DNA of 64,000 bases from Bdellovibrio bacteriovorus W (GTDB lineage: Bacteria; Bdellovibrionota; Bdellovibrionia; Bdellovibrionales; Bdellovibrionaceae): the NCBI GenBank assembly GCA_000525675.1, contig CP002190.1, forward strand, positions 2,294,001-2,358,000, read 5' to 3'. This document shows, one piece after another, positions 1-64,000 of the stretch; position 1 is the first letter of the stretch, and the number at the start of each line of letters is the position of its first letter. Under the pieces are notes generated by a model. It was not told the origin of the DNA. It saw only the letters and a list, made by a program, of their open reading frames with translations, and did no database searches. Made by a program: the position numbers and the translations under genes.

Positions 1-7
1 ATACTCC

Positions 8-397
8 TTAAATTCTTCTACGCTTAGGTGGACGGCAACCATTATGTGGAACAGGTGTGATATCTTTAAGAGTCAAGATTCTCATTCCTGATGCAGCCAA
101 TGCTCTGATAGCAGGCTCACGTCCAGCGCCAGGTCCTTTTAAGTAAACGTCCACAGATTTCATACCTGCTTCCATAGCTTTTTTTGCAGCGTCTTCTGCC
201 GCGGATTGTGCCGCAAACGGAGTGCCCTTACGGCCTCCTCTAAAGCCTAAGTGCCCTGCAGAGGACCAAGCCACTGTAGCTCCGTTTGGATCAGTCATCG
301 TAACGATGACGTTTCCAAAACCAGCTTGAATGTAGCAGTTACCTTGCGGAACGTTTCTTTTAACTTTCTTTTTAGATACTGATTTTTTATCGCTCAT
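8..397 (-). CDS. rpsK: 30S ribosomal protein S11
   Basis: 129-residue S11, normal family length, part of the platform of the small subunit near the mRNA exit and the anti-Shine-Dalgarno region. The N-terminus is lysine-rich and the C-terminus carries the typical GCRPPKRRR-type basic tail. It follows rpsM by 13 bp in the same operon. The minus-strand sequence after its stop codon contains AAGGAGT at the window edge, a ribosome binding site for a further gene (rpsD would be usual) that lies outside the window. Identification is certain from full-length family resemblance. Confidence 0.97.
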
Positions 398-410
398 GAT
401 CTAACTACCC

Positions 411-785
411 TTATACAGCTTTTTTCTTGTTAGCCACTGTCTTCTTAGGACCTTTACGAGTACGAGCATTAGAACGAGTGTTCTGACCACGTACAGGTAG
501 ACCTTTACGATGACGGATTCCACGGAAGCAATTTAGATCCATGAGGCGTTTAATAGATAAACCGATTTCACGACGTAGATCACCTTCAACTTTGAAGTTT
601 TGTTCGATGATCGCGCGGATATTAGCGATATGCTCGTCAGTAAGGCCTTCTGTTCTCAATTCTTGAGGAATCCCAACTTGCTCGCAAATCATCGCCGCAC
701 GTGAACGACCAATGCCGTAGATATATGTCAAAGCAATTTCTACGCGCTTATTTCTAGGTAAGTCGACACCAAGAATACGTGCCAT
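411..785 (-). CDS. rpsM: 30S ribosomal protein S13
   Basis: 124-residue S13 of the small-subunit head, which contacts the large subunit and P-site tRNA. It starts [14 protein letters not shown] and ends in a basic tail with the conserved [14 protein letters not shown] segment. It starts 2 bp after the rpmJ stop, so rpmJ, rpsM and rpsK are very probably co-translated. Normal length and no unusual features. Confidence 0.97.
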
Positions 786-787
786 GA

Positions 788-901
788 TTAGCCCTGCCTT
801 TGCTTATGTTTAGGGTTTTCACAGATAACGCGAATAACACCTTTTCTTTTGATAACTTTACATTTATTACAAATTTTCTTAACCGATGGTCTTACTTTCA
901 T
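788..901 (-). CDS. rpmJ: 50S ribosomal protein L36
   Basis: Short 37-codon gene. The product begins [17 protein letters not shown] and ends KHKQRQG. It carries the zinc-ribbon ligands of classical L36 (Cys11, Cys14, Cys27 and His32), so it is the zinc-binding (C+) form. It lies between adk and rpsM, the usual L36 position. A 147-bp gap separates it from adk, and neither infA nor map is present there, although some bacteria have them at this point. The ATG is followed by a clean reading frame to TAA. Confidence 0.95.
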
Positions 902-1048
902 AATGTCTTCCCATACATAACTTCGCCTCATCCCGAATAATAAGGCGCTTTATCAGCAAAAAAACACGAACGCGGTTCGGCACGCTAACACCGTTACATG
1001 ACAATGTCTAGAGATAAAAAATAATAAAATAACTTAAATGCAGCCGTG

Positions 1049-1684
1049 TTATTTTATTACTGTTTCTATCTCTTTGTAGACATCATCCGTAGGTCGATTG
1101 CCGTCCAGCTCGATATATTTGCCTGTTTTTTTATAAAACTCTTTCAAAGGGCTTGTGAATTCTTCGTAGGTTTTAAGACGGGTTTCAATAACCTCTGCCT
1201 TATCGTCGTTTCTTTGAACAACTTCCCCACCGCAGTTATCACAAATGCCTTCCGTCTTGGTAGGCTTGCTAACTATGTGGTAGACGGCCCCGCAATTTTT
1301 ACATACGCGTCTACCTGTTAGTCGATCCATCAAAACTTGCTTTGGAACTTCAAGAAATACCGCTTTCCCAATAGACAAGTTCATCTTTTGTAGTAATTCA
1401 TCCAAAGCCTCGGCCTGAGCCACAGTCCTTGGGAATCCATCCAAAATAAAGTCTTTAGCTCCGGATTGAAGAACCTCTTCAACCATCCCAATCACGATAC
1501 TATCTGGAACCAACTGTCCTTTATCCATGAATTCTTGAGCTCTTTTACCAAGCTCTGTCTGCCCTTTGATGGCAGCACGGAACAAGTCGCCAGTGCTAAT
1601 TTGCGTCATATTTGCACGCTTAATAAGCAGTTCTGATTGAGTGCCTTTACCGGCTCCTGGAGCCCCGAACAGAATCAAATTCAT
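1049..1684 (-). CDS. adk: Adenylate kinase with zinc-type lid
   Basis: 211-residue adenylate kinase, which interconverts ATP + AMP and 2 ADP. The P-loop GAPGAGKGT is at residues 8-16, DGFPRT of the AMP site near 82-87, and the long LID domain begins near residue 122. The LID holds four cysteines (128, 131, 148, 151) in two CxxC pairs, so this is the metal-binding form seen in Gram-positive and many delta-like bacteria rather than the E. coli form. The ATG overlaps the secY stop codon (TAATG), so translation is coupled. secY-adk is a standard spc-operon arrangement. Confidence 0.96.
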
Positions 1685-3012
1685 TAAAATTGAACCCTTC
1701 TACTACGAATTTTCGCCCCTTTTAAGAAGCCTTCGTATTTCTGGGTAATCATGTGAGATTGAATCTGCTGCGCAGTATCTAAAGCAACACCCACCAAGAT
1801 CAAAAGGCTTGTTCCACCGAAATGGAAAGGCACATTTAATTGGCTAGTTAAAAGACCAGGCAGGATACAGATCGTGCAAAGATAGATACAACCAAGAACG
1901 TTTACTCTTTCAAGAACGCGTTGGATGTAATCTGCAGTACTCTTACCAGCTCTGATACCAGGAACAAAACCGCCATACTTCTTCAAGTTGTCAGCAACGT
2001 CGTTTGGATTAAATACAATCTCCGTATAGAAGAATGCAAAGAATACGATCAATGCAACAAACATAATATTAAAGATAGTTCCAGATGGATTCAAAGACTC
2101 TTGAAGAGCTTTCAACCATGGCTTGTCTACGAATTGCGCCATTGTCGCTGGGAACATCAACAATGAACTCGCAAAAATTGGTGGGATAACCCCTGAGAAA
2201 TTGATTTTAATTGGCAAGTGGCTTGTTGGAGTCTGCATAGACTGCATTCCGCCGCCGCCTTGTCTTTGAGAGTACTGAACCGTGATACGGCGCTGAGCTA
2301 CTTCCATATAAATAACCGCAGCAATAATAGCGATCATGAATACAACAAGAAGTAATGCTAGGATAAAGCGCATTTCGCCAGTTCTTACTAGCTCCCATAA
2401 CTGCTGAGCACCACCAGGAATTGCAGCAGCAATACCAGTGAAGATGATGAGAGATGTACCGTTACCGATACCTCTTTCAGTGATCTGCTCGCCTAACCAC
2501 ATGATGAAGCAAGTTCCTGCCGTCAGTGTGATGATAGTCATGATTTGGAATGGAAGGAACGCCACCGTTGGAGCGACCACAAGTGGATGTCCTTCAGGGC
2601 TTGTAGAGTTCATCAACCATGTACTAATGCCGTAACCTTGGATAATAGCCAAAGCCACTGTCGCATAACGAGTGTATTGATTGATTTTACGGCGCCCTTG
2701 CTCCCCTTCTTTCTTCAATGCTTCAAGATATGGAATCGCTGAAGTCAGAAGTTGGAAAATAATGGAAGAGGAGATGTAAGGCATAATTCCCAGCGCAAAG
2801 ACTGAAAATTGAGAGAGAGCACCACCCGTAAAGGTGTTAAATAACCCAAAGATCCCGCGGCTCTGTGCTTGGAAGAACGACAATACAGCGTTTCCATCTA
2901 CACCTGGAGTCGGTACATGGACTCCAATTCTGTAGATTGCTAACAATGCCAACGTGAAAAGAATACGTTTACGTAAATCAGAATTCTTTGCGATGCTCTC
3001 TAATGCGGACAC
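1684..3012 (-). CDS. secY: Preprotein translocase subunit SecY
   Basis: 442-residue, ten-helix membrane channel of the Sec translocon. It contains the N-terminal [17 protein letters not shown] segment, plug-region residues following FNTFTGGAL, and cytoplasmic loops rich in basic residues (PISYSQR-like region around residues 240-260). It is the main protein-export pore with SecE (encoded at 31706) and SecG (not in the window). The start codon overlaps the rplO stop, and its own stop overlaps adk. Full family length. Confidence 0.97.
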
Positions 3013-3449
3013 TATTTAATTACCTCGACTTTGCCGCCAGCAGCTTCAATAGCTTTCTTGGCGCTTTCTGAAAATTTGTGAGCTTTAACTGTCAATGCAG
3101 TTTTAAGTTCACCATTTCCCAAAATCTTAACAGCGCCTTTGGATACAAGTCCAGCAGCGTATAAAATTTCAGGAGTTACTTCTCCAGAAAATTTAGCAAG
3201 TTGTCCCACGTTTACAATCTCAAAGTTGTTAGCAAATGCGACGTTGCTAAAACCGAACTTAGGAAGACGACGGTGCATTGGGGTTTGACCACCCTCAAAA
3301 CCACGACGCACTGTTCCGCCAGTTCTAGCTAATTGGCCTTTATGACCTTTCGTCGACGTGCCGCCTCTTCCAGAACCGATACCACGACCGATTCTTTTAG
3401 GGCTATGCTTAGATCCCGCTTTTGGCGCAAGTGTATTAAGCAAGCTCAT
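3012..3449 (-). CDS. rplO: 50S ribosomal protein L15
   Basis: 145-residue L15, a late-assembly protein of the large subunit. The N-terminal glycine- and arginine-rich extension ([19 protein letters not shown]) is characteristic and the globular C-terminal half follows. It lies between rpmD and secY, overlaps secY by one base, and is 2 bp from rpmD. Normal length. Confidence 0.97.
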
Positions 3450-3451
3450 GA

Positions 3452-3637
3452 CTACCCCTTAACATCAACATCTACTAGATGTTGAACTTTCATAATATTT
3501 CCGCGAGCTGCCGGAGAATCTTTAACTTCAACAACTTGGTGAAGTTTTTTAAGTCCGAGAACTCTAACTGCATCTTTTTGATCTTGAGTGCAGCCGATAG
3601 TTGATTTTTTTAGTTTAACGATGAACGTTTTAGACAT
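3452..3637 (-). CDS. rpmD: 50S ribosomal protein L30
   Basis: 61-residue L30 beginning [17 protein letters not shown] longer frame with a GTG start (position 3646) exists, but the ATG at 3637 is preceded by GGACGGGTGG-type purine-rich sequence at sensible spacing and matches family N-termini, so I use it. L30 is a small protein near the 23S domain II/5S region. rpmD is absent from some bacteria, and here it is intact between rpsE and rplO. Confidence 0.93.
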
Positions 3638-3654
3638 ACTAGCCACCCGTCCGA

Positions 3655-4116
3655 CTACTTAGACTGTTGTTTTAACTGTTTAAGACCGTCGATTGTTGCT
3701 CTTACCGCGTTGTGAGGGTTACGAGTACCAACACATTTAGTAAGAATATCCTTCACACCTACAGACTCTAGAACCGCACGTACTGCTCCACCCGCGATAA
3801 CTCCTGTTCCAGGAGCTGCTGGCTTCATAATAACTTTTGCTGCACCAAATCTTCCGATTACTTCGTGAGGAATCGTGTGTCCGTCTTTCAACTCAACACC
3901 ACGAGCAGATTTTTTAGCTGCTCTGCTTGCTTTACCGATTGCCTCAGGAACTTCTCCAGCTTTTCCAGAACCAAATCCAACATCGCCAGATTTGTTTCCA
4001 ACAACTACTAGAGCTGCGAAAGAGAAACGACGACCACCTTTTACAACTTTCGTTACACGGTTGATCGCAACAACACGTTCTTCCAATTCAGCTGCTTGAG
4101 CTTGAACTTTCTCCAC
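3655..4116 (-). CDS. rpsE: 30S ribosomal protein S5
   Basis: 153-residue S5, involved in mRNA helicase activity and decoding accuracy. The double-stranded RNA-binding N-terminal domain includes [21 protein letters not shown], and the C-terminal domain includes [15 protein letters not shown]. The start is GTG: an ATG four bases upstream is out of frame, and an AAGGAG motif lies at proper distance. It lies 10 bp after rplR. Full length. Confidence 0.96.
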
Positions 4117-4126
4117 ACATCACTCC

Positions 4127-4492
4127 TTAGAAATTAAGACCGCCCTCACGAGCGCCTTCTGCTAGAGATTTAACACGGCCGTGGTAGATGAAACCATTAC
4201 GGTCAAAAACTACGCTCGTGATGTTTTTAGAAACAGCAGTTTTCGCTGCTTCCATTCCGATTTCTTTCGCTAACTCAACACCAGTTTTACCCTCTTTACC
4301 AAGAGAAGAAACCGCAACTAATGTAACACCATCAACGTCGTTGATGATTTGTGCGTACATGTGCTTACCGCTGCGGAATACGCAAAGGCGAGGTCTCTCC
4401 GCAGTACCTGTTACAGTCTTGCGGATTCTGATTTTCTTTTTGAGGCGATTTACTTTACGTTCGCTTGTATGTTTTTTAAACTTTAACTTCAT
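4127..4492 (-). CDS. rplR: 50S ribosomal protein L18
   Basis: 121-residue L18, a 5S rRNA-binding protein of the central protuberance. The basic N-terminus is followed by the conserved [20 protein letters not shown] segment and the C-terminal [19 protein letters not shown] ending typical of the family. Standard spc-operon position between rplF and rpsE. Confidence 0.97.
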
Positions 4493-4504
4493 TTTCTACC
4501 TCAA

Positions 4505-5047
4505 TTATTTACCAGCCGACTTACCAGCTTTACGTCTGATATGCTCGCCAGTGTAACGAACACCTTTAGCAAGGTATGGCTCTGGTGGACGGTGAGAGCG
4601 AAGTTCCGCTGCTACCTGACCCACAAGCTCTTTGCTCGCGCCAGTGATAGTTAAGTTAGTTTGCTTATCAACTTTGATTTCAATTCCCTCTGGGATATCG
4701 AAAATAATTGGATGAGAGAAACCAAGTGAAAGCTCAAGTTTTTTGCCAGTTACGTTTGCACGGTAACCAACACCATGAAGCTCCAAACCTTTAGTGAAAC
4801 CCTTAGTTACGCCAGTTACAGCGTTTTGTACTAGGGCTCTATAAAGACCATGAAGTGCACGGCTTTCTTTAGTGTCGTCATTACGAGTAAGGATGATTTG
4901 ACCGCCTTCAACTTTCGCTGAAATATTCGGTTGCATTCCAACCTTCATCGTTTCTTTTGCGCCTTTAACGATAACTTCGTTAGCAGGCGTTACGCTCACT
5001 TGTACTGTGTTATCAAAAACAACGGGTGCTTTTCCAATACGAGACAT
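4505..5047 (-). CDS. rplF: 50S ribosomal protein L6
   Basis: 180-residue L6 with the duplicated alpha/beta domains. It starts MSRIGKAPV and ends with the conserved PEPYLAKGVRYTGEHIRRK motif near the C-terminus. It lies by the sarcin-ricin loop and the factor-binding site. It is located between rpsH and rplR with short gaps. Normal length. Confidence 0.97.
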   Translation of the reverse strand: MSRIGKAPVVFDNTVQVSVTPANEVIVKGAKETMKVGMQPNISAKVEGGQIILTRNDDTKESRALHGLYRALVQNAVTGVTKGFTKGLELHGVGYRANVTGKKLELSLGFSHPIIFDIPEGIEIKVDKQTNLTITGASKELVGQVAAELRSHRPPEPYLAKGVRYTGEHIRRKAGKSAGK

Positions 5048-5054
5048 AATTCAC

Positions 5055-5444
5055 CTACCACACTGTAGCAAGCAATTCACCACCGAGCTTTTGCTCAGCA
5101 GCTTGCTTACCGCTCATGATTCCTTTGCTTGTGCTAAGAATGGACATACCCATTCCAGAACGTACAGTTGGAATCTCGTTAGATTTAACATAAACTCTTC
5201 TACCTGGACGGCTAACTCTGTCGATAGAGTTGATCACGTGAGCTCCGCCTTCATCGTATTTTAAGTAAACACGCATGATGCCTTGCTTGCTGTCCTTAGC
5301 TACTTTGAAAGATCTGATAAGACCTTCGTTAGCTAAGATTTGCGCCATACCAGCTCTTAATTTAGAAGCAGGCATATCCACTTTATCGTGTTTTGCTGCT
5401 CCCGCATTTCTGATCATTGTAAGAAACTGAGAAATTGTATCCAT
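5055..5444 (-). CDS. rpsH: 30S ribosomal protein S8
   Basis: 129-residue S8, which binds 16S helix 21 and in E. coli also represses spc-operon translation. It starts MDTISQFLTMIRNA and ends in the conserved GMSILSTSKGIMSGKQA region. The spacing to rpsN is 9 bp. In E. coli the S8 repressor site lies near rplE. I did not find a convincing matching hairpin here, but did not fold the RNA. Confidence 0.97.
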   Translation of the reverse strand: MDTISQFLTMIRNAGAAKHDKVDMPASKLRAGMAQILANEGLIRSFKVAKDSKQGIMRVYLKYDEGGAHVINSIDRVSRPGRRVYVKSNEIPTVRSGMGMSILSTSKGIMSGKQAAEQKLGGELLATVW

Positions 5445-5453
5445 TGTGATCCT

Positions 5454-5759
5454 CTACCAACTAGCTTTCGTTACGCCTGGCAATTTACCGTCAAGAGCTA
5501 ATGCTCTGAAGGCAATACGAGACAAACCGAATTTTCTGTAGTTACCACGAGGGCGACCAGAAATTTCACAACGTGTTACAACACGGTTTGGATTCGTATC
5601 GCGACGAAGACCTTGAAGTTTTTTACGAGCTTCAAATCTTTCTTCTTCAGAAAGCTTCATGTCGATAGCTTTTGCTCTAAGTTCAGCTCTGTAAGCTACA
5701 TAGCGTTTAGAGATTTCTTTTCTTTTATTATTTTTTTCGATACTTGCTTTACGAGCCAA
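5454..5759 (-). CDS. rpsN: 30S ribosomal protein S14, long zinc-free type
   Basis: 101-residue S14 of the long form. It lacks the four zinc-binding cysteines of the short (61-residue) form and has only one cysteine (in [13 protein letters not shown]). The family signature [19 protein letters not shown] is present. S14 sits in the small-subunit head. It lies between rplE and rpsH in the standard order. Confidence 0.97.
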
Positions 5760-5771
5760 GATACACCCCTG

Positions 5772-6311
5772 TTACTTTCTGAAGGGCATGCCAAGTGCTT
5801 CTAGAAGCGCTCTGCCCTCAGCGTCGTTTTTAGCAGTTGTACAAATTGTGATATTCATACCACGAACTTTATCAACTTTATCGTAATTAATTTCTGGAAA
5901 CACGATTTGCTCTTTCAAGCCCATGTTGTAGTTTCCACGTCCATCAAAACCTTTATTTGGAAGACCACGGAAGTCTCTTACGCGCGGCAATGCCAAAGTG
6001 TTTAGACGGTCCATAAATGACCACATTCTTTCTTTTCTCAAAGTTACACGAACTCCCAATGGGATACCCGCACGTAGCTTAAAGTTAGAAATAGCTTTTT
6101 TAGCTTTAGTGATAACTGCTTTTTGACCAGCGATCGCAGAGATCTCGTCAACAACAGTGTTCAAAATTTTTGGATTTTGAACTGCTTCACTTAAGCACAC
6201 GCTTAGAGTGATTTTCTCTAAACGCGGAACTTGCATTACGTTCTTTGCTCCTAATTGCTTCATTAGAGCTGGAGCGATCTCTTTATTATATCTAGTATGT
6301 AAGCGATTCAC
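5772..6311 (-). CDS. rplE: 50S ribosomal protein L5
   Basis: 179-residue L5, a 5S rRNA-binding protein that contacts P-site tRNA. It contains the family segments [13 protein letters not shown] and [19 protein letters not shown]. The ATG is only 10 bp after the rplN stop, with GAGGTG forming its ribosome binding site, so no gene fits between. In most bacteria rplX (L24) lies at exactly this point. Confidence 0.97.
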
Positions 6312-6321
6312 ATCACACCTC

Positions 6322-6690
6322 TTATAGAACTTCTGGAGCTAGAGAAACGATCTTAACGAACGATTTCGCTCTCAGTTCTCTCGCAACAGGGCCAAAGATA
6401 CGAGTTCCGATTGGCTCTTTATTAGCATTAATCAGAACTGCAGAGTTATCATCAAAACGGATGTAAGATCCATCTGGACGGCGAAGCTTATGAATTGTTC
6501 TAACAACAACTGCTTTAGCTACATCACCTTTTTTAACTTTTGCATTTGGCAAAGCTTCTTTAATAGAAACAACAATGATGTCACCAACAGAAGCAACACG
6601 ACGCTTAGATCCACCAAGAACCTTTACGCACATAACTTCTTTAGCGCCAGAGTTGTCAGCAACATTCAATCTAGTTTGCATTTGAATCAT
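6322..6690 (-). CDS. rplN: 50S ribosomal protein L14
   Basis: 122-residue L14 starting [18 protein letters not shown], a highly conserved protein at the subunit interface. It also contains the family segment [20 protein letters not shown]. It follows rpsQ by 8 bp and is followed directly by rplE rather than rplX, which is a departure from the usual order. Confidence 0.97.
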
Positions 6691-6698
6691 GACAACCC

Positions 6699-6971
6699 CT
6701 ATACCTTTGCTGCTTCTACTACTTCAGTAAGAGCCCAGCGTTTTGTTTTACTAAGAGGGCGAGTCTCACGGATTTTTACGATATCACCAAGCTTAGCTTG
6801 GTTAGTCTCGTCGTGCGCTTTGAAAACAGAAGTTTTCTTAACGTACTTGCCATACTTAGAATGTTTAACCATACGGTAGATGAGGACAGAGATAGTTTTA
6901 TCCATCTTGTCACTGATAACTTCACCTACGACTTCAATTTTACGGCCTCTAGAATTAGTTTCAGTACTCAT
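6699..6971 (-). CDS. rpsQ: 30S ribosomal protein S17
   Basis: 90-residue S17, an early-binding protein of the 5' domain of 16S rRNA. It shows the OB-fold signature [14 protein letters not shown] followed by [10 protein letters not shown] and [19 protein letters not shown] short polar N-terminal extension of about 10 residues precedes the conserved core. Order rpmC-rpsQ-rplN is standard. Confidence 0.97.
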
Positions 6972-6980
6972 ATCCTACCT

Positions 6981-7172
6981 CTATCTCGCCACTTTTTTTA
7001 CGATCGCAGTATTGATTTTTGCGATGTTACGGCGAAGATCACGAATTTCAATTGGGTTAGCAAGCTGACCAATTGAATTCTTAATACGTGCCTGGAACAA
7101 CTCTTCAGAAAGAGTTGTTCTTTTTTTAATTAATTCAGTTACAGAAAGATCTTTAATCTCATTGAACTTCAT
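6981..7172 (-). CDS. rpmC: 50S ribosomal protein L29
   Basis: 63-residue two-helix L29 starting MKFNEIKDLSVTEL, located by the polypeptide exit tunnel where it helps form the docking site for trigger factor and SRP. The conserved arginine-rich helix (IRDLRRNIAKINTAI) is present. It lies 4 bp after rplP and 9 bp before rpsQ. Confidence 0.96.
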   Translation of the reverse strand: MKFNEIKDLSVTELIKKRTTLSEELFQARIKNSIGQLANPIEIRDLRRNIAKINTAIVKKVAR

Positions 7173-7176
7173 CTGA

Positions 7177-7584
7177 CTACTCCCTTACCAAGAAACGAGT
7201 TTTGAAAGGAAGTTTATGAGCTGCGCGTTGAAAAGCCTCTTGAGCTTGTTCACGAGTCACACCGTTCATTTCGAAAAGAATTCTTCCTGGAAGAATACGG
7301 GAAACCCATAATTCAGGGTTACCTTTACCGCTACCCATACGAGTTTCAGCTGGCTTTTTTGTAACAGGACGATCTGGGAACACACGGCACCAAATCTTTC
7401 CACCACGCTTAACACTTCTAGAGATAGCAATACGACCTGCCTCAAGTTGTCTCGCTGTCAAACGTCCCTCTTCGACTGCTTGAAGACCGTAATCTCCAAA
7501 GTCTAAGTGACATCCTCTAACAGCAAGGCCTTTAGCATTACCGATAAATTGTTTACGCCATTTTACTCTTTTAGGACTTAACAC
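7177..7584 (-). CDS. rplP: 50S ribosomal protein L16
   Basis: L16, about 135 residues, by the A-site and central protuberance. I choose the GTG at 7584 as start because the product then begins [15 protein letters not shown], as in the family. A GAGGAGG ribosome binding site lies just upstream. The frame is open further upstream to 7623, but that part lies inside rpsC in a different frame. The resulting 14-bp overlap with rpsC suggests coupling. The family segment [20 protein letters not shown] is present. Confidence 0.95.
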
Positions 7585-8236
7585 GACCTGCCTCCTCAAC
7601 TTCGCGAGCAGATAAGATATCACCTTTATAGATCCACACTTTTAGACCAATGATACCGTATGCCGTTAGAGCTTCAGCTGTACCGTAATCGATATCAGCT
7701 CTCAATGTATGAAGAGGAACACTCTTCTCATTGTACCACTCAGAACGAGCAATCTCAGCACCATCAAGACGTCCAGAAACACGGATCTTGATACCTCTCA
7801 CGCCGCCTTTGATCGCAGCTGCAATTGATTTTTTAAGAGCTCTTCTCCAAGAGATACGTTTCTCAAGTTGTTGAGCAATGCTCTCAGCAACGAGCTGAGC
7901 ATCGAGGTCTGGTTTGCGCACTTCTTGGATGCTCAAGAAAACTTCGTTGGGTGTAAGTTTTTGAACTTCCGCTTTAAGAGCGTCAATGCCAGTACCTTTT
8001 TTACCGATAACAACACCTGGACGAGCAGTAGAGATGATGATTTTAATCTTCTTCGCTGCACGTTCCATTTCAATTTTCGCAACACCCGCATGTTTAAGTT
8101 TGTCCTTAAGGAACTTTCTTAAACGGATGTCTTCGTGGAGATTGTCAAAATATTGCTGACCCTTCGCATACCAGCGAGAATCCCAAGTTCTGATAACACC
8201 AACTCTAAGACCAATTGGATTAACCTTTTGTCCCAC
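7571..8236 (-). CDS. rpsC: 30S ribosomal protein S3
   Basis: 221-residue S3 at the mRNA entry channel. The N-terminal [16 protein letters not shown] is diagnostic. The KH domain carries the [15 protein letters not shown] loop, and the C-terminal domain includes [18 protein letters not shown]. The 3' end overlaps rplP. Normal length. Confidence 0.97.
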
Positions 8237-8238
8237 GA

Positions 8239-8571
8239 TTATTTCTCCTCGAGTACTACGTTAATGTGGCTGGTCTTCTTACGAACTCCGAAAGCACGGC
8301 CTTGAGCGCGTGGACGGAATCTCTTAAGAACTGGGCCCTGGTCAACCCAGATAGCTTTTACATAAAGGTTATCGATATCCATAACCTTTTTGTGTTCTGC
8401 GTTCGCAACAGCTGATTCGATCAGCTTTTTAACCATTCCAGCAGATTTTTTATTCAGGAAAGTCAGGATTTTTACTGCTTCGTTCACGTCTTTACCGCGA
8501 ACTAGATCAACAACTAATCTAGCTTTCTGAGCGCCAACTCTTGCATTGTTCAAACTAGCTTTAACTTCCAT
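8239..8571 (-). CDS. rplV: 50S ribosomal protein L22
   Basis: 110-residue L22, whose long beta-hairpin lines the exit tunnel. I use the ATG at 8571 ([18 protein letters not shown]). A TTG six bases upstream opens the same frame but fits less well with the AGAGG ribosome binding site. The C-terminal hairpin segment [18 protein letters not shown] is intact. It is 2 bp from rpsC. Confidence 0.95.
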
Positions 8572-8583
8572 AATCAACCTCTA

Positions 8584-8868
8584 CTACCTTTTTGCGCCTG
8601 GTGTAGCTTTTTTCTCGGCATGACCTTGGTAAGTTCTTGTTGGCGCAAACTCACCAAGTTTGTGACCAATCATGTTCTCTGTGATGTACACAGGAACGAA
8701 CTTTCTTCCATTGTGAACCGCGAACGTAAGTCCGATAGATTCTGGAAGAATTGTCGAGCGGCGTGACCAAGTTTTAATAACTTTTTTATCATTTTTAGCG
8801 ATCGCATTGTCGATCTTCGCTTGAAGAGAATTATCAACAAATGGACCTTTTTTAATCGAGCGTGCCAC
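8584..8868 (-). CDS. rpsS: 30S ribosomal protein S19
   Basis: 94-residue S19 of the small-subunit head, starting [15 protein letters not shown] and containing the conserved [20 protein letters not shown] and [16 protein letters not shown] segments. It forms a head complex with S13. Standard position between rplB and rplV. Confidence 0.97.
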
Positions 8869-8877
8869 CTTTTACTC

Positions 8878-9696
8878 CTACTTACGTCTTTTGATGATTG
8901 AAGAGTTGGTTCTCTTGTTGTTTCTTGTTTTGAAACCTTTACAAGGTTTACCCCATGGAGTCATCGGATGGTTACCCTTACCAACGCCTTCACCACCACC
9001 CATTGGATGGTCAACCGGGTTCATATGCATACCACGTACTGAAGGTCTGATACCTCTCCAACGAGAACGACCAGCTTTACCCAAGTTGATGTTTTCGTTA
9101 TCAGTGTTACCAACCTGTCCGATTGTAGCTTTACATACAGACAAAATTTGCTTCAACTCACCTGATGGTAGACGAACTTGGCAATATTCTTCGCCTTTAC
9201 CTGCAAGAGTCGCGGATGCACCAGCACCTCTGCAGATTTGTCCACCTTTACCAGGACGCATTTCGATATTGTGAATTACTGTACCAACTGGGATAGCTGA
9301 TAACGACAAAGCATTACCTGGCTTAATATCCGCCTTGTCAGAAGAAACCACTTTATCACCAACATTCAATCCTACTGGAGCGATGATGTATGCTTTAGCA
9401 CCATCTGCGTAAGAAAGAAGAGCAATACGGCAAGTTCTGTTTGGATCGTACTCGATCGCAACAACCTTTGCAGGAATCTCTGTTTTAGTACGTTTAAAAT
9501 CAACCAAACGGTATTTTCTCTTATGCCCACCACCTTGGTGACGGATAGTGATTTGACCGTGATTGTTACGAGCACCTTGTTTCTTAAGAGGAGCTAGTAA
9601 AGACTTCTCTGGAGTAGTCTTTGTGATTTCTTTGAAATCGAAACCAGTCATTCCTCTTCTTCCATGAGAGCGTGGGCTGAAAGTTTTAATTCCCAT
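8878..9696 (-). CDS. rplB: 50S ribosomal protein L2
   Basis: 272-residue L2, needed for subunit joining and the peptidyl-transferase centre. It has the RNA-binding OB and SH3-like domains and the C-terminal [20 protein letters not shown] loop with the histidine implicated in peptidyl-transferase structure. It lies 2 bp after rplW. Normal length. Confidence 0.97.
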
Positions 9697-9698
9697 CT

Positions 9699-9977
9699 TT
9701 ATACTCCCTCAAAAAGAGCGATCTTCTCACCTTCAACAAGCTTAACGTAAGCTTTTTTCCAGTAAGGGACCTTTGTTAATCCAAAACGAGAATTCTTAGA
9801 GTGACCGCGGCAGATGCTAGTTCTAACATCGTCAACTTTCACTTTGAAGTTTTTCTCTACAGCAGCTCTGATGTCAGTTTTTGAAGCCTTCATATCAACT
9901 TCAAAAACATAAACGCCAGCAGCGTTATGATATGTATTCTTCTCAGTAATGAGAGGAGATTTAATTACGTGTCTCAT
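9699..9977 (-). CDS. rplW: 50S ribosomal protein L23
   Basis: 92-residue L23 starting [14 protein letters not shown], a tunnel-exit protein that docks trigger factor and SRP. The ATG at 9977 overlaps the rplD stop as ATGA and has GGAG upstream. The frame is open 21 bases further upstream, but that part lies inside rplD and does not match the family. The basic C-terminal RRGxS-like region is reduced, but the fold-defining [12 protein letters not shown] segment is present. Confidence 0.94.
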
Positions 9978-10606
9978 CGTACATTCTCCATAGAACAACG
10001 GTCTACGATCTTAGCTACAGATTCTTTAGTAATAATCGCGGCATCATATTTCAAAAGATCGAAAACATTCAAGCCTTCAACTGGGAAATATTTAAATTTT
10101 TGTAAATTTTTAGATGCACGATTGAATTTATCATCAACCTGAGCGTCAACAAGTACCGCCTTAGTGATGCCAAACGCCTTTAAGCGCTTAGTCAACTCAG
10201 CCGTTTTACCTTCAGACTGCATGCTATCTACTACAAATAGTTTTCCCTCAGCTTGAAGATGAGAAAGAGCCATGCTCAGACCCAAACGACGAACTTTCTT
10301 AGGAAGAACAAAAGCGTAGCTGCGCGGTTGCGGACCAAATGCTGTACCACCACCTGGCATCAAGATAGATCTGCTAGATCCTTGACGTGCGTTACCAGTA
10401 CCTTTTTGTTTGAATGGCTTTTTACCACCACCAGACACAAGACCTTTAGTCTTAGTCATGTGAGTGCCTTGACGTCTAGAAGCCAATTGCCATTGAACTA
10501 CTGTGTGAAGGATATCCTTCTTAACAGGAGTTTCAAAAACATCAGCAGCCAACTCAACTGAACCAACTTTTTCTTTTTTCCAGTTTAATACGTTTACTGT
10601 TGCCAT
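9974..10606 (-). CDS. rplD: 50S ribosomal protein L4
   Basis: 210-residue L4, whose extended loop (containing GTGNARQGSSRSILMPGGGTAFGP) reaches the tunnel constriction. In E. coli L4 also represses the S10 operon. A comparable control here is not shown by the sequence alone. It is 2 bp from rplC and overlaps rplW by 4 bp. Confidence 0.97.
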   Translation of the reverse strand: MATVNVLNWKKEKVGSVELAADVFETPVKKDILHTVVQWQLASRRQGTHMTKTKGLVSGGGKKPFKQKGTGNARQGSSRSILMPGGGTAFGPQPRSYAFVLPKKVRRLGLSMALSHLQAEGKLFVVDSMQSEGKTAELTKRLKAFGITKAVLVDAQVDDKFNRASKNLQKFKYFPVEGLNVFDLLKYDAAIITKESVAKIVDRCSMENVR

Positions 10607-10607
10607 A

Positions 10608-11276
10608 TTATTCTCTCACCAACTTAACCAAAGTGTTTCTAGCACCTGGAACTGGTCCACGAACCATAAGAACGTTCTCTTCCGGAAGAACTTGAACGAT
10701 CTCTACGTTACGAACAGTCACAGTCTCATTTCCCAAGTGACCTGGGAATTTTTTACCCGGCATTACACGACCTGGCTCAGTTCTGTTACCAACAGAACCT
10801 GTTCCACGGTGAAACTTAGAACCGTGAGAGTCATTACCCCCAGCAAAGTTCCAACGCTTCATAACGCCCGCAAAACCTTTACCTTTAGATTTTGAAGTCA
10901 TTTTTACAAAGTCGCCTTGAGCTAAAGAATCGATAGATACTTGTGCTCCAACTTTTGCACCTTCAGGTAAAGCCTGGCGAAGTTCCTTAACAAATTGAGC
11001 TCCGTTTTCGAAACCTGCTTTATTAAGATGACCTTTTTCAGCTTTGTTTGAGTTTTTAGCTTTTTTAGGCATGCACGCTAATTGAATAGCCTCATAGCCA
11101 TCTGCTTCGTTAGTTTTTACTTGGGATACAAACCAAGGCTCATAACGAAGAACAGTTACTGGAATAGCTTCACCTTGCTCATTGTAGATGGTAGCCATTC
11201 CTTCTTTGAATGCGAACAAGCCATTCAGCTTAAGGCCTTGCTCTGTAGTATTTGTTGTTTGTGTTGTTTCGCTCAC
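10608..11276 (-). CDS. rplC: 50S ribosomal protein L3
   Basis: 222-residue L3, one of the first large-subunit assembly proteins. The conserved core includes GKGFAGVMKRWNFAGGNDSHGSK-type sequence and PGRVMPGKKFPGHLG, the loop near the peptidyl-transferase centre. The N-terminus carries a Thr/Gln-rich extension of about 12-14 residues before LKLNGLFAFKEGM, not usual in well-known L3 proteins. It lies between rpsJ and rplD. Confidence 0.96.
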   Translation of the reverse strand: MSETTQTTNTTEQGLKLNGLFAFKEGMATIYNEQGEAIPVTVLRYEPWFVSQVKTNEADGYEAIQLACMPKKAKNSNKAEKGHLNKAGFENGAQFVKELRQALPEGAKVGAQVSIDSLAQGDFVKMTSKSKGKGFAGVMKRWNFAGGNDSHGSKFHRGTGSVGNRTEPGRVMPGKKFPGHLGNETVTVRNVEIVQVLPEENVLMVRGPVPGARNTLVKLVRE

Positions 11277-11285
11277 TGTTTACTC

Positions 11286-11603
11286 CTAGATCGCTGAAAG
11301 TTTAATTTCAACATCAACACCAGCAGAGAGGTCGAGTTTCATGAGCTGATCGACAGTCTGTTGTGTAGGTTCTAAAATATCGAGCATACGCTTATGAGTT
11401 CTCACTTCGAATTGTTCACGAGATTTTTTGTCTACGTGAGGAGAACGCAATACCGTGTAGCGGTTGATACGAGTCGGCAAAGGGATCGGACCCGCAACTT
11501 TTGCGCCTGTACGACGAGCAGTCTCAACGATTTCTTTCGTCGACTGATCAAGCAATTTATGATCGAAAGCTTTCAATCTGATTCTAATCTTCTGACTTTG
11601 CAT
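11286..11603 (-). CDS. rpsJ: 30S ribosomal protein S10 (NusE)
   Basis: 105-residue S10 starting [19 protein letters not shown], first gene of this ribosomal operon. S10 acts in the small-subunit head and as NusE in antitermination with NusB. The conserved [22 protein letters not shown] segment is present in full. About 165 bases of leader separate it from the promoter at 11767-11795, so it is the head of its own transcription unit rather than a continuation of fusA. Confidence 0.97.
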
Positions 11604-11766
11604 AAGGACACTTCTCTTCTTTGATAAAGTAGCGTTGTTACTAGCAAATTTGTTAACATTTCAACGTTTTTATCCCATCGAAAACTTGCCCCGAATTAGC
11701 CCTTGCGGCCGTGAAATCACCCAATGCGGGGGGTTTTTTGTAGATTTTAAACGTCACGAGAGCGCG

Positions 11767-11795
11767 AGTATGCGCAACAAAAAAAACATTGTCAA
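11767..11795 (-). promoter_or_regulatory. sigma-70-type promoter of the S10-spc ribosomal operon
   Basis: On the minus strand a perfect TTGACA box (11790-11795) is followed after 17 bases by CATACT (11767-11772). A T-rich stretch lies between the boxes. It lies upstream of rpsJ and downstream of macB, leaving a leader of about 160 bases with short GC-rich hairpins (around 11700-11740) that could be a control site. The element is seen in the sequence. Its use is inferred. Confidence 0.7.
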
Positions 11796-11831
11796 ACGGA
11801 AAGTTTATATTTTCTGATGTTTATTTCAGAG

Positions 11832-11866
11832 GGAAAACGGTGCAAATTCGAATGCATAAAGCACCG
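11832..11866 (-). terminator. Possible terminator after macB
   Basis: Downstream of the macB stop, CGGTGC pairs with GCACCG across a 17-base loop and is followed by TTTT on the minus strand. The stem is short, so this is a weak candidate, but the position (just before the rpsJ promoter) is right. Confidence 0.4.
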
Positions 11867-11879
11867 CCCAAAAACTGAC

Positions 11880-13877
11880 TTATTCGTAGCGAAGCGCCTC
11901 AATAGGATTCATTTTAGAGGCCTTTTGAGCCGGAAACACCCCAAAAACAACCCCAATAAAGACTGAGAACCCAAAAGACACCAAAATAGACATCATTGAA
12001 ACTGACGTGCTCCACCCCAAAAGCTTGGAAATTAATACAGAGCTCGCGATTCCGACCAAAATCCCCGCCACCCCACCGACAACACTGATCACAACACTTT
12101 CGGATAGGAATTGAGACAAAATATCATGTTTTCTTGCCCCCACCGCTTTTCTTAACCCAATCTCCTTGGTTCTCTCAGTTACTGAAACCAGCATGATATT
12201 CATAATCCCAATTCCACCAACAATGAGCGAGATCGCCGCAATCGCTGACAAGAGCAGAGACATCGTCTGAGAAGACTGCATAATGGCGTCTTTAATCTCA
12301 GCCATATTCATTATATTAAAAGCCCCTTCTTGCTGAGAAAGTGGAATCTTTCTTAACTTGAACAACTCTTGCTCGAGCTGCTCCGTCACAGAGTCCATCT
12401 CATCCAATCGGTCGACCTGCACCTCGAGCATATCAATATAGTTCTTACCAAAGAGTCGATACATCCCCGTAGATACAGGAATAATAATCATATCGTCTTG
12501 ATCGCGAAATCCGCTGGCACCCTTGTAAGGCAAAACTCCGATTACCTGAAAGAGGACACGGTTAATTTTGATTGTCTCACCGACGGGATCTGCTTCACCA
12601 AAAAGCTCCTTCGTAACTGTCGCCCCCAGAACCGCTACACGCGCCCGGGTAGCCACCTCTTGCTCTGTGAAAAACCTCCCCATCACCGGAGAAGAGTTCT
12701 GCATCGCCGCCCATGAAGCCGACACCGCCTGCACATAGGTATTCCAGTTCTTTCCTGAGGCCGTAGCCTGCCCACGCCCAGCCACCTGCCCAGAGATATT
12801 TCTAACGCCCTCTAGATGCTTAGCCAGTAATTCTACGTCTTCGATTTGCAACCTATTCGCAGCCGAGGACTCTTGTGAACCCCCCCCGACTCTCTGCGCC
12901 CCTGGGCGCACAGTTAATAAATTAGATCCTAAATTTGCAAGCTGCTTTTCCATAGACTGCTGAGCGCCACGCCCCACAGCCAACATCGTCACCACAGCCA
13001 ACATCGTCACCACAGCCAACATCGTCACCACAGCCAACATCGTCACCACAGCCGCAACACCAATCAACACGCCCAACATCGAAAGAAAGGTGCGCCCCTT
13101 ATTCGCTAATAAGGTTTTTAGGCCTTGAACAAAATAGTCAGAAAAATCCCACAAAGAATTTTTAGTGTTTTCATGTTGAAACACCTCCGCCTCTCTAAGA
13201 GCCAGAGGCTTCAATCGCTCATCACTCTGAACAACACCGTCTCGCATGCGAATAAGGCGACTCGCCTGCTGCCCAATCTCTTCCTCATGAGTCACCATCA
13301 CAACCGTGATACCTTGAGCATGCAAGTCCTTCAGAGCTTGCATAATATCCTTCTCACTTTGTGAATCTAAATTTCCGGTGGGTTCGTCAGCAAAAATGAT
13401 CTTAGGTTTATTAATAAGGGATCGCGCAATTGCCACACGCTGCTGTTGCCCTCCGGAAAGCTCATTCGGTCGATGATCAAGTCGCGCCCCTAGGCCGATT
13501 TTCTCTAATAATTCTTTTCCGTAGCCGTAGTTGTCGTCCTTCTTACTATACAGCAAAGGCAACACAACATTCTCGTAAGCATTCAATCGCGGCAATAAGT
13601 TGAACTGCTGAAATACGAAACCAATGTGATCTCTGCGCACAATAGCTAACTGGTCTTCATCCATTCCAGATGTTTCAACATCACAAAACAAATAAGATCC
13701 ATCCGTTGGCACATCCAACATCCCTAAGATATTCATCAATGTGGATTTGCCAGAACCCGAAGGCCCCATAATTGCCACAAAATCACCGTCATTAATCGTT
13801 AGACTCACCCCTTTTAGAACTTCAAGAGTTGAATCTCCCATACGATAGCTTTTACGAATATCTGAAATAGAAATCAT
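11880..13877 (-). CDS. macB: MacB-type ABC transporter (ATPase-permease fusion)
   Basis: 665-residue protein with an N-terminal ATPase (Walker A GPSGSGKS near residue 39, signature LSGGQQQR, Walker [13 protein letters not shown]) fused to a MacB-type permease: first membrane helix near residue 262, large periplasmic domain, and three C-terminal helices with the FtsX-like segment. With MacA and a TolC channel, such proteins export peptides, lipoproteins or drugs from the periplasm, using ATP at the inner membrane. It overlaps macA by 4 bp. Odd feature: the first membrane helix is expanded by four in-frame copies of AVVTML (residues about 275-300) where relatives have one, making a hydrophobic run of about 36 residues. 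The substrate cannot be told from sequence. Confidence 0.9.
12976..13053 (-). repeat. 18-bp in-frame tandem repeat in macB, four units plus a partial
   Basis: The unit ACAGCCAACATCGTCACC (plus strand) occurs four times exactly at 12976, 12994, 13012 and 13030, with six bases of a fifth. Each unit encodes AVVTML on the minus strand. The copies are identical at DNA level, so the expansion is recent, and a change in copy number would keep the frame. Confidence 0.95.
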
Positions 13878-14815
13878 CGGCGACGCCCTCGTGGCTGTGG
13901 TCCAAATGGACTTGCGCCGCGACTCGAATCATCTTGCTTCTGTTTTTCTTCTACCAATATCGCGCCGGCAGCCAAACCATTGACCACTTCGGTGACTCGT
14001 CCATCACTTAAACCTAATTGCAATTCTCGCGTCTCTAAAGCCCCATCTTGAGCTTTCACGGTGACAACACTCTTGCCTTTGATGTTTTTAATAAATGAGT
14101 TGGGCACAGCCACAACATCTTTCTTTGACTCCACTAATACAGAAACGTTCGCCGTCATCCCGCTACGCATGAAATCAGGAGGATTCTCTGGCAGAACATA
14201 GGCCGTGTAGGTTGTTACATTGTTCGTGGTTTTTGCTTCGTAAGAAATGCGTGTGATTTTCGCCTGAATAACTTCATTCGCATACGCATCTAAACGCACC
14301 TCTGCTGACTGACCTGCGTGAATAGAGGCAAGGTCTGTCTCGTCAAAGACAGCTTCCACAGTCAGACGATCCGAGATCACTAGAACAGCGTCCGCAGTTG
14401 TGAAGCTCTGTCCTGACTCTACGTTGCGCAAAATAATCACACCTGAAATTGGCGCCATTATAGGCGTTGCTTTGTAAAGATCTTCCCAAATTTTTTGTTC
14501 ATCAGGTCCGCGCGCCCTTGCTGCATCAATCAGGGCAGCTCTTTCGCTCGAACTCATCCAAGCTAAAACTTGCCCTTTACGAACAGCCTGCCCTTCTTTA
14601 ACTAAGACCTCTTCAATACGCCCCGCCACTGGTGGCTTGATCTCCACACGGTTTTCTGGAGAAACCTTACCCGTTGTCAAGATCCGTAGATCTATATCTT
14701 GCTGGGAGACAATAACTTCGCGGTATTCTAACTTTTCCTTTTTGGGATAAAGCCAATAACCAAATCCAATAAGCAAAAGTACTAGTATAGAAATTATGAT
14801 TTTTTTATTTTTCAT
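13874..14815 (-). CDS. macA: Periplasmic adaptor protein, MacA/HlyD family
   Basis: About 313 residues: a single N-terminal membrane anchor (IIISILVLLLIGFGYWLYP), then lipoyl half-domains, beta-barrel and membrane-proximal domains of a membrane fusion protein bridging MacB and TolC. I choose the ATG at 14815 (MKNKKIIIS), which overlaps the tolC stop by 11 bp. A longer open frame upstream encodes no signal sequence. Odd feature: the segment between the two lipoyl halves, where MacA has a long alpha-helical hairpin of roughly 80 residues, is only about 25-30 residues here (SSERAALIDAARARGPDEQK region). The C-terminus is Arg/Gly-rich. Confidence 0.85.
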   Translation of the reverse strand: MKNKKIIISILVLLLIGFGYWLYPKKEKLEYREVIVSQQDIDLRILTTGKVSPENRVEIKPPVAGRIEEVLVKEGQAVRKGQVLAWMSSSERAALIDAARARGPDEQKIWEDLYKATPIMAPISGVIILRNVESGQSFTTADAVLVISDRLTVEAVFDETDLASIHAGQSAEVRLDAYANEVIQAKITRISYEAKTTNNVTTYTAYVLPENPPDFMRSGMTANVSVLVESKKDVVAVPNSFIKNIKGKSVVTVKAQDGALETRELQLGLSDGRVTEVVNGLAAGAILVEEKQKQDDSSRGASPFGPQPRGRRR

Positions 14816-16052
14816 CGAAAACACTTTCCCCAAGAGCTTTTTCCCAGCGCGACTCAACAACTACACTTTCTTTTTTTGCTTCTAAGTAAGCTCGCTCCCT
14901 TTGAATCAACTCATTTTCTACATTGTCCCAATCTTCAAAGCTCATAAGGCCATTATTGTATTTCCCACGAGAAATCATACCTCTCGTCGAAGCGGCCTCT
15001 TTGAAGTTTTCTGTGATTGCGACCTTTTGGTGAATGAGCTTATAGCTTGCAAACAAATCCCTTAGACTTACTAAGGCTGCGCGAAAAACACGGTCTCTTG
15101 CATATTCCCGTGTCACCTTCTGCGCCCCCGCGGATTTAACGCCGTAGTAGTCTCTTCCTCCATTGAATAATGGAATCGTCAAAGTTAAGCCGGCATTCCA
15201 TTGTTCATTTTCTTCTGGATAAAACTTCGTATCCATTTTTCCTGCTGATGATGAGAAATCTAAACTGGGTAAAAAACCCTCACGCAATGAAATATCATAA
15301 TCATATTTGGCAACTCTTAAATCCGCCTCTGCTTGCTGAACCAAAGGCATTTTTGAAGCTAGTTCTTCAAAGTGAGGCTCCGCTTTTGGCACTTCCACAG
15401 CGATATCACCCACAACATCCAGATCCACCTCTTGGGAGTACCCTAAAAGAGTCGCCAACTGCATTCTATACGTCTTCACTAAAAGCTCAGACTGAGAGAC
15501 ATTTAACTGCGCCTCTTCGTAGTAAGCTTTCGACAAAAGAACAGAGCCCTTATTTTCTCTTCCAGATTCATAGCGCAACTCCACTGTGCGCATATTTTCA
15601 CGACGGCGCTCGACAATTTGTCGATTAAGACTTACGAGAGACTTTGCATAGGAGAAATTTGAAAAAGACTCTTTCAATTGCGCACTCACATCTGCCAGTG
15701 TTTGACGTAACTGAAGCCTTGCAATGAGTGTTTGTTCTTTAGCTCGAGAAAGCCTACCAAGATCTGCAAAGCCAGCAAAAAGATTGTAGCGTAGATTTAA
15801 AGACGCTGAGATCGAATCCTTGGCTCCTGAACTATTTTGCTCAGATCTGTTACCTGAAGCGCTCGCCGACACCTGTGGCAAGAAAGGACTTACAGCTGCA
15901 TCTTCAGTAGCCTCGACGGCTCGAAGTCTTGCCATCTGCTCGAGCAGCTCAGCATTTTGCTCTTTCGCCTTGAGCACCACCTGCTGCCAGGTGAGAGTTT
16001 CTGCATGAGCTCTAAAACTTAAAAATAAGAGTATCAGAACAAACTTCTTCAT
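14805..16052 (-). CDS. tolC: TolC-family outer-membrane efflux protein
   Basis: About 415 residues with a signal peptide (KKFVLILLFLSFRAHA, cleavage before ETLTW) and two outer-membrane-efflux repeats rich in long amphipathic helices, as in TolC. It forms the trimeric exit duct for the MacAB pump encoded just downstream. Two in-frame methionines lie 9 and 24 bases upstream of the chosen start. MKKF gives the cleanest signal peptide. First gene of the tolC-macA-macB operon, after the fusA terminator. Shorter than E. coli TolC (about 470 mature residues). Confidence 0.85.
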   Translation of the reverse strand: MKKFVLILLFLSFRAHAETLTWQQVVLKAKEQNAELLEQMARLRAVEATEDAAVSPFLPQVSASASGNRSEQNSSGAKDSISASLNLRYNLFAGFADLGRLSRAKEQTLIARLQLRQTLADVSAQLKESFSNFSYAKSLVSLNRQIVERRRENMRTVELRYESGRENKGSVLLSKAYYEEAQLNVSQSELLVKTYRMQLATLLGYSQEVDLDVVGDIAVEVPKAEPHFEELASKMPLVQQAEADLRVAKYDYDISLREGFLPSLDFSSSAGKMDTKFYPEENEQWNAGLTLTIPLFNGGRDYYGVKSAGAQKVTREYARDRVFRAALVSLRDLFASYKLIHQKVAITENFKEAASTRGMISRGKYNNGLMSFEDWDNVENELIQRERAYLEAKKESVVVESRWEKALGESVFDEK

Positions 16053-16100
16053 AGCCCTCATTAAACCATGTCTCATTTTGAGTATGGAAATAATTTTCTG

Positions 16101-16129
16101 ATTATACAGAATTAAACATCCCTCGTTAG
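16101..16129 (-). promoter_or_regulatory. Possible promoter of the efflux operon
   Basis: A consensus TATAAT box (minus strand, 16101-16106) lies about 50 bases upstream of the tolC start, but the matching -35 region (CTAACG) is weak. It is after the fusA terminator, as expected if tolC-macA-macB is its own unit. Confidence 0.35.
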
Positions 16130-16171
16130 ACGTGGGACAAAGGCTTTTGGTTTGATTGAATCGGAATTTTT

Positions 16172-16203
16172 AAAAAGAAAATGGGCCTAGAAACGGCCCA
16201 TTT
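16172..16203 (-). terminator. Intrinsic terminator overlapping the fusA stop codon
   Basis: AAATGGGCC (inside fusA) pairs with GGCCCATTT just after it. The loop includes part of the TAG stop, and TCTTTTTAAAAA follows. A perfect 9-bp stem plus U-rich tail ends rpsL-rpsG-fusA transcription. Confidence 0.75.
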
Positions 16204-18292
16204 TTTGAAGAATCTCATTTTTAACTTTTGTAGGAACTGCCGCGTACTCGAGGAATTCCATACTGAAACTCGCTCTTCCTTGGCTCAAACTACGTACATT
16301 CGTTGCATATCCGAATAGGTTTGCCAGTGGAGCTTCAGAAGAAATCACTTGGCCGCCACCCACTTTGGCGTTCATCGTTAAGATCTTTCCACGACGAGCG
16401 TTCAAGTCGCCAACGATGTTCCCAACGAACTCATCTGGACAAGTTACTTCTAACTTAAACATTGGCTCTAGAAGATCAACAGGAGCACCTTTGACGGCCT
16501 CACGGAATGCCAACGACGCTGCCGCCTTGAATGACATTTCGCTAGAAGCCTCTGGACGAACTTCCACAGATTTCAAAGTTCCCTTAATACCAATCATTGA
16601 AGCACTTGAAAGAGGTCCTACTTCAGCAGCTTCTCTAAAGCCACTTTCGATAGCTTTTAAGAACGTTGCAGGGAACTCCTTAGTGATTGCTACCTTACTT
16701 TCAAACTGAATTCCTTCCGCTTGAGAGATTGGCTCAATCATTAATTCAACTTTTGCAAATTGCGCTTCTCCACCTAACTCACGTTCATAAATGAATGAAG
16801 CAGTAGCTGGAGCTGAAATTGATTCGCGATAAGAGACTTGTGGTTTACCCACGTTAGCTTGAACTTTATGTTCGCGCAAAAGGCGATCCACTAAGATATC
16901 CAAATGCAACTCACCCATACCAGAAAGTAATATCTGTCCAGTCTCAGGGTCTGTACGCAAACGGCACGATGGATCTTCTTTTTGAAGCTTATCTAAACCT
17001 TGGAACATTTTTTCTTGGTCCGCAGTTGATTTCGCCTCAATAGCCACAGAGATCACTGGCTCAGGGGATACAATCGATTCAAGAACAACAGGATGAGCTG
17101 TCTGACAAAGAGTGTCCCCAGTTCCTGTAAACTTCAATCCGACAACGGCGCCGATATCACCCGCCTTCAAAGAAGTAATTTCTTCTCTGGAGTTCGCGTG
17201 CATCTTTACAAGCTTTTGAATGCGCTCTTTTTTCTCAGTGCGTGGATTTAGTAATTGCTCACCAATCTTAACTTCACCTGAGTAAACACGGATGTAAGTC
17301 AGTGTTCCTGCAAACGGATCATTGGCAATTTTAAATGCCAATGCTGCTACTGGAACATCGAAATCAGTTTTACATTCGATTTTCTTTTCTGGATTTTCAG
17401 GGTCGATACCCACCATTGCAGGAAGATCTAAAGGAGACGGAAGATAATCAATGACTCCGTCTAGCAATGGTTGAATTCCTTTATTCTTAAACGCAGCTCC
17501 ACAGAAAACGGGAACAGCTTTCAACTCAAGTGTTCCTTTGCGTAGAGCAGTTTTTAACTCAGGGACCGTGATTTCTTCACCATTGAGATACTTCTCAAGC
17601 AAGACATCATCGAATTCAACGATCTTCTCAACGACTTCAGTACGGAAACGTTCAACGTCCGCTTTCATATCGTTGGGAACATCCATGGCTTCGAAGGAAT
17701 CACCCATTCCACCTTGACCCCAAACATAGGCGCGATTTTCTAATAAATCGACAACACCTTGAAAGGTGTCTTCCATTCCGATTGGAACTTGAACAGGAAT
17801 TGGGTTTGCATTGAGCTTGGTCTGAATTGTTCCATAAGACATGACAAAGTCGGCACCGACTCTGTCCATCTTATTAATAAAACAAATTCTTGGTACATTG
17901 TGTTTGTCAGCTTGTTTCCAAACAGTCTCAGACTGAGGTTCAACCCCATTTACACCGTCAAATACAGCGATTGCACCGTCTAATACGCGTAAAGAACGCT
18001 CAACTTCAATCGTGAAGTCAACGTGCCCCGGAGTATCGATGATATTGATTCGGTGATCGTGCCAAAAAGCCATCGTAGCAGCAGAAGAAATCGTGATTCC
18101 ACGCTCTTGCTCTTGGACCATGAAATCCATCGTGGCATCGCCATCGTGAACTTCACCAATTTTATGACTTTTTCCAGTGTAATAAAGGATGCGCTCAGTG
18201 GTTGTCGTTTTACCGGCATCAATGTGAGCCATGATGCCGATATTACGAGTATACTTGAGATCAGCTACAACTTTAGGATCTTTAGCTGACAT
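16187..18292 (-). CDS. fusA: Elongation factor G
   Basis: 701-residue translational GTPase that drives tRNA-mRNA translocation and, with RRF, ribosome recycling. The G motifs are intact: AHIDAGKTT (near residue 22), DTPGHVDF and NKMDR. Domains II-V follow and the C-terminus is LQKMGRF. Third gene of rpsL-rpsG-fusA, 9 bp after rpsG. tuf, which normally follows, is absent here and is found at 32285 in the tRNA operon. Normal length. Confidence 0.97.
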
Positions 18293-18301
18293 GAATACAA
18301 A

Positions 18302-18775
18302 TTACCAATTGTAGTGAGAGAATGCTTTGTTTGAATCAGCCATTCTGTGAACGTCGTCTTTCTTCTTAATAGCATTTCCTCTATTATTGTAAGCATCAAC
18401 GAATTCACCAGCAAGGCGCTTAGCCATGTCTTTTTCACCGCGAGCACGTGAATACTCAACCAACCAACGCATAGCAAGAGCTAGACGACGAGATGGACGA
18501 ACATCAACAGGTACTTGGTAAGTAGCACCACCAACACGGCGTGAACGAACTTCGATAGAAGGTTTTACGTTCTCAAGAGCTTTTCTGAAAACTGCTAAAG
18601 GCTCTTCACCTTGCACTTTTCCTTCAAGTTCTTTAAGAGCTCCGTAGAAAAGCTTCTGTGCAGTAGCTTTTTTACCTTGGATCATCATTTTGTTCACAAA
18701 CTTAGCAATTACTAGATCCTTGTAAACTGGATCTGGAATAATTTCTCTTTTAAAGGTCTTTTTACGACGAGACAT
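18302..18775 (-). CDS. rpsG: 30S ribosomal protein S7
   Basis: 157-residue S7, which nucleates the 16S 3' domain and sits by the E site. It starts [16 protein letters not shown] and contains the conserved [21 protein letters not shown] segment. It lies 13 bp after rpsL in the str operon. In E. coli S7 represses this operon. I see no clear equivalent site. Confidence 0.97.
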
Positions 18776-18788
18776 TTAACTATTCCCC

Positions 18789-19163
18789 TTATTTCTTAGG
18801 TCTCTTAGTACCATATTTTGAACGGCTGCGAAGACGTCCGTTAACACCTTGAAGGTCAAGAACACCACGTACGATATGATAACGTACACCCGGTAAGTCC
18901 TTCACACGACCACCACGAATCAAGACAACGCTATGCTCTTGAAGGTTGTGACCGATACCTGGGATGTAAGAAATAACCTCAAAACCGTTAGAAAGACGAA
19001 CTTTTGCTACTTTACGAAGAGCAGAGTTCGGTTTCCTTGGTGTCGTCGTGTAAACACGAGTACAAACACCGCGGCGTTGTGGGCATGAGTTCAAAGCCGG
19101 AGACTTTGTTTGGTTTTTCTGAAGTTTACGCTCATTTTTAATGAGCTGGTTAATTGTAGGCAC
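18789..19163 (-). CDS. rpsL: 30S ribosomal protein S12
   Basis: 124-residue S12 at the decoding centre, with the [16 protein letters not shown] and [16 protein letters not shown] segments. Lysine 43 region reads TTPRKPNSA, the wild-type streptomycin-sensitive form with K at the usual position. The start is GTG (MPTINQL) with AAGGGG upstream. First gene of rpsL-rpsG-fusA. Confidence 0.97.
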
Positions 19164-19207
19164 TTTAAAACCCCTTAAACAATTTTTTTCAATCCAAGAC
19201 GCTGGAA

Positions 19208-19235
19208 CTTACATTGCCAAAAGCGCATTGGTCAA
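19208..19235 (-). promoter_or_regulatory. Possible promoter of rpsL-rpsG-fusA
   Basis: TTGACC (19230-19235, minus strand) and TGTAAG (19208-19213) are separated by 16 bases, between the rpoC end hairpin and rpsL. Position and -35 box are good, the -10 box is moderate. Confidence 0.5.
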
Positions 19236-19256
19236 GACTTTGTTGTTAAATTTAAG

Positions 19257-19290
19257 CTTCTAAAAGGGGCGTGAGGTCCCCTTTTAGAAG
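19257..19290 (-). terminator. Hairpin after rpoC
   Basis: A perfect 13-bp inverted repeat, CTTCTAAAAGGGG and its complement, with an 8-base loop, 16 bases after the rpoC stop. On the minus strand it is followed by CTTAAATTTAAC, not a clean T-run, so it may be a weak terminator or an mRNA 3'-end stabiliser. On the plus strand GTTTTTG follows. Confidence 0.6.
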
Positions 19291-19305
19291 GTTTTTGCAA
19301 TATTT

Positions 19306-22300
19306 TTACCCTTGATGCGATTGAGTCGCAGATACCATTCCTGGCAATGCCACAAAACCAGTATCGTCATCCTCAGCCACAGACACTTTCCAACGTTTAT
19401 AAGACGTCAAACCAGTTCCTGCAGGGATTAGGCGACCCATAATAATATTCTCTTTCAGGCCACGAAGATGGTCTGTACGAGAATTGATCGCTGCTTCCGT
19501 AAGAACTTTAGTCGTCTCTTGGAAAGATGCCGCTGAAATCCAGCTGTCAGTGCTCAATGAAACTTTCGTGATACCCAATAGAAGTGGGTTGCAAGTTGCA
19601 ACTTGGCCACCCTCTTGTTGTACACGCTCGTTCTCAATTTCAAATGCATAACGCTCAGCTTGCTCGCCCGCTAGGAAACGTGTGTCTCCAGCGTCTTTGA
19701 TTTCTACTTTACGTAGCATCTGACGAACAATGACTTCGATATGCTTGTCATTGATAGCAACACCTTGAAGTCTGTAAACTTCTTGGATTTCATTAACAAG
19801 GTAGGCAGAGAGAGCTTTAGCACCTAGAACCGCCAGAATGTCGTGAGGATTTGTTGGACCATCCATCAATGCCTCACCGGCTCTTACGTACTCACCTTCT
19901 CTAACAGCAACGTGCTTGCCCTTCGGAATGAGGTATTCTTTTTGCTCACCCACTTCAGGAGTAACGATAACACGTTGTTTCCCTTTTACGTCTTTACCGA
20001 AAGTCACATAACCATCGATCTCAGAGATGATAGCTGCTTCTTTTGGTTTACGTGCTTCAAACAATTCAGCAACGCGCGGTAGACCCCCAGTGATATCCTT
20101 CGTTTTCGAAGCTTCACGGTGCATCTTCGCGATTACGTCACCCGCATGAACCTCTTGTCCTTCACCGATCAACAACTGAGCACCTACTGGAAGTAAGTAT
20201 CTCGCTGGAATCTCACGGTTAGGAAGATTCAAGACTTTACCCGCATCGTCTACTAGGTAAACGGTTGGTTTAATGTCAGAAGATTTCGCTTCCATAATAA
20301 CTTTAGTCGCAAAACCAGTTACTTGGTCGATCTGCTCCTGCATTGTCGTTCCTTCTTCGATATCCTGATATTGGATCTTCGCAGAAATTTCCGCGATGAT
20401 TGGATTCGAATACGGATCCCACTCAGCTACAGTTTGGCCCTTAGCGACTTTGTCGCCCTCTTTAAAGTTAAGTACCGCACCGTAAACAAGTTTGAAATTT
20501 TCTCTCTCACGGCCAGTCTCGTCGATAACAAGTACTGAACCGTTACGATTCATCACTGTTAGTTTACCGTTACGGTTAGTAACTGCGTAAACGTTATCAA
20601 ACTTGATAGTACCGTCATGGCGAGATGTATGAACTGATTGCTCAACCGCACGAGAAGCCGCACCACCTAAGTGGAACGTTCTCATCGTCAACTGAGTACC
20701 CGGCTCACCGATTGACTGAGCTGCGATGATACCAGCGGTCTCACCTAAGTTCACAGTCGCACCACGTGCAAGGTCACGTCCGTAACACTTCACGCACACG
20801 CCACGTTTTGATTTACAAGTTAGAGCCGAACGAATCATCACTTTGTCGATACCAAGACCTTCGATCTTGATAACATCGTCCTCTGAAATCTCTTGATTCG
20901 CAGGAACAACAACAGTGTTCGACATTGGATCAACAACATCGTAAAGAGACGTTCTACCTAAAATACGATCTCCGATATTTTGGATGATCTCACCAGCTTC
21001 GTAAACTGGAGTGATTTCCAAACCATCATCAACGCCGCAATCTACTTCAGAAACAACCACGTCTTGAGCAACGTCAACTAAACGACGAGTCAAGTAACCA
21101 GAGTTCGCAGTTTTCAACGCTGTATCGGCAAGACCCTTACGAGCACCGTGCGTAGAAATAAAGTACTGAATAACAGTCAAACCTTCACGGAAGTTTGCAG
21201 TAATTGGAGTCTCGATGATCTCACCAGAAGGTTTCGCCATCAGACCACGCATACCACCTAACTGACGAATCTGAGCCGCAGAACCACGGGCTCCAGAGTC
21301 AGCCATGATGAAGATCGGGTTGAATGAAGGAGCAACAATTTCTTTGCCATCAACTACGAACGTCTCTTTTTCAATCGCGTTCATACCTTCTTTAGCAATT
21401 TTGTCACCCGTTTGAGCCCAAATATCCACAACCTTATTGTAGCGTTCACCGTCTGTGATTAGACCCTCGTCGTACTGACCTTGGATCTCAGTCACTTGTC
21501 TTTCAGCATCAGCAATCATCGTTGCCTTAGCAGCCGGGATCACCATGTCGTTGATACCAATCGACATACCTGCAGTTGTTGAGTATTTGAAACCCAATTC
21601 CATGATTCTGTCAGCAAGGATACAAGTAGCCTTTGCCCCAGCAAGACGGAATGTTTTATCGATCAAAGTTGCGATTTGCTTCTTCGTCATTGTCACGTTC
21701 ACTTCTGCGAACGGAACTTCTTTTGGAACGATGTCAGAAAGAATCGCACGACCTACAGAAGTCTCTTGCAGCTTACCTTTTACGCGGACTTTACAAGCCG
21801 CTTGAAGATCCACAAGTCCTGTTTCGTATGCGTATTGAGCTTCATCAACAGACGCAAATACTTTACCTGTTCCTTTTGCTCCAGGACGTACACGAGTTAA
21901 CCAGTAAAGACCCAACACGATATCTTGTGATGGATTGATAACTGGCTTACCAGATTGCGGATTCAGGATGTTGTTCGTAGACATCATCAAGACACGTGCT
22001 TCCACTTGAGATTCAACTGAAAGTGGAACGTGAACCGCCATTTGGTCACCGTCAAAGTCCGCGTTGAACGCCGTACAAACAAGAGGGTGAAGCTGAATTG
22101 CTTTACCTTCATGTAGAACAGGTTCGAAAGCTTGGATACCAAGTCTATGAAGAGTTGGCGCACGGTTAAGAAGCACTGGATGCTCTTTCACCACGTCAGC
22201 AAGGATATCCCATACTTCAACTGTCTCTTGATCTACTAAGCGTTTAGCTTGCTTAATAGTTGATGCAAGACCTTTTTCTTCAAGTTTGTTGTAAACAAAT

Positions 22301-23436
22301 GGCTTGAATAGCTCTAGAGCCATCTTCTTAGGAAGACCGCACTGGTGAAGCTTCAAAGTAGGTCCAACAACGATCACCGAACGACCAGAGTAGTCAACAC
22401 GCTTACCAAGAAGGTTTTGACGGAAACGACCCTGTTTACCTTTCAACATATCTGAAAGTGAACGAAGAGGACGTTTATTTGGACCAGTGAAAGTCTTACC
22501 ACGACGACCGTTATCTAGAAGAGCATCAACCGCCTCTTGCAACATACGTTTTTCGTTGCGAATGATGATATCTGGAGCATTTAGCTCCTGAAGACGCTTC
22601 AAACGGTTATTACGGTTGATCACGCGGCGATATAGATCATTCAGATCTGAAGTCGCAAAACGACCACCATCAAGCGGAACTAGAGGACGAAGATCTGGCG
22701 GAAGAACTGGAAGTGCTTCGAGCATCATCCACTCTGGTTTATTGATAGAGCCTTTGAAAGCCTCTACAACTTTTAAACGCTTCGTGATCTTCTTCATTCC
22801 AGCTTCAGACTTAACGTCTTTTGCTTCTAAACGAAGTTTACGAGAAAGATATTCTGTATCGATCTTGCGAAGCATTTCACGAACAGCCTCACCGCCCATT
22901 CCAGCTTTAAAGCTTGGACCGAACTCATTAAGAGCTGCTTGGTATGCTTCTTCAGAAAGTACTGCACCTTCTTCAAGTGTCGTATCCATTGGATCGTTCA
23001 CTACGTAAGCTTCACAATAAAGAACCTTCTCAACGTCTTTCAAAGAAAGATTCAAAAGGTTACCAATACGAGAAGGAAGAGAGCGCAAGAACCAGATGTG
23101 CGCAACTGGAGTTGCAAGCTCGATGTGACCTAAACGCTCACGACGAACTTTAGTTTGAGTTACTTCAACGCCGCACTTTTCACAGACGACGCCACGGTAT
23201 TTCATACGTTTATACTTACCGCATAAGCACTCATAATCTTTGATTGGACCAAAGATTTTAGCACAGAACAAACCGTCACGTTCTGGTTTGAACGTGCGGT
23301 AGTTGATTGTTTCAGGCTTCTTAACTTCACCAAATGACCATTCACGAATCATTTCAGGAGATGCTAACGATACACGTACAGCATCAAACGAAAGTGGATC
23401 TTTTGGTTTATCGAAAAAATTCAACAAGTCTCTCAA
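19306..23436 (-). CDS. rpoC: RNA polymerase beta' subunit
   Basis: 1376-residue beta' subunit. The N-terminal zinc ribbon has Cys70, Cys72, Cys85 and Cys88. The catalytic magnesium-binding loop NADFDGDQM is present in the first third, and a second cysteine cluster ([13 protein letters not shown]) lies further on, as in bacterial RpoC. It follows rpoB by 27 bp. Length is close to E. coli (1407), so there is no large lineage insertion or deletion visible. Confidence 0.98.
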
Positions 23437-23463
23437 AGGACACCCCTGTTGTTAAATTATTAA

Positions 23464-26400
23464 TTAGTGCTGCTCAGAACCGTCGTTTGACGATACTGGG
23501 TTTGCTTCCATCTCAAGGACATCTTCCATCATATCTTCATCAGAATCGCGAAGGATGTCGGACTCCATAAGCTCAACGTTCAATGCAAGAGACTGAAGCT
23601 CTTTCACCAATACGTTGAAGGACTCAGGAAGACCTGGCTCAAGAATATTTTCACCTTTTACAATGCTTTCATACATACGAGTTCTTCCAGCAACGTCATC
23701 TGACTTCACTGTTAAGAATTCTTGTAGAGAGTACGCAGCACCGTATGCCTCGATCGCCCAAACCTCCATCTCTCCTAGACGCTGACCACCGAACTGAGCT
23801 TTACCACCCAGAGGTTGTTGAGAAACTAGAGAGTAAGGTCCAATAGAACGAGCGTGGATTTTCTCTTCCACTAGATGGTGAAGCTTAAGCATGTACATGA
23901 TGCCCACAGTAACTGGGTTCGTGAACGGCTCACCAGATCTACCATCAAATAGAACTGATTTACCTGATGTGTTCACGTCTGCTTTTTCAAGAAGACCTTT
24001 CACATCAACTTCACGAGCTCCGTCGAACACAGGTGTGCCAACGTGAATACCGTCTTTCATTGATTTTACGATTTTCTTCAATGAAGCATCATCAGCTTTG
24101 TCAAGTTTTGCAGAGATCTCGTTGTCGTTGAAGATACTCTTCATATCGTTACGAGCATTTTCTGCATTCCACTTATCTAGGTACTCACCTAATTGCTTAC
24201 CTAAATTATGAGCTGCCCAACCCAAGTGAACCTCAAGAATTTGCCCGATGTTCATACGAGAAGGAACGCCCAGTGGATTTAGAACCATGTCAACTGGAGT
24301 ACCGTCAGCAAGGTATGGCATGTCTTCGACAGGAAGAACCTTAGAGATCACACCTTTATTACCGTGACGTCCAGCGAACTTGTCACCCACTTGCATCTTA
24401 CGTTTGATAGCAACGTAAACTTTAACCATTTTGATAACGCCAGGAGGAAGCTCGTCACCTTTACGTAGGCGATCAATCTTCTCGTTAAACACAAGTTTAA
24501 CAGCATCAAGTTGGTTACGTGCATTGTCGATAATTTTATTAACTTGGAACTCAAGCTCTTGTTCAAGAGGGATATAGTTCAACAATTCAAATGGAATTGT
24601 CTCTAGATCCGCCTCAGTGATGTCTTGGCCTTTATTTAGAAGCTTTTGGCTTCCATCTTCATTTAGAAGAACGCCAGTAGTCACTTTGCCAACAAGGATG
24701 TCACGAAGCTTAGAGATAGAGTTATTTTTGATAACGTTTTGCTCTACAGCTAAGTCTTTCTCTAGCTTGCGTTTTTTATCTTCGATGATAGAAGCCAAAC
24801 GCTCGTCACGATCAGCACCTTCACGCGAGTAAACTTGCGCGTCGATAACTGTTCCGTAAACGCCCGATGGTGCGCGAAGAGAAGTATCACGTACGTCCCC
24901 TGCTTTTTCACCGAAGATCGCTCTTAGAAGTTTTTCCTCAGGAGAAAGTTGCGTTTCACCTTTTGGAGTGACTTTACCAACCAAGATATAACCAGGGCGA
25001 ACTTCCGCACCGATGCGGATGATACCTGAGCTATCTAGGTCTTTAAGAGCTTCCTCACCAACGTTCGCGATATCGCGAGTGATCTCTTCTTTTCCAAGTT
25101 TCGTATCACGCGCCACACACTCGAACTCTTCGATGTGGATTGAAGTGTAAACGTCATCTTTTAGTAGACGTTCAGAAATTAAGATAGAGTCCTCGAAGTT
25201 GTAACCTTGCCATGGAGTGAACGCGACTAGGATGTTTTGTCCTAATGCTAACTCTCCAAGCTCAGTAGAAGGTCCGTCAGCAACGATGTCGCCTTTAGAA
25301 ACCTTATCACCAACACTCACGATAGGCTTCTGGTTGAAGCACGTATTTTGATTCGTACGTTGGTACTTCGTTAGGTTGTAGATATCTACGTTTGCACCTA
25401 GCTCGCCACCTTTTGCAAAACGACGAATAACAATACGAGAAGCATCTACTTCTTCAACGATACCATCATTCATTGCTACAACAGATGTACCAGAGTCACG
25501 TGCTACAAGACGCTCAACGCCTGTTCCAACAAGTGGAGCGCGAGATCTCAACAACGGAACCGCTTGACGTTGCATGTTCGAACCCATCAGGGCACGGTTG
25601 GCATCGTCATGCTCTAGGAACGGAATCAAAGAAGCTGCAATAGATACTAGCTGAGAAGGAGAAACGTCCATCAAAGCAACTTTATCTTTATCAACGATTT
25701 CGTACTCACCATCTACGCGAGTGATCGTTGTTGCAGTTTGAATCTCTTTACTGCCCGCTTCGTCTCTTGGCGCTGGTGCAATGTAGTGACCTGCTTCTTC
25801 AAGAGCTGAAAGGTAGCTGATATCTTTAGAAACTGCGCCTTGATCAACTTTTCTGTACGGAGTCTCGATGAAACCGTAGTTGTTGATGCGAGCATAAGTC
25901 GCTAGAGATGCGATAAGACCGATGTTTGGTCCCTCTGGAGTTTCAATTGGACAGATACGTCCGTAATGCGTTGGATGTACGTCACGCACTTCGAAGCCCG
26001 CTCTATCACGAGTCAAACCACCAGGTCCCAATGCAGAAAGACGACGCTTGTGGGTAATTTCTGAAAGAGGATTTGTTTGATCCATGAACTGAGACAATTG
26101 AGAAGAACCAAAGAATTCTTTAACAACTGCGTTCACTGGCTTAGCGTTCACTAGGTCGTGCGGCATCATTGTCTCAACATCTTGAAGAGACATGCGCTCA
26201 CGAATAGCGCGCTCCATACGAACAAGACCGATACGGTATTGATTCTCTAGAAGCTCACCCACTGAACGAACACGACGGTTACCCAAGTGATCGATATCGT
26301 CGATAACACCGCGACCGTTCTTAAGGTCGATCAGAGTTTTCATAGTGCTCAAGATATCTTTATGAGTCAGCGTTCTGTGTGAAGGAGGGCACTCTTCCAT

Positions 26401-27666
26401 AGAGATACCGAATCTGTGGTTGATCTTAATACGACCAACTTCAGAAAGGTCATAGCTCTCTGGATCGAAGAATAGACGATTGAAGAATGCAGTTGCAGCA
26501 TCAAGCGTTGGAGGCTCACCAGGACGAAGTCTTTTGTAGATTTCGATAAGTGATTCTTCTTTGTTAGAAACTTTATCAACTAACAACGTATTGCGAAGGT
26601 AAGGACCTACAGTCAAACCATCGAAGAAGATCATGAAGAAACGGTCAATACCCGCTTCAATTGCACGAGCGATAATTGCAGTGTTTAACTCTGCGTTCGC
26701 ATCAGCAATGATCTCACCAGTTGATTCATCAATAAGCGGCTTAGCAAGAACTTTAGAATCTAAATCCTCAGGCTGAACTTCAAGCTCAGTGATGTTTAGA
26801 TCTTTAATTTTCTTAACGATCGCACGAGTTATACGACGACCTGCTTTTACTAGCGCTTCGCCAGATGCAGGATCAACGATATCGTTCAATGCTCTTTGAC
26901 CTGACATTCTTTCGATATCAAGTTTGCGGTAAAGCTTACCGTCACGAGCGTAAACTTCATCAAGGTCGTAGAAGTACTCAAGAAGCTGTTCAGCGTTGTA
27001 GCCAAGAGCTTTAAGAAGAATTGTTACTGGGAACTTACGACGACGATCGATACGAACGTGGATAAGATCTTTTTGGTCAAACTCAGCATCTAACCATGAT
27101 CCACGGTAAGGAATCACACGTGCAGAGTAGATCAACTTACCAGAAGCGTTATTCTTACCACCATCGTGGTCAAAGAATACACCTGGAGATCTGTGCAACT
27201 GAGAAACAACAACACGCTCAGTACCATTGATGATGAAAGAACCGTTTGCAGTCATCAAAGGAATTTCACCTAGATAAACTTCTTGCTCTTTAACGTCACG
27301 AATGCTGCGCGCTTCAGTCTCTTCATCAACATCAAACACGATCAAACGAAGAGTGACTTTGATTGGAGCTGCGAACGTCATTCCACGTTGGCGGCACTCA
27401 TCAACGTCATACTTCGCTGGCTCAAGAGTGTAGCTAACAAACTCTAAGCTCGCTGTATTGTTGAAATCTGAAATAGGGAAAACAGATTTGAAAACACCAT
27501 TCAAACCAGCTTCGCCACGGCGATCTGGATCGACATCTTTTTGAATGAAAGCTTCGTAAGAGCTTTTCTGCAATTCAATCAGATTTGGTATATCAATGAC
27601 CTGCTTGTTTTTCGCAAATGACTTTCTAACTCGAATGTTAGAAGCCGTAATCGGAGTTCTATCCAT
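23464..27666 (-). CDS. rpoB: RNA polymerase beta subunit
   Basis: 1400-residue beta subunit. The rifampicin-pocket segment around residues 530-570 ([25 protein letters not shown]) is intact and of wild-type form, with S, Q, D, H and R at the usual resistance positions. The C-terminal half has the conserved [10 protein letters not shown] and [15 protein letters not shown] segments. It is preceded by its own promoter region because an opposite-strand gene separates it from rplL. The start ATG has GGAG nearby. Confidence 0.98.
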
Positions 27667-27746
27667 TTACTCTCCACAAGAAAATCGGCACTTCGCTTCG
27701 GGGGGAAGACACCAAGACCCACATTAAATAAAAAGGCAAGCTACTC

Positions 27747-27774
27747 AAATTACCTTAAGTTATAGGAAAATCAA
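27747..27774 (-). promoter_or_regulatory. Possible rpoBC promoter
   Basis: TTGATT (27769-27774, minus strand), 16 bases, TAATTT (27747-27752), giving an rpoB leader of about 75 bases. The divergent gene on the other side and the terminator at 28691 mean rpoB needs a promoter here. The match is moderate. Confidence 0.4.
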
Positions 27775-27800
27775 GTGATTTGGGTTATTTTTCACTCTCT

Positions 27801-27828
27801 TTTGCAGCCAAAGTAAACTTCATATAAT
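27801..27828 (+). promoter_or_regulatory. Possible promoter of the lipoprotein gene at 27893
   Basis: TTTGCA (27801-27806), 16 bases, then a perfect TATAAT (27823-27828), about 65 bases upstream of the start codon. It points away from the rpoB promoter, so the 226-bp region holds two divergent promoters. Confidence 0.45.
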
Positions 27829-27892
27829 TTCTCTAAAAAGACCTAAATATCTCCTCTTGCCGCCCCTCATTTAGGCCCGATAAAATAGACCC

Positions 27893-28654
27893 ATGAAAAA
27901 AATATTCCTCATCTCATCACTTGGACTTGCTCTCTCTGCCTGCAGCCATCAGAAAATCGATCTGCGCACCAATCTCTTCATGACGCCCACCGTATCGGAC
28001 AAAGTTTGGTCTGGACACCTCGAGGTCGTCACGACTCCGCAAACGCGAATCACCCTTACAGAAGATCCCTCCAGCAATCCGCCGAAGCGCGATAATGTTA
28101 GAATTAACGAGGACTTAGACTTCATAGATGTCTTATTTCCCTTCCAACTCCTGAGCCTCGATGCCGGACTCAGCATCATCAAGGGGCTTGAGGTTTCTCT
28201 CAACGGCTCCGTTTTGGGTCTAAAATATCAATTTTTAAATCATGCAAAAGAGACGAGCTGGGTAGCGGCGGCGTTTTTAGGAGCAGGAAGCCACTCCCAA
28301 GACAAGAATAACAGCAACGACCCTCTGAATACCAACGGAGTCGTCACCACCGAAGCCGATATCAAAACAGCCCGAGCTGGGCTGAGCTTAGGGTACCGAT
28401 ATAGCAACCTGACGCCCTATTTTTCGATTGTGGGCGAAAGACATGAAGTAGAGTCGAAAATCACCAATGCGCACGGAGTTTTTGAAAACCTAAAGGATCA
28501 AGGACACCATTACTCAGCAAGCTTAGGCATTAGCACCTCTAAAAAAGGCCTTAGCGCCGCTATCGAGTATAGCCTTCTGCGGATTGATTGGGAAAGAGCC
28601 GAAGAAAAGCCCCTTCAGTCAGCGCTAGGCATTCGCCTTGGGGTCGCTTGGTAA
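27893..28654 (+). CDS. Predicted outer-membrane lipoprotein, beta-barrel-like
   Basis: 253 residues. The N-terminus is a lipoprotein signal peptide (MKKIFLISSLGLALSAC) with lipobox LSAC and Cys17 as acylation site. The rest has alternating polar and aromatic strands (SLNGSVLGLKYQFL, RAGLSLGYRYSNLTPYFSIV, SASLGISTSKKGLSAAIEYSLL) and ends in an aromatic residue (GVAW), as in outer-membrane barrels. No family is recognised. It lies on the opposite strand between rplL and rpoB, an unusual place for a gene, and shares a terminator with rplL. Function unknown. A surface or porin-like role is inference. Confidence 0.75.
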   Translation: MKKIFLISSLGLALSACSHQKIDLRTNLFMTPTVSDKVWSGHLEVVTTPQTRITLTEDPSSNPPKRDNVRINEDLDFIDVLFPFQLLSLDAGLSIIKGLEVSLNGSVLGLKYQFLNHAKETSWVAAAFLGAGSHSQDKNNSNDPLNTNGVVTTEADIKTARAGLSLGYRYSNLTPYFSIVGERHEVESKITNAHGVFENLKDQGHHYSASLGISTSKKGLSAAIEYSLLRIDWERAEEKPLQSALGIRLGVAW

Positions 28655-28690
28655 GCGAGTGCCCTTTAAAGTTCAGATTCACACACACAA

Positions 28691-28728
28691 AAAAAAAAGC
28701 CCCCTGGTTTACAGGAGGCTTTTTTTTG
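28691..28728. terminator. Bidirectional terminator between the lipoprotein gene and rplL
   Basis: A-run, GCCCCCTG, loop GTTTA, CAGGAGGC and T-run: the hairpin has one mismatch and is flanked by A8 and T8, so it works in either direction. It ends both the plus-strand gene at 27893 and minus-strand rplL, and it cuts rplL off from rpoB. Confidence 0.8.
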
Positions 28729-28755
28729 AATTCTAGGAATTCATAAGCAAGAAAA

Positions 28756-29124
28756 TTACTTAAGAGTAACTTTCGCGCCGGCTGCTTCAAGAGCTTTCTG
28801 AATTTTTTCAGCTTCGTCTTTAGTTACGCCTTCTTTAACTGCTTTTCCGCCAGCTTCAACAAGAGCTTTTGCTTCAGCAAGACCAAGACCAGTTAAGCCA
28901 CGTACTTCTTTAATAACGTTGATTTTGTTTGCACCAGCGTCAGTAAGGATAACGTCGAAAGAAGTTTTTTCTTCAACAGCAGGGCCCGCGCCACCAGCTA
29001 CAACAGCAACCGGAGCAGCAGCAGAAACACCCCATTTTTCTTCAAGCATTTTTACTAGTTCAGCAATTTCAAGAACAGTTTTGTTCGATAATGCATCAAC
29101 TAATTGATCGTTAGTAAGAGACAT
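28756..29124 (-). CDS. rplL: 50S ribosomal protein L7/L12
   Basis: 122-residue stalk protein: N-terminal dimerisation helices ([16 protein letters not shown]), Ala/Gly/Pro hinge, and the C-terminal domain with [14 protein letters not shown] that recruits EF-G and EF-Tu. The ATG at 29124 has GGAGGA upstream. The open frame starts at a TTG 15 bases earlier, which would consume the binding site, so I reject that start. It lies 59 bases after rplJ. Confidence 0.96.
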
Positions 29125-29183
29125 TTTAAAATCCTCCAAAAGATTTAAGTTTATTTAGTTTTCCACACTTTAATTCAAAAGAA

Positions 29184-29714
29184 TTAAGCCTGTGGAGCAG
29201 CCTCAGCAGTAGCTTCTTCGCCACCACCCAATTTCTTCGCATATTCGTTCAAGCAACGAGCAAGCTTTGAGCCTGGAGCTTGTAGAACACCGAGGAACAT
29301 AGCACGGAGCTGGTCTTTGCCCGGAAGAGTCGCCAAGAATTTAATTTTAGCGTCATCCAAAGCTTCACCGTCCATAACACCTGACTTAATTTGCAGAACT
29401 TCTACGTCCTTAGCAAAATCAGCCAATGCTTTAGCAGTCGCGTTCACCTCACCGTAAGAAAATACGATGGCGTTAGTTCCAGTCATTGAATTAGACAAAG
29501 CTGAATCAATAGCTGGATGATCTTTGAACGCTCTTTTTGCAAGAGTGTTACGAACAACTTTCATCTCTGATTCAGCAGCATTCAATTGCTTACGCAAGTT
29601 AGTCACTTGCTCAACTTTGATGCCTTTGAAGTCAACGATGAAAGCTCCTTTAGCTGTATTGAATTTATCTGCAATAAGCTTAATCTCTTGCTCTTTATCT
29701 GCGCGAGTGATCAT
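29184..29714 (-). CDS. rplJ: 50S ribosomal protein L10
   Basis: 176-residue L10, the base of the L7/L12 stalk. The RNA-binding N-terminal domain ([20 protein letters not shown], then RNTLAKRAF) precedes a C-terminal helix that binds L12 dimers. Upstream lies a leader of L10 type (29770-29890) through which L10 can control its own synthesis. Confidence 0.96.
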
Positions 29715-29769
29715 AAAATGAGCCTCCTTTCATTAGACTTTTGCACTTTGTTTCCAAAGTGGAAGAGCG

Positions 29770-29890
29770 AATCAGTCGGTTTGGAGGTCGTTGGATGAGC
29801 CCTAGGAACCTAGAGCTCTAAAAAAACCTTTTTGCCTTATCTCGGTAGGCCCCTTTTCAGGGATTAAATCTTTCGAAACCTACTGTCTCT
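29770..29890 (-). ncRNA. L10-type mRNA leader (autoregulatory)
   Basis: The minus-strand RNA between rplA and rplJ has the hallmark pairing GTAGG/CCTAC enclosing CCCTGAAAAGGGG, then GAGATAAGGCAAAAAGG, as in the ribosomal L10 leader family that L10 with L12 binds to repress rplJ-rplL translation. A 10-bp hairpin with one wobble pair follows (29797-29818). The match is by eye. Confidence 0.65.
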
Positions 29891-29917
29891 GATCGCAATT
29901 AAAATAAAATCAAAAAA

Positions 29918-30622
29918 CTAGTTCAAACCTGCAAGAGCAGAAGCTGCACTTGCTTCGATTTTCACGCCAGGACCCATTGTCGAAGACAATGAAATACTGC
30001 GGATATAAGTACCTTTAGATGATGCTGGTTTTGCTTTTGCAATCGCACCAAGAAGAGCCATGAAGTTATCACGAAGCTTCTCATCACCCATAGATTTTTT
30101 ACCCAAACCAGCATGAACGATACCAGCTTTATCTACGCGGAAATCCAATTTACCTTTTTTCTCGGCTGCTACTGCTTCTGTAACGTTCATAGTTACAGTA
30201 CCGATTTTAGGATTTGGCATTAAACCACGAGGCCCCAAGATCTTAGCAACTTTAGAAACAGTCGCCATCATGTCTGGAGTTGCGATACATTTATCGAAAT
30301 CCAACCATCCGCCTTGGATCTTTTCAACTAGATCTTCTGCGCCAACGTAATCAGCACCAGCTGCTTTCGCTTCGTTCTCTTTAGGACCTTTTGCGAAAAC
30401 AACAACGCGTACTGTTTTACCAAGACCGTGAGGCAAAGAAACCGCACCACGAACTTGTTGGTCAGATTGTTTAGGGTCAATACCTAAACGCATTGCTACG
30501 TCGATAGATTCGTCAAATTTCGCCGGTGCCGCAGCAACTACGAGTTTGAAAGCTTCATCAACAGTGTATTTTTTTGAAGAATCAACCAGTTTTGCAACTG
30601 CGTCGAATTTTTTACCTGCCAT
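29918..30622 (-). CDS. rplA: 50S ribosomal protein L1
   Basis: 234-residue L1, which forms the mobile L1 stalk at the E site and in many bacteria represses its own operon. The [15 protein letters not shown] segment is present. It lies 12 bp after rplK. Normal length. Confidence 0.97.
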
Positions 30623-30634
30623 AAATCACCACCC

Positions 30635-31060
30635 TTAGTCTGCGATATCAACGCCCATGCTGCGAGCTGTACCAACAACTTGAGAGTATGCTGATTCAAC
30701 CTTTAAGCAATTCAGATCAGGCAACTTAGTAGTTGCGATTTGCTGAATTTGGTCGCCTTTGATTTTACCGATTTTGTCTTTTTGAGGTATTTTAGATCCT
30801 TTGTCGACCTTAATAGCCTTTTTGATCAAAGACGCCACTGGTGGTGTTTTTGTAATAAAAGTAAACGATCTGTCCTGATAAACAGTGATAATGATAGGCA
30901 CAATGCTATCACCCAACGCTTGTGTACGAGCGTTGAACTGCTTACAGAATTCCATGATGTTTACCCCATGCTGTCCAAGTGCCGGTCCAACGGGTGGAGC
31001 TGGATTAGCTTTCCCTGCCGGTATTTGCAGCTTGATCATTCCTGTAACTTTTTTTGCCAT
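30635..31060 (-). CDS. rplK: 50S ribosomal protein L11
   Basis: 141-residue L11 ([20 protein letters not shown]), which forms the GTPase-associated centre and is needed for RelA activation. I use the ATG at 31060, since CAGGAGTGGG precedes it. The frame extends upstream to 31075 but includes that binding site. L11 binds 23S helices 43/44, and the segments [23 protein letters not shown] and [11 protein letters not shown] are typical. Confidence 0.96.
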
Positions 31061-31096
31061 GACCCACTCCTGCAAGAGGTGTTTGTTAATAAAATA

Positions 31097-31119
31097 AGAG
31101 CTACCCTATGTAGCTCTTA
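31097..31119 (-). terminator. Hairpin between nusG and rplK
   Basis: A perfect 9-bp stem (AAGAGCTAC and complement) with a 5-base loop, followed on the minus strand by ATTTTATT. It could attenuate or terminate transcription between nusG and rplK, or mark an RNA processing point. The U-tract is imperfect. Confidence 0.5.
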
Positions 31120-31159
31120 AAAAAGTATTTATCAATAATATTTTTTATATCCGAAAAAA

Positions 31160-31693
31160 TTAGTTCTTTTCTACTTGGATATAGTCCAACTCAACTGGAG
31201 TTGGGCGCCCGAAGATACTAACAAGCACTTTTAGCTTCGCCTTATCTTCATTGATTTCTTCTACTGTGCCTTGGAAGTTACTAAATGGACCATCAATAAC
31301 AGTCACATCTTCACCTACCGCAAACTTAACTTTTGGACGAGGCTTTTCAGCAACACCCGCCATCTGCTGAGTCACGCGGAACACTTCTGCTTCTGGAACC
31401 TCTGGAGGACGAGTTTTCGTTCCACCCACAAAGCCAGTCACTTTCGATGAGCTGCGCACTAAGTGCCAAGTCTCATCGTTCAAGAACATCTGCACGAAGA
31501 TATAACCAGGGAAAAACTTACGCGATTTAGTCTGCTTTTGACCTTTTACAAGCTCAACAACAGATTCCGCAGGAATTAAAATCTCACCGAAGAATTCTTC
31601 CTTCTTCTGAGCTTTAATCTTCTCTTCAATTGCTTTTTTGGCAGTATTTTCGCAACTTGTTTGAACGTTAACAATGTACCACTTTTTTTCCAT
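31160..31693 (-). CDS. nusG: Transcription termination/antitermination protein NusG
   Basis: 177 residues with the NGN domain ([20 protein letters not shown]), which binds RNA polymerase, and a C-terminal KOW domain ([22 protein letters not shown]) that binds S10 or Rho. Links transcription to translation. It follows secE by 12 bp, as in most bacteria. Confidence 0.97.
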
Positions 31694-31705
31694 GTCTCCG
31701 TCCTA

Positions 31706-32083
31706 TTACTTCATCAAGAAGTTGATAAAAAAGCCCGAAATAATATCGAAGCTACTGATGATAACACTAGAAATCAGAACCATCACGATACAAGCAATAG
31801 TCATTGCTGTAGTATCTTTACGACTTGGCCAAACGATTTTACGAACTTCCGTAACTACTTCGTTTCCCCAAACAGAAATTTTTGAATTAAATTGAAATAC
31901 AAGGAAAAGAACAATCCCTAGAGCCACTGGAAGACCATGTCTAACAATGTCTGAATCTGCTAATCGCGCCACAACCCCAAAAGCACCCGCAAAGGCCTTG
32001 ATCAAAAGAGAAGTAGTTAGAGCTGTCAAAATAGCTGCGATAGCATAACTAAGAGTTAAGATTTTTGCGTTGGCCTTTTCCAT
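31706..32083 (-). CDS. secE: Preprotein translocase subunit SecE
   Basis: 125-residue SecE with three predicted membrane helices (about residues 12-32, 48-66, 95-118), as in E. coli, and the conserved amphipathic segment EVRKIVWPSRKD before the last helix. It clamps SecY in the membrane. It lies between tRNA-Trp and nusG, the classic place. Confidence 0.94.
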   Translation of the reverse strand: MEKANAKILTLSYAIAAILTALTTSLLIKAFAGAFGVVARLADSDIVRHGLPVALGIVLFLVFQFNSKISVWGNEVVTEVRKIVWPSRKDTTAMTIACIVMVLISSVIISSFDIISGFFINFLMK

Positions 32084-32106
32084 AGATCCCCATTCTTAGG
32101 ATAAAC

Positions 32107-32182
32107 TGGCAGGGGAGGAGGGATTCGAACCCACGACCTAACGATTTGGAGTCGTTCGCTCTACCGCTGGAGCTACTCCCCT
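32107..32182 (-). tRNA. tRNA-Trp (CCA)
   Basis: 76 bases including encoded CCA. The acceptor stem AGGGGAG/CTCCCCT, D-arm, anticodon loop CTCCAAA (anticodon CCA) and GGTTCGAATCC T-arm are all intact. It lies between tuf and secE, as in other bacteria. Confidence 0.96.
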
Positions 32183-32221
32183 GCACTTGAAACAAAAAAG
32201 CTATATGCCAAGAAACACCGA

Positions 32222-32249
32222 GGGGGACCCTTTTGTCAAGGAGTCCCCC
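32222..32249 (-). repeat. Inverted repeat between tuf and tRNA-Trp
   Basis: GGGGGAC and GTCCCCC are paired across a 14-base loop, 30-odd bases after the tuf stop. No T-run follows, so it is more likely a processing or stability hairpin than a terminator. Confidence 0.5.
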
Positions 32250-32284
32250 GGGTGATTTTTAAATCAGCCTATGCCGCGTTACGA

Positions 32285-33475
32285 TTACTCGATGATATCA
32301 GTAACAACGCCCGCTCCAACTGTACGACCGCCTTCACGGATCGCAAAGCGAAGCTCTTTTTCCATAGCGATAGGAGCGATAAGTTCAACAGAAACTTCCA
32401 CTTTATCACCAGGCATAACCATTTCAACGCCTTCTTTAAGTGTACAAACACCAGTTACGTCAGTAGTTCTGAAGTAGAACTGAGGACGGTAACCGTTAAA
32501 GAATGGAGTATGACGTCCACCTTCTTCTTTAGTAAGGATGTACGCTTCAGCTTTGAATTTTTTGTGAGGTTTAACAGTTCCTGGCTTAACAAGAACTTGA
32601 CCACGCTCAACGTCTTCTTTTTTAGTACCACGAAGAAGAACACCGCAGTTGTCCCCTGCTTGACCTTCATCAAGAAGTTTACGGAACATCTCGATACCAG
32701 TAACTGTTGTTTTAACAGTTGGACGGATACCAACGATTTCAATCTCGTCACCAACTTTAACGATACCACGCTCAACACGACCAGTAACAACTGTACCACG
32801 ACCAGAGATAGAGAACACGTCCTCAACTGGCATTAGGAAAGTTTTGTCTACTGCACGAGCAGGTTGTGGAATGTAAGCATCACAAGCTTCCATCAATTTC
32901 ATGATAGCTGGACGACCAATATCAGAAGTATCACCTTCTAGAGCTTTCAAAGCAGAACCTTTTACTACAGGGATATCATCGCCTGGGTATTCGTACTTAG
33001 AAAGAAGTTCACGAACTTCAAGCTCAACAAGCTCAAGAAGCTCAGCATCATCAACCATATCAACTTTGTTCATGAAAACAACTAGAGCTGGGATACCAAC
33101 TTGGCGACCAAGAAGGATATGCTCACGAGTTTGTGGCATTGGACCGTCAGCAGAAGAAACAACTAGAATTGCTCCGTCCATCTGTGCAGCACCAGTGATC
33201 ATGTTTTTTACGTAGTCGGCGTGACCTGGGCAGTCAACGTGCGCGTAATGGCGGTTTGCAGTCTCGTACTCAACGTGTGAAGTAGAGATCGTGATTCCAC
33301 GCGCTTTCTCTTCAGGAGATTTATCAATCTCAGAGTATGATTTAGCTTCCCCACCACCAACTGCAGCAAGAGTTGTAGTGATAGCAGCAGTCAAAGTTGT
33401 TTTACCATGGTCAACGTGACCGATTGTGCCGATGTTTACGTGCGGCTTCGAGCGGTTAAATTTCTCTTTAGACAT
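32285..33475 (-). CDS. tuf: Elongation factor Tu
   Basis: 396-residue EF-Tu, which delivers aminoacyl-tRNA to the ribosome. GTPase motifs [17 protein letters not shown] and NKVDM are intact, followed by domains II and III with the [21 protein letters not shown] segment. Only copy seen in the window. It lies after four tRNAs and before tRNA-Trp and secE, the tufB position. Confidence 0.98.
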
Positions 33476-33549
33476 TATTCCTCCTGCAGAGATTTTTTAT
33501 TTAAGTCTTAATCAATAAATCTATAACAAAATAAAATCCAAGTAACAAG

Positions 33550-33624
33550 TGGAGCCCATGATCGGAGCCGAACCGACGACCTCACCCTTACCAAGGGTGT
33601 GCTCTACCACTGAGCTACATGGGC
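33550..33624 (-). tRNA. tRNA-Thr (GGU)
   Basis: 75 bases including encoded CCA. Acceptor GCCCATG/CATGGGC, anticodon stem CACCC/GGGTG with loop TTGGTAA (anticodon GGT), and T-arm GGTTCGGCTCC. Reads ACC/ACU. It directly precedes tuf. Confidence 0.95.
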
Positions 33625-33723
33625 CTATGTATGTTAGGTAAGCTTTCGTTACGGATAAAAATCCAAATATAACTACTCAACCCGGAATAAAACCTTATCT
33701 AACATACAAATTGTTCTGATATT

Positions 33724-33800
33724 TGGAGCGGGAGACGGGTCTCGAACCCGCAACCCTCTGCTTGGAAGGCAGATACTCTAGCCAATTGAGCTACTCCCGC
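33724..33800 (-). tRNA. tRNA-Gly (UCC)
   Basis: 77 bases including encoded CCA. Acceptor GCGGGAG/CTCCCGC, anticodon stem TCTGC/GCAGA with loop CTTCCAA (anticodon TCC), and T-arm GGGTTCGAGACCC. Reads GGA/GGG. Confidence 0.95.
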
Positions 33801-33869
33801 CCATCAGAACGCCCTCGAAAGAGAAGTAAACTTCTCCTTTCCAAATCTTCTTACAATACGAACTGAAAT

Positions 33870-33955
33870 TGGTGGGCAGAGGTGGATTCGAACCACCGTA
33901 GACGTACGTCAGCGGATTTACAGTCCGCCCCCTTTAGCCACTCGGGCATCTACCC
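33870..33955 (-). tRNA. tRNA-Tyr (GUA)
   Basis: 86 bases including encoded CCA, class II with a long variable arm. Acceptor GGGTAGA/TCTGCCC with one G-U pair, anticodon loop CTGTAAA (anticodon GTA), and T-arm GGTGGTTCGAATCCACC. Confidence 0.96.
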
Positions 33956-33982
33956 ATTCAGAACAAATTGTCCCAGAAAAAA

Positions 33983-34058
33983 TGGAGCTGGTTATGGGAC
34001 TCGAACCCGCAACCTGCTGATTACAAATCAGCTGCTCTACCAATTGAGCTAAACCAGC
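33983..34058 (-). tRNA. tRNA-Thr (UGU)
   Basis: 76 bases including encoded CCA. Acceptor GCTGGTT/AACCAGC, anticodon stem GCTGA/TCAGC with loop TTTGTAA (anticodon TGT), T-arm GCGGGTTCGAGTCCC. First gene of the Thr-Tyr-Gly-Thr-tuf transcription unit. Confidence 0.95.
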
Positions 34059-34078
34059 ATTACTGAGATAACCGGAAT

Positions 34079-34107
34079 GTTGTACGGACAAATTCGGTTG
34101 TCGTCAA
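34079..34107 (-). promoter_or_regulatory. Promoter of the tRNA-tuf operon
   Basis: TTGACG (34102-34107, minus strand), 17 bases, TACAAC (34079-34084), ending about 20 bases before tRNA-Thr. The short gap to rlmB (55 bases) holds this one promoter. Good sigma-70 match by eye. Confidence 0.65.
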
Positions 34108-34113
34108 AGAGAA

Positions 34114-35043
34114 TTATTCAACAGATGACACTTTTTTTCGATTACTATGCGGTGCATGCTGCCTCAATGTCTCCGTGAGAGCCATTGCCGTGGCAACAGA
34201 CGCATTATAACTCGCCGAAGAGCTAGACTGCGGAATGAAAACCAATTCATCACAATTTCTTTCCGTTGTCACTCTCAACCCTTTATCTTCGGATCCGATA
34301 GCCCAAATTACTTTTTCAGGCAGCTCAAGTTCGAAGATTGATTTCTTCCCGCGAGGACTCAAACCAAATACCCAATAACCCTTTTTCTTTAATTCTTCCA
34401 AGTGGTTAGCAAAGTTTGTCGTCTCTTCAACAGGAACGTGTTCGACACCGCCACAAGCCACCTTATGGACAGTTGGAGTTAGACCCACCGCGCGATCTTG
34501 TGGAATCAAAACCCCATGAACTCCCGTAAGCCAAGAAGTTCTCACAATTGCGCCGAGGTTATGGGGATCTTCAATACCGTCCAAAACGAGAACGATCGAT
34601 TTGTCGAAATTATCCAATCCATCCAGGTCTAAAGTCGGTGCGCCTTCAACAAATAAAGCCGCCCCTTGCTGGGAAGGTCCAAATCTCTCGATCACGGAAT
34701 CGGGTTTTTCCAAAACTTCAATGCGAGCTTTGGCCGCAACTTCGTTAATATCCACAAGATCCGTAGATCTCTCCCAGCCATGGCGCAACCATAGCCCCTT
34801 TACTTGGCGAGGACGAACTTTGAGGGCCTCAATGATCGCATGCGTTCCGATAACAACGCGCCACTCTTTAGGGATATAGTTTTCAGAGCGCTGAGAGGCG
34901 CCGCCAGCTTGGCGTGGACCTCTTTGGGAAGATGCACTTCTCGGAGCTGAACCCCCTCTTTGAGGAGCTCCGCTTTTTTCTGAAGATCGCTGAGAGTTTC
35001 GATTGGAGTTTTTTGCGGAAAATTTACTGTTATTTTTCTTCAT
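34114..35043 (-). CDS. rlmB: 23S rRNA 2'-O-ribose methyltransferase, RlmB/TrmH (SPOUT) family
   Basis: 309 residues. The N-terminal 55 or so residues are Ser/Arg/Asn/Gln-rich and low in complexity. A substrate-binding domain with EWRVVIGTHAIIEALK follows, then the knotted SPOUT domain: VLDGIEDPHNLGAIVRTS, HKVACGGVEHVPV, WAIGSEDKGLR and PQSSSSASYNASVATAMAL. These match RlmB, which methylates G2251 in the 23S P-loop using SAM. The start overlaps the pyrF 3' end. The basic N-tail is not part of the E. coli enzyme. TrmH tRNA methylase remains a possible alternative. Confidence 0.82.
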   Translation of the reverse strand: MKKNNSKFSAKNSNRNSQRSSEKSGAPQRGGSAPRSASSQRGPRQAGGASQRSENYIPKEWRVVIGTHAIIEALKVRPRQVKGLWLRHGWERSTDLVDINEVAAKARIEVLEKPDSVIERFGPSQQGAALFVEGAPTLDLDGLDNFDKSIVLVLDGIEDPHNLGAIVRTSWLTGVHGVLIPQDRAVGLTPTVHKVACGGVEHVPVEETTNFANHLEELKKKGYWVFGLSPRGKKSIFELELPEKVIWAIGSEDKGLRVTTERNCDELVFIPQSSSSASYNASVATAMALTETLRQHAPHSNRKKVSSVE

Positions 35044-35749
35044 ATATAGCCATCACAAATTCTGTTGCAGCTTCTCGACGGTTTTTAGCCTCAAGAATCG
35101 GCCGCCCAACCACCAATGCAGAAGCTCCGTTTCTGATCGCTTCTACAGGGCCCATAATTCTTTTCTGGTCGCCGGCGTCCTGCATACTAAAGCGAATTCC
35201 CGGCGTGACAAGATAAAGATTTCGATTTTGTAAAAGGTCTAATTCATGGGGAGAGCAAACAATACCTGTCAGCCCTGCTGCCTGAACCTGCTCCGCCAAG
35301 CTCACCACGTGTTCGGAGATTTTAAGGTCTTTCATGTTTTGCGGAAGACTTTCTTGGGCCCACGATGTCAAAATTGTCACTGCGAGAATTTTAAATGGAC
35401 GAATCTGATTCAATTCTTTTTCTACAGCCGCCAATCGAGCTAAGGCCTCGGCTCCGCAAAGAGCGTGAATCGTAACGAGACTTGCCCCCGCCTCAAAACT
35501 CGCGCGAATACTCGCCTCCATGGTGGACGGAATATCAAAGTGCTTGTTATCCAAGAAAACGGGAGCTTTTGCTGAGATCTCTTTTACAAAATCCATCCCG
35601 TAGCGAAGGCATAGACGAGGCCCCAACTTAATTCCACCGACCACATCCCCTACCTCCTCGACGATGGCTAACGCCTCTTCGCGAGAGTCTACGTCTAATG
35701 CTAAAATAATGGGATTTCTCATGGGAAAGGCGCGATGATTTTTACTCAT
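35030..35749 (-). CDS. pyrF: Orotidine 5'-phosphate decarboxylase
   Basis: 239 residues. Decarboxylates OMP to UMP, the last step of de novo pyrimidine synthesis. The family's short form is recognisable: ILALDVDSREEAL near residue 15, catalytic DNKHFDIPSTM (the usual DxKxxDIP), VTPGIRF and VVGRPI near the end (phosphate-binding). Start at 35749 is supported by GAGGATC upstream. A second ATG nine codons on lacks one. Overlaps rlmB by 14 bp. Confidence 0.93.
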   Translation of the reverse strand: MSKNHRAFPMRNPIILALDVDSREEALAIVEEVGDVVGGIKLGPRLCLRYGMDFVKEISAKAPVFLDNKHFDIPSTMEASIRASFEAGASLVTIHALCGAEALARLAAVEKELNQIRPFKILAVTILTSWAQESLPQNMKDLKISEHVVSLAEQVQAAGLTGIVCSPHELDLLQNRNLYLVTPGIRFSMQDAGDQKRIMGPVEAIRNGASALVVGRPILEAKNRREAATEFVMAIYEEK

Positions 35750-35775
35750 TCCTTAGATCCTCGTTTGCTATCTTC

Positions 35776-35820
35776 TTAATCAGAAACGGTTTTCGTTTCA
35801 CAATAATACGATCTGATTAA
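35776..35820. repeat. Nested inverted repeat between pyrF and the divergent membrane-protein gene
   Basis: Outer arms TTAATCAG and CTGATTAA (45 bases from end to end) enclose a GAAACG/CGTTTC hairpin with a 5-base loop. It sits in the 122-bp divergent intergenic region, where an operator would lie, or in the pyrF leader. Confidence 0.55.
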
Positions 35821-35871
35821 AACTTCATTCTTTTTTACTTTCGACATCCTGCTAAGTTTATACTGATTGCT

Positions 35872-36303
35872 ATGGCAAAAAATCTTTTAGAGCAAAAACC
35901 TAGAAGACGACTCATCATCAATCGCGAGGTGCAGTTTGATGTATTGATGCATGTGTGGCTTTTTGTCTTTTCTCTTTTTGTAGTCCAAACCCTGACGGCT
36001 ATTCTGTTTCTTTCACAAATTGAAGGCGCCATCGAAATGATGACGGCCCGTGAATTTCTAGCCCATTATAAAACAAGCTTTTGGGTTTATCAGTTTGTTC
36101 CCGTGAGCATTTGCTGCATTGCCGGTTTTTTCGTCTTTAGCAAACTCACAAGTCGAATCGTTGGACCCGTTTACAATATGCAAAGGGTCCTTAAAACCAA
36201 TGCCGAAACTGAAGAAGTCGCCCAAATCCATGTTCGGGAGGACGACTACTTCCGCCAAGAGATGCGAGATGTGAATTTACTCCTTAAGAGAAAAATTGAT
36301 TAA
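35872..36303 (+). CDS. Small two-helix membrane protein with HAMP-like cytoplasmic end
   Basis: 143 residues. Two predicted membrane helices (about residues 28-48 and 74-95) bracket a short periplasmic loop. After the second comes a linker with RIVGPVYNMQRVLKTN, then an acidic stretch and coiled-coil-like end, resembling the HAMP linker of sensor proteins, but there is no kinase or methyl-accepting domain. So it may be a truncated or regulatory sensor subunit. The 3' end overlaps purM convergently by 20 bp. No ribosome binding site stands out before the ATG. Function unknown. Confidence 0.65.
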   Translation: MAKNLLEQKPRRRLIINREVQFDVLMHVWLFVFSLFVVQTLTAILFLSQIEGAIEMMTAREFLAHYKTSFWVYQFVPVSICCIAGFFVFSKLTSRIVGPVYNMQRVLKTNAETEEVAQIHVREDDYFRQEMRDVNLLLKRKID

Positions 36304-37297
36304 GATTTTCTTCTGCAAAGGAAACTTCACCACTACCTTTTTTTACCTGACCTATTATCCAAGCCTTCTCGCCGAGATGATTTGCATGATCCCGAATTGC
36401 CTGAGCTTGCTCCTTCTTTACCAATAAAACCAAACCCAATCCCATATTGAATGTTTTAAAAAGTGATTCATCACGGGCCTCAAGGCGGGCTATGACCTTG
36501 GCAAAGCTAGGGGCAATCTCTTTCATTGCCGGCCATGCATTCACTTCATAATCAAATTCACCACTCATGCGCGGAATATTATCAATCCCTCCGCCCGTCA
36601 TGTGTGCGGCTCCTAAGATTCCTTGCGGAAACTTTTTTCTTAAAGCTTGAAAGGACTTCACGTAAATTTTAGTAGGAGTTAAAAGCTCTTTAATAAGGTC
36701 CGTTTCACTATCATCAACTAGCTTTCTTAAAAGCGAATAGCCATTGCTGTGAAAGCCACTAGAGGCAATTCCCACGAGCACGTCGCCTTCAGAGATTCCC
36801 GTACCATCGAACATCTCCTCAGGACGCATTTCTCCGACGCTAAAGCCTGCTAAATCATACTCACCGTCTTTATAAACCCCTGGCATCTCGGCAGTTTCAC
36901 CACCGATTAAGGCCATAGACGACTGCTTGCAGCCATCGACCATGCCAGAAATTAACTTCTCACTCACTTGAGTGTCGAGCTTTCCAAAGGCCATATAGTC
37001 TAAGAAAAACATCGGAGAGGCCCCTACGCAGAGCAAATCATTCACACACATCGCCACGAGATCAATGCCAATGCCATGATGTTCTCCGACAAGCTGTGCC
37101 CATTTTAACTTTGTCCCCACACCATCTGTACAAGAAGCGAGATACTTTTCATCAGAGAGTTTGTAAACCGCTGCAAAGCCGCCTACAGCCTGATGCACTC
37201 TTTCGTTGAATGTCGAGGGTACGAGCTTACTAATTCGCTCTACAAAGAGGTCCGCTTTTTCAACGTCCACGCCTGCAGTTTTATAATTGATTTCCAT
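36284..37297 (-). CDS. purM: Phosphoribosylformylglycinamidine cyclo-ligase (AIR synthetase)
   Basis: 337 residues. Fifth step of purine synthesis: FGAM + ATP to AIR. The family segments DGVGTKLKWAQ, DLVAMCVNDLLCVGASPMFFLDY, GGETAEMPGVYKDGEYDLAGF and HMTGGGIDNIPR are present. Last gene of the pur operon, 15 bp after purH. Length normal. Confidence 0.96.
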   Translation of the reverse strand: MEINYKTAGVDVEKADLFVERISKLVPSTFNERVHQAVGGFAAVYKLSDEKYLASCTDGVGTKLKWAQLVGEHHGIGIDLVAMCVNDLLCVGASPMFFLDYMAFGKLDTQVSEKLISGMVDGCKQSSMALIGGETAEMPGVYKDGEYDLAGFSVGEMRPEEMFDGTGISEGDVLVGIASSGFHSNGYSLLRKLVDDSETDLIKELLTPTKIYVKSFQALRKKFPQGILGAAHMTGGGIDNIPRMSGEFDYEVNAWPAMKEIAPSFAKVIARLEARDESLFKTFNMGLGLVLLVKKEQAQAIRDHANHLGEKAWIIGQVKKGSGEVSFAEENLNQFFS

Positions 37298-37312
37298 AGT
37301 TCTTATTTCCCT

Positions 37313-38836
37313 TTAGTGAAGAAAGTGTCTGCGACCCGTAAATGCCATAGCAACTTCGCGCCGATCCGCCTCTGCAATAACTTCCGAGTCTTTAACAGAA
37401 CCACCGGGTTGTACGATGTATTTCACGCCCAACTTAGCGGCTGCCTCTACAGAGTCTGCAAAGGGGAAAAAAGCATCGGAAGACAAAACGCAATTTGCCA
37501 CCTCGGAGATCTTTTTATCTTTAAGACGAGTGGCGATTAGGATCTCAATACAGTCGATACGATTGGTTTGTCCCGCACCCATAGTGACCAACTCATAGCC
37601 GCTAGCTGTTTCTCGGCACAAGGCTATGGCGTTGCTCTTTAAGTTTTTCACAGCCAGAGCTGAAAACTCCGCCAGTTTCTTTTTGTCTTCATCAAAAGGT
37701 CTTTGCGTGACGACTTTTAAGTCCTCTTTAAAAGGAGCATCTTTTTCTTGCATCAAAACCCCACCATCGATGCCTCGGGCTTGCCATCCAGCACTTGAAG
37801 AAAGTGAAACTTTTAATGTACGACAGTTCTTCTTTAAGAGCTGTTCAGCATCTTCAGAAAATTCCGGAGCCATAATAACTTCAACGAATTTTTCTTTGAA
37901 AAACTCAGCCACAGCAAGCGTCACAGGAAAACTCAACGCGATGATTCCACCAAAGGAGCTTTTAACATCCCCGTTCCATGCATTTTCGAGCGCTTCAAGA
38001 GGGTCCTTGGCAATTGCAATCCCGCAAGGAGTGTTGTGTTTAACAACGATGGCAGTAGGCTTTTGTTCACCTGCTTGCCAGAAAATAAAATCCTGCAATG
38101 TGCGAAGAGCAAAATCTGAATCTAAATAATTATTATAAGACATCTCTTTACCACGAGGGCTTTCTACGTGAGCAAGACCTGCCTGGAAAGGATCTTTTAA
38201 AATCAAACCCTTTTGATGAGGGTTTTCGCCATAGCGTAGCCCCGCTCCGGATTGGTCTAAAAGATAGACTGCGATAGCTTGATCATAGAAGCTCGTCATC
38301 TGAAAAACATCCGCAGCACATCTTTGGCGAAATTCTAAAGATGTATTCCCGCGCCCTTCAAACTCTGCTATGAATCCTTCGTATTGGGCAGGGTTACTTA
38401 AGACTGTCACGGATTTAAAGTTTTTCGCACCGGCCCTTAATAATGTAGGCCCACCAATATCAATATTTTCAATGCAGGTTGCGAAATCTTTCCCTGACTT
38501 TAATGTTTCATGAAAGGGATACAGATTTACGACCACTAGATCAATCGGTTGAATTCCGAGTTCTTGCGCCTGCTGAAGATCACTTGGGTCGTCTCTGCGA
38601 AATAATAATGAGCTCGCAATTTCAAAGCTGATAGTTTTCATCCGCCCTTGAAAAGCCTCTCCTTTACCACTGAGAGTCTCTACGGGAGTCACCGCAAAAC
38701 CCGCCTCTGAGAGTGCCTTCGCCGTTCCACCGCTGGCGATGAGTTCTACATTTTTGCTAGCTAAAGCTTTTGCTAAGCTAAGTAAATTTCTTTTATCTGA
38801 GACACTTAAAAGGGCGCGCCGAATGGGCTGATTCAT
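37313..38836 (-). CDS. purH: Bifunctional AICAR transformylase/IMP cyclohydrolase
   Basis: 507 residues. The N-terminal MGS-like cyclohydrolase domain (ALLSVSDKRNLLSLAKAL, ASGGTAKAL, GGPTLLRAGAKNF) is followed by the transformylase domain with RYGENPHQKG and KHNTPCGIA (His and Lys catalytic motif). Catalyses the last two steps to IMP. The ATG overlaps the purQ stop (ATGA). Confidence 0.96.
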   Translation of the reverse strand: MNQPIRRALLSVSDKRNLLSLAKALASKNVELIASGGTAKALSEAGFAVTPVETLSGKGEAFQGRMKTISFEIASSLLFRRDDPSDLQQAQELGIQPIDLVVVNLYPFHETLKSGKDFATCIENIDIGGPTLLRAGAKNFKSVTVLSNPAQYEGFIAEFEGRGNTSLEFRQRCAADVFQMTSFYDQAIAVYLLDQSGAGLRYGENPHQKGLILKDPFQAGLAHVESPRGKEMSYNNYLDSDFALRTLQDFIFWQAGEQKPTAIVVKHNTPCGIAIAKDPLEALENAWNGDVKSSFGGIIALSFPVTLAVAEFFKEKFVEVIMAPEFSEDAEQLLKKNCRTLKVSLSSSAGWQARGIDGGVLMQEKDAPFKEDLKVVTQRPFDEDKKKLAEFSALAVKNLKSNAIALCRETASGYELVTMGAGQTNRIDCIEILIATRLKDKKISEVANCVLSSDAFFPFADSVEAAAKLGVKYIVQPGGSVKDSEVIAEADRREVAMAFTGRRHFLH

Positions 38837-39564
38837 CTTTGACTCCTTATATAGCTAACAGCGTTTTTAAAAAAATCTAATCCATGGGCGATGCCTGCAA
38901 AAGGCAGTTGCCAGTCTTCAATGGCCGCTTCTGGGTGAGGCATTATTCCCATAACCAGACCCGAAGAATCACAGACAGCCGCAATGTTTTCCATCGCACC
39001 GTTGACATCTTCTGCATAAGAAAGAGGTATTTGCTTTTGTTCTTTAAGCCTTGAAATTACATCAGGTTTAGAAACAAACCTTCCTTCTCCGTGCCTCATA
39101 GGTAAAACAAATTTTGCTGGAAGATCCTTCGTCCATATGCAGGGAGAACTTTCTTCTGTTTCTAAGCTCACCCACTGATCAATAAAATGCCCTTGGCGAT
39201 TTGCCACCAAAGCGCAAGTTTTTTGAAAATCAGCATCAGGCAAAAGACCAAGTCTCACAAGTATTTGAAAGCCATTACAAACACCTAGGACCGGCTTGGT
39301 TTTTACAAACTCTTGCAAGGTATCTTTAAGATTCTTTTCAATTTTTAGCGCAGTAATTTGACCACTACCTAAATGATCGCCGAATGAAAATCCGCCAGGG
39401 AAAACCAGCGCATCGGCCTCTTGAAGCATTTCTGGTTTTTTTAACAGGTCAGAAATATGCACCTTAATAGCTTGGCCTTCTGCTTTTTCAATAGCAAAGG
39501 CGGTTTCGTTTTCACAGTTAATGCCATCTCCCCAGACGACTAAGAACTTAGGCTTTATAGACAT
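38833..39564 (-). CDS. purQ: FGAM synthase glutaminase subunit PurQ
   Basis: 243 residues, class-I glutamine amidotransferase: nucleophile Cys in VLGVCNGFQIL (about residue 95), catalytic His/Glu in MPHPEAA. Supplies ammonia to PurL for step four. Overlaps the purL 3' end by 17 bases. In this operon it is separate although PurL is the long form, which in E. coli carries a fused glutaminase. Confidence 0.93.
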   Translation of the reverse strand: MSIKPKFLVVWGDGINCENETAFAIEKAEGQAIKVHISDLLKKPEMLQEADALVFPGGFSFGDHLGSGQITALKIEKNLKDTLQEFVKTKPVLGVCNGFQILVRLGLLPDADFQKTCALVANRQGHFIDQWVSLETEESSPCIWTKDLPAKFVLPMRHGEGRFVSKPDVISRLKEQKQIPLSYAEDVNGAMENIAAVCDSSGLVMGIMPHPEAAIEDWQLPFAGIAHGLDFFKNAVSYIRSQR

Positions 39565-42500
39565 CTTGCACCCCTGTGATCCAAGGTTGAAAAGCTTCGG
39601 CTAAGGTAAGAGCTTGGCTATGCCCCTGATATTCAAACTCTACCTTCTCAGAACTTTGAGTTTCTCCTAAAAAAATAAAATCATTTTGAAAATGCTCTTC
39701 GAAAGCAGCCTGATTTTCTGGACTAATACTTACTAAAAACAAACTGCCCGTTTCAGAAAATAGCTCCGACCATTTAAAGCTTTCTAAACTCAGCTTCATC
39801 CCTAAGCCGTTACCAAAGCAGGACTCTAGAGCTGCTACTAAAAACCCGCCCTCAAGGACTGTATGACAGGATGATAATAAACTCTTACGAATTCCCTCAT
39901 AGAGTCGCTTATAGAGTGCAGAATTTTCTTGGAGGTTTGGATACTCTGGTTTTTCTACAGTCACATTGATTTCAGAGGCATAGACCGATCCATAGAGGCT
40001 CGCCGTTGGCTTTCCTATCAGATAAATTCTATCTCCAGCCTTTTTGAACTCTGCGGAAATTGTTTTTTGAGCCTCTGGATTTTGTGCGATGGCTGTGACC
40101 AAAAGAGTCGGCGGAACAGAGATTTTGATTATTTCTCCAGAACGAGTCTTGCCAATAAAGTCATTCTTCATAGAGTCTTTACCACTTACAAAGGGCGCTC
40201 TAAAAGCGTGGGCCGCATCATAGATACCTTCGCAAGCTCTTACTAGCTGGGACATTTTATGAAGGGCATCGGGATTAGATTTCTTCTCTAAAGGGTCCGG
40301 CCAACAAAAGTTATCAACTAAGGCCATGCGATGTGGACTTCCACCCACCGCCACAACATTGCGAACCGCGATGTCGACCGCTTTGGTCGCCATGAGATAA
40401 GTGTCATAGTAAGAAAATTGCGGGCAAAGTCCGTTGGCCAGAACTAGAGAGTTGTTCTCTTCTCCTCCGTGAACATGGAGGTCAATAACTCCAGCATCAT
40501 TCGGTGTATGTTGCTGAGAGCCAGTGAAAGGCTTTAATCGCGTTGCCCCTTGAACTTCATGATCATAAGACCGCACCATAAACTCACGTGAGGCGATATT
40601 TGGTGAGTTTAAAAGCGTTTTTAAAACACCGACAAGATCACCTTCGGCATAAACCGACTTAGGAGTTTCTCTGTGGTACTCGTCATACTCTTGTGGCCCT
40701 GCAAAGTGTGCCTTTAGTTGCATTTTTTCTAAGCCATTATGAAGAAAATCAAGATTGAGTCTTGCGAGTTCTTTTTCTCCGTAGTGAATTTCAAAAAATC
40801 CTGTCTCTGTGAAGGTGCCTAAAACACTTGCCTCCACGCCCATGTCTTGAGCAAGCGCTAAGAAGTTATCAATGTTTTGTGGGCTCACGGCATAGGACAT
40901 GCGCTCTTGGGATTCGCTAATTAGCATCTCCCAATATTCTAAACCCGGGTATTTTACCGGATGACGACTAAGATCCATTCTGGCGCCGTTTGAAAATTGC
41001 GCCATCTCACCGATAGATGACGACACTCCCCCAGCGCCGTTATCCGTGATTGCACGAATCCAACCACGATCTCGCGCAAGAAGTGTGAAATCAAGAACGC
41101 GCTTTTGTGTGATGGGATCACCGATTTGTACGACATTAGGGGCCACATTGTCTTGCAATGCCAGCGAACTAAAAGTCGCACCGTGTACGCCGTCTTTACC
41201 CAGACGCCCCCCTGCTACGACGATGAGATCACCAGCGGAAATCTCTTTTTCGTGACTAGGTCTCCCCTGAACAGACTTTGGCATTATTCCCACGGAGCCC
41301 ACGAAGACTAAGGGCTTTGCTGCAAATTCAGAATCAAAACGCAAATTTCCGTTGATCGTTGGAATGCCACTTTGATTTCCCCCGTCTTCCACACCTTTGT
41401 GAACACCGCGAAAAATAACCGACGGGTCTTTTAAAAGCTCGGGCCGATCAGGACTTGTTTCCGATGGAAATAATTCTTTTTCAGAAAGACAGAACACATC
41501 CATATTGGCGATGGGTTTGGCTCCGATCCCACAACCTAAAATATCACGATTGACTCCTAAGATGCCCGTGATTGCTCCACCATAAGGATCTAGTGCCGAG
41601 GGAGAATTGTGAGTTTCAACTTTCACGCAGACATTTAGATTTTTATCAAAATCAACAATTCCGCCGTTGTCCTTAAAAACGGATACGAGGTATCCACAAT
41701 CTGAGAGCTCTTGCGTGGACTTTTGAATATAGGATTTATAGAGACTCGAAATATCCTTTTTACCAATAGCAGGGAAATCACCCTGTGACTCTGAATACTC
41801 AATATTGGCAGCAAAGATCTTATGCTTACAATGCTCACTCCAAGTTTGCGCAAGACACTCAAGCTCCACCTCAGTGATGAAACCTTGCCATCCCTTTTGC
41901 TTTCTCTCTAAAGACTCGACTTGATAGTGTGCAATGATAGTTTGAATCTCGGTTTTACTTAAAGCCAAGCCCCGCTCACTATTGATTTTTTCTAGGGCTG
42001 CTTCTTCTAAGGGAATAAGCTCTAATTTTTTTTCTTCTCCCTCTTGTATCAACCAATAGCTTGCAAAGTCTTGCCAAGAATTTTTCTTTACAAGCTCCGC
42101 CCCCGAAGAAAAAGAAATTTTATGTAACAATGAATTGGCAATATTTTGGTAGAGTACTTTATGGAAATTCTCAGAGCTGATCTCCCCGTCCAACTCAACT
42201 TGCCATCCGCTGTGAACTGATACCGGAAAGTCCTGCCACGACTGCATTTGATCTTTATCTGACAGAAGCATTAAAGCTTCTGTTGCTGACCGCCCTAAGT
42301 TATCCGTAACACCTGGCCTAAAGAAAATCTCTGCATAAGAACGATCTTCAGAAAACTTCGGAAAGCCCAACAGAGATTCTTCAGAAACGGGATCTACAAA
42401 AACTCTTTTAAGATCCTTTATAGTTTCTAGAATTGGTTTTGTTTCAAGTAGCCAAAAAACACGGTGAACTTTCAGAGTTCTAATTTCACCATAGCGTGAA

Positions 42501-42565
42501 AGCTCCATCTTTAATGAATTTTCAAGACTGTGATCAAATAAACTTCTGACACAAATCCTTATCAT
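39548..42565 (-). CDS. purL: FGAM synthase PurL, long form lacking glutaminase
   Basis: 1005 residues. The N-terminal 100-150 residues resemble the PurS-like and linker part of large PurL, including RPGVTDNLGRSATEAL, while the rest carries two AIRS-type halves with TWSEHCKHKIFAANIEY, VKVETHNSPSALDPYGGA, GDLIVVAGGRLGKDGVHGA and later LVDNFCWPDP. The E. coli protein adds a glutaminase at its C-terminus (1295 residues); here it stops before it and purQ follows. So it is intermediate between the small PurL-PurQ-PurS set and the one-piece enzyme. Starts on ATG overlapping the purN stop. Confidence 0.94.
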   Translation of the reverse strand: MIRICVRSLFDHSLENSLKMELSRYGEIRTLKVHRVFWLLETKPILETIKDLKRVFVDPVSEESLLGFPKFSEDRSYAEIFFRPGVTDNLGRSATEALMLLSDKDQMQSWQDFPVSVHSGWQVELDGEISSENFHKVLYQNIANSLLHKISFSSGAELVKKNSWQDFASYWLIQEGEEKKLELIPLEEAALEKINSERGLALSKTEIQTIIAHYQVESLERKQKGWQGFITEVELECLAQTWSEHCKHKIFAANIEYSESQGDFPAIGKKDISSLYKSYIQKSTQELSDCGYLVSVFKDNGGIVDFDKNLNVCVKVETHNSPSALDPYGGAITGILGVNRDILGCGIGAKPIANMDVFCLSEKELFPSETSPDRPELLKDPSVIFRGVHKGVEDGGNQSGIPTINGNLRFDSEFAAKPLVFVGSVGIMPKSVQGRPSHEKEISAGDLIVVAGGRLGKDGVHGATFSSLALQDNVAPNVVQIGDPITQKRVLDFTLLARDRGWIRAITDNGAGGVSSSIGEMAQFSNGARMDLSRHPVKYPGLEYWEMLISESQERMSYAVSPQNIDNFLALAQDMGVEASVLGTFTETGFFEIHYGEKELARLNLDFLHNGLEKMQLKAHFAGPQEYDEYHRETPKSVYAEGDLVGVLKTLLNSPNIASREFMVRSYDHEVQGATRLKPFTGSQQHTPNDAGVIDLHVHGGEENNSLVLANGLCPQFSYYDTYLMATKAVDIAVRNVVAVGGSPHRMALVDNFCWPDPLEKKSNPDALHKMSQLVRACEGIYDAAHAFRAPFVSGKDSMKNDFIGKTRSGEIIKISVPPTLLVTAIAQNPEAQKTISAEFKKAGDRIYLIGKPTASLYGSVYASEINVTVEKPEYPNLQENSALYKRLYEGIRKSLLSSCHTVLEGGFLVAALESCFGNGLGMKLSLESFKWSELFSETGSLFLVSISPENQAAFEEHFQNDFIFLGETQSSEKVEFEYQGHSQALTLAEAFQPWITGVQDVYKA

Positions 42566-43185
42566 AATAAGCTCCCTTGATAACGTGCCGTCGGCATAAT
42601 TTTAAAAGCAATTTTATTTAAGAACTCTCGATAGATTTGATGTTCCAGACGATGAACGTCTTGGAGTAAGCTTTCTAGAGTTTGATTTTCTTGAATAGGT
42701 AAAGTTTTTTGCTCAATGATTCTTCCCGTATCCATTCCGGCATCCACAAAATGAAGAGTCACACCAACTTCTTCTTCTTTGGCAGCAAAGGCCCTTTGCA
42801 CGGACTCTAACCCCGCATACTGCGGAAGCTTTGATGGGTGAATATTGACGATTTGTTCAGCCTCAGCATGCAAGTCTTTCCATGAATTCACAAATTCAGG
42901 CGAAAGAAGTCGCATATAGCCAGCTAAAAAAATCCAATCGATTTTGTGTTCTTTGAGCTTATTTAATATTTCTAGTTCATGACTTCTACGCGTGCCTGTT
43001 TTTTGGATTAGCAGCGCCTGAGTGGGAAACTCTGAGACTCTAGATAGTATAGGAGCTTCTGGATTATCTGAGATCACCAAGGGAATCTGAATTCTATTTT
43101 CTAACTCCAGAGAGGCACGCAGCAGATTCAACGCATTGGAACCGTTACCAGAAGCAAAAATAGCAATTCGGATAGGTTCAGTCAT
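42562..43185 (-). CDS. purN: Phosphoribosylglycinamide formyltransferase (folate-dependent)
   Basis: 207 residues, formylates GAR with 10-formyl-THF (step three). The motifs IAIFASGNGSNALNLL, IFLAGYMRLLSPEFV, NIHPSKLPQYAG with the catalytic N-H pair, and GVTLHFVDAGMDTGRII are present. Overlaps purD and purL by ATGA junctions. Confidence 0.94.
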   Translation of the reverse strand: MTEPIRIAIFASGNGSNALNLLRASLELENRIQIPLVISDNPEAPILSRVSEFPTQALLIQKTGTRRSHELEILNKLKEHKIDWIFLAGYMRLLSPEFVNSWKDLHAEAEQIVNIHPSKLPQYAGLESVQRAFAAKEEEVGVTLHFVDAGMDTGRIIEQKTLPIQENQTLESLLQDVHRLEHQIYREFLNKIAFKIMPTARYQGSLL

Positions 43186-44420
43186 GTCCCGATATCCTTT
43201 CGATAATACATTCCCTCAAAGAACACATCTGAGATCTGCGAGTAGGCTTTAGCGCGTGCTTCAGCTTTACTAACCCCCATGGCTGTGATGCCAAGAACCC
43301 GCCCTCCACTATTTTTAAGATCCTGATTCTGCCCCTGAACACCGGCGAAAATAATATTTTCTGTCGTCGTCGGCAGATGGATCTTTTGCCCAAGAAGCAT
43401 GTCTTTAAAGGGATATCCTTTGCTTGTTGCAACTATGTGAACAGAGTATTGGGAAGAGTTCGGACTCCAACCGCTTTCAAGCTCATGATCGCGTGCTTTT
43501 ACGATCATCTCTAAAAGATCGTCATTCACACGCGGAAGGAGACTTTGAGTTTCCGGGTCCCCCATACGCACATTGAACTCCAGAACAAATAGGTCTTCTC
43601 GGGTCTTCATAAGTCCTGCGAATAAAAATCCTTCGTAGGAGAACCCTTGTGCCGCAAGCTCTGTCAAAACGTTGCTATAGATTCTTTCGATTTTTTTTTC
43701 ATCGTCTGCTGTCAAAAAATCACAAGGACTGTAAGAACCCATCCCCCCTGTGTTCGCGCTGAATGGATCTTCGGTAATGCGCTTATAATCACAAGCTGTC
43801 CCAAGAATTCTAAAGTCTTTTCCTTTACAGACAGCAAAGACCGACAGCTCTGTTCCCAGTAACATCTCTTCTATCAGTACGGGAAAACCATAATCATGAC
43901 TGAGTTGCTTCAAGGCTTCTTTAGCCTCGTCGTAACTTTGACAGACCCAAACCCCTTTACCTTGAGCAAGTCCATCGGCTTTGAGAACGATTCCATTTCT
44001 TTCAAAGTCGTGACTTTTTAAAACATCATTCCCCTCTGTCACAGTCTTGACAGTTTGCGCTTTGGCCGTTGGAATTTCGGCACCTTGTAGAATCTTTTTT
44101 GAAAAAGCTTTGGATGACTCTAAAAGAGCGGCCTCTTGAGACGGAGCAAAACAATAAATCCCATTTTTTTCTAATGTCGTTTTTAAATCCGATAAAATAT
44201 AATTTTCCGGCCCTAAGATAACGATCTGAACATTTTGTTTTTGGCAAAACGTTAATACAGCCTCTGTGCTGTCATCTTTGACACAGGTAAATCCTTGCAG
44301 TTCCATCCCTGGATTCCCAGGGCAAACCCAAAGCTGATTCAAGAGTGAAGATTCTTGAATCTTTTTTGCAAGAGCATGTTCTCGCCCACCCTTTCCCATG
44401 ATCAGCACATTGTAATTCAT
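43182..44420 (-). CDS. purD: Phosphoribosylamine-glycine ligase (GARS)
   Basis: About 412 residues, ATP-grasp ligase of step two (PRA + glycine to GAR). I start at MNYNVLIMGKGGREHALAKK, position 44420, because that ATG overlaps the purC stop as TAATG. The frame extends further but adds a non-family segment within purC. Motifs include KADGLAQGKGVWV, NTGGMGSYSPCDF and EFNVRMGDPETQ. Confidence 0.94.
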   Translation of the reverse strand: MNYNVLIMGKGGREHALAKKIQESSLLNQLWVCPGNPGMELQGFTCVKDDSTEAVLTFCQKQNVQIVILGPENYILSDLKTTLEKNGIYCFAPSQEAALLESSKAFSKKILQGAEIPTAKAQTVKTVTEGNDVLKSHDFERNGIVLKADGLAQGKGVWVCQSYDEAKEALKQLSHDYGFPVLIEEMLLGTELSVFAVCKGKDFRILGTACDYKRITEDPFSANTGGMGSYSPCDFLTADDEKKIERIYSNVLTELAAQGFSYEGFLFAGLMKTREDLFVLEFNVRMGDPETQSLLPRVNDDLLEMIVKARDHELESGWSPNSSQYSVHIVATSKGYPFKDMLLGQKIHLPTTTENIIFAGVQGQNQDLKNSGGRVLGITAMGVSKAEARAKAYSQISDVFFEGMYYRKDIGT

Positions 44421-45460
44421 TATTTTTTTTCCGATTCTTCTAAAAGGTTTTTGGCTTCCTGCGCCCACGTCTTTAAATCCGCACGGCGCTCAAAAGGAGG
44501 CTCACTCCCCACAGCCAAAGCCACTTCGTTGGCCAACGCCTGATAAAGCAGTGAGCTAACCTCTAACTGGCGCGGACTTAGTGACTGAGGAGATAGATTT
44601 AACTCCTCTACGCAGATTTTTTTCCAATCTTGAGTTTTTCTTTCTTGTGCAAGGTCTTTGGCCTTCTGCACGCCTTGCGCCCAGGGGGTGTGCAAATAAA
44701 TCTGTCGTAAAAACTCTTTTGAAAGAGGAAGCCGTTCATAGGTCAGTCGCAACTCGTCGGGGCCAATGCTATCGACCAAGAAAAGTTCACGCGCACCATT
44801 TTTCTCTTCCCCAAAGCCGTACTCAAATTTTCCATCCCATAGCTTGATCGACAACTTGGCAAAAAGATCTCGTAGATGTGTGGTGACTTCCTGAGTGAGG
44901 GTCTTCAGATTTTTTATTTCCAACTCATTGGCGATATTCATCTCAGATAATTCACGTTTACTCAGGTAGCGATCAGAACTCTCAAGCTTTGTGGAAAACT
45001 CGACGAGGGCAGGTTCAAAGTGCGTGTTAGAGGTTGGCATTGCACTTAAATCTAAATCTTTCAGATACTCGGGATTTTTTTGCAGTCTTTTTTCTAGGGA
45101 GTTTCCCTGCCCCAGATACCTTCTAAAGATAACCTCTAACGGTACGAGTGTGTTCTGCGGGCGATCCACATAAATCGAATAATCGTATTGCCCCTCAATC
45201 CACTCAGGGCGCAGAACCTTAACAGGCTGAACAGAGATTTCATTTTTTCCGATTTGTTTCTTAAAATGCGAATGAATATTTTTCTGCTCTAGATACTTAA
45301 AAAAAGAAGCCGCCAAACTAGCTAGAGCTTCTCCTTTATAGGGAATCTCATCAGGCATCTGTCCCCAATCAAAAATTGAATAGCGATCGGAGTACTTAAA
45401 GGTCATGGTATCATTATTAGAATAAAGATCTTTAACGGAACCTTTATAAATTAATTCCAT
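44420..45460 (-). CDS. purC: SAICAR synthetase
   Basis: 346 residues, longer than the E. coli enzyme (237). It joins CAIR and aspartate (step eight). It begins with KGSVKDLYSNNDTMTFKYSDRYSIFDWG (the usual GKxKxxY...DxxSxFD region), then KVLRPEW, VPLEVIFRRYL, and SIKLWDGKFEYGF near the middle with LVDSIGPDELRL. The C-terminal part contains extra residues beyond the compact core. The gene overlaps purE and purD. Confidence 0.9.
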   Translation of the reverse strand: MELIYKGSVKDLYSNNDTMTFKYSDRYSIFDWGQMPDEIPYKGEALASLAASFFKYLEQKNIHSHFKKQIGKNEISVQPVKVLRPEWIEGQYDYSIYVDRPQNTLVPLEVIFRRYLGQGNSLEKRLQKNPEYLKDLDLSAMPTSNTHFEPALVEFSTKLESSDRYLSKRELSEMNIANELEIKNLKTLTQEVTTHLRDLFAKLSIKLWDGKFEYGFGEEKNGARELFLVDSIGPDELRLTYERLPLSKEFLRQIYLHTPWAQGVQKAKDLAQERKTQDWKKICVEELNLSPQSLSPRQLEVSSLLYQALANEVALAVGSEPPFERRADLKTWAQEAKNLLEESEKK

Positions 45461-46170
45461 ACAGACTCCTTCAGAGCAAAAATCTTTTGAAGTTGATTGA
45501 TATAGTTTTGAATGTTGTTAGCCCCTACCCAAGCACCCCCATGGCGAGCTTTTGCCATAAAGTCCAGAGCTAGTTGCGACGAAGATAGCTGTTCCTTTTC
45601 ACAGAGGAATAAATTGACCTTATTGCCTTTTGGCAGCTCCCACGGAGTCACAATTTCACCGTAACAGCGTTCATCTTCAACCTCTGCCCACTCTACTTTT
45701 AGCTGACTGAGCGTCTCCATATCCTGCAATGCCTTTTCAATGGGAGAGTAGTTTTGCAGATTGCGATTCCAATGCAGATAAATTTTATCTGTTGGTAACT
45801 GCCTCCATGACTGAATCAAAGGTGCAATCAAAGAGCTGTTCTCTTCCAGAACTGCTAAGACGGGAACTCCTTTAGGCATTTGCACGATAGATAAAAAAGC
45901 ATCCAGCCCCGCGAAGGCACCGTTGACAGCCACTCCAAAGACAGGCTTTTGGGTAAGAGAAGCTACGACACCGGGTAAGTGCGCGGCAAGCCCCGCTCCG
46001 GCGACAAAAATATCAGTCGCTGGGTCTGTCACAATTTCTCGCACTCTCTCTGGATTGCGATGCGCTGAAGCCACTTCCATTTTTACAGAACCACAAACTT
46101 CTAAAGAGCGACAAAGAGGACCATAGACTCTTTCATCACTTTGGCTGCCAAAAAGAACTTGAACCTTCAT
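45451..46170 (-). CDS. purE: PurE-type carboxyaminoimidazole ribonucleotide mutase with C-terminal extension
   Basis: 239 residues. Residues 1-130 are PurE: GSQSDERVYGPLCRSLEVCG, SAHRNPERV, VAGAGLAAHLPGVVASLTQKPV and IVQMPKGVPVLAV. The usual protein ends near residue 165; here about 100 more residues (KIYLHWNRNLQNYSPIEKA and onwards to the end) follow, of no family I recognise. They might be a decayed second copy or a new binding domain. It acts with PurK in most bacteria, but purK is not in the window. Overlaps purF (ATGA) and purC. Confidence 0.88.
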   Translation of the reverse strand: MKVQVLFGSQSDERVYGPLCRSLEVCGSVKMEVASAHRNPERVREIVTDPATDIFVAGAGLAAHLPGVVASLTQKPVFGVAVNGAFAGLDAFLSIVQMPKGVPVLAVLEENSSLIAPLIQSWRQLPTDKIYLHWNRNLQNYSPIEKALQDMETLSQLKVEWAEVEDERCYGEIVTPWELPKGNKVNLFLCEKEQLSSSQLALDFMAKARHGGAWVGANNIQNYINQLQKIFALKESVWN

Positions 46171-47624
46171 AGGGGAACCTCACTTTTTCCATCGCCACCA
46201 ATATTGAAACGACGAGACTTTAAAAACTCTTCAGAACTTACGGGAACTGGATAATCGCCATCAACGCAAGCCATGCACAGACTCGGAAGTCCAATGGCCT
46301 CTTTTAAGCGTTCTTGAGGAAGGAATAAAAGTCCGTCCACTTCGAGAAGCTTCATCATTTCTTTTTCGCTGTGCCTATGGGCAATCAAAGACTCATGCTT
46401 AGGGAAGTCGATGCCGTAGTAGCAAGGATGCTTGATTGGCGGTGAAGTGCTTGCTAAATAAACCTTCTTGGCTCCCGCAGACTTCAACAGGCGTACAATA
46501 CGCATCGAGGTTGTACCTCTAACGATGCTGTCATCCACTAAGAGTATATTTTTTCCGCGAATCTCTGTTTCTACAGGAGAAAGCTTTAGATTCACCATGA
46601 TTTGTCTCAGCTCTGGTTGATTCACAATAAAACTGCGATGAACGTAGCGGTTCTTGATGAGAACTTCACGATAGGGCTTCTGAAGCACTTCCGCCATTCG
46701 ACAAGCTGCTGCCCTTGAAGTGTCAGGAACAGGCGCTACCACGTCGATATCAAAACCTAACTTCTGGCATTCTTGCGCAAGAATCTCTCCGAGCTTTAAA
46801 CGAACTTCATAGACTGGGCGGCCATGCCACTCCGTCTCAGAGCCTGCAAAGTACATCCACTCAAACATACAAGGGCGAGGCTTTTTTTGATTTAAAATGA
46901 ATGAATGAAAGTTAAGATCGCGATCTACAAAGGCAAACTCGCCAGGAGCTAGATCGCGCCAGTATTCATAATCCAAACCAAAAAACACCTGTTTTTCAGA
47001 GGCAAAACAGTAGCTGTATTTGTCGCCTTTTTTCTTGCGCCCAATCAGCATCGGTCGAATGCCAAACGAATCACAGAATGCAAACATCCCCTGATCTGCC
47101 AAAATAGCGATGGCGCTATAGGCCCCTTCAACTTTTTGCTGTAATTCACGGATAGATTCCGCAAGATTTTCTATTAAATTTTCTCGATCTTTTCGCGCGG
47201 CCAAACCAATGGCTGTCATATGCAAAAGAATCTCAAGATCGTTGTGACTAAAGGTCCATCTGAATTTTGTTTTTCTTAAATATTCATCGACCTCGTCATA
47301 GTTTGTGACGTTCCCGTTATGAATCATCCCGATTCCGTAGGGATAACTTAGGAAGAGCGGCTGAAGATCTTCTTTATCGTAGTTTTCGCGCATGGAATAT
47401 CGAGTATGCCCCAGCGCCATGGTCCCCTTAAGGCGAGCTCTCCGCTCTGGCGTGATCACATCTTCGACAAGCCCCATGTCTTTTTCTAGATAAAACTGAG
47501 ATCTGGAAAAGTCGTAACTCAGAATCCCAGCGGCATCCTGTCCGCGATGTTGAAGAGCGAAAAGTGCAGGATAGAGTTTTTCACCCGCATTTTCTTCTCC
47601 GATAAGTCCTACAACACCACACAT
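46167..47624 (-). CDS. purF: Amidophosphoribosyltransferase
   Basis: 485 residues. First committed step of purine synthesis. Begins MCGVVGLIGEENAGEK, so Cys2 is the glutaminase nucleophile and there is no leader peptide. An upstream frame (to 47687) is ignored, since the ATG at 47624 has AAAGGATA upstream. PRPP-binding ILLVDDSIVRGTTS is present. Preceded by a long leader with an intrinsic terminator, see 47669-47698. Start of a nine-gene operon. Confidence 0.95.
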   Translation of the reverse strand: MCGVVGLIGEENAGEKLYPALFALQHRGQDAAGILSYDFSRSQFYLEKDMGLVEDVITPERRARLKGTMALGHTRYSMRENYDKEDLQPLFLSYPYGIGMIHNGNVTNYDEVDEYLRKTKFRWTFSHNDLEILLHMTAIGLAARKDRENLIENLAESIRELQQKVEGAYSAIAILADQGMFAFCDSFGIRPMLIGRKKKGDKYSYCFASEKQVFFGLDYEYWRDLAPGEFAFVDRDLNFHSFILNQKKPRPCMFEWMYFAGSETEWHGRPVYEVRLKLGEILAQECQKLGFDIDVVAPVPDTSRAAACRMAEVLQKPYREVLIKNRYVHRSFIVNQPELRQIMVNLKLSPVETEIRGKNILLVDDSIVRGTTSMRIVRLLKSAGAKKVYLASTSPPIKHPCYYGIDFPKHESLIAHRHSEKEMMKLLEVDGLLFLPQERLKEAIGLPSLCMACVDGDYPVPVSSEEFLKSRRFNIGGDGKSEVPL

Positions 47625-47979
47625 AAATGTATCCTTTCTATATGGGGTTTTTGAGGCTGCGTTTGCACAAAAAGAAACGGCGTCCATGAGACGCCGTTAG
47701 TATTAAGTATATTCAGTTTTAAATTTTGAAGGCACGTCGGGTGTTTAAACACAAAATCATTCTCGGGCTGCCTGCTCGAGAGATACTGAGAGAGCGATCT
47801 GTTTCGTGTCTTCAGTCGGTTTTCCATTCACACTCTTTTTGGGGTCGAATTAAGAATGTTAAAACGCTATCGACGAAGCTAGAGTTCGGTCAAGGGCCTT
47901 GACACAAACCTGACAATTGGGTGTGGGGTGTTAGGATAAGGAACAAACTAACTTAGTTAGAGTCTGACTTTTAAATCTC
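47625..47979 (-). other. 355-bp gap: purF promoter region and leader
   Basis: Between purF and the gene ending at 47980. It holds the terminator at 47669-47698, a 12-base perfect palindrome GTGTTTAAACAC (around 47741-47752), a possible TCTCG/CGAGA stem (about 47760-47782), and a weak promoter TTGACC (47888-47893) with ATAGCG 17 bases on. A 72-codon frame, 47609-47827, runs from an ATG through the terminator and past the purF start in another frame, so it may be a leader peptide or chance. I recognise no purine, guanine or PRPP riboswitch. Confidence 0.6.
47669..47698 (-). terminator. Intrinsic terminator in the purF leader (attenuator candidate)
   Basis: AACGGCGTC, loop TCATG, GACGCCGTT, then TCTTTTTG on the minus strand, 45 bases before the purF ATG. 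A perfect 9-bp stem with U-tract directly ahead of a gene operon, with no gene ending just upstream, points to attenuation rather than simple termination. Confidence 0.75.
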
Positions 47980-48822
47980 TTAGCGAGTGCGGACCAAGGG
48001 AATCGCCATCAAGGACGTCACCACTCCTAATAAAACCAAAGCAGAGAACTGAGGTGCCGAGATCAAGCCTGCCTCAAATGCAAATTGAGCTGCGATGATT
48101 TCCATCGCTCCACGTGCGTTTAAAAGCCATGCAAGATTCCATGAGAAGAAATGTCTCTGTCCTGAGATTCTAAAAAACACATAACTGCCAAGGAACTTCG
48201 TCAGCACTGCAAATGTTAATACTTTTAAGAAAGTAGTCATCTCGAAATAGCGAAGAAGATCAACTCCCCAACCTAAACCAATGAAAAAAATCGGAGAAAG
48301 AATCCACGTTTGAAAACCCTGAAACCAAGAGGGAAATTCTTTCGGCGTGAATCTGCCAGCGATGATTCCAAGAAAGAAACACAAAACCACCCAGTGTCCT
48401 GTTAACCACGACGAGATATCTTTAGCCGGTAGAATAAAAATTAATGCTAACCAAGGTAAGATGTCACAGAGACTCGCCAATGTCAGAGCTCGCTCTGCAA
48501 GAAGAGTTTTATAGAGTCCTTTTTCTTTGAGGATTTGAATGGCCACCGGAAGCGCAGAAATCCCCATTGCAAAGGCCATGAATAGATTTCTCTCAAAAGC
48601 AAAATAACCAATGACCACGGGAATTACGAAAGAACCTATAAACCCCATGCGATAAAAAATTTTGTCTTCTTTAAGATGACTGAATCGCAACTCAAAACCA
48701 GCTAGAAATAGAAACAGTCCCCCAGCACTTTGGATAACCGTTTGTAAAAGTGGCGTCTTTTCAATCCCCAACCATGAGGGGCCTAAGATAAGCCCGAGAG
48801 TGAGCCAGAGAATAAACCTCAC
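47980..48822 (-). CDS. Predicted cation/proton antiporter, CPA2-like, short
   Basis: 280 residues, about ten hydrophobic segments, with LTLGLILGPSWLGI and GGLFLFLAGFELRFSHLKED at the start, typical of the Na+/H+ exchanger (Kef-type) family. Relatives are usually 370 residues or longer, and the first membrane helix with the PxVxGE region is missing here. GTG start, overlapping the previous gene by ATGA-type coupling (GTGA). It could be a truncated or compact member. Substrate cannot be judged. No C-terminal TrkA domain. Confidence 0.6.
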   Translation of the reverse strand: MRFILWLTLGLILGPSWLGIEKTPLLQTVIQSAGGLFLFLAGFELRFSHLKEDKIFYRMGFIGSFVIPVVIGYFAFERNLFMAFAMGISALPVAIQILKEKGLYKTLLAERALTLASLCDILPWLALIFILPAKDISSWLTGHWVVLCFFLGIIAGRFTPKEFPSWFQGFQTWILSPIFFIGLGWGVDLLRYFEMTTFLKVLTFAVLTKFLGSYVFFRISGQRHFFSWNLAWLLNARGAMEIIAAQFAFEAGLISAPQFSALVLLGVVTSLMAIPLVRTR

Positions 48823-49343
48823 GACTCTGGTTCCTCGCTCTTCTTCTTACTGTGCCTTCTTGCAAACCACATTAATGACAGGAAAGAATATGCGATCGCC
48901 ACAACAACCCAAATACGACCTGATTCAGAGTCTTGGGCCGCAGAGTTAATTCCAAAGTAAAAGACCGCTGTCTTAGTAATCAGACTGGCTTGAATCAATG
49001 CCCAGATATAAGCAAAGAGTTCCCAAAAAATCTTTTGCTCTTGCGTCTGAGGTTTAATCTCTTTTTTTGAAAGACGAGACTCACCCCAATGCGCTTGATG
49101 AAAATCTCTGACAACAAGAGGCCAAGCCTCCGGCATCGATATTTTCTTACTTTCAATTTCGTTATTGAGAAGCTCCATGGATTTTTTCTTAAAAATCTCG
49201 ATGGATGCTGAAGACCAGTGTCCACCCGCAGACTTCCACAAATCCTCACCAATCCCCTTCTCAAGAGATTCTAAAAAGGCCCCCTCTTCCGAGGAGACCT
49301 TTCTATAGTCTTGAAATAGATCTAATAACTTTCTATCGGTCAT
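48819..49343 (-). CDS. Hypothetical protein with two membrane helices
   Basis: 174 residues. Hydrophilic N-terminal part of about 110 residues, mostly helical and charged, then two hydrophobic segments (about residues 110-130 and 141-160), then a basic end (RRHSKKKSEEPES). No recognised family. The ATG overlaps the proS stop (TAATG) and its 3' end overlaps the antiporter gene, so the two small genes are probably co-translated with proS. Confidence 0.65.
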   Translation of the reverse strand: MTDRKLLDLFQDYRKVSSEEGAFLESLEKGIGEDLWKSAGGHWSSASIEIFKKKSMELLNNEIESKKISMPEAWPLVVRDFHQAHWGESRLSKKEIKPQTQEQKIFWELFAYIWALIQASLITKTAVFYFGINSAAQDSESGRIWVVVAIAYSFLSLMWFARRHSKKKSEEPES

Positions 49344-51086
49344 TAACTGCGTGCCTTCAACAACCCTTGAACAGTTTCCATCACCGCGTTTGGAGCAACT
49401 TTAGAAACTTCTTTACTCTTACGATCAACAACTTCAATTTCGTTGTTTTGCAAACCACGCTTACCAATCACCACGCGTACTGGCATACCGAGAAGATCTG
49501 CATCTTTAAATTTAACCCCTGGGCGCTCGTCACGATCGTCCATGAATACATCAACACCTTGAGCATTGAAGTCCGCGTAGAACTGCTCAGCGACCTTCAT
49601 AAGCTCAGCATCTGCAGGATCTAGAACACACATGTGAACTTTAAAAGGAGCAATCTCTAGAGGCCAAATGATACCGTCTTTGTCGTGGGATTGTTCGATC
49701 GCAGCTTGAACAGTACGAGTCACACCAATACCATAACAACCCATCTCAAATGGTTTTGCCTTACCTTGTGCATCCAAGAAGTGAGCACCCATTTTTTCAG
49801 AGTATTTCTTACCTAGGTAAAATACATGGCCTACTTCAATTCCGCGGAAAGCCTGAAGGCGTCCTTCAGATTGTTGGACACTTATCGCCGGCCTTTGCCA
49901 TGCGTAGGTCACCCACTTTTGTAGCTTTGAAATCGCGATCATGGTTTACATTCTTAAGATGGAAGCCGTCTTCGTTAGCACCTACGATGTAGTTCTTCAA
50001 AGAAGCCACGCCATTATCCATATAAACTGGAATAGAAAGTCCTACAGGTCCACAAGATCCAGGGTTTGCACCTGTCACTTCCAAAACCTCAGCATCCGTC
50101 AACATCAATGGCGGGTTCGTCATACCTAACATATTCTTTACTTTCACTGGATTCACTTCATCAGAACCGCGAAGTAAAACTGCAAAAGCTTTTAAAGACT
50201 TATCCTTAGGATCAAAACCTTCATTACCAGAGAAGAAAAGTGTTTTTACAAGTTCATGACTTGGAACACCTGTGAACTTTTCTAAATCTGCAATGGTCTT
50301 AGCACCTGGAGTTGCAAACTTCTCTGTCGCCTTTAATTCAGTGTCTTTGCTAACGTAAGCTACGGCATCAATCGCCGGACAAACTTCAACGTTGGCTGCA
50401 AAGTCCGTGGTATCAGACACTAAAAGAGCGTCTTCACCAGCATCAGCCAATAATTGAAACTCATGAGTTTGAGAACCACCGATATTCCCAGCGTCAGCTT
50501 GAACAATACGATATTCGAGCTTTAGACGATCAAAGATTGCTTTATAACCGCCATACATTGTCTCATAGGCCTTTAAAGCACCTGCCTCATCCGCATCAAA
50601 GCTATAGGCATCCTTCATGATGAACTCTCTGCCGCGCATAAGTCCAAAGCGTGGGCGAATTTCATCTCTGTATTTGGATTGGATTTGATAAATATTTTTT
50701 GGCAAATCACGGTAAGACTTTAAGTCATTACGAACATAGTCCGTGATCGCTTCTTCATGTGTGGCCCCTAAGCAGAACCAATGCTTATTACGGTTTTGGA
50801 ACTTTAGAAGACTTTCGCCCATCTCGTCCCAACGGCCCGTTTCGTCCCACAACTCGCGTGGTTGAACCATTGGCATTAAGACCTCTAGGCAGTCACGCTT
50901 GTTAAGTTCTTCACGAATGATATTTTCAAATTTTCGAATGGCTCTTAATCCCAAAGAACCATAAGTAAAAATTCCCGGCGCAAGCTTTTTCATAAAGCCT
51001 CCGCGAATTAGTAACTGATGACTTGGAATCTCGGCATCAGATGGTGCTTCTTTTAGAGTATAAACATGGGATTTTGACCATTTCAT
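49343..51086 (-). pseudogene. proS: Prolyl-tRNA synthetase, interrupted by a frameshift
   Basis: The 5' part (51086 to 49866) encodes 406 residues: catalytic motifs 1-2, with GATHEEAITDYVRNDLKSYRDLP, and the inserted editing domain. It stops at TGA just after CPTI. The remainder, in the next frame, runs from about 49875 to 49343 and gives SEGRLQAFRGIEVGHVFYLG, then motif 3 (MGCYGIGVTR) and the anticodon-binding domain. The two pieces join to about 580 residues, the size of a bacterial ProRS. One base too many or two too few, in the run around TGTCCAACAATCTGAAGG (minus strand), would explain it. An essential gene is unlikely to be dead, so a sequencing or assembly error is the first suspect. 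Confidence 0.85.
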
Positions 51087-51120
51087 AAATTTTCCACTTC
51101 TAGTGCCTTCCCTGCACTTA

Positions 51121-51150
51121 TCTAAAACACAAGGCCATGAACATGGCCTT
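51121..51150 (-). terminator. Terminator after the NtrX-like gene
   Basis: AAGGCCATG, 2-base loop TT, CATGGCCTT, then GTGTTTTAGA, 10 bases after the gene stop. A perfect 9-bp stem with a short U-rich tail. Confidence 0.65.
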
Positions 51151-51160
51151 TAATAATCTA

Positions 51161-52537
51161 CTAATTATCTTTTGTATCAATACCGTAAGCTTTAATCTTG
51201 CGGTGCAAATAACTTCTTTCTAATCCGATCACTTCAGCCGTTTTGCTGATGTTGCCGTTGTTTTCGTTGATCTTACGAAGAAGGTATTCTTTTTCAAACT
51301 GCGCACGGGCTTCGCGGAAAGTAGACATCACATCCATTTCCATAGAGCGCTCGTCTTCTTTTTCAATCAAACCAGCAAAGCGCAAATCGTGCACGTCCAC
51401 GAACTCACTTGGAGTCAAAATATAAACGCGTTCAATAAAGTTCTTAAGCTCACGCACGTTGCCCGGCCAAGAATAGGCCATCATTTTAGTGATCGCTTTC
51501 TCAGAGAAAGCTTTCTTCATAAAGCCACTGGCTCTAGCAACGTTATCAGAGAAATAAGACACCAAAACCGGAATATCTTCTACGTGTTCACGCAAAGACG
51601 GAATCTTGAATGGAATCACATTCAAACGGTAATAGAGGTCCTCTCTGAAGCGACCTTCTTTGACTTCTTTTTCTAAATCTTTAGAAGAAGCTGCAATCAC
51701 TCGCACGTCGTTTTCCACAAACTCCGCCCCACCCACTCTTGAGTAACGATTTTCATCTAAGAAACTCAAAAGTTTTGCTTGAACTTGCAAGTTCATGTCG
51801 GCGATCTCAGCAATGTACAAAGTCCCACCATGGGCAAGATCGAGCTTTCCTTTTTTAAGTTTGTCGACTCCTGGCATGGCGCCTTTTTCGATTCCAAAAA
51901 TTTCAGCTTCTAAAAGATCTTCAGGAATACCGCCGCAATTAATATCCACGAAAGGACGGCTGGCGCGAGCACTCATGTAATGAATATTCTGTGCCACAAG
52001 CTCTTTACCAGTGCCGGCCTCACCTTGAATAAGTACCCAAGATTTAGTCGGAGCTACTCTGGCAATAACTTGTTTTGTTTCAACAATAGAGGGTGCTTCA
52101 CCAATCAAAGCGATGGATTTACGAAGCTTATTGAGGAGCAAGGCTTTCTCTTCGCGTTGTTGTTGATAGCTGATGATATTAGAAATAACGATGAGGATCT
52201 TATCCATTGAAAGAGGCTTTTCAATAAAATCCCAAGCACCTAACTTTGTTGCTTTCACAGCTGTCTCAATAGTGCCGTGCCCTGAGATCATGACAAACTC
52301 AACCTGTGGGAATTCTTTGCGAGCCAATGTGAGAACTTCAATCCCGTCATACTTGCCTGGCATCCAAATATCTAAAAAGACAATATCAGGCTGATGCTGA
52401 CGAATCGCTTGCAATCCAGATTCACCATCATGAGCTAGCTCAACTGTGTATCCCTCATCTTTCAAAGAGGCCGATAGAACATCCCGAATAGGAGCTTCGT
52501 CATCAATAATTAAAATTTTTGCTAGCTGGTTAGACAT
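51161..52537 (-). CDS. NtrX-like response regulator with degenerate AAA+ motifs
   Basis: 458 residues from the ATG at 52537. The receiver domain is intact (acidic pair DD, Asp56 phosphoacceptor in FLDIWMPG, Lys107 in IEKP). The AAA+ domain has Walker A GEAGTGKE (172-179), but the GAFTGA loop that contacts sigma-54 reads GAMPGV (219-224) and the Walker B Asp is Ala (LYIAEI, 241-246). A C-terminal helix-turn-helix (ISKTAEVIGLERSYLHRKI) of Fis type follows. NtrX proteins also lack GAFTGA, and the neighbour is an NtrY-like kinase, so it probably binds DNA without activating sigma-54 in the usual way. Confidence 0.8.
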   Translation of the reverse strand: MSNQLAKILIIDDEAPIRDVLSASLKDEGYTVELAHDGESGLQAIRQHQPDIVFLDIWMPGKYDGIEVLTLARKEFPQVEFVMISGHGTIETAVKATKLGAWDFIEKPLSMDKILIVISNIISYQQQREEKALLLNKLRKSIALIGEAPSIVETKQVIARVAPTKSWVLIQGEAGTGKELVAQNIHYMSARASRPFVDINCGGIPEDLLEAEIFGIEKGAMPGVDKLKKGKLDLAHGGTLYIAEIADMNLQVQAKLLSFLDENRYSRVGGAEFVENDVRVIAASSKDLEKEVKEGRFREDLYYRLNVIPFKIPSLREHVEDIPVLVSYFSDNVARASGFMKKAFSEKAITKMMAYSWPGNVRELKNFIERVYILTPSEFVDVHDLRFAGLIEKEDERSMEMDVMSTFREARAQFEKEYLLRKINENNGNISKTAEVIGLERSYLHRKIKAYGIDTKDN

Positions 52538-52576
52538 CACTCACCTCTTTTTTTATCCATGACTGGAAATCAGGAT

Positions 52577-54781
52577 TTACTCAACGGCAGGCTTCCAAGC
52601 GCCGACTTCGTTGACTGGTAATTCAATCACCATCTTTATACCCTGAGGTTCGTTCGCTGTCGCGCGAATAAATCCATTATGATCTTCGATGATACGCTTC
52701 ACAATTGCGAGCCCCAGCCCTGTCCCCCCCTCTTTTGTTGAGTAATAGGGTTCAAAAATTCGTCCACGCTCGGCTGCTGGGATTCCCTCGCCGTTATCAG
52801 CGATAGTTAAGCGCATAGTTTTGATTTCTCTGTCGTATCGAGTCACGATTTCCACCCGTGGTTGTGACTCTTTTGCAACAGCCGCCACAGAGTTTTCAAC
52901 AAGATTCATGATGACGCGCTTCAATTGATCCGGATCAAACTTAAACTCAGGAAGTTCGGGATCTGCTTCATACTTAAACTGAATCTGGGGGTGGGCCTGA
53001 CGATAAAGTCCCAAGGACTCCTCCACCACTTGATTCAAACTTCCCAACACAGGCCGCGCCTGCGGCAAGCGTGCAAAGTTACTAAATTCATTCACTAGGC
53101 TCTTAAGCCCATCCACCTGCTTCACGATCATGGTCGTACATTCGGAGAATGCCGGGTCTGTGATCGTCGCACCAAATTTTCTCTGCAATCTTTCCGCGGA
53201 AAGTTTGATCGGAGTGAGTGGGTTTTTAATCTCATGGGCAATACGACGAGCTACCTCAGTCCACGCAGCCGCTCTCTGTGCATTGGCAATAGGAGTAAGA
53301 TCGTCAAACACCAAGATCTTACCCATATCATGACCTTTTTCATCCTTAAGAATCGAAAGAGTCATTAAGAGAGGCAATGCTTCCCCTTGAACGTTGAGGC
53401 GCAATTCCTTTTGGATGCTTTCAACTTTATGATCCAGCATGGTTTTTTGCAGCTCTGCGAAAGTTCTAAAATACTCTAGGGTCAAAAGATCACGAACCGA
53501 TTTGCCGATGAACTTATCAGCATCAATTTTTAATAACTGAGCCGCATGGCGATTGATAGTTGTCACAAGCCCGTCTTCCCCTACCGAAATCACCCCTGCA
53601 CTCACGTTCTTTAATACGGTGTCTGTGTAGCGAGCATGCTGATCGAGCTCTTCCAGAGTTCTTTCTAGAGTCACTGTCATCTGATTAAAACTTTGAATCA
53701 GATAGCTAATTTCTTCTGAACCAGACTCAACCTCAAGTGGCGTATAGTCTCCATCGGCTACCCTGCGGGTCGCCCTTCCAAGTTGCACAATCGGCACCGA
53801 AAGCTGTTTGGCCAGATAGAAACCAAACCATGTCGCTGCTAAGAGAATCACGAAAGTCATCAGAACAAGAATATAGAGATAGATCGACTTCAGCGGGTAT
53901 TCGAGAGGATTGATATCTCGAAATTCTTCATAGGCCGTAGAAACATCGTTCATTTTTGAAATCAAAGATAACGGCAAGAAACTGGAAACAACTATGGCGC
54001 CTTTTTCTTTTCCCTCTTGAACCGGCACAATCACGCGGACTAGATTTCCATCCCCAAACTGATGGATGATGCTCGCCTCTACCTGAAGCTTAATCCCCTT
54101 TTGGAGAAACTCAAGGGAAACAGCGGGAACAACCGGCACACTGTCGTCTTCGGCAGCAACGACCGCGCGCTTTCCAAAAAGTGACGGATAGTATTCAACT
54201 GCATCGAGTGAAAACTCTTTTCGCAGCTGAGTGATTTTTTTGTCAATTTGCTGATATCCCGATAGAGGACGAACCGCCTCGGCAATCTGATGGGCAAAGT
54301 GGTAGTTCTTCTTTTTAGCATTGAAGTAGTAGGCATTGGTAACTTCTATGGAGCTTTTTAAAACCCCCGCCATTTTCGCGCTAAACCATTTATCAAAACT
54401 AGAGTTGATATAGAAAACCGAAATAATAAACATCAGCACCGTCGGAACGAAACTGAAGGTTACAAAGGCTGCAATGAGTTTTGCCTTAAGACTGCTGCCA
54501 AAAACTCTTCCTCGCCTTTCGACGAAAACCTTCACAACGTTTCGGAAAATCATAAACAGAAGCAACAACAAGAGAATGATGTTGAAGTTTACGAGCCCGA
54601 AGAAAAATATACTGTGAACAAAGGGAAGCTCTTGGCTGGTTGAGAAGAGTCGAATCTCAAACCAAGTTAAGAGACCAAAAAGAAACGACACCACAAGAAC
54701 TAAAAAAATCTCGCGGCGTCGTTTTTTAAACTCCTGAGGACCAGGAGGAAGAAAATCATCTTTATGCGGTGTTTTTGCCAT
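52577..54781 (-). CDS. NtrY-like sensor histidine kinase
   Basis: 734 residues. Several N-terminal membrane helices (about 25-45, 60-85, 105-130 and 305-325) and a periplasmic region of about 170 residues, then HAMP, a PAS-like segment, the H-box VARRIAHEIKNPLTPIKL with phospho-His, and the ATP-binding domain (N-box IMNLVENSVAAV, G-box DNGEGIP and GGTGLGLAIVK). Partner of the response regulator 36 bp downstream. NtrY/NtrX pairs act in nitrogen, redox or envelope control; the signal here is unknown. It follows ribH by 37 bp. Confidence 0.85.
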   Translation of the reverse strand: MAKTPHKDDFLPPGPQEFKKRRREIFLVLVVSFLFGLLTWFEIRLFSTSQELPFVHSIFFFGLVNFNIILLLLLLFMIFRNVVKVFVERRGRVFGSSLKAKLIAAFVTFSFVPTVLMFIISVFYINSSFDKWFSAKMAGVLKSSIEVTNAYYFNAKKKNYHFAHQIAEAVRPLSGYQQIDKKITQLRKEFSLDAVEYYPSLFGKRAVVAAEDDSVPVVPAVSLEFLQKGIKLQVEASIIHQFGDGNLVRVIVPVQEGKEKGAIVVSSFLPLSLISKMNDVSTAYEEFRDINPLEYPLKSIYLYILVLMTFVILLAATWFGFYLAKQLSVPIVQLGRATRRVADGDYTPLEVESGSEEISYLIQSFNQMTVTLERTLEELDQHARYTDTVLKNVSAGVISVGEDGLVTTINRHAAQLLKIDADKFIGKSVRDLLTLEYFRTFAELQKTMLDHKVESIQKELRLNVQGEALPLLMTLSILKDEKGHDMGKILVFDDLTPIANAQRAAAWTEVARRIAHEIKNPLTPIKLSAERLQRKFGATITDPAFSECTTMIVKQVDGLKSLVNEFSNFARLPQARPVLGSLNQVVEESLGLYRQAHPQIQFKYEADPELPEFKFDPDQLKRVIMNLVENSVAAVAKESQPRVEIVTRYDREIKTMRLTIADNGEGIPAAERGRIFEPYYSTKEGGTGLGLAIVKRIIEDHNGFIRATANEPQGIKMVIELPVNEVGAWKPAVE

Positions 54782-54818
54782 TACACCTATGCTAGTCCGT
54801 TTTTAGGCCCTTGGCCTA

Positions 54819-55400
54819 TTACTTTCTAACTTTCTTAGCCTTTTTTGCAGTCTTCTTTGCTGGCTTAGCAGTCGCCTTTTTTGCTTTTTTTGGAGCTGCG
54901 GCCTTTTTAGCTGAAGCTTTCTTCGCAGGCTTGGCAGACACCTTCATTTCCTGCTCAAAAGTCTTAATTGCTACCGGAATTTCCTGAGTAAGACCGATCA
55001 TTTCCATCACAACTTGAGCGGCTTCTGCGCCCTTATTGCCATGTTCACCACCTGCGCGAGCAAGAGCTTGCTCTTCGTTCTCAGTCGTTAGAACACCAAA
55101 GCCAATTGGTTTTTTATAATCCAGCATCAAACGAGTTACACCGTCAGTTACTGAATTACACACGTAATCGTAATGAGAAGTTTCACCACGAATCACAACA
55201 CCTAAAGCCACAACACCGTCACAGCCACCATCAAGGAAGGCTTGGCACGCTAAAGGGATCTCAACAGCGCCTGGAACTAGGGCCGCAAAAATCTCTACGT
55301 TCTCACAGTTTTCAAGATAGGCAATCGCGCCTTCTTCTAGTTTTTCTGTGATCTCATTATTGAATCTAGCTGTTACTACACCGATTTTAAGTCTGCCCAT
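54819..55400 (-). CDS. ribH: Lumazine synthase with histone H1-like basic tail
   Basis: 193 residues. Residues 1-152 are a normal 6,7-dimethyl-8-ribityllumazine synthase (VVTARFNNEITEKL, VPGAVEIPLACQ, GVVIRGETSHYDYVC with catalytic His76, IGFGVLTTENEEQA), which joins ArP and DHBP in riboflavin synthesis and often assembles as a 60-subunit shell or pentamer. Residues 153-193 are an added tail made almost only of Lys, Ala, Pro, Ser and Thr (about 18 Lys in 41), repeated as PAKKA/AKKA and ending KKVRK, like histone H1 C-tails. Typical family proteins end near residue 155. ATG overlaps the ribB stop. The tail's use is unknown; nucleic acid binding is an inference. Confidence 0.92.
   Translation of the reverse strand: MGRLKIGVVTARFNNEITEKLEEGAIAYLENCENVEIFAALVPGAVEIPLACQAFLDGGCDGVVALGVVIRGETSHYDYVCNSVTDGVTRLMLDYKKPIGFGVLTTENEEQALARAGGEHGNKGAEAAQVVMEMIGLTQEIPVAIKTFEQEMKVSAKPAKKASAKKAAAPKKAKKATAKPAKKTAKKAKKVRK
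54822..54944 (-). repeat. Low-complexity Lys/Ala/Pro coding repeat in ribH
   Basis: The 3' end of ribH, where AAG/AAA, GCT/GCC/GCA and CCT-type codons alternate in degenerate PAKK and AKKA repeats. The encoded tail has no resemblance to neighbouring genes. Codon variety between units argues that it is not a very recent slippage product. Confidence 0.85.
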
Positions 55401-56530
55401 TATTTTGATCCCTTTAAGTTTTCGATTGCTACAATTTCAACGATTTCAATATCAAACGCTTTTAAACCAATTTTCTTTTCTGGTTTATTCGTCAAAAGAC
55501 GAACCTTGCGTGCCCCGATCTCACGTAGGATCTGAGCACCGATTCCGTAATCACGCTCGTCCATTAGCGGAGTGCTTGGGCGCACATCCTCCAGCCCAAT
55601 CAGCGACTGAAGTTCCGCAGCCAGAGCTTGAGTGCGGTTGTTTCCTCTCAAGAGTACAAACGCGCCACTTTCTTCGTCTTGCAAAATCTTTAAACTCTCA
55701 ACAACAGAAGACGCGCCTCTTTGCATAATCGCCATAAAGTCACGGGTAAAGTTATCGACGTGAACTCTGACTAAAACTTCTTTGTCTGGATGAATTTCGC
55801 CTTTTTGAATTACCAAATGCTCTAAAGAGTCCACGTTGCTGCGGAAAACTCTAGCCGTTAGATTTTCTCCAAAAGAAGCTGGCAATGGAATCGATGCCAA
55901 CTCTTCAACAAGAGTTTCATTCGCCAAGCGGTAGGCAATCAAGTCTACGATCGTACCGATTTTTAAATTATGTTTTTTTGCGAATTCTTTAAGATCACCC
56001 ACTCGCGACATCGAGCCATCTGGGTTCATCACCTCACAGATCACTGCGGCTGGATTCAAACCCGCTAGGCGAGCCAAATCCACACTGGCCTCTGTGTGAC
56101 CGGCGCGTTTTAAAACCCCACCCTGCTGAGCGCGGATCGGGAAGATATGCCCTGGCATATGAACGTCAGAAGGTTTTGCATTCGGAGAACCTGCCACACG
56201 AATTGTATGAGCACGGTCTGCTGCTGAAATCCCTGTAGAGATTCCCTCTGCCGCTTCAATACTCACAGTGAAGGCTGTCTTATTGGGTGCAAAGTTTAGA
56301 TCATCGCGTACCATTAACGGCAACTGAAGCTTTTCAATTTGCTGATGAGTCAGTGTTAAACACACCAAACCACGAGCTTCTGTGATCATGAAGTTAACAG
56401 CTTCTGTTGTAACATGCTCTGCTGCTAAAATCAGATCCCCTTCATTCTCACGATCTTCATCATCCACAAGGATGACCATTTTACCTTTACGAATATCTTC
56501 GATGAGTTCTGGTATAGAATTAAATTCCAT
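55400..56530 (-). CDS. ribB: DHBP synthase with degenerate GTP cyclohydrolase II domain (RibBX-type)
   Basis: 376 residues. Residues 1-205: 3,4-dihydroxy-2-butanone-4-phosphate synthase, with DEDRENEGD (24-32), ITEARGLVCLTLT, PGHIFPIRAQQGGVLKRAGHTEA and CEVMNPDGSMSR, all intact. Residues 206-376 line up with GTP cyclohydrolase II, but the three zinc cysteines of RibA are absent (there is no Cys in that half) and its catalytic loop is altered. So only the RibB reaction is expected. Such RibBX hybrids are known from Proteobacteria. A functional RibA must be elsewhere. Coupled by TAATG overlaps to ribE and ribH. Confidence 0.88.
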   Translation of the reverse strand: MEFNSIPELIEDIRKGKMVILVDDEDRENEGDLILAAEHVTTEAVNFMITEARGLVCLTLTHQQIEKLQLPLMVRDDLNFAPNKTAFTVSIEAAEGISTGISAADRAHTIRVAGSPNAKPSDVHMPGHIFPIRAQQGGVLKRAGHTEASVDLARLAGLNPAAVICEVMNPDGSMSRVGDLKEFAKKHNLKIGTIVDLIAYRLANETLVEELASIPLPASFGENLTARVFRSNVDSLEHLVIQKGEIHPDKEVLVRVHVDNFTRDFMAIMQRGASSVVESLKILQDEESGAFVLLRGNNRTQALAAELQSLIGLEDVRPSTPLMDERDYGIGAQILREIGARKVRLLTNKPEKKIGLKAFDIEIVEIVAIENLKGSK

Positions 56531-57129
56531 TACTGTTCCCTTGCTTCGATCGCTCTTTGAACTGCACGAGCCATATAATCCGGCTCCACATTAATTGTAC
56601 TTCCAACTTTTAAATCACCTAAATTTGTACGCTTGAGCGTTTCTGGAATTAGGCAAACAGAGACGACATCCTTTACAAGCTCGTTCACTGTTAAACTTAC
56701 GCCATTGAGAGTAACACTTCCTTTTTTCCAAACATAGGGAAGGATGGTCGATTGGACTTGAACGTCTAGGAAGAAAGACTCTCCTTGAAGCTCTGCTCGA
56801 AGAATTTTACCAAGACTATCGACGTGGCCTGTGACTAAGTGCCCATGGATTCGGTCCCCAAAACGCAAAGATCTTTCGAGATTGAGTTTCTTCCCCAACC
56901 AAGATTCTGGAGTCCATTGGAGAACTTTGATGGTCTCTGCGGCTAAAGTGAAAGTAAGAGTTTCTTGATCGAAGGCTTCCACCGTCAAGCAGACCCCATC
57001 ACAAGCGATACTGTCGCCAAGCTTTATGTCGTCAAATTCATTGGGTTTTTTAACTTTAATACGATAGGCATGACTCAACTCCTCAGAGCTGAGGATCGGC
57101 ATGACGGACTCAACAATTCCTGAAAACAT
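56530..57129 (-). CDS. ribE: Riboflavin synthase, alpha chain
   Basis: 199 residues from the ATG at 57129 (MFSGIVES), with GAGG upstream; the frame extends to a TTG at 57141. Two lumazine-binding barrel repeats: first with SIACDGVCLTV, second with GSVTLNGVSLTVN. Dismutates 6,7-dimethyl-8-ribityllumazine to riboflavin. First of ribE-ribB-ribH. No ribD in the window, and I see no FMN riboswitch upstream. Confidence 0.94.
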   Translation of the reverse strand: MFSGIVESVMPILSSEELSHAYRIKVKKPNEFDDIKLGDSIACDGVCLTVEAFDQETLTFTLAAETIKVLQWTPESWLGKKLNLERSLRFGDRIHGHLVTGHVDSLGKILRAELQGESFFLDVQVQSTILPYVWKKGSVTLNGVSLTVNELVKDVVSVCLIPETLKRTNLGDLKVGSTINVEPDYMARAVQRAIEAREQ

Positions 57130-57272
57130 ATTGGGCCTCAAAACTTAGGTAAAGTCAGAGCGATTTCGGGGATATTGCAAGGTCATTCCCGATCTTTTCT
57201 GACAGTGCACGAATGCCCGCAACCCTACACTCTGAAGCATTTTAAGGCAAGATTTCTAACCCTTTGGGTCTT

Positions 57273-57307
57273 AAATAAACACAAAGGTCACCCCTTATGG
57301 GATGACC
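57273..57307 (-). terminator. Terminator after the secreted-protein gene
   Basis: GGTCATCCC, loop ATAA, GGGGTGACC (one G-T pair), then TTTGTGTTTATTT on the minus strand, 30 bases after the stop at 57337. Confidence 0.65.
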
Positions 57308-57336
57308 TCGATAGATTGTCTCTGAAGAAGTCTACT

Positions 57337-58464
57337 TTATCGCGCAGCTGACTTCACTGGAGTGACTCCCGGAGTCTGATCAAGACTGCCATCGTTCATC
57401 TTAAATAGCTTCACTTTGGCACCAATCACAGCATTTTCGTCAGCCTGTTCGATGACGCGACCTCTGGAGATTTCATCCCCTACCCAGTCGAGTTCGATTT
57501 TTGCCACAGCGCTGCCGACTCGCGCTCCACCGCCTAGGTATTTGGAATCGCAAGGATCCCCTTCCCAGTAATAGTCTTCATTATAGATTAATAACTGATC
57601 GCCCGGCTCTAGGGCCACGTCCGCTCCACCCACAACAACGATGTGCGTGTCATGGTTGGCAAGCACTCGCGTGTACCACTCTTCAGACTTCATTTGATCG
57701 TTCAAGGCATTCACTGAGTTTTCTAATGCCGTCTTTGTCACTTTAGCTAAAGGTGTCTGAAAGTAGGCGCTCGGGCCTATCGAGAAGCTGCCAAAGTTCA
57801 AAGTGAAGGCCACTTTCGTTTTCGTCTGCTTGGAGTTGACGTTTGCTGCCCCCAGCACTGTCGAAGTTAAAGGTCTTGTGGCAATCATTGATACGTCTAA
57901 TTGCGCCGACTCGACATCAAAACCTAAAGTCGAAAGACCCTTCATAGGTGCTGCACCGGCTGGCGTGAATCCTAAGCTCAATCCTTTTTTACTAACGAGC
58001 TCAAATGAATTCACAGAGCCAGCAATTCTTGCTTGCGGCAAGTTCACCATACACCATGCCGTTTTCGCATACTGTACATTGTAGTTATCTTTTCCAACAG
58101 CTTGCGCAGAAGCTTTAATCATTCTTGCATCCATGCTTGAAAGATTAAAGAAGCCACTCCCGTCTGCTGCGGCCTGCCCTGGAGGCACTGCAATTGGAGG
58201 ATTGTACTTGAGTGAGAAAGCACTGCTTTCCATCATCACTCCGTAAATTTGTTGGTTGGCGACAAATTGAAAATCAAATCCACCACCGTTCGGAAAAAGA
58301 ATCGGACTTGAACGAATGGTTCCCAGTTGTACGATTTTTTTTAGAGCACGCGGTGGAGTCTTAGGCTGCTCTTCGCACTTTTGATTTCCCATAGTCATCG
58401 CTGCGCCTACTAAAAGAACACAGGCTTTTGAAAATCGATTTGTCCAAAACGTCATGGATTTCAT
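57337..58464 (-). CDS. Secreted protein of unknown function
   Basis: About 375 residues starting at MKSMTFWTNRFSKACVLL (58464), where AAAGGGAAAAGA provides a ribosome binding site; the frame extends 44 codons upstream without family support. The N-terminus is a signal peptide (SKACVLLVGAAMTMG). The body has strand-rich repeats (FDFQFVANQQIYGVMM, QLDVSMIATRPL, AFTLNFGSFSIGPSAYF). The last 80 or so residues, LDWVGDEISRGRVIEQADENAVIGAKVKL, resemble a small barrel domain. No enzyme motif. Own promoter and terminator. Function unknown. Confidence 0.7.
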   Translation of the reverse strand: MKSMTFWTNRFSKACVLLVGAAMTMGNQKCEEQPKTPPRALKKIVQLGTIRSSPILFPNGGGFDFQFVANQQIYGVMMESSAFSLKYNPPIAVPPGQAAADGSGFFNLSSMDARMIKASAQAVGKDNYNVQYAKTAWCMVNLPQARIAGSVNSFELVSKKGLSLGFTPAGAAPMKGLSTLGFDVESAQLDVSMIATRPLTSTVLGAANVNSKQTKTKVAFTLNFGSFSIGPSAYFQTPLAKVTKTALENSVNALNDQMKSEEWYTRVLANHDTHIVVVGGADVALEPGDQLLIYNEDYYWEGDPCDSKYLGGGARVGSAVAKIELDWVGDEISRGRVIEQADENAVIGAKVKLFKMNDGSLDQTPGVTPVKSAAR

Positions 58465-58975
58465 TCTTTTCCCTTTCAAGAAAGTTCTTGGGGTGGCTTC
58501 GTGTGAAAGTATACGGGCTTCTAAGAACGAAACTGAAATGAGTGCTAAGTGATTGAACACACTTGCATAATCCAAACCGATTTCATTGTGAGACACGATA
58601 AGTATTTGATTTTATTTAGAAGAAAAAAAATTGCAGTTTTTTATTTTTTTCTGACTGTCAAAAGTATAGACCAATTAAGAAAGCTTCACACTCGAGCAAA
58701 TATTCAATGTCAAAATTAATGTCAACACACTGAACGCTTTCAAGGCCATTCACAAAAAAATCTGAAAAAACCTAAAAAAGCAAAATAGAGAAAAGAAAGA
58801 AGAGATCAGAAAAAAATATTTAAGAGAAAGAGAAAGAAAAAGAAAAAACAAACCCAAAAACCCGAAACCAAGGGCGCTGAAGAATTCGCTTATCCAAGGC
58901 GGAGGTGGTGAAGGCGTACTAAAAGTACGCCGAACCGCCGACAACGCCGGAGAAGCGGATTATCCAGCGCACGCC
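58465..58975 (-). other. 511-bp gap: promoter, polypyrimidine tract and nested palindrome
   Basis: On the minus strand, right to left: the 97-bp nested palindrome (58874-58970), a C-rich spacer, about 95 bases of nearly pure pyrimidine (58762-58858), then AT-rich sequence, and a possible promoter with TATACT (58508-58513) for the secreted-protein gene. The small open frames here are of low complexity (Phe/Ser-rich) and I do not call them. Confidence 0.6.
58874..58970. repeat. 97-bp nested inverted repeat
   Basis: GCGCTG...CAGCGC form the ends. Inside, TTCGCTT/AAGCGGA, GGCG/CGCC, GGTGGT/ACCGCC and, at the centre, a perfect 8-bp hairpin GGCGTACT-aaa-AGTACGCC pair in order. Internal bulges separate the stems. 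It starts 5 bp after the stop of the gene at 58976. It could be a mobile repeat (REP/MITE type), a 3' RNA structure or a small RNA. One copy seen in the window. Confidence 0.85.
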
Positions 58976-59479
58976 TTAAAAGGTGCCGCCGCCGGACAAT
59001 GTAATAAACGTCTGCACCTCATCCTGCTTCAAAAGATTCCCCTCATTGTCGAAGCGATCTTCTAAATAGTGTAGAGCCTGAACACCGCCCCCGATTCGAA
59101 TGCCTGCTAATTGAAACGTAATTCCGGCCTTACCGAAGCCAGCGTTGTATTGCTCGCTGGCGATACGAGCTCCTGGGCCAATGTAAAACTCGACACCCAG
59201 ATTTCTTTTCTGAGTGTAGGCTTCAAGTTTAAAAAGAGCTTCTGTATCAAGACCGTAAACAGTTGGAAAATCAGTTCCGAATCTAGAGAAAACAGAGTTG
59301 CGCCAGTTAAACCAATCACTCACGTGCCAGTTGAGTCCTAAGTGGGCTTCTGAGTAAGTTTTTCCTTCCTGCGTTCCTGATGTTCCACTGACATCGTAAG
59401 TGACATAGGCTTGCGCCCATGAAGCAGAAAAAAGTAGCACTACCGCGATTGATCTAAGAACCCAACTCTTCATACGCAC
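58976..59479 (-). CDS. Small outer-membrane beta-barrel protein
   Basis: 167 residues. Signal peptide (MRMKSWVLRSIAVVLLFSASWAQA, cut before YVTYDV). Mature part of about 143 residues with alternating strands (SEAHLGLNWHVSDWFNWRNSVF, AGITFQLAGIRIGGGVQALHYL) and a C-terminal phenylalanine (SGGGTF), typical of eight-strand barrels. No family recognised. It lies just after clpB (6 bp) and just before the nested palindrome, and may be in the clpB transcription unit. Confidence 0.72.
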   Translation of the reverse strand: MRMKSWVLRSIAVVLLFSASWAQAYVTYDVSGTSGTQEGKTYSEAHLGLNWHVSDWFNWRNSVFSRFGTDFPTVYGLDTEALFKLEAYTQKRNLGVEFYIGPGARIASEQYNAGFGKAGITFQLAGIRIGGGVQALHYLEDRFDNEGNLLKQDEVQTFITLSGGGTF

Positions 59480-59485
59480 TTCCCT

Positions 59486-62071
59486 TTAGAAAATTAACTT
59501 GGAGTTTTCTTCTTTGACCTTTATCACGTCTCCGGCTTTCACCGTTCCTGAAATGATCTCTTTAGAAAGCGGATTGAGTAACTCTGTTTGAATCACACGC
59601 TTTAAAGGTCTAGCTCCATAAATAGGATCATATCCTTTCTTCGCGAGGAATTCGATGGCAGATTTATCAAACTCGACTCCAATCTTGCGAGATTTTAGGC
59701 GTTCCGCAACCAGATCCAGTTGAACTTTTACGATGCCCGCGATTTGCGATTCTTTTAAAGAATTGAACATCACAATTTCATCCACACGGTTTAAAAACTC
59801 TGGCCTAAAATGTCCGCGTAAGGCGCTCATAACAGACTCACGTTTTTTCTCATCATCCATGGAACTATCCAAGATCGACTGAGAACCAATGTTTGACGTC
59901 ATGATCAGAACGGTGTTTTTAAAATCCACAGTGCGCCCTTGACCATCTGTTAGACGACCATCATCAAGCACTTGCAATAGAATATTAAAAACATCCGTAT
60001 GCGCTTTTTCGATCTCATCCAGCAACACAACACTGTAAGGTCGTCGGCGAACTGCTTCTGTGAGCTGGCCCCCCTCTTCATACCCAACATAGCCTGGAGG
60101 GGCACCGATCAAGCGAGAAACAGAGTGCTTCTCCATGTACTCACTCATGTCGATGCGAACCACAGCGTGTTCATCATCAAATAAGAAGTCTGCGAGAGCT
60201 TTTACCGTCTCTGTTTTTCCTACACCCGTCGGGCCGAGGAACATGAAAGTTCCAATCGGTCTATTCGGGTCCGATATTTCAGCGCGCGCCCTGCGAATCG
60301 CATCAGCCACGATAGTTAATGCATGATCTTGACCGACCACGCGTTCTTTAAGAGTGTCTTCCATGTGCAGAAGTTTTTGAGATTCACTTTCTAACATTTT
60401 AGAAACTGGAATACGTGTCCACTTGGCAACAACCTCGGCCACATCTTCTGGACCTACTTCTTCTTTTAACATTCTGCTTTCAGAAGAAGATTGTTGTTGA
60501 TGACTGCGCTCTTCTAAGTCCGCTAACATTTTTTCGGTTTCAGGCAATCGTCCGTATTTGAGTTCAGCGGCTTTGCCAAGATCGCCTTCGCGCTCAGCCT
60601 TGGAAATATTCAACTTAAGATTTTCGATCTCTGTTTTGAGCTGCTTGATCTTTTCAATGCCACCTTTTTCAAAGTCCCATTGTTCACGCAAGAGTTGGTT
60701 CTGTGCGCTCAGCTCTGAAATTTTCTTTTCAATAACTTCGATGCGCTCTTTTGCACCCTCTTCTGTTTCTTTTTTCAATGCCTCTTTTTCAATTCTCAAC
60801 TGCATGAGTTCGCGTTCAATTTTATCGACCTCCTCAGGAACCGAACGGGTCTCAATACCAAGTTTACTTGCAGCTTCGTCAATAAGATCGATCGCTTTAT
60901 CCGGTAAGAACCGATTGGTGATATAGCGGTGAGAAAGTTTGACTGCAGAAACTAGGGCCGCATCGGTGATACGGATACCATGATGGACCTCATACTTTTC
61001 TTTGAGTCCACGTAAAATTGTGATGGCATCATCGACACTTGGCTCCTCGACCATAACAGTTTGGAAGCGTCTTTCAAGAGCTGCATCTTTCTCAATGTAC
61101 TTTCGATATTCATCTAAAGTCGTGGCTCCGATACAGCGTAACTCTCCACGCGCCAGTGCTGGTTTAAGCAACTGTCCTGCATCCATGGCGCCTTCTGATT
61201 TCCCAGCCCCCACGAGAGTGTGTAACTCATCAATGAATAAAATAATCTGACCGTCACTTGAAGTGACTTCTTTAATAACTGCTTTAAGACGATCCTCGAA
61301 CTCACCACGGTATTTGGCACCGGCGATAAGTGCCCCCATATCCAAAGACATTAATTTTTTGCCAATTAAGTTATCAGGAACGTCTTGCTTAATAATTCTC
61401 AACGCCAAACCTTCAGCGATGGCGGTTTTACCCACACCGGGCTCCCCAATAAGCACTGGGTTGTTCTTCGTTCGGCGGGAAAGAACCTGCACCACGCGAC
61501 GAATCTCTTCATCCCTACCCACCACTGGGTCCATTTTTCCTTCAGCGGCAAGTGCTGTTAAGTCCCGAGCATACTTTAATAAAACTTCGTATTTATTTTC
61601 AGGATCATCGTCTGTGACTTTTTGATTTCCGCGTATTTCTTCCAGAGCTTTTTTAACTCCATCTAACTGAATTTTATTTTTCTTAAAGATTGCATTGAGT
61701 TCGCCATCGCCAGCCTTGAGCATCCCTAAAAGGAAGTGCTCTGTAGAAATGTAGGCGTCTCCCCAAGCACTGGCTTCATTTTCTGCCTGTTGAAAGATCT
61801 TTTGCAGGCGAGGTCCCGCAAAGAGCTTCTGCCCACCGCCAGTCACTTGAGGGAATTTATCGGTGGCCGTTCGGAGGTCGGCTAGGAATTGAGCTTGGGA
61901 AACATTGAGCTTATCCAAGACTCGAGGCACGATGCCCTCGGATTGCTGTACAAGCTCCATTAAGAGGTGTTCTGGCTCCACAGACGGGCTGTGCTTGCGC
62001 TCCGCAAGCTTGGCCGCTGCCTGCATGGCCTCTTGGCTTTTTCGCGTCATTTTTTCAATATCATTGCTCAT
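59486..62071 (-). CDS. clpB: Disaggregase ClpB
   Basis: 861-residue AAA+ chaperone that resolubilises aggregates with DnaK. N-domain ([13 protein letters not shown]), first AAA+ with Walker A GEPGVGKT, middle coiled coil (about residues 400-525, rich in E, K, L), second AAA+ with GPTGVGKT and [10 protein letters not shown], then the C-terminal domain. No IGL/F loop of ClpA type, so ClpB rather than ClpA. GGGAGG precedes the ATG. Full length. Confidence 0.97.
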
Positions 62072-62087
62072 AACGCCTCCCTAGAAT

Positions 62088-62116
62088 AAAGATGAGTCTT
62101 CTTAAAAAATTGTCAA
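62088..62116 (-). promoter_or_regulatory. Possible clpB promoter
   Basis: TTGACA (62111-62116, minus strand), 17 bases, ATCTTT (62088-62093), 17 bases before the clpB ATG. The -35 box is perfect, the -10 box weak. It does not resemble a sigma-32 promoter and no CIRCE element is seen. Confidence 0.4.
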
Positions 62117-62133
62117 CGTGAGGAAATTCGGAG

Positions 62134-62391
62134 ATGTCCATTATAAATCCAAAGGGCAAAAAAAAGTCCCCACCTCGCTTAACCGCGTCGATCAAAAAGG
62201 ACCGCGTCAACCCCGTTGATTTTCAGAAATACGACACTCGTTTTGCCTGCGAAGATTGCTCTCACTTTGACGGAGAAAAAATCATTTGCACCATTGGCTA
62301 CAACCCCTCTCATCATCTGCGAGCGGAACAATCCCATCAATACGCCTTGGCGGGAAACATGGCCTTTTGTCGCTTCCTTGAAATTGACTGA
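62134..62391 (+). CDS. Small four-cysteine protein
   Basis: 85 residues, lysine-rich N-terminus, then CEDCSHFDGEKIIC and a final FCRFLEID. Cysteines 39, 42, 52 and 79 (C-x2-C-x9-C-x26-C) look like a zinc or iron-sulphur site. Several histidines (HHLRAEQSHQYA) lie between. No family recognised. It starts with GAGGA upstream and points away from clpB. Compactness and the clean frame support a real gene. Confidence 0.7.
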   Translation: MSIINPKGKKKSPPRLTASIKKDRVNPVDFQKYDTRFACEDCSHFDGEKIICTIGYNPSHHLRAEQSHQYALAGNMAFCRFLEID

Positions 62392-62530
62392 TCCTAAGTC
62401 CTAATTCTCAGCTATTCTCCCTCTGTAAGTCCTGTATAAGAATGACTCATTCCCTTCATTGGTCTTGGACACAGGGCTCGCACTACGTCTAGTTATAAAA
62501 TCTTGTGTGCAAAACCAGTCTCAGGTCCTG

Positions 62531-62557
62531 TCAAGGCCTCGTCTCAAATCCCGATTA
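62531..62557 (+). promoter_or_regulatory. Possible sigma-28 (FliA) promoter of flagellin
   Basis: TCAAGGCC, 11 bases, CCCGATTA, against the enterobacterial consensus TAAAGTTT-N11-GCCGATAA. The leader to fliC would be about 285 bases. Plausible because flagellins are typical FliA targets, but it rests on a motif match by eye. Confidence 0.4.
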
Positions 62558-62815
62558 AATGGCCATCAATAATTCACTCGGAAGGAGTCAAAGAGAGTAC
62601 CCACTCTCTTGAACAACCGAAAGGAGGGCCTTCAAGGATGACTTAGTGAAAGAACAATAGATTGTTCAAGTTACGGAGCAATTAAGCAAAGTAACAACTT
62701 TTAGACGTAATAGTTAAAAAGGCCATTTAAATAAGCACAGACTCGGATGTCAGTGCTCGACTAGGCAAAGTAGGTTTGCCGAAGTCAAAAAAACAAATCA
62801 AGGAGGGTATTGAAA

Positions 62816-62833
62816 ATGAAAAATAAATATTAA
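62816..62833 (+). CDS. Five-codon leader frame before fliC
   Basis: ATG AAA AAT AAA TAT TAA, with AAGGAGG eight bases upstream. The fliC ribosome binding site GGAGG (62835-62839) starts one base after its stop codon. It would encode only MKNKY. It could couple or tune flagellin translation; no peptide function is claimed. Confidence 0.4.
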   Translation: MKNKY

Positions 62834-62847
62834 CGGAGGAATTTAAA

Positions 62848-63681
62848 ATGGGAATGAGAGTAACTACAAACATTGCAGCACTGAACGCACAACGTAACCT
62901 TGTTGGTTCACAAAGGCAGATCAATGACTCAATGGCGAAACTTGCTTCTGGAAGCCGTATCAATAAAGCTGCGGACGATGCTGCAGGACTAGCGATCTCT
63001 GAGGGCTTAAAAGCTCAAATTCGTTCTGCTGCTCAAGCACAACGAAATGCGAACGATGGTATCTCAATGGTTCAAACTGCTGAGGGTGGCTTGAACGAAA
63101 TCGGTAACATCGTGGTTCGTCTACGTGAGTTGGGAATCCAAGCGGCTTCTGACACTGTCGGCGAAAAAGAGCGTGGTATGTTGAATAAAGAGGTTCAACA
63201 ACTTAAATCAGAGATTCAACGTATTGCCAGTGTTACTACTTGGGGTACAACTAAACTTCTAGATGGTTCATCTCCGAAGTTTGATTTCCAAGTTGGTCTT
63301 TTCAACAACGCTGAAGAAGATCGTATCTCTTTCAACGCTGGTGAAAACGTAGCGACTCTAGATGCTCTTGGTTTAGCAGGTGTTGATTTCTCTTCAAAAG
63401 CAGGTGCACAAGCTGCTTTGGCGAAATTAGACGATGCTCAAACTTCGATCTCTGGTACACGCGCTAACTTAGGTGCTCTACAAAACAGATTGACTTCAAC
63501 GGTAGACAACTTGGGTGTTGCTCAAGAGAATCTATCAGCTGCTAACAGCCGTATCCGCGACACTGACGTAGCTCAAGCTTCTTCAGAAATGACAAGAAAC
63601 AACATCTTGTTACAAGCTGGTACTTCTACTCTAGCGCAAGCGAACCAATCTAACCAATTGGCTCTTAAGTTGATCGGTTAA
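62848..63681 (+). CDS. fliC: Flagellin
   Basis: 277 residues, a short flagellin. N-terminal D0/D1 helices (MRVTTNIAALNAQRNL, SGSRINKAADDAAGLAIS) and the C-terminal one (RIRDTDVAQASSEMTRNNILLQAG, ending LALKLIG) are standard, while the middle (D2/D3) is very small. In Bdellovibrio-type bacteria several flagellin genes build the sheathed single filament. The start MGMRV has GGAGG at eight bases. Own terminator downstream. Confidence 0.96.
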   Translation: MGMRVTTNIAALNAQRNLVGSQRQINDSMAKLASGSRINKAADDAAGLAISEGLKAQIRSAAQAQRNANDGISMVQTAEGGLNEIGNIVVRLRELGIQAASDTVGEKERGMLNKEVQQLKSEIQRIASVTTWGTTKLLDGSSPKFDFQVGLFNNAEEDRISFNAGENVATLDALGLAGVDFSSKAGAQAALAKLDDAQTSISGTRANLGALQNRLTSTVDNLGVAQENLSAANSRIRDTDVAQASSEMTRNNILLQAGTSTLAQANQSNQLALKLIG

Positions 63682-63708
63682 GAATAAATACTTAAGTACG
63701 ACAGCAGA

Positions 63709-63741
63709 AAAGCTCGGGATGCAAATCCCGAGCTTTTTGTT
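63709..63741 (+). terminator. Terminator after flagellin
   Basis: AAGCTCGGGAT, loop GCAA, ATCCCGAGCTT, then TTTGTTTTTC. Perfect 11-bp stem and U-run, 27 bases after the fliC stop. Confidence 0.92.
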
Positions 63742-63778
63742 TTTCTTTTAGGCAGTTTCTACTTTTTTTCATTCTTCC

Positions 63779-63805
63779 TTTAGATCCCGTTCAGACTGCC
63801 GAAAA
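63779..63805 (+). promoter_or_regulatory. Possible sigma-28 promoter of the lipoprotein gene
   Basis: TTTAGATC, 11 bases, GCCGAAAA (seven of eight matches to the -10 consensus GCCGATAA). It sits between the flagellin terminator and the lipoprotein gene, about 30 bases before its start codon. Confidence 0.35.
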
Positions 63806-63835
63806 ATAAGGCACCACTAGAGGGAGTTCGATTCC

Positions 63836-64000
63836 ATGTCTAAGATTGTAATGGGAACCATTTTTTCGATCTTGCTACTTACCGGCTGTGCTGACTCTGG
63901 ATTTAGTGTGATGGAAAGCTTGATGAACGATCCTTCGAATACCGATACCGAAGCCCCTGACCGCGGGGACGGCGGCGGCACTCAGTCTCCGGGAGAATCC
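63836..64000 (+). CDS. Lipoprotein, 3' end outside the window
   Basis: First 55 codons. Signal peptide MSKIVMGTIFSILLLTGC with lipobox LLTGC, then an acidic, Asp/Gly-rich part (TDTEAPDRGDGGG) as in linker regions. A GGGAG ribosome binding site precedes the ATG. Continues past position 64000, so its domain content cannot be told. Confidence 0.8.
   Translation, partial: MSKIVMGTIFSILLLTGCADSGFSVMESLMNDPSNTDTEAPDRGDGGGTQSPGES

Follow-up and report, generated by a model that had tools for sequence, protein, structure and literature searches.

Perfect in-frame tandem repeat in the first membrane helix of Bdellovibrio bacteriovorus W MacB, probably a recent slippage expansion

The macB gene of Bdellovibrio bacteriovorus W carries four identical in-frame copies of an 18-bp unit in the first transmembrane helix (TM1) of its product. 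We regard it as likely that the array is a recent, lineage-specific expansion by slippage in a gene that otherwise appears to be in working order, and that it is probably neutral or mildly harmful. The array, the gene and its neighbors lie in a 64-kb stretch of the genome, referred to as the window, at the following positions.

11880-13877, minus strand: macB, 665 aa, with an N-terminal ABC ATPase, four TM helices, the MacB periplasmic core domain and an FtsX domain (Pfam, fold, phmmer)
12974-13053, minus strand: perfect 18-bp tandem array, 4.4 copies (TRF score 160, 100% match)
12981-13052, minus strand: four in-frame AVVTML units (residues 276-299), one in relatives (reading frame, alignment)
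13046-13053, minus strand: first GGCTGTGG, upstream edge in the coding sense, proposed slippage seed (sequence read directly)
12974-12981, minus strand: last GGCTGTGG, downstream edge in the coding sense, proposed slippage seed (sequence read directly)
13874-14860, minus strand: macA-like periplasmic adaptor, overlapping macB by 4 bp (Pfam HlyD_3, HlyD_D23 and Biotin_lipoyl_2; NCBIfam RND_mfp above cut-off)
14805-16076, minus strand: tolC-like outer membrane efflux protein (Pfam OEP, 2.8e-47)

TRF detected a single tandem array in the window, of period 18, spanning 80 bp without indels. In the coding sense it reads GCTGTGGTGACGATGTTG four times, followed by a partial fifth copy, and the four full copies encode AVVTML as codons 276-299 of the macB ORF. 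TRF and translation thus confirm what a sequence-only reading of the window had described, four identical AVVTML-coding copies in frame. That reading gave the position as 12976-13053, which is the right place, but the array starts 2 bp earlier and lies on the minus strand. We also applied TRF to 384 kb of the B. bacteriovorus W genome, made up of the window and sixteen 20-kb stretches. The runner-up array in this sample is imperfect (64% matches) and scores 74, compared with 160 for the macB array, which therefore does not belong to the background. Neither a second strong perfect array nor an enrichment for such arrays was found in the 384 kb.

Sequence and surroundings identify the window gene as a true MacB, encoded in a tolC-macA-macB operon. 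The ABC_tran, MacB_PCD and FtsX domains all score above the Pfam gathering cut-offs. Among solved structures the best phmmer relatives are 5lil (4e-126), 5gko and 5nik, and the window protein shares 37% identity with the solved MacB 5gko over a whole-chain alignment. The predicted structure matches 5gko_A with a Z score of 41.3 (617 aligned residues, rmsd 4.5; Z score of 43.7 for the protein of the sister genome G016), and by this model the window protein retains the MacB fold. The MacA-like adaptor and the TolC-like gene lie upstream of macB in its operon. The earlier placement of the repeat in MacB TM1 is supported. The score against NCBIfam NF007826, the equivalog model of the E. coli-type macrolide exporter MacB, is 494.6 bits, below the cut-off of 966, so that the protein should be called a MacB relative rather than the named equivalog. 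The window gene is the one full-length MacB found in the genome; other matches mostly cover the ATPase domain only.

In both the window genome and G016, tolC-macA-macB is placed between fusA and rpsJ within the str-S10 ribosomal gene cluster (window 11286-18292; L043 3259-10220), and the tuf gene is absent between fusA and rpsJ in the window genome. The operon is found at other sites in G005 and G025, near flagellar genes in the latter.

The macB gene is intact, as is its operon, and both seem to be constrained. The Walker A, signature and H-loop residues of the window MacB are invariant with respect to its relatives. Between the window gene and that of G016, dN is 0.27, and the tree branch leading to the window gene is 0.40, compared with 0.32 for the sister. 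We considered gene decay and rejected it, as there are no stops or frameshifts, the ATPase motifs are intact and the branch is barely longer than that of the sister. The lack of other signs of decay fits a recent event. In the draft genome G003, the macB match (L020 218-2167) contains one TGA stop, which may reflect either an error in the draft or a defective gene.

When 29 MacB proteins are aligned, the 18 additional residues occur in the window protein only, and the other 28 have exactly one unit or its equivalent. This agrees with the earlier assumption that one unit is typical of MacB TM1. Another 23 genomes are grouped in the same genus, and the window species is represented by one genome. 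We further searched with spacing patterns running from the TM1 motif to the next conserved glycines. With CTN leucine codons, the pattern was found at the single-unit length of 62 bp at 51 places in 50 of the 369 phylum genomes, and no TM1 lengthened by 3 to 64 bp was detected in these 369 genomes. With TTR codons, the 141 genomes of the order gave eight places at single-unit length and one lengthened place, the window gene itself, whose recovery serves as a positive control. Since the patterns catch part of the MacB genes, the sample amounts to 59 single-unit places, and besides the window gene no lengthened TM1 was found among them. None of the relatives examined carries two or three units.

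We looked for two occurrences of A-V-(V/I)-x-M-L in about 85,000 species, in a scan from which the record of the window itself is possibly missing; it returned three loci, none of them MacB. By eye, two resemble KefB-type antiporters with AVIPML repeats and one resembles an NrfD-type membrane subunit. Viral contigs searched for the same doubling gave zero matches. The doubled hexapeptide (AVIPMLAVIPML / AVIPMLAVVPML) of the two KefB-like antiporters sits in a membrane helix, in Parathalassolituus penaei (L040 3603-3637) and in a Polyangia MAG (L042 152-186). The DNA copies in the former differ by one base, which suggests that similar slippage may have happened there.

With a single copy in every relative, the expansion is a novelty of this lineage, a finding compatible with stability as well as with instability inside the lineage. 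Synonymous sites are saturated between the window macB and its nearest relative (69% protein identity), and yet the four copies are identical; the expansion is therefore young on this scale or has been kept homogeneous by repeated slippage. Reduced to a single unit, the sequence would be GC-GGCTGTGG-TGACGATGTT-GGCTGTGG-GG, with an 8-bp direct repeat at an offset of exactly 18 bp; this uses the flanks as they are now, and they may have been altered since the first duplication. In 42 single-unit relatives, the longest match at an 18-bp offset is at most 6 bp (median 3). The residues AVG follow the unit in the window gene and G016 only, with ALG or AIG in other close MacB relatives, and this makes the two ends of the site more alike. 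That slippage between such repeats adds and removes units in frame is well established, as shown for mutL (PMC2955026), and slippage as the source of the macB repeat, as proposed earlier, is plausible given an 8-bp direct repeat with the matching 18-bp spacing. We infer the following route to four units. An 8-bp direct repeat would have arisen by chance where AVV...AVG is coded twice with similar codons, and would have allowed one 18-bp duplication by replication slippage. The two perfect copies could then have promoted further slippage to four, each step adding six residues and keeping the frame.

The uncharged stretch of TM1 is 40 residues long in the window MacB, 18 more than the 22 in relatives; a hydrophobic run of about 36 residues had been estimated before, correct as to the lengthening but short of the actual length. 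In the AlphaFold model of the sister protein, TM1 and the stalk form one continuous helix (residues 262-298). The corresponding helix of the window MacB is split (260-286 and 304-314), and pLDDT falls under 50 at 283-315, although low confidence is expected there anyway, since the insert has no counterpart rows in the alignment. TM2 forms a helix of 44 residues in either model (525-568 and 509-552), with no matching lengthening. TMH1 and TMH2 of each MacB monomer build a four-helix stalk that carries the ATPase motion to the periplasmic domain, and MacB function is severely cut when the stalk helices are locked together (PMC5985334). Because TM2 is not lengthened, a TM1 that was longer but still straight would leave the two stalk ends about 27 Å out of step (18 residues × 1.5 Å, by arithmetic), so that a bulge or loop is the likelier outcome. 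On the models, the added turns are most likely accommodated as a bulge or loop where the TM1-stalk helix passes from the membrane to the periplasm, and this would weaken, or at least alter, the coupling between the ATPase and the periplasmic domain. An extra membrane crossing appears unlikely, as an even number of spans ahead of the periplasmic domain would put that domain on the wrong side.

Taken together, the evidence suggests that recent slippage ranks first, ahead of a selected switch, an artefact and an adaptive structural change. The sequence-only reading had raised the possibility of a switch that alters helix length or pump activity, besides a misassembly or a recent neutral change. 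For a switch to hold, copy number would have to change fast, and TM1 lengths would have to differ in pump activity and be under selection. The array does have the form of a contingency switch, with perfect identical repeats in the coding region and a unit length divisible by three; reaching four copies takes at least two slippage events or a single larger one; and in mutL, function is turned off when one of the three 6-bp units is lost (PMC2955026). Of the marks of a contingency locus, TRF finds the identical short tandem repeats, within the gene. In alignment and pattern searches none of the relatives examined retains the array at this locus, and the 384 kb sampled are not rich in such arrays. 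The switch is thus unsupported, and we consider it unlikely. It is very unlikely that an unstable in-frame repeat here tunes TM1 of a mechanotransmission ABC transporter in length by six-residue steps, giving rise to cell subpopulations with differently coupled pumps and an intact frame. The four-unit allele is most likely unstable in copy number without being a dedicated switch.

Just as unlikely as a selected switch is an error of sequencing or assembly, in which the true macB would have one unit or another number. The expansion is unique to one assembly and tandem repeats are a classic source of assembly trouble, but an 80-bp array is shorter than a typical short read, the genome is a single contig of 99.96% completeness, and three spurious 18-base additions of perfect identity and in frame would be an unusual type of error. 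A selected structural change, by which a longer TM1 suits another membrane thickness, partner or substrate, is somewhat less probable still. It could draw on the intact and apparently constrained gene and operon, and on the fact that 18 residues correspond to five full α-helix turns, so that register would be kept. Against it, TM2 has no matching extension, the model breaks the TM1 helix instead of extending it, the scan of 85,000 species gave no convergent case for the motif, and the perfect DNA identity points to youth rather than to long selection.

Three known systems come closest. The window protein shares domain order, motifs and whole-chain fold with MacB of MacAB-TolC (Type VII ABC; 5gko, 5nik/5nil, 5lil/5lj6/5lj7), and its operon likewise has an adaptor and a TolC-like protein, but its TM1 has 18 additional hydrophobic residues where the two solved MacBs aligned have a gap. 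The mutL alleles of Salmonella and E. coli (PMC2955026) are similar in that identical units change copy number in frame by slipped-strand mispairing in a functional gene. They differ in having a 6-bp unit in a repair ATPase and in that allele conversion was shown, as opposed to an 18-bp unit in a membrane helix. In KPC β-lactamases (PMC12593533), short tandem repeats likewise mediate changes in a gene linked to resistance, and a selected phenotype is reported there. No direct precedent of a transporter helix containing an in-frame repeat came up in the open-access literature searched. Events of this kind are already known, and macB offers an experiment of nature in a helix of mechanical importance.

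A natural MacB with 18 extra residues in one of its two stalk helices offers a test of how much change in geometry the stalk tolerates. If the four-unit MacB works, the coupling model must allow a large bulge, and if it fails, the pump would be one impaired in nature and captured shortly after slippage. If copy number varied between cells, the array would act as a graded, frame-preserving switch of an efflux pump.
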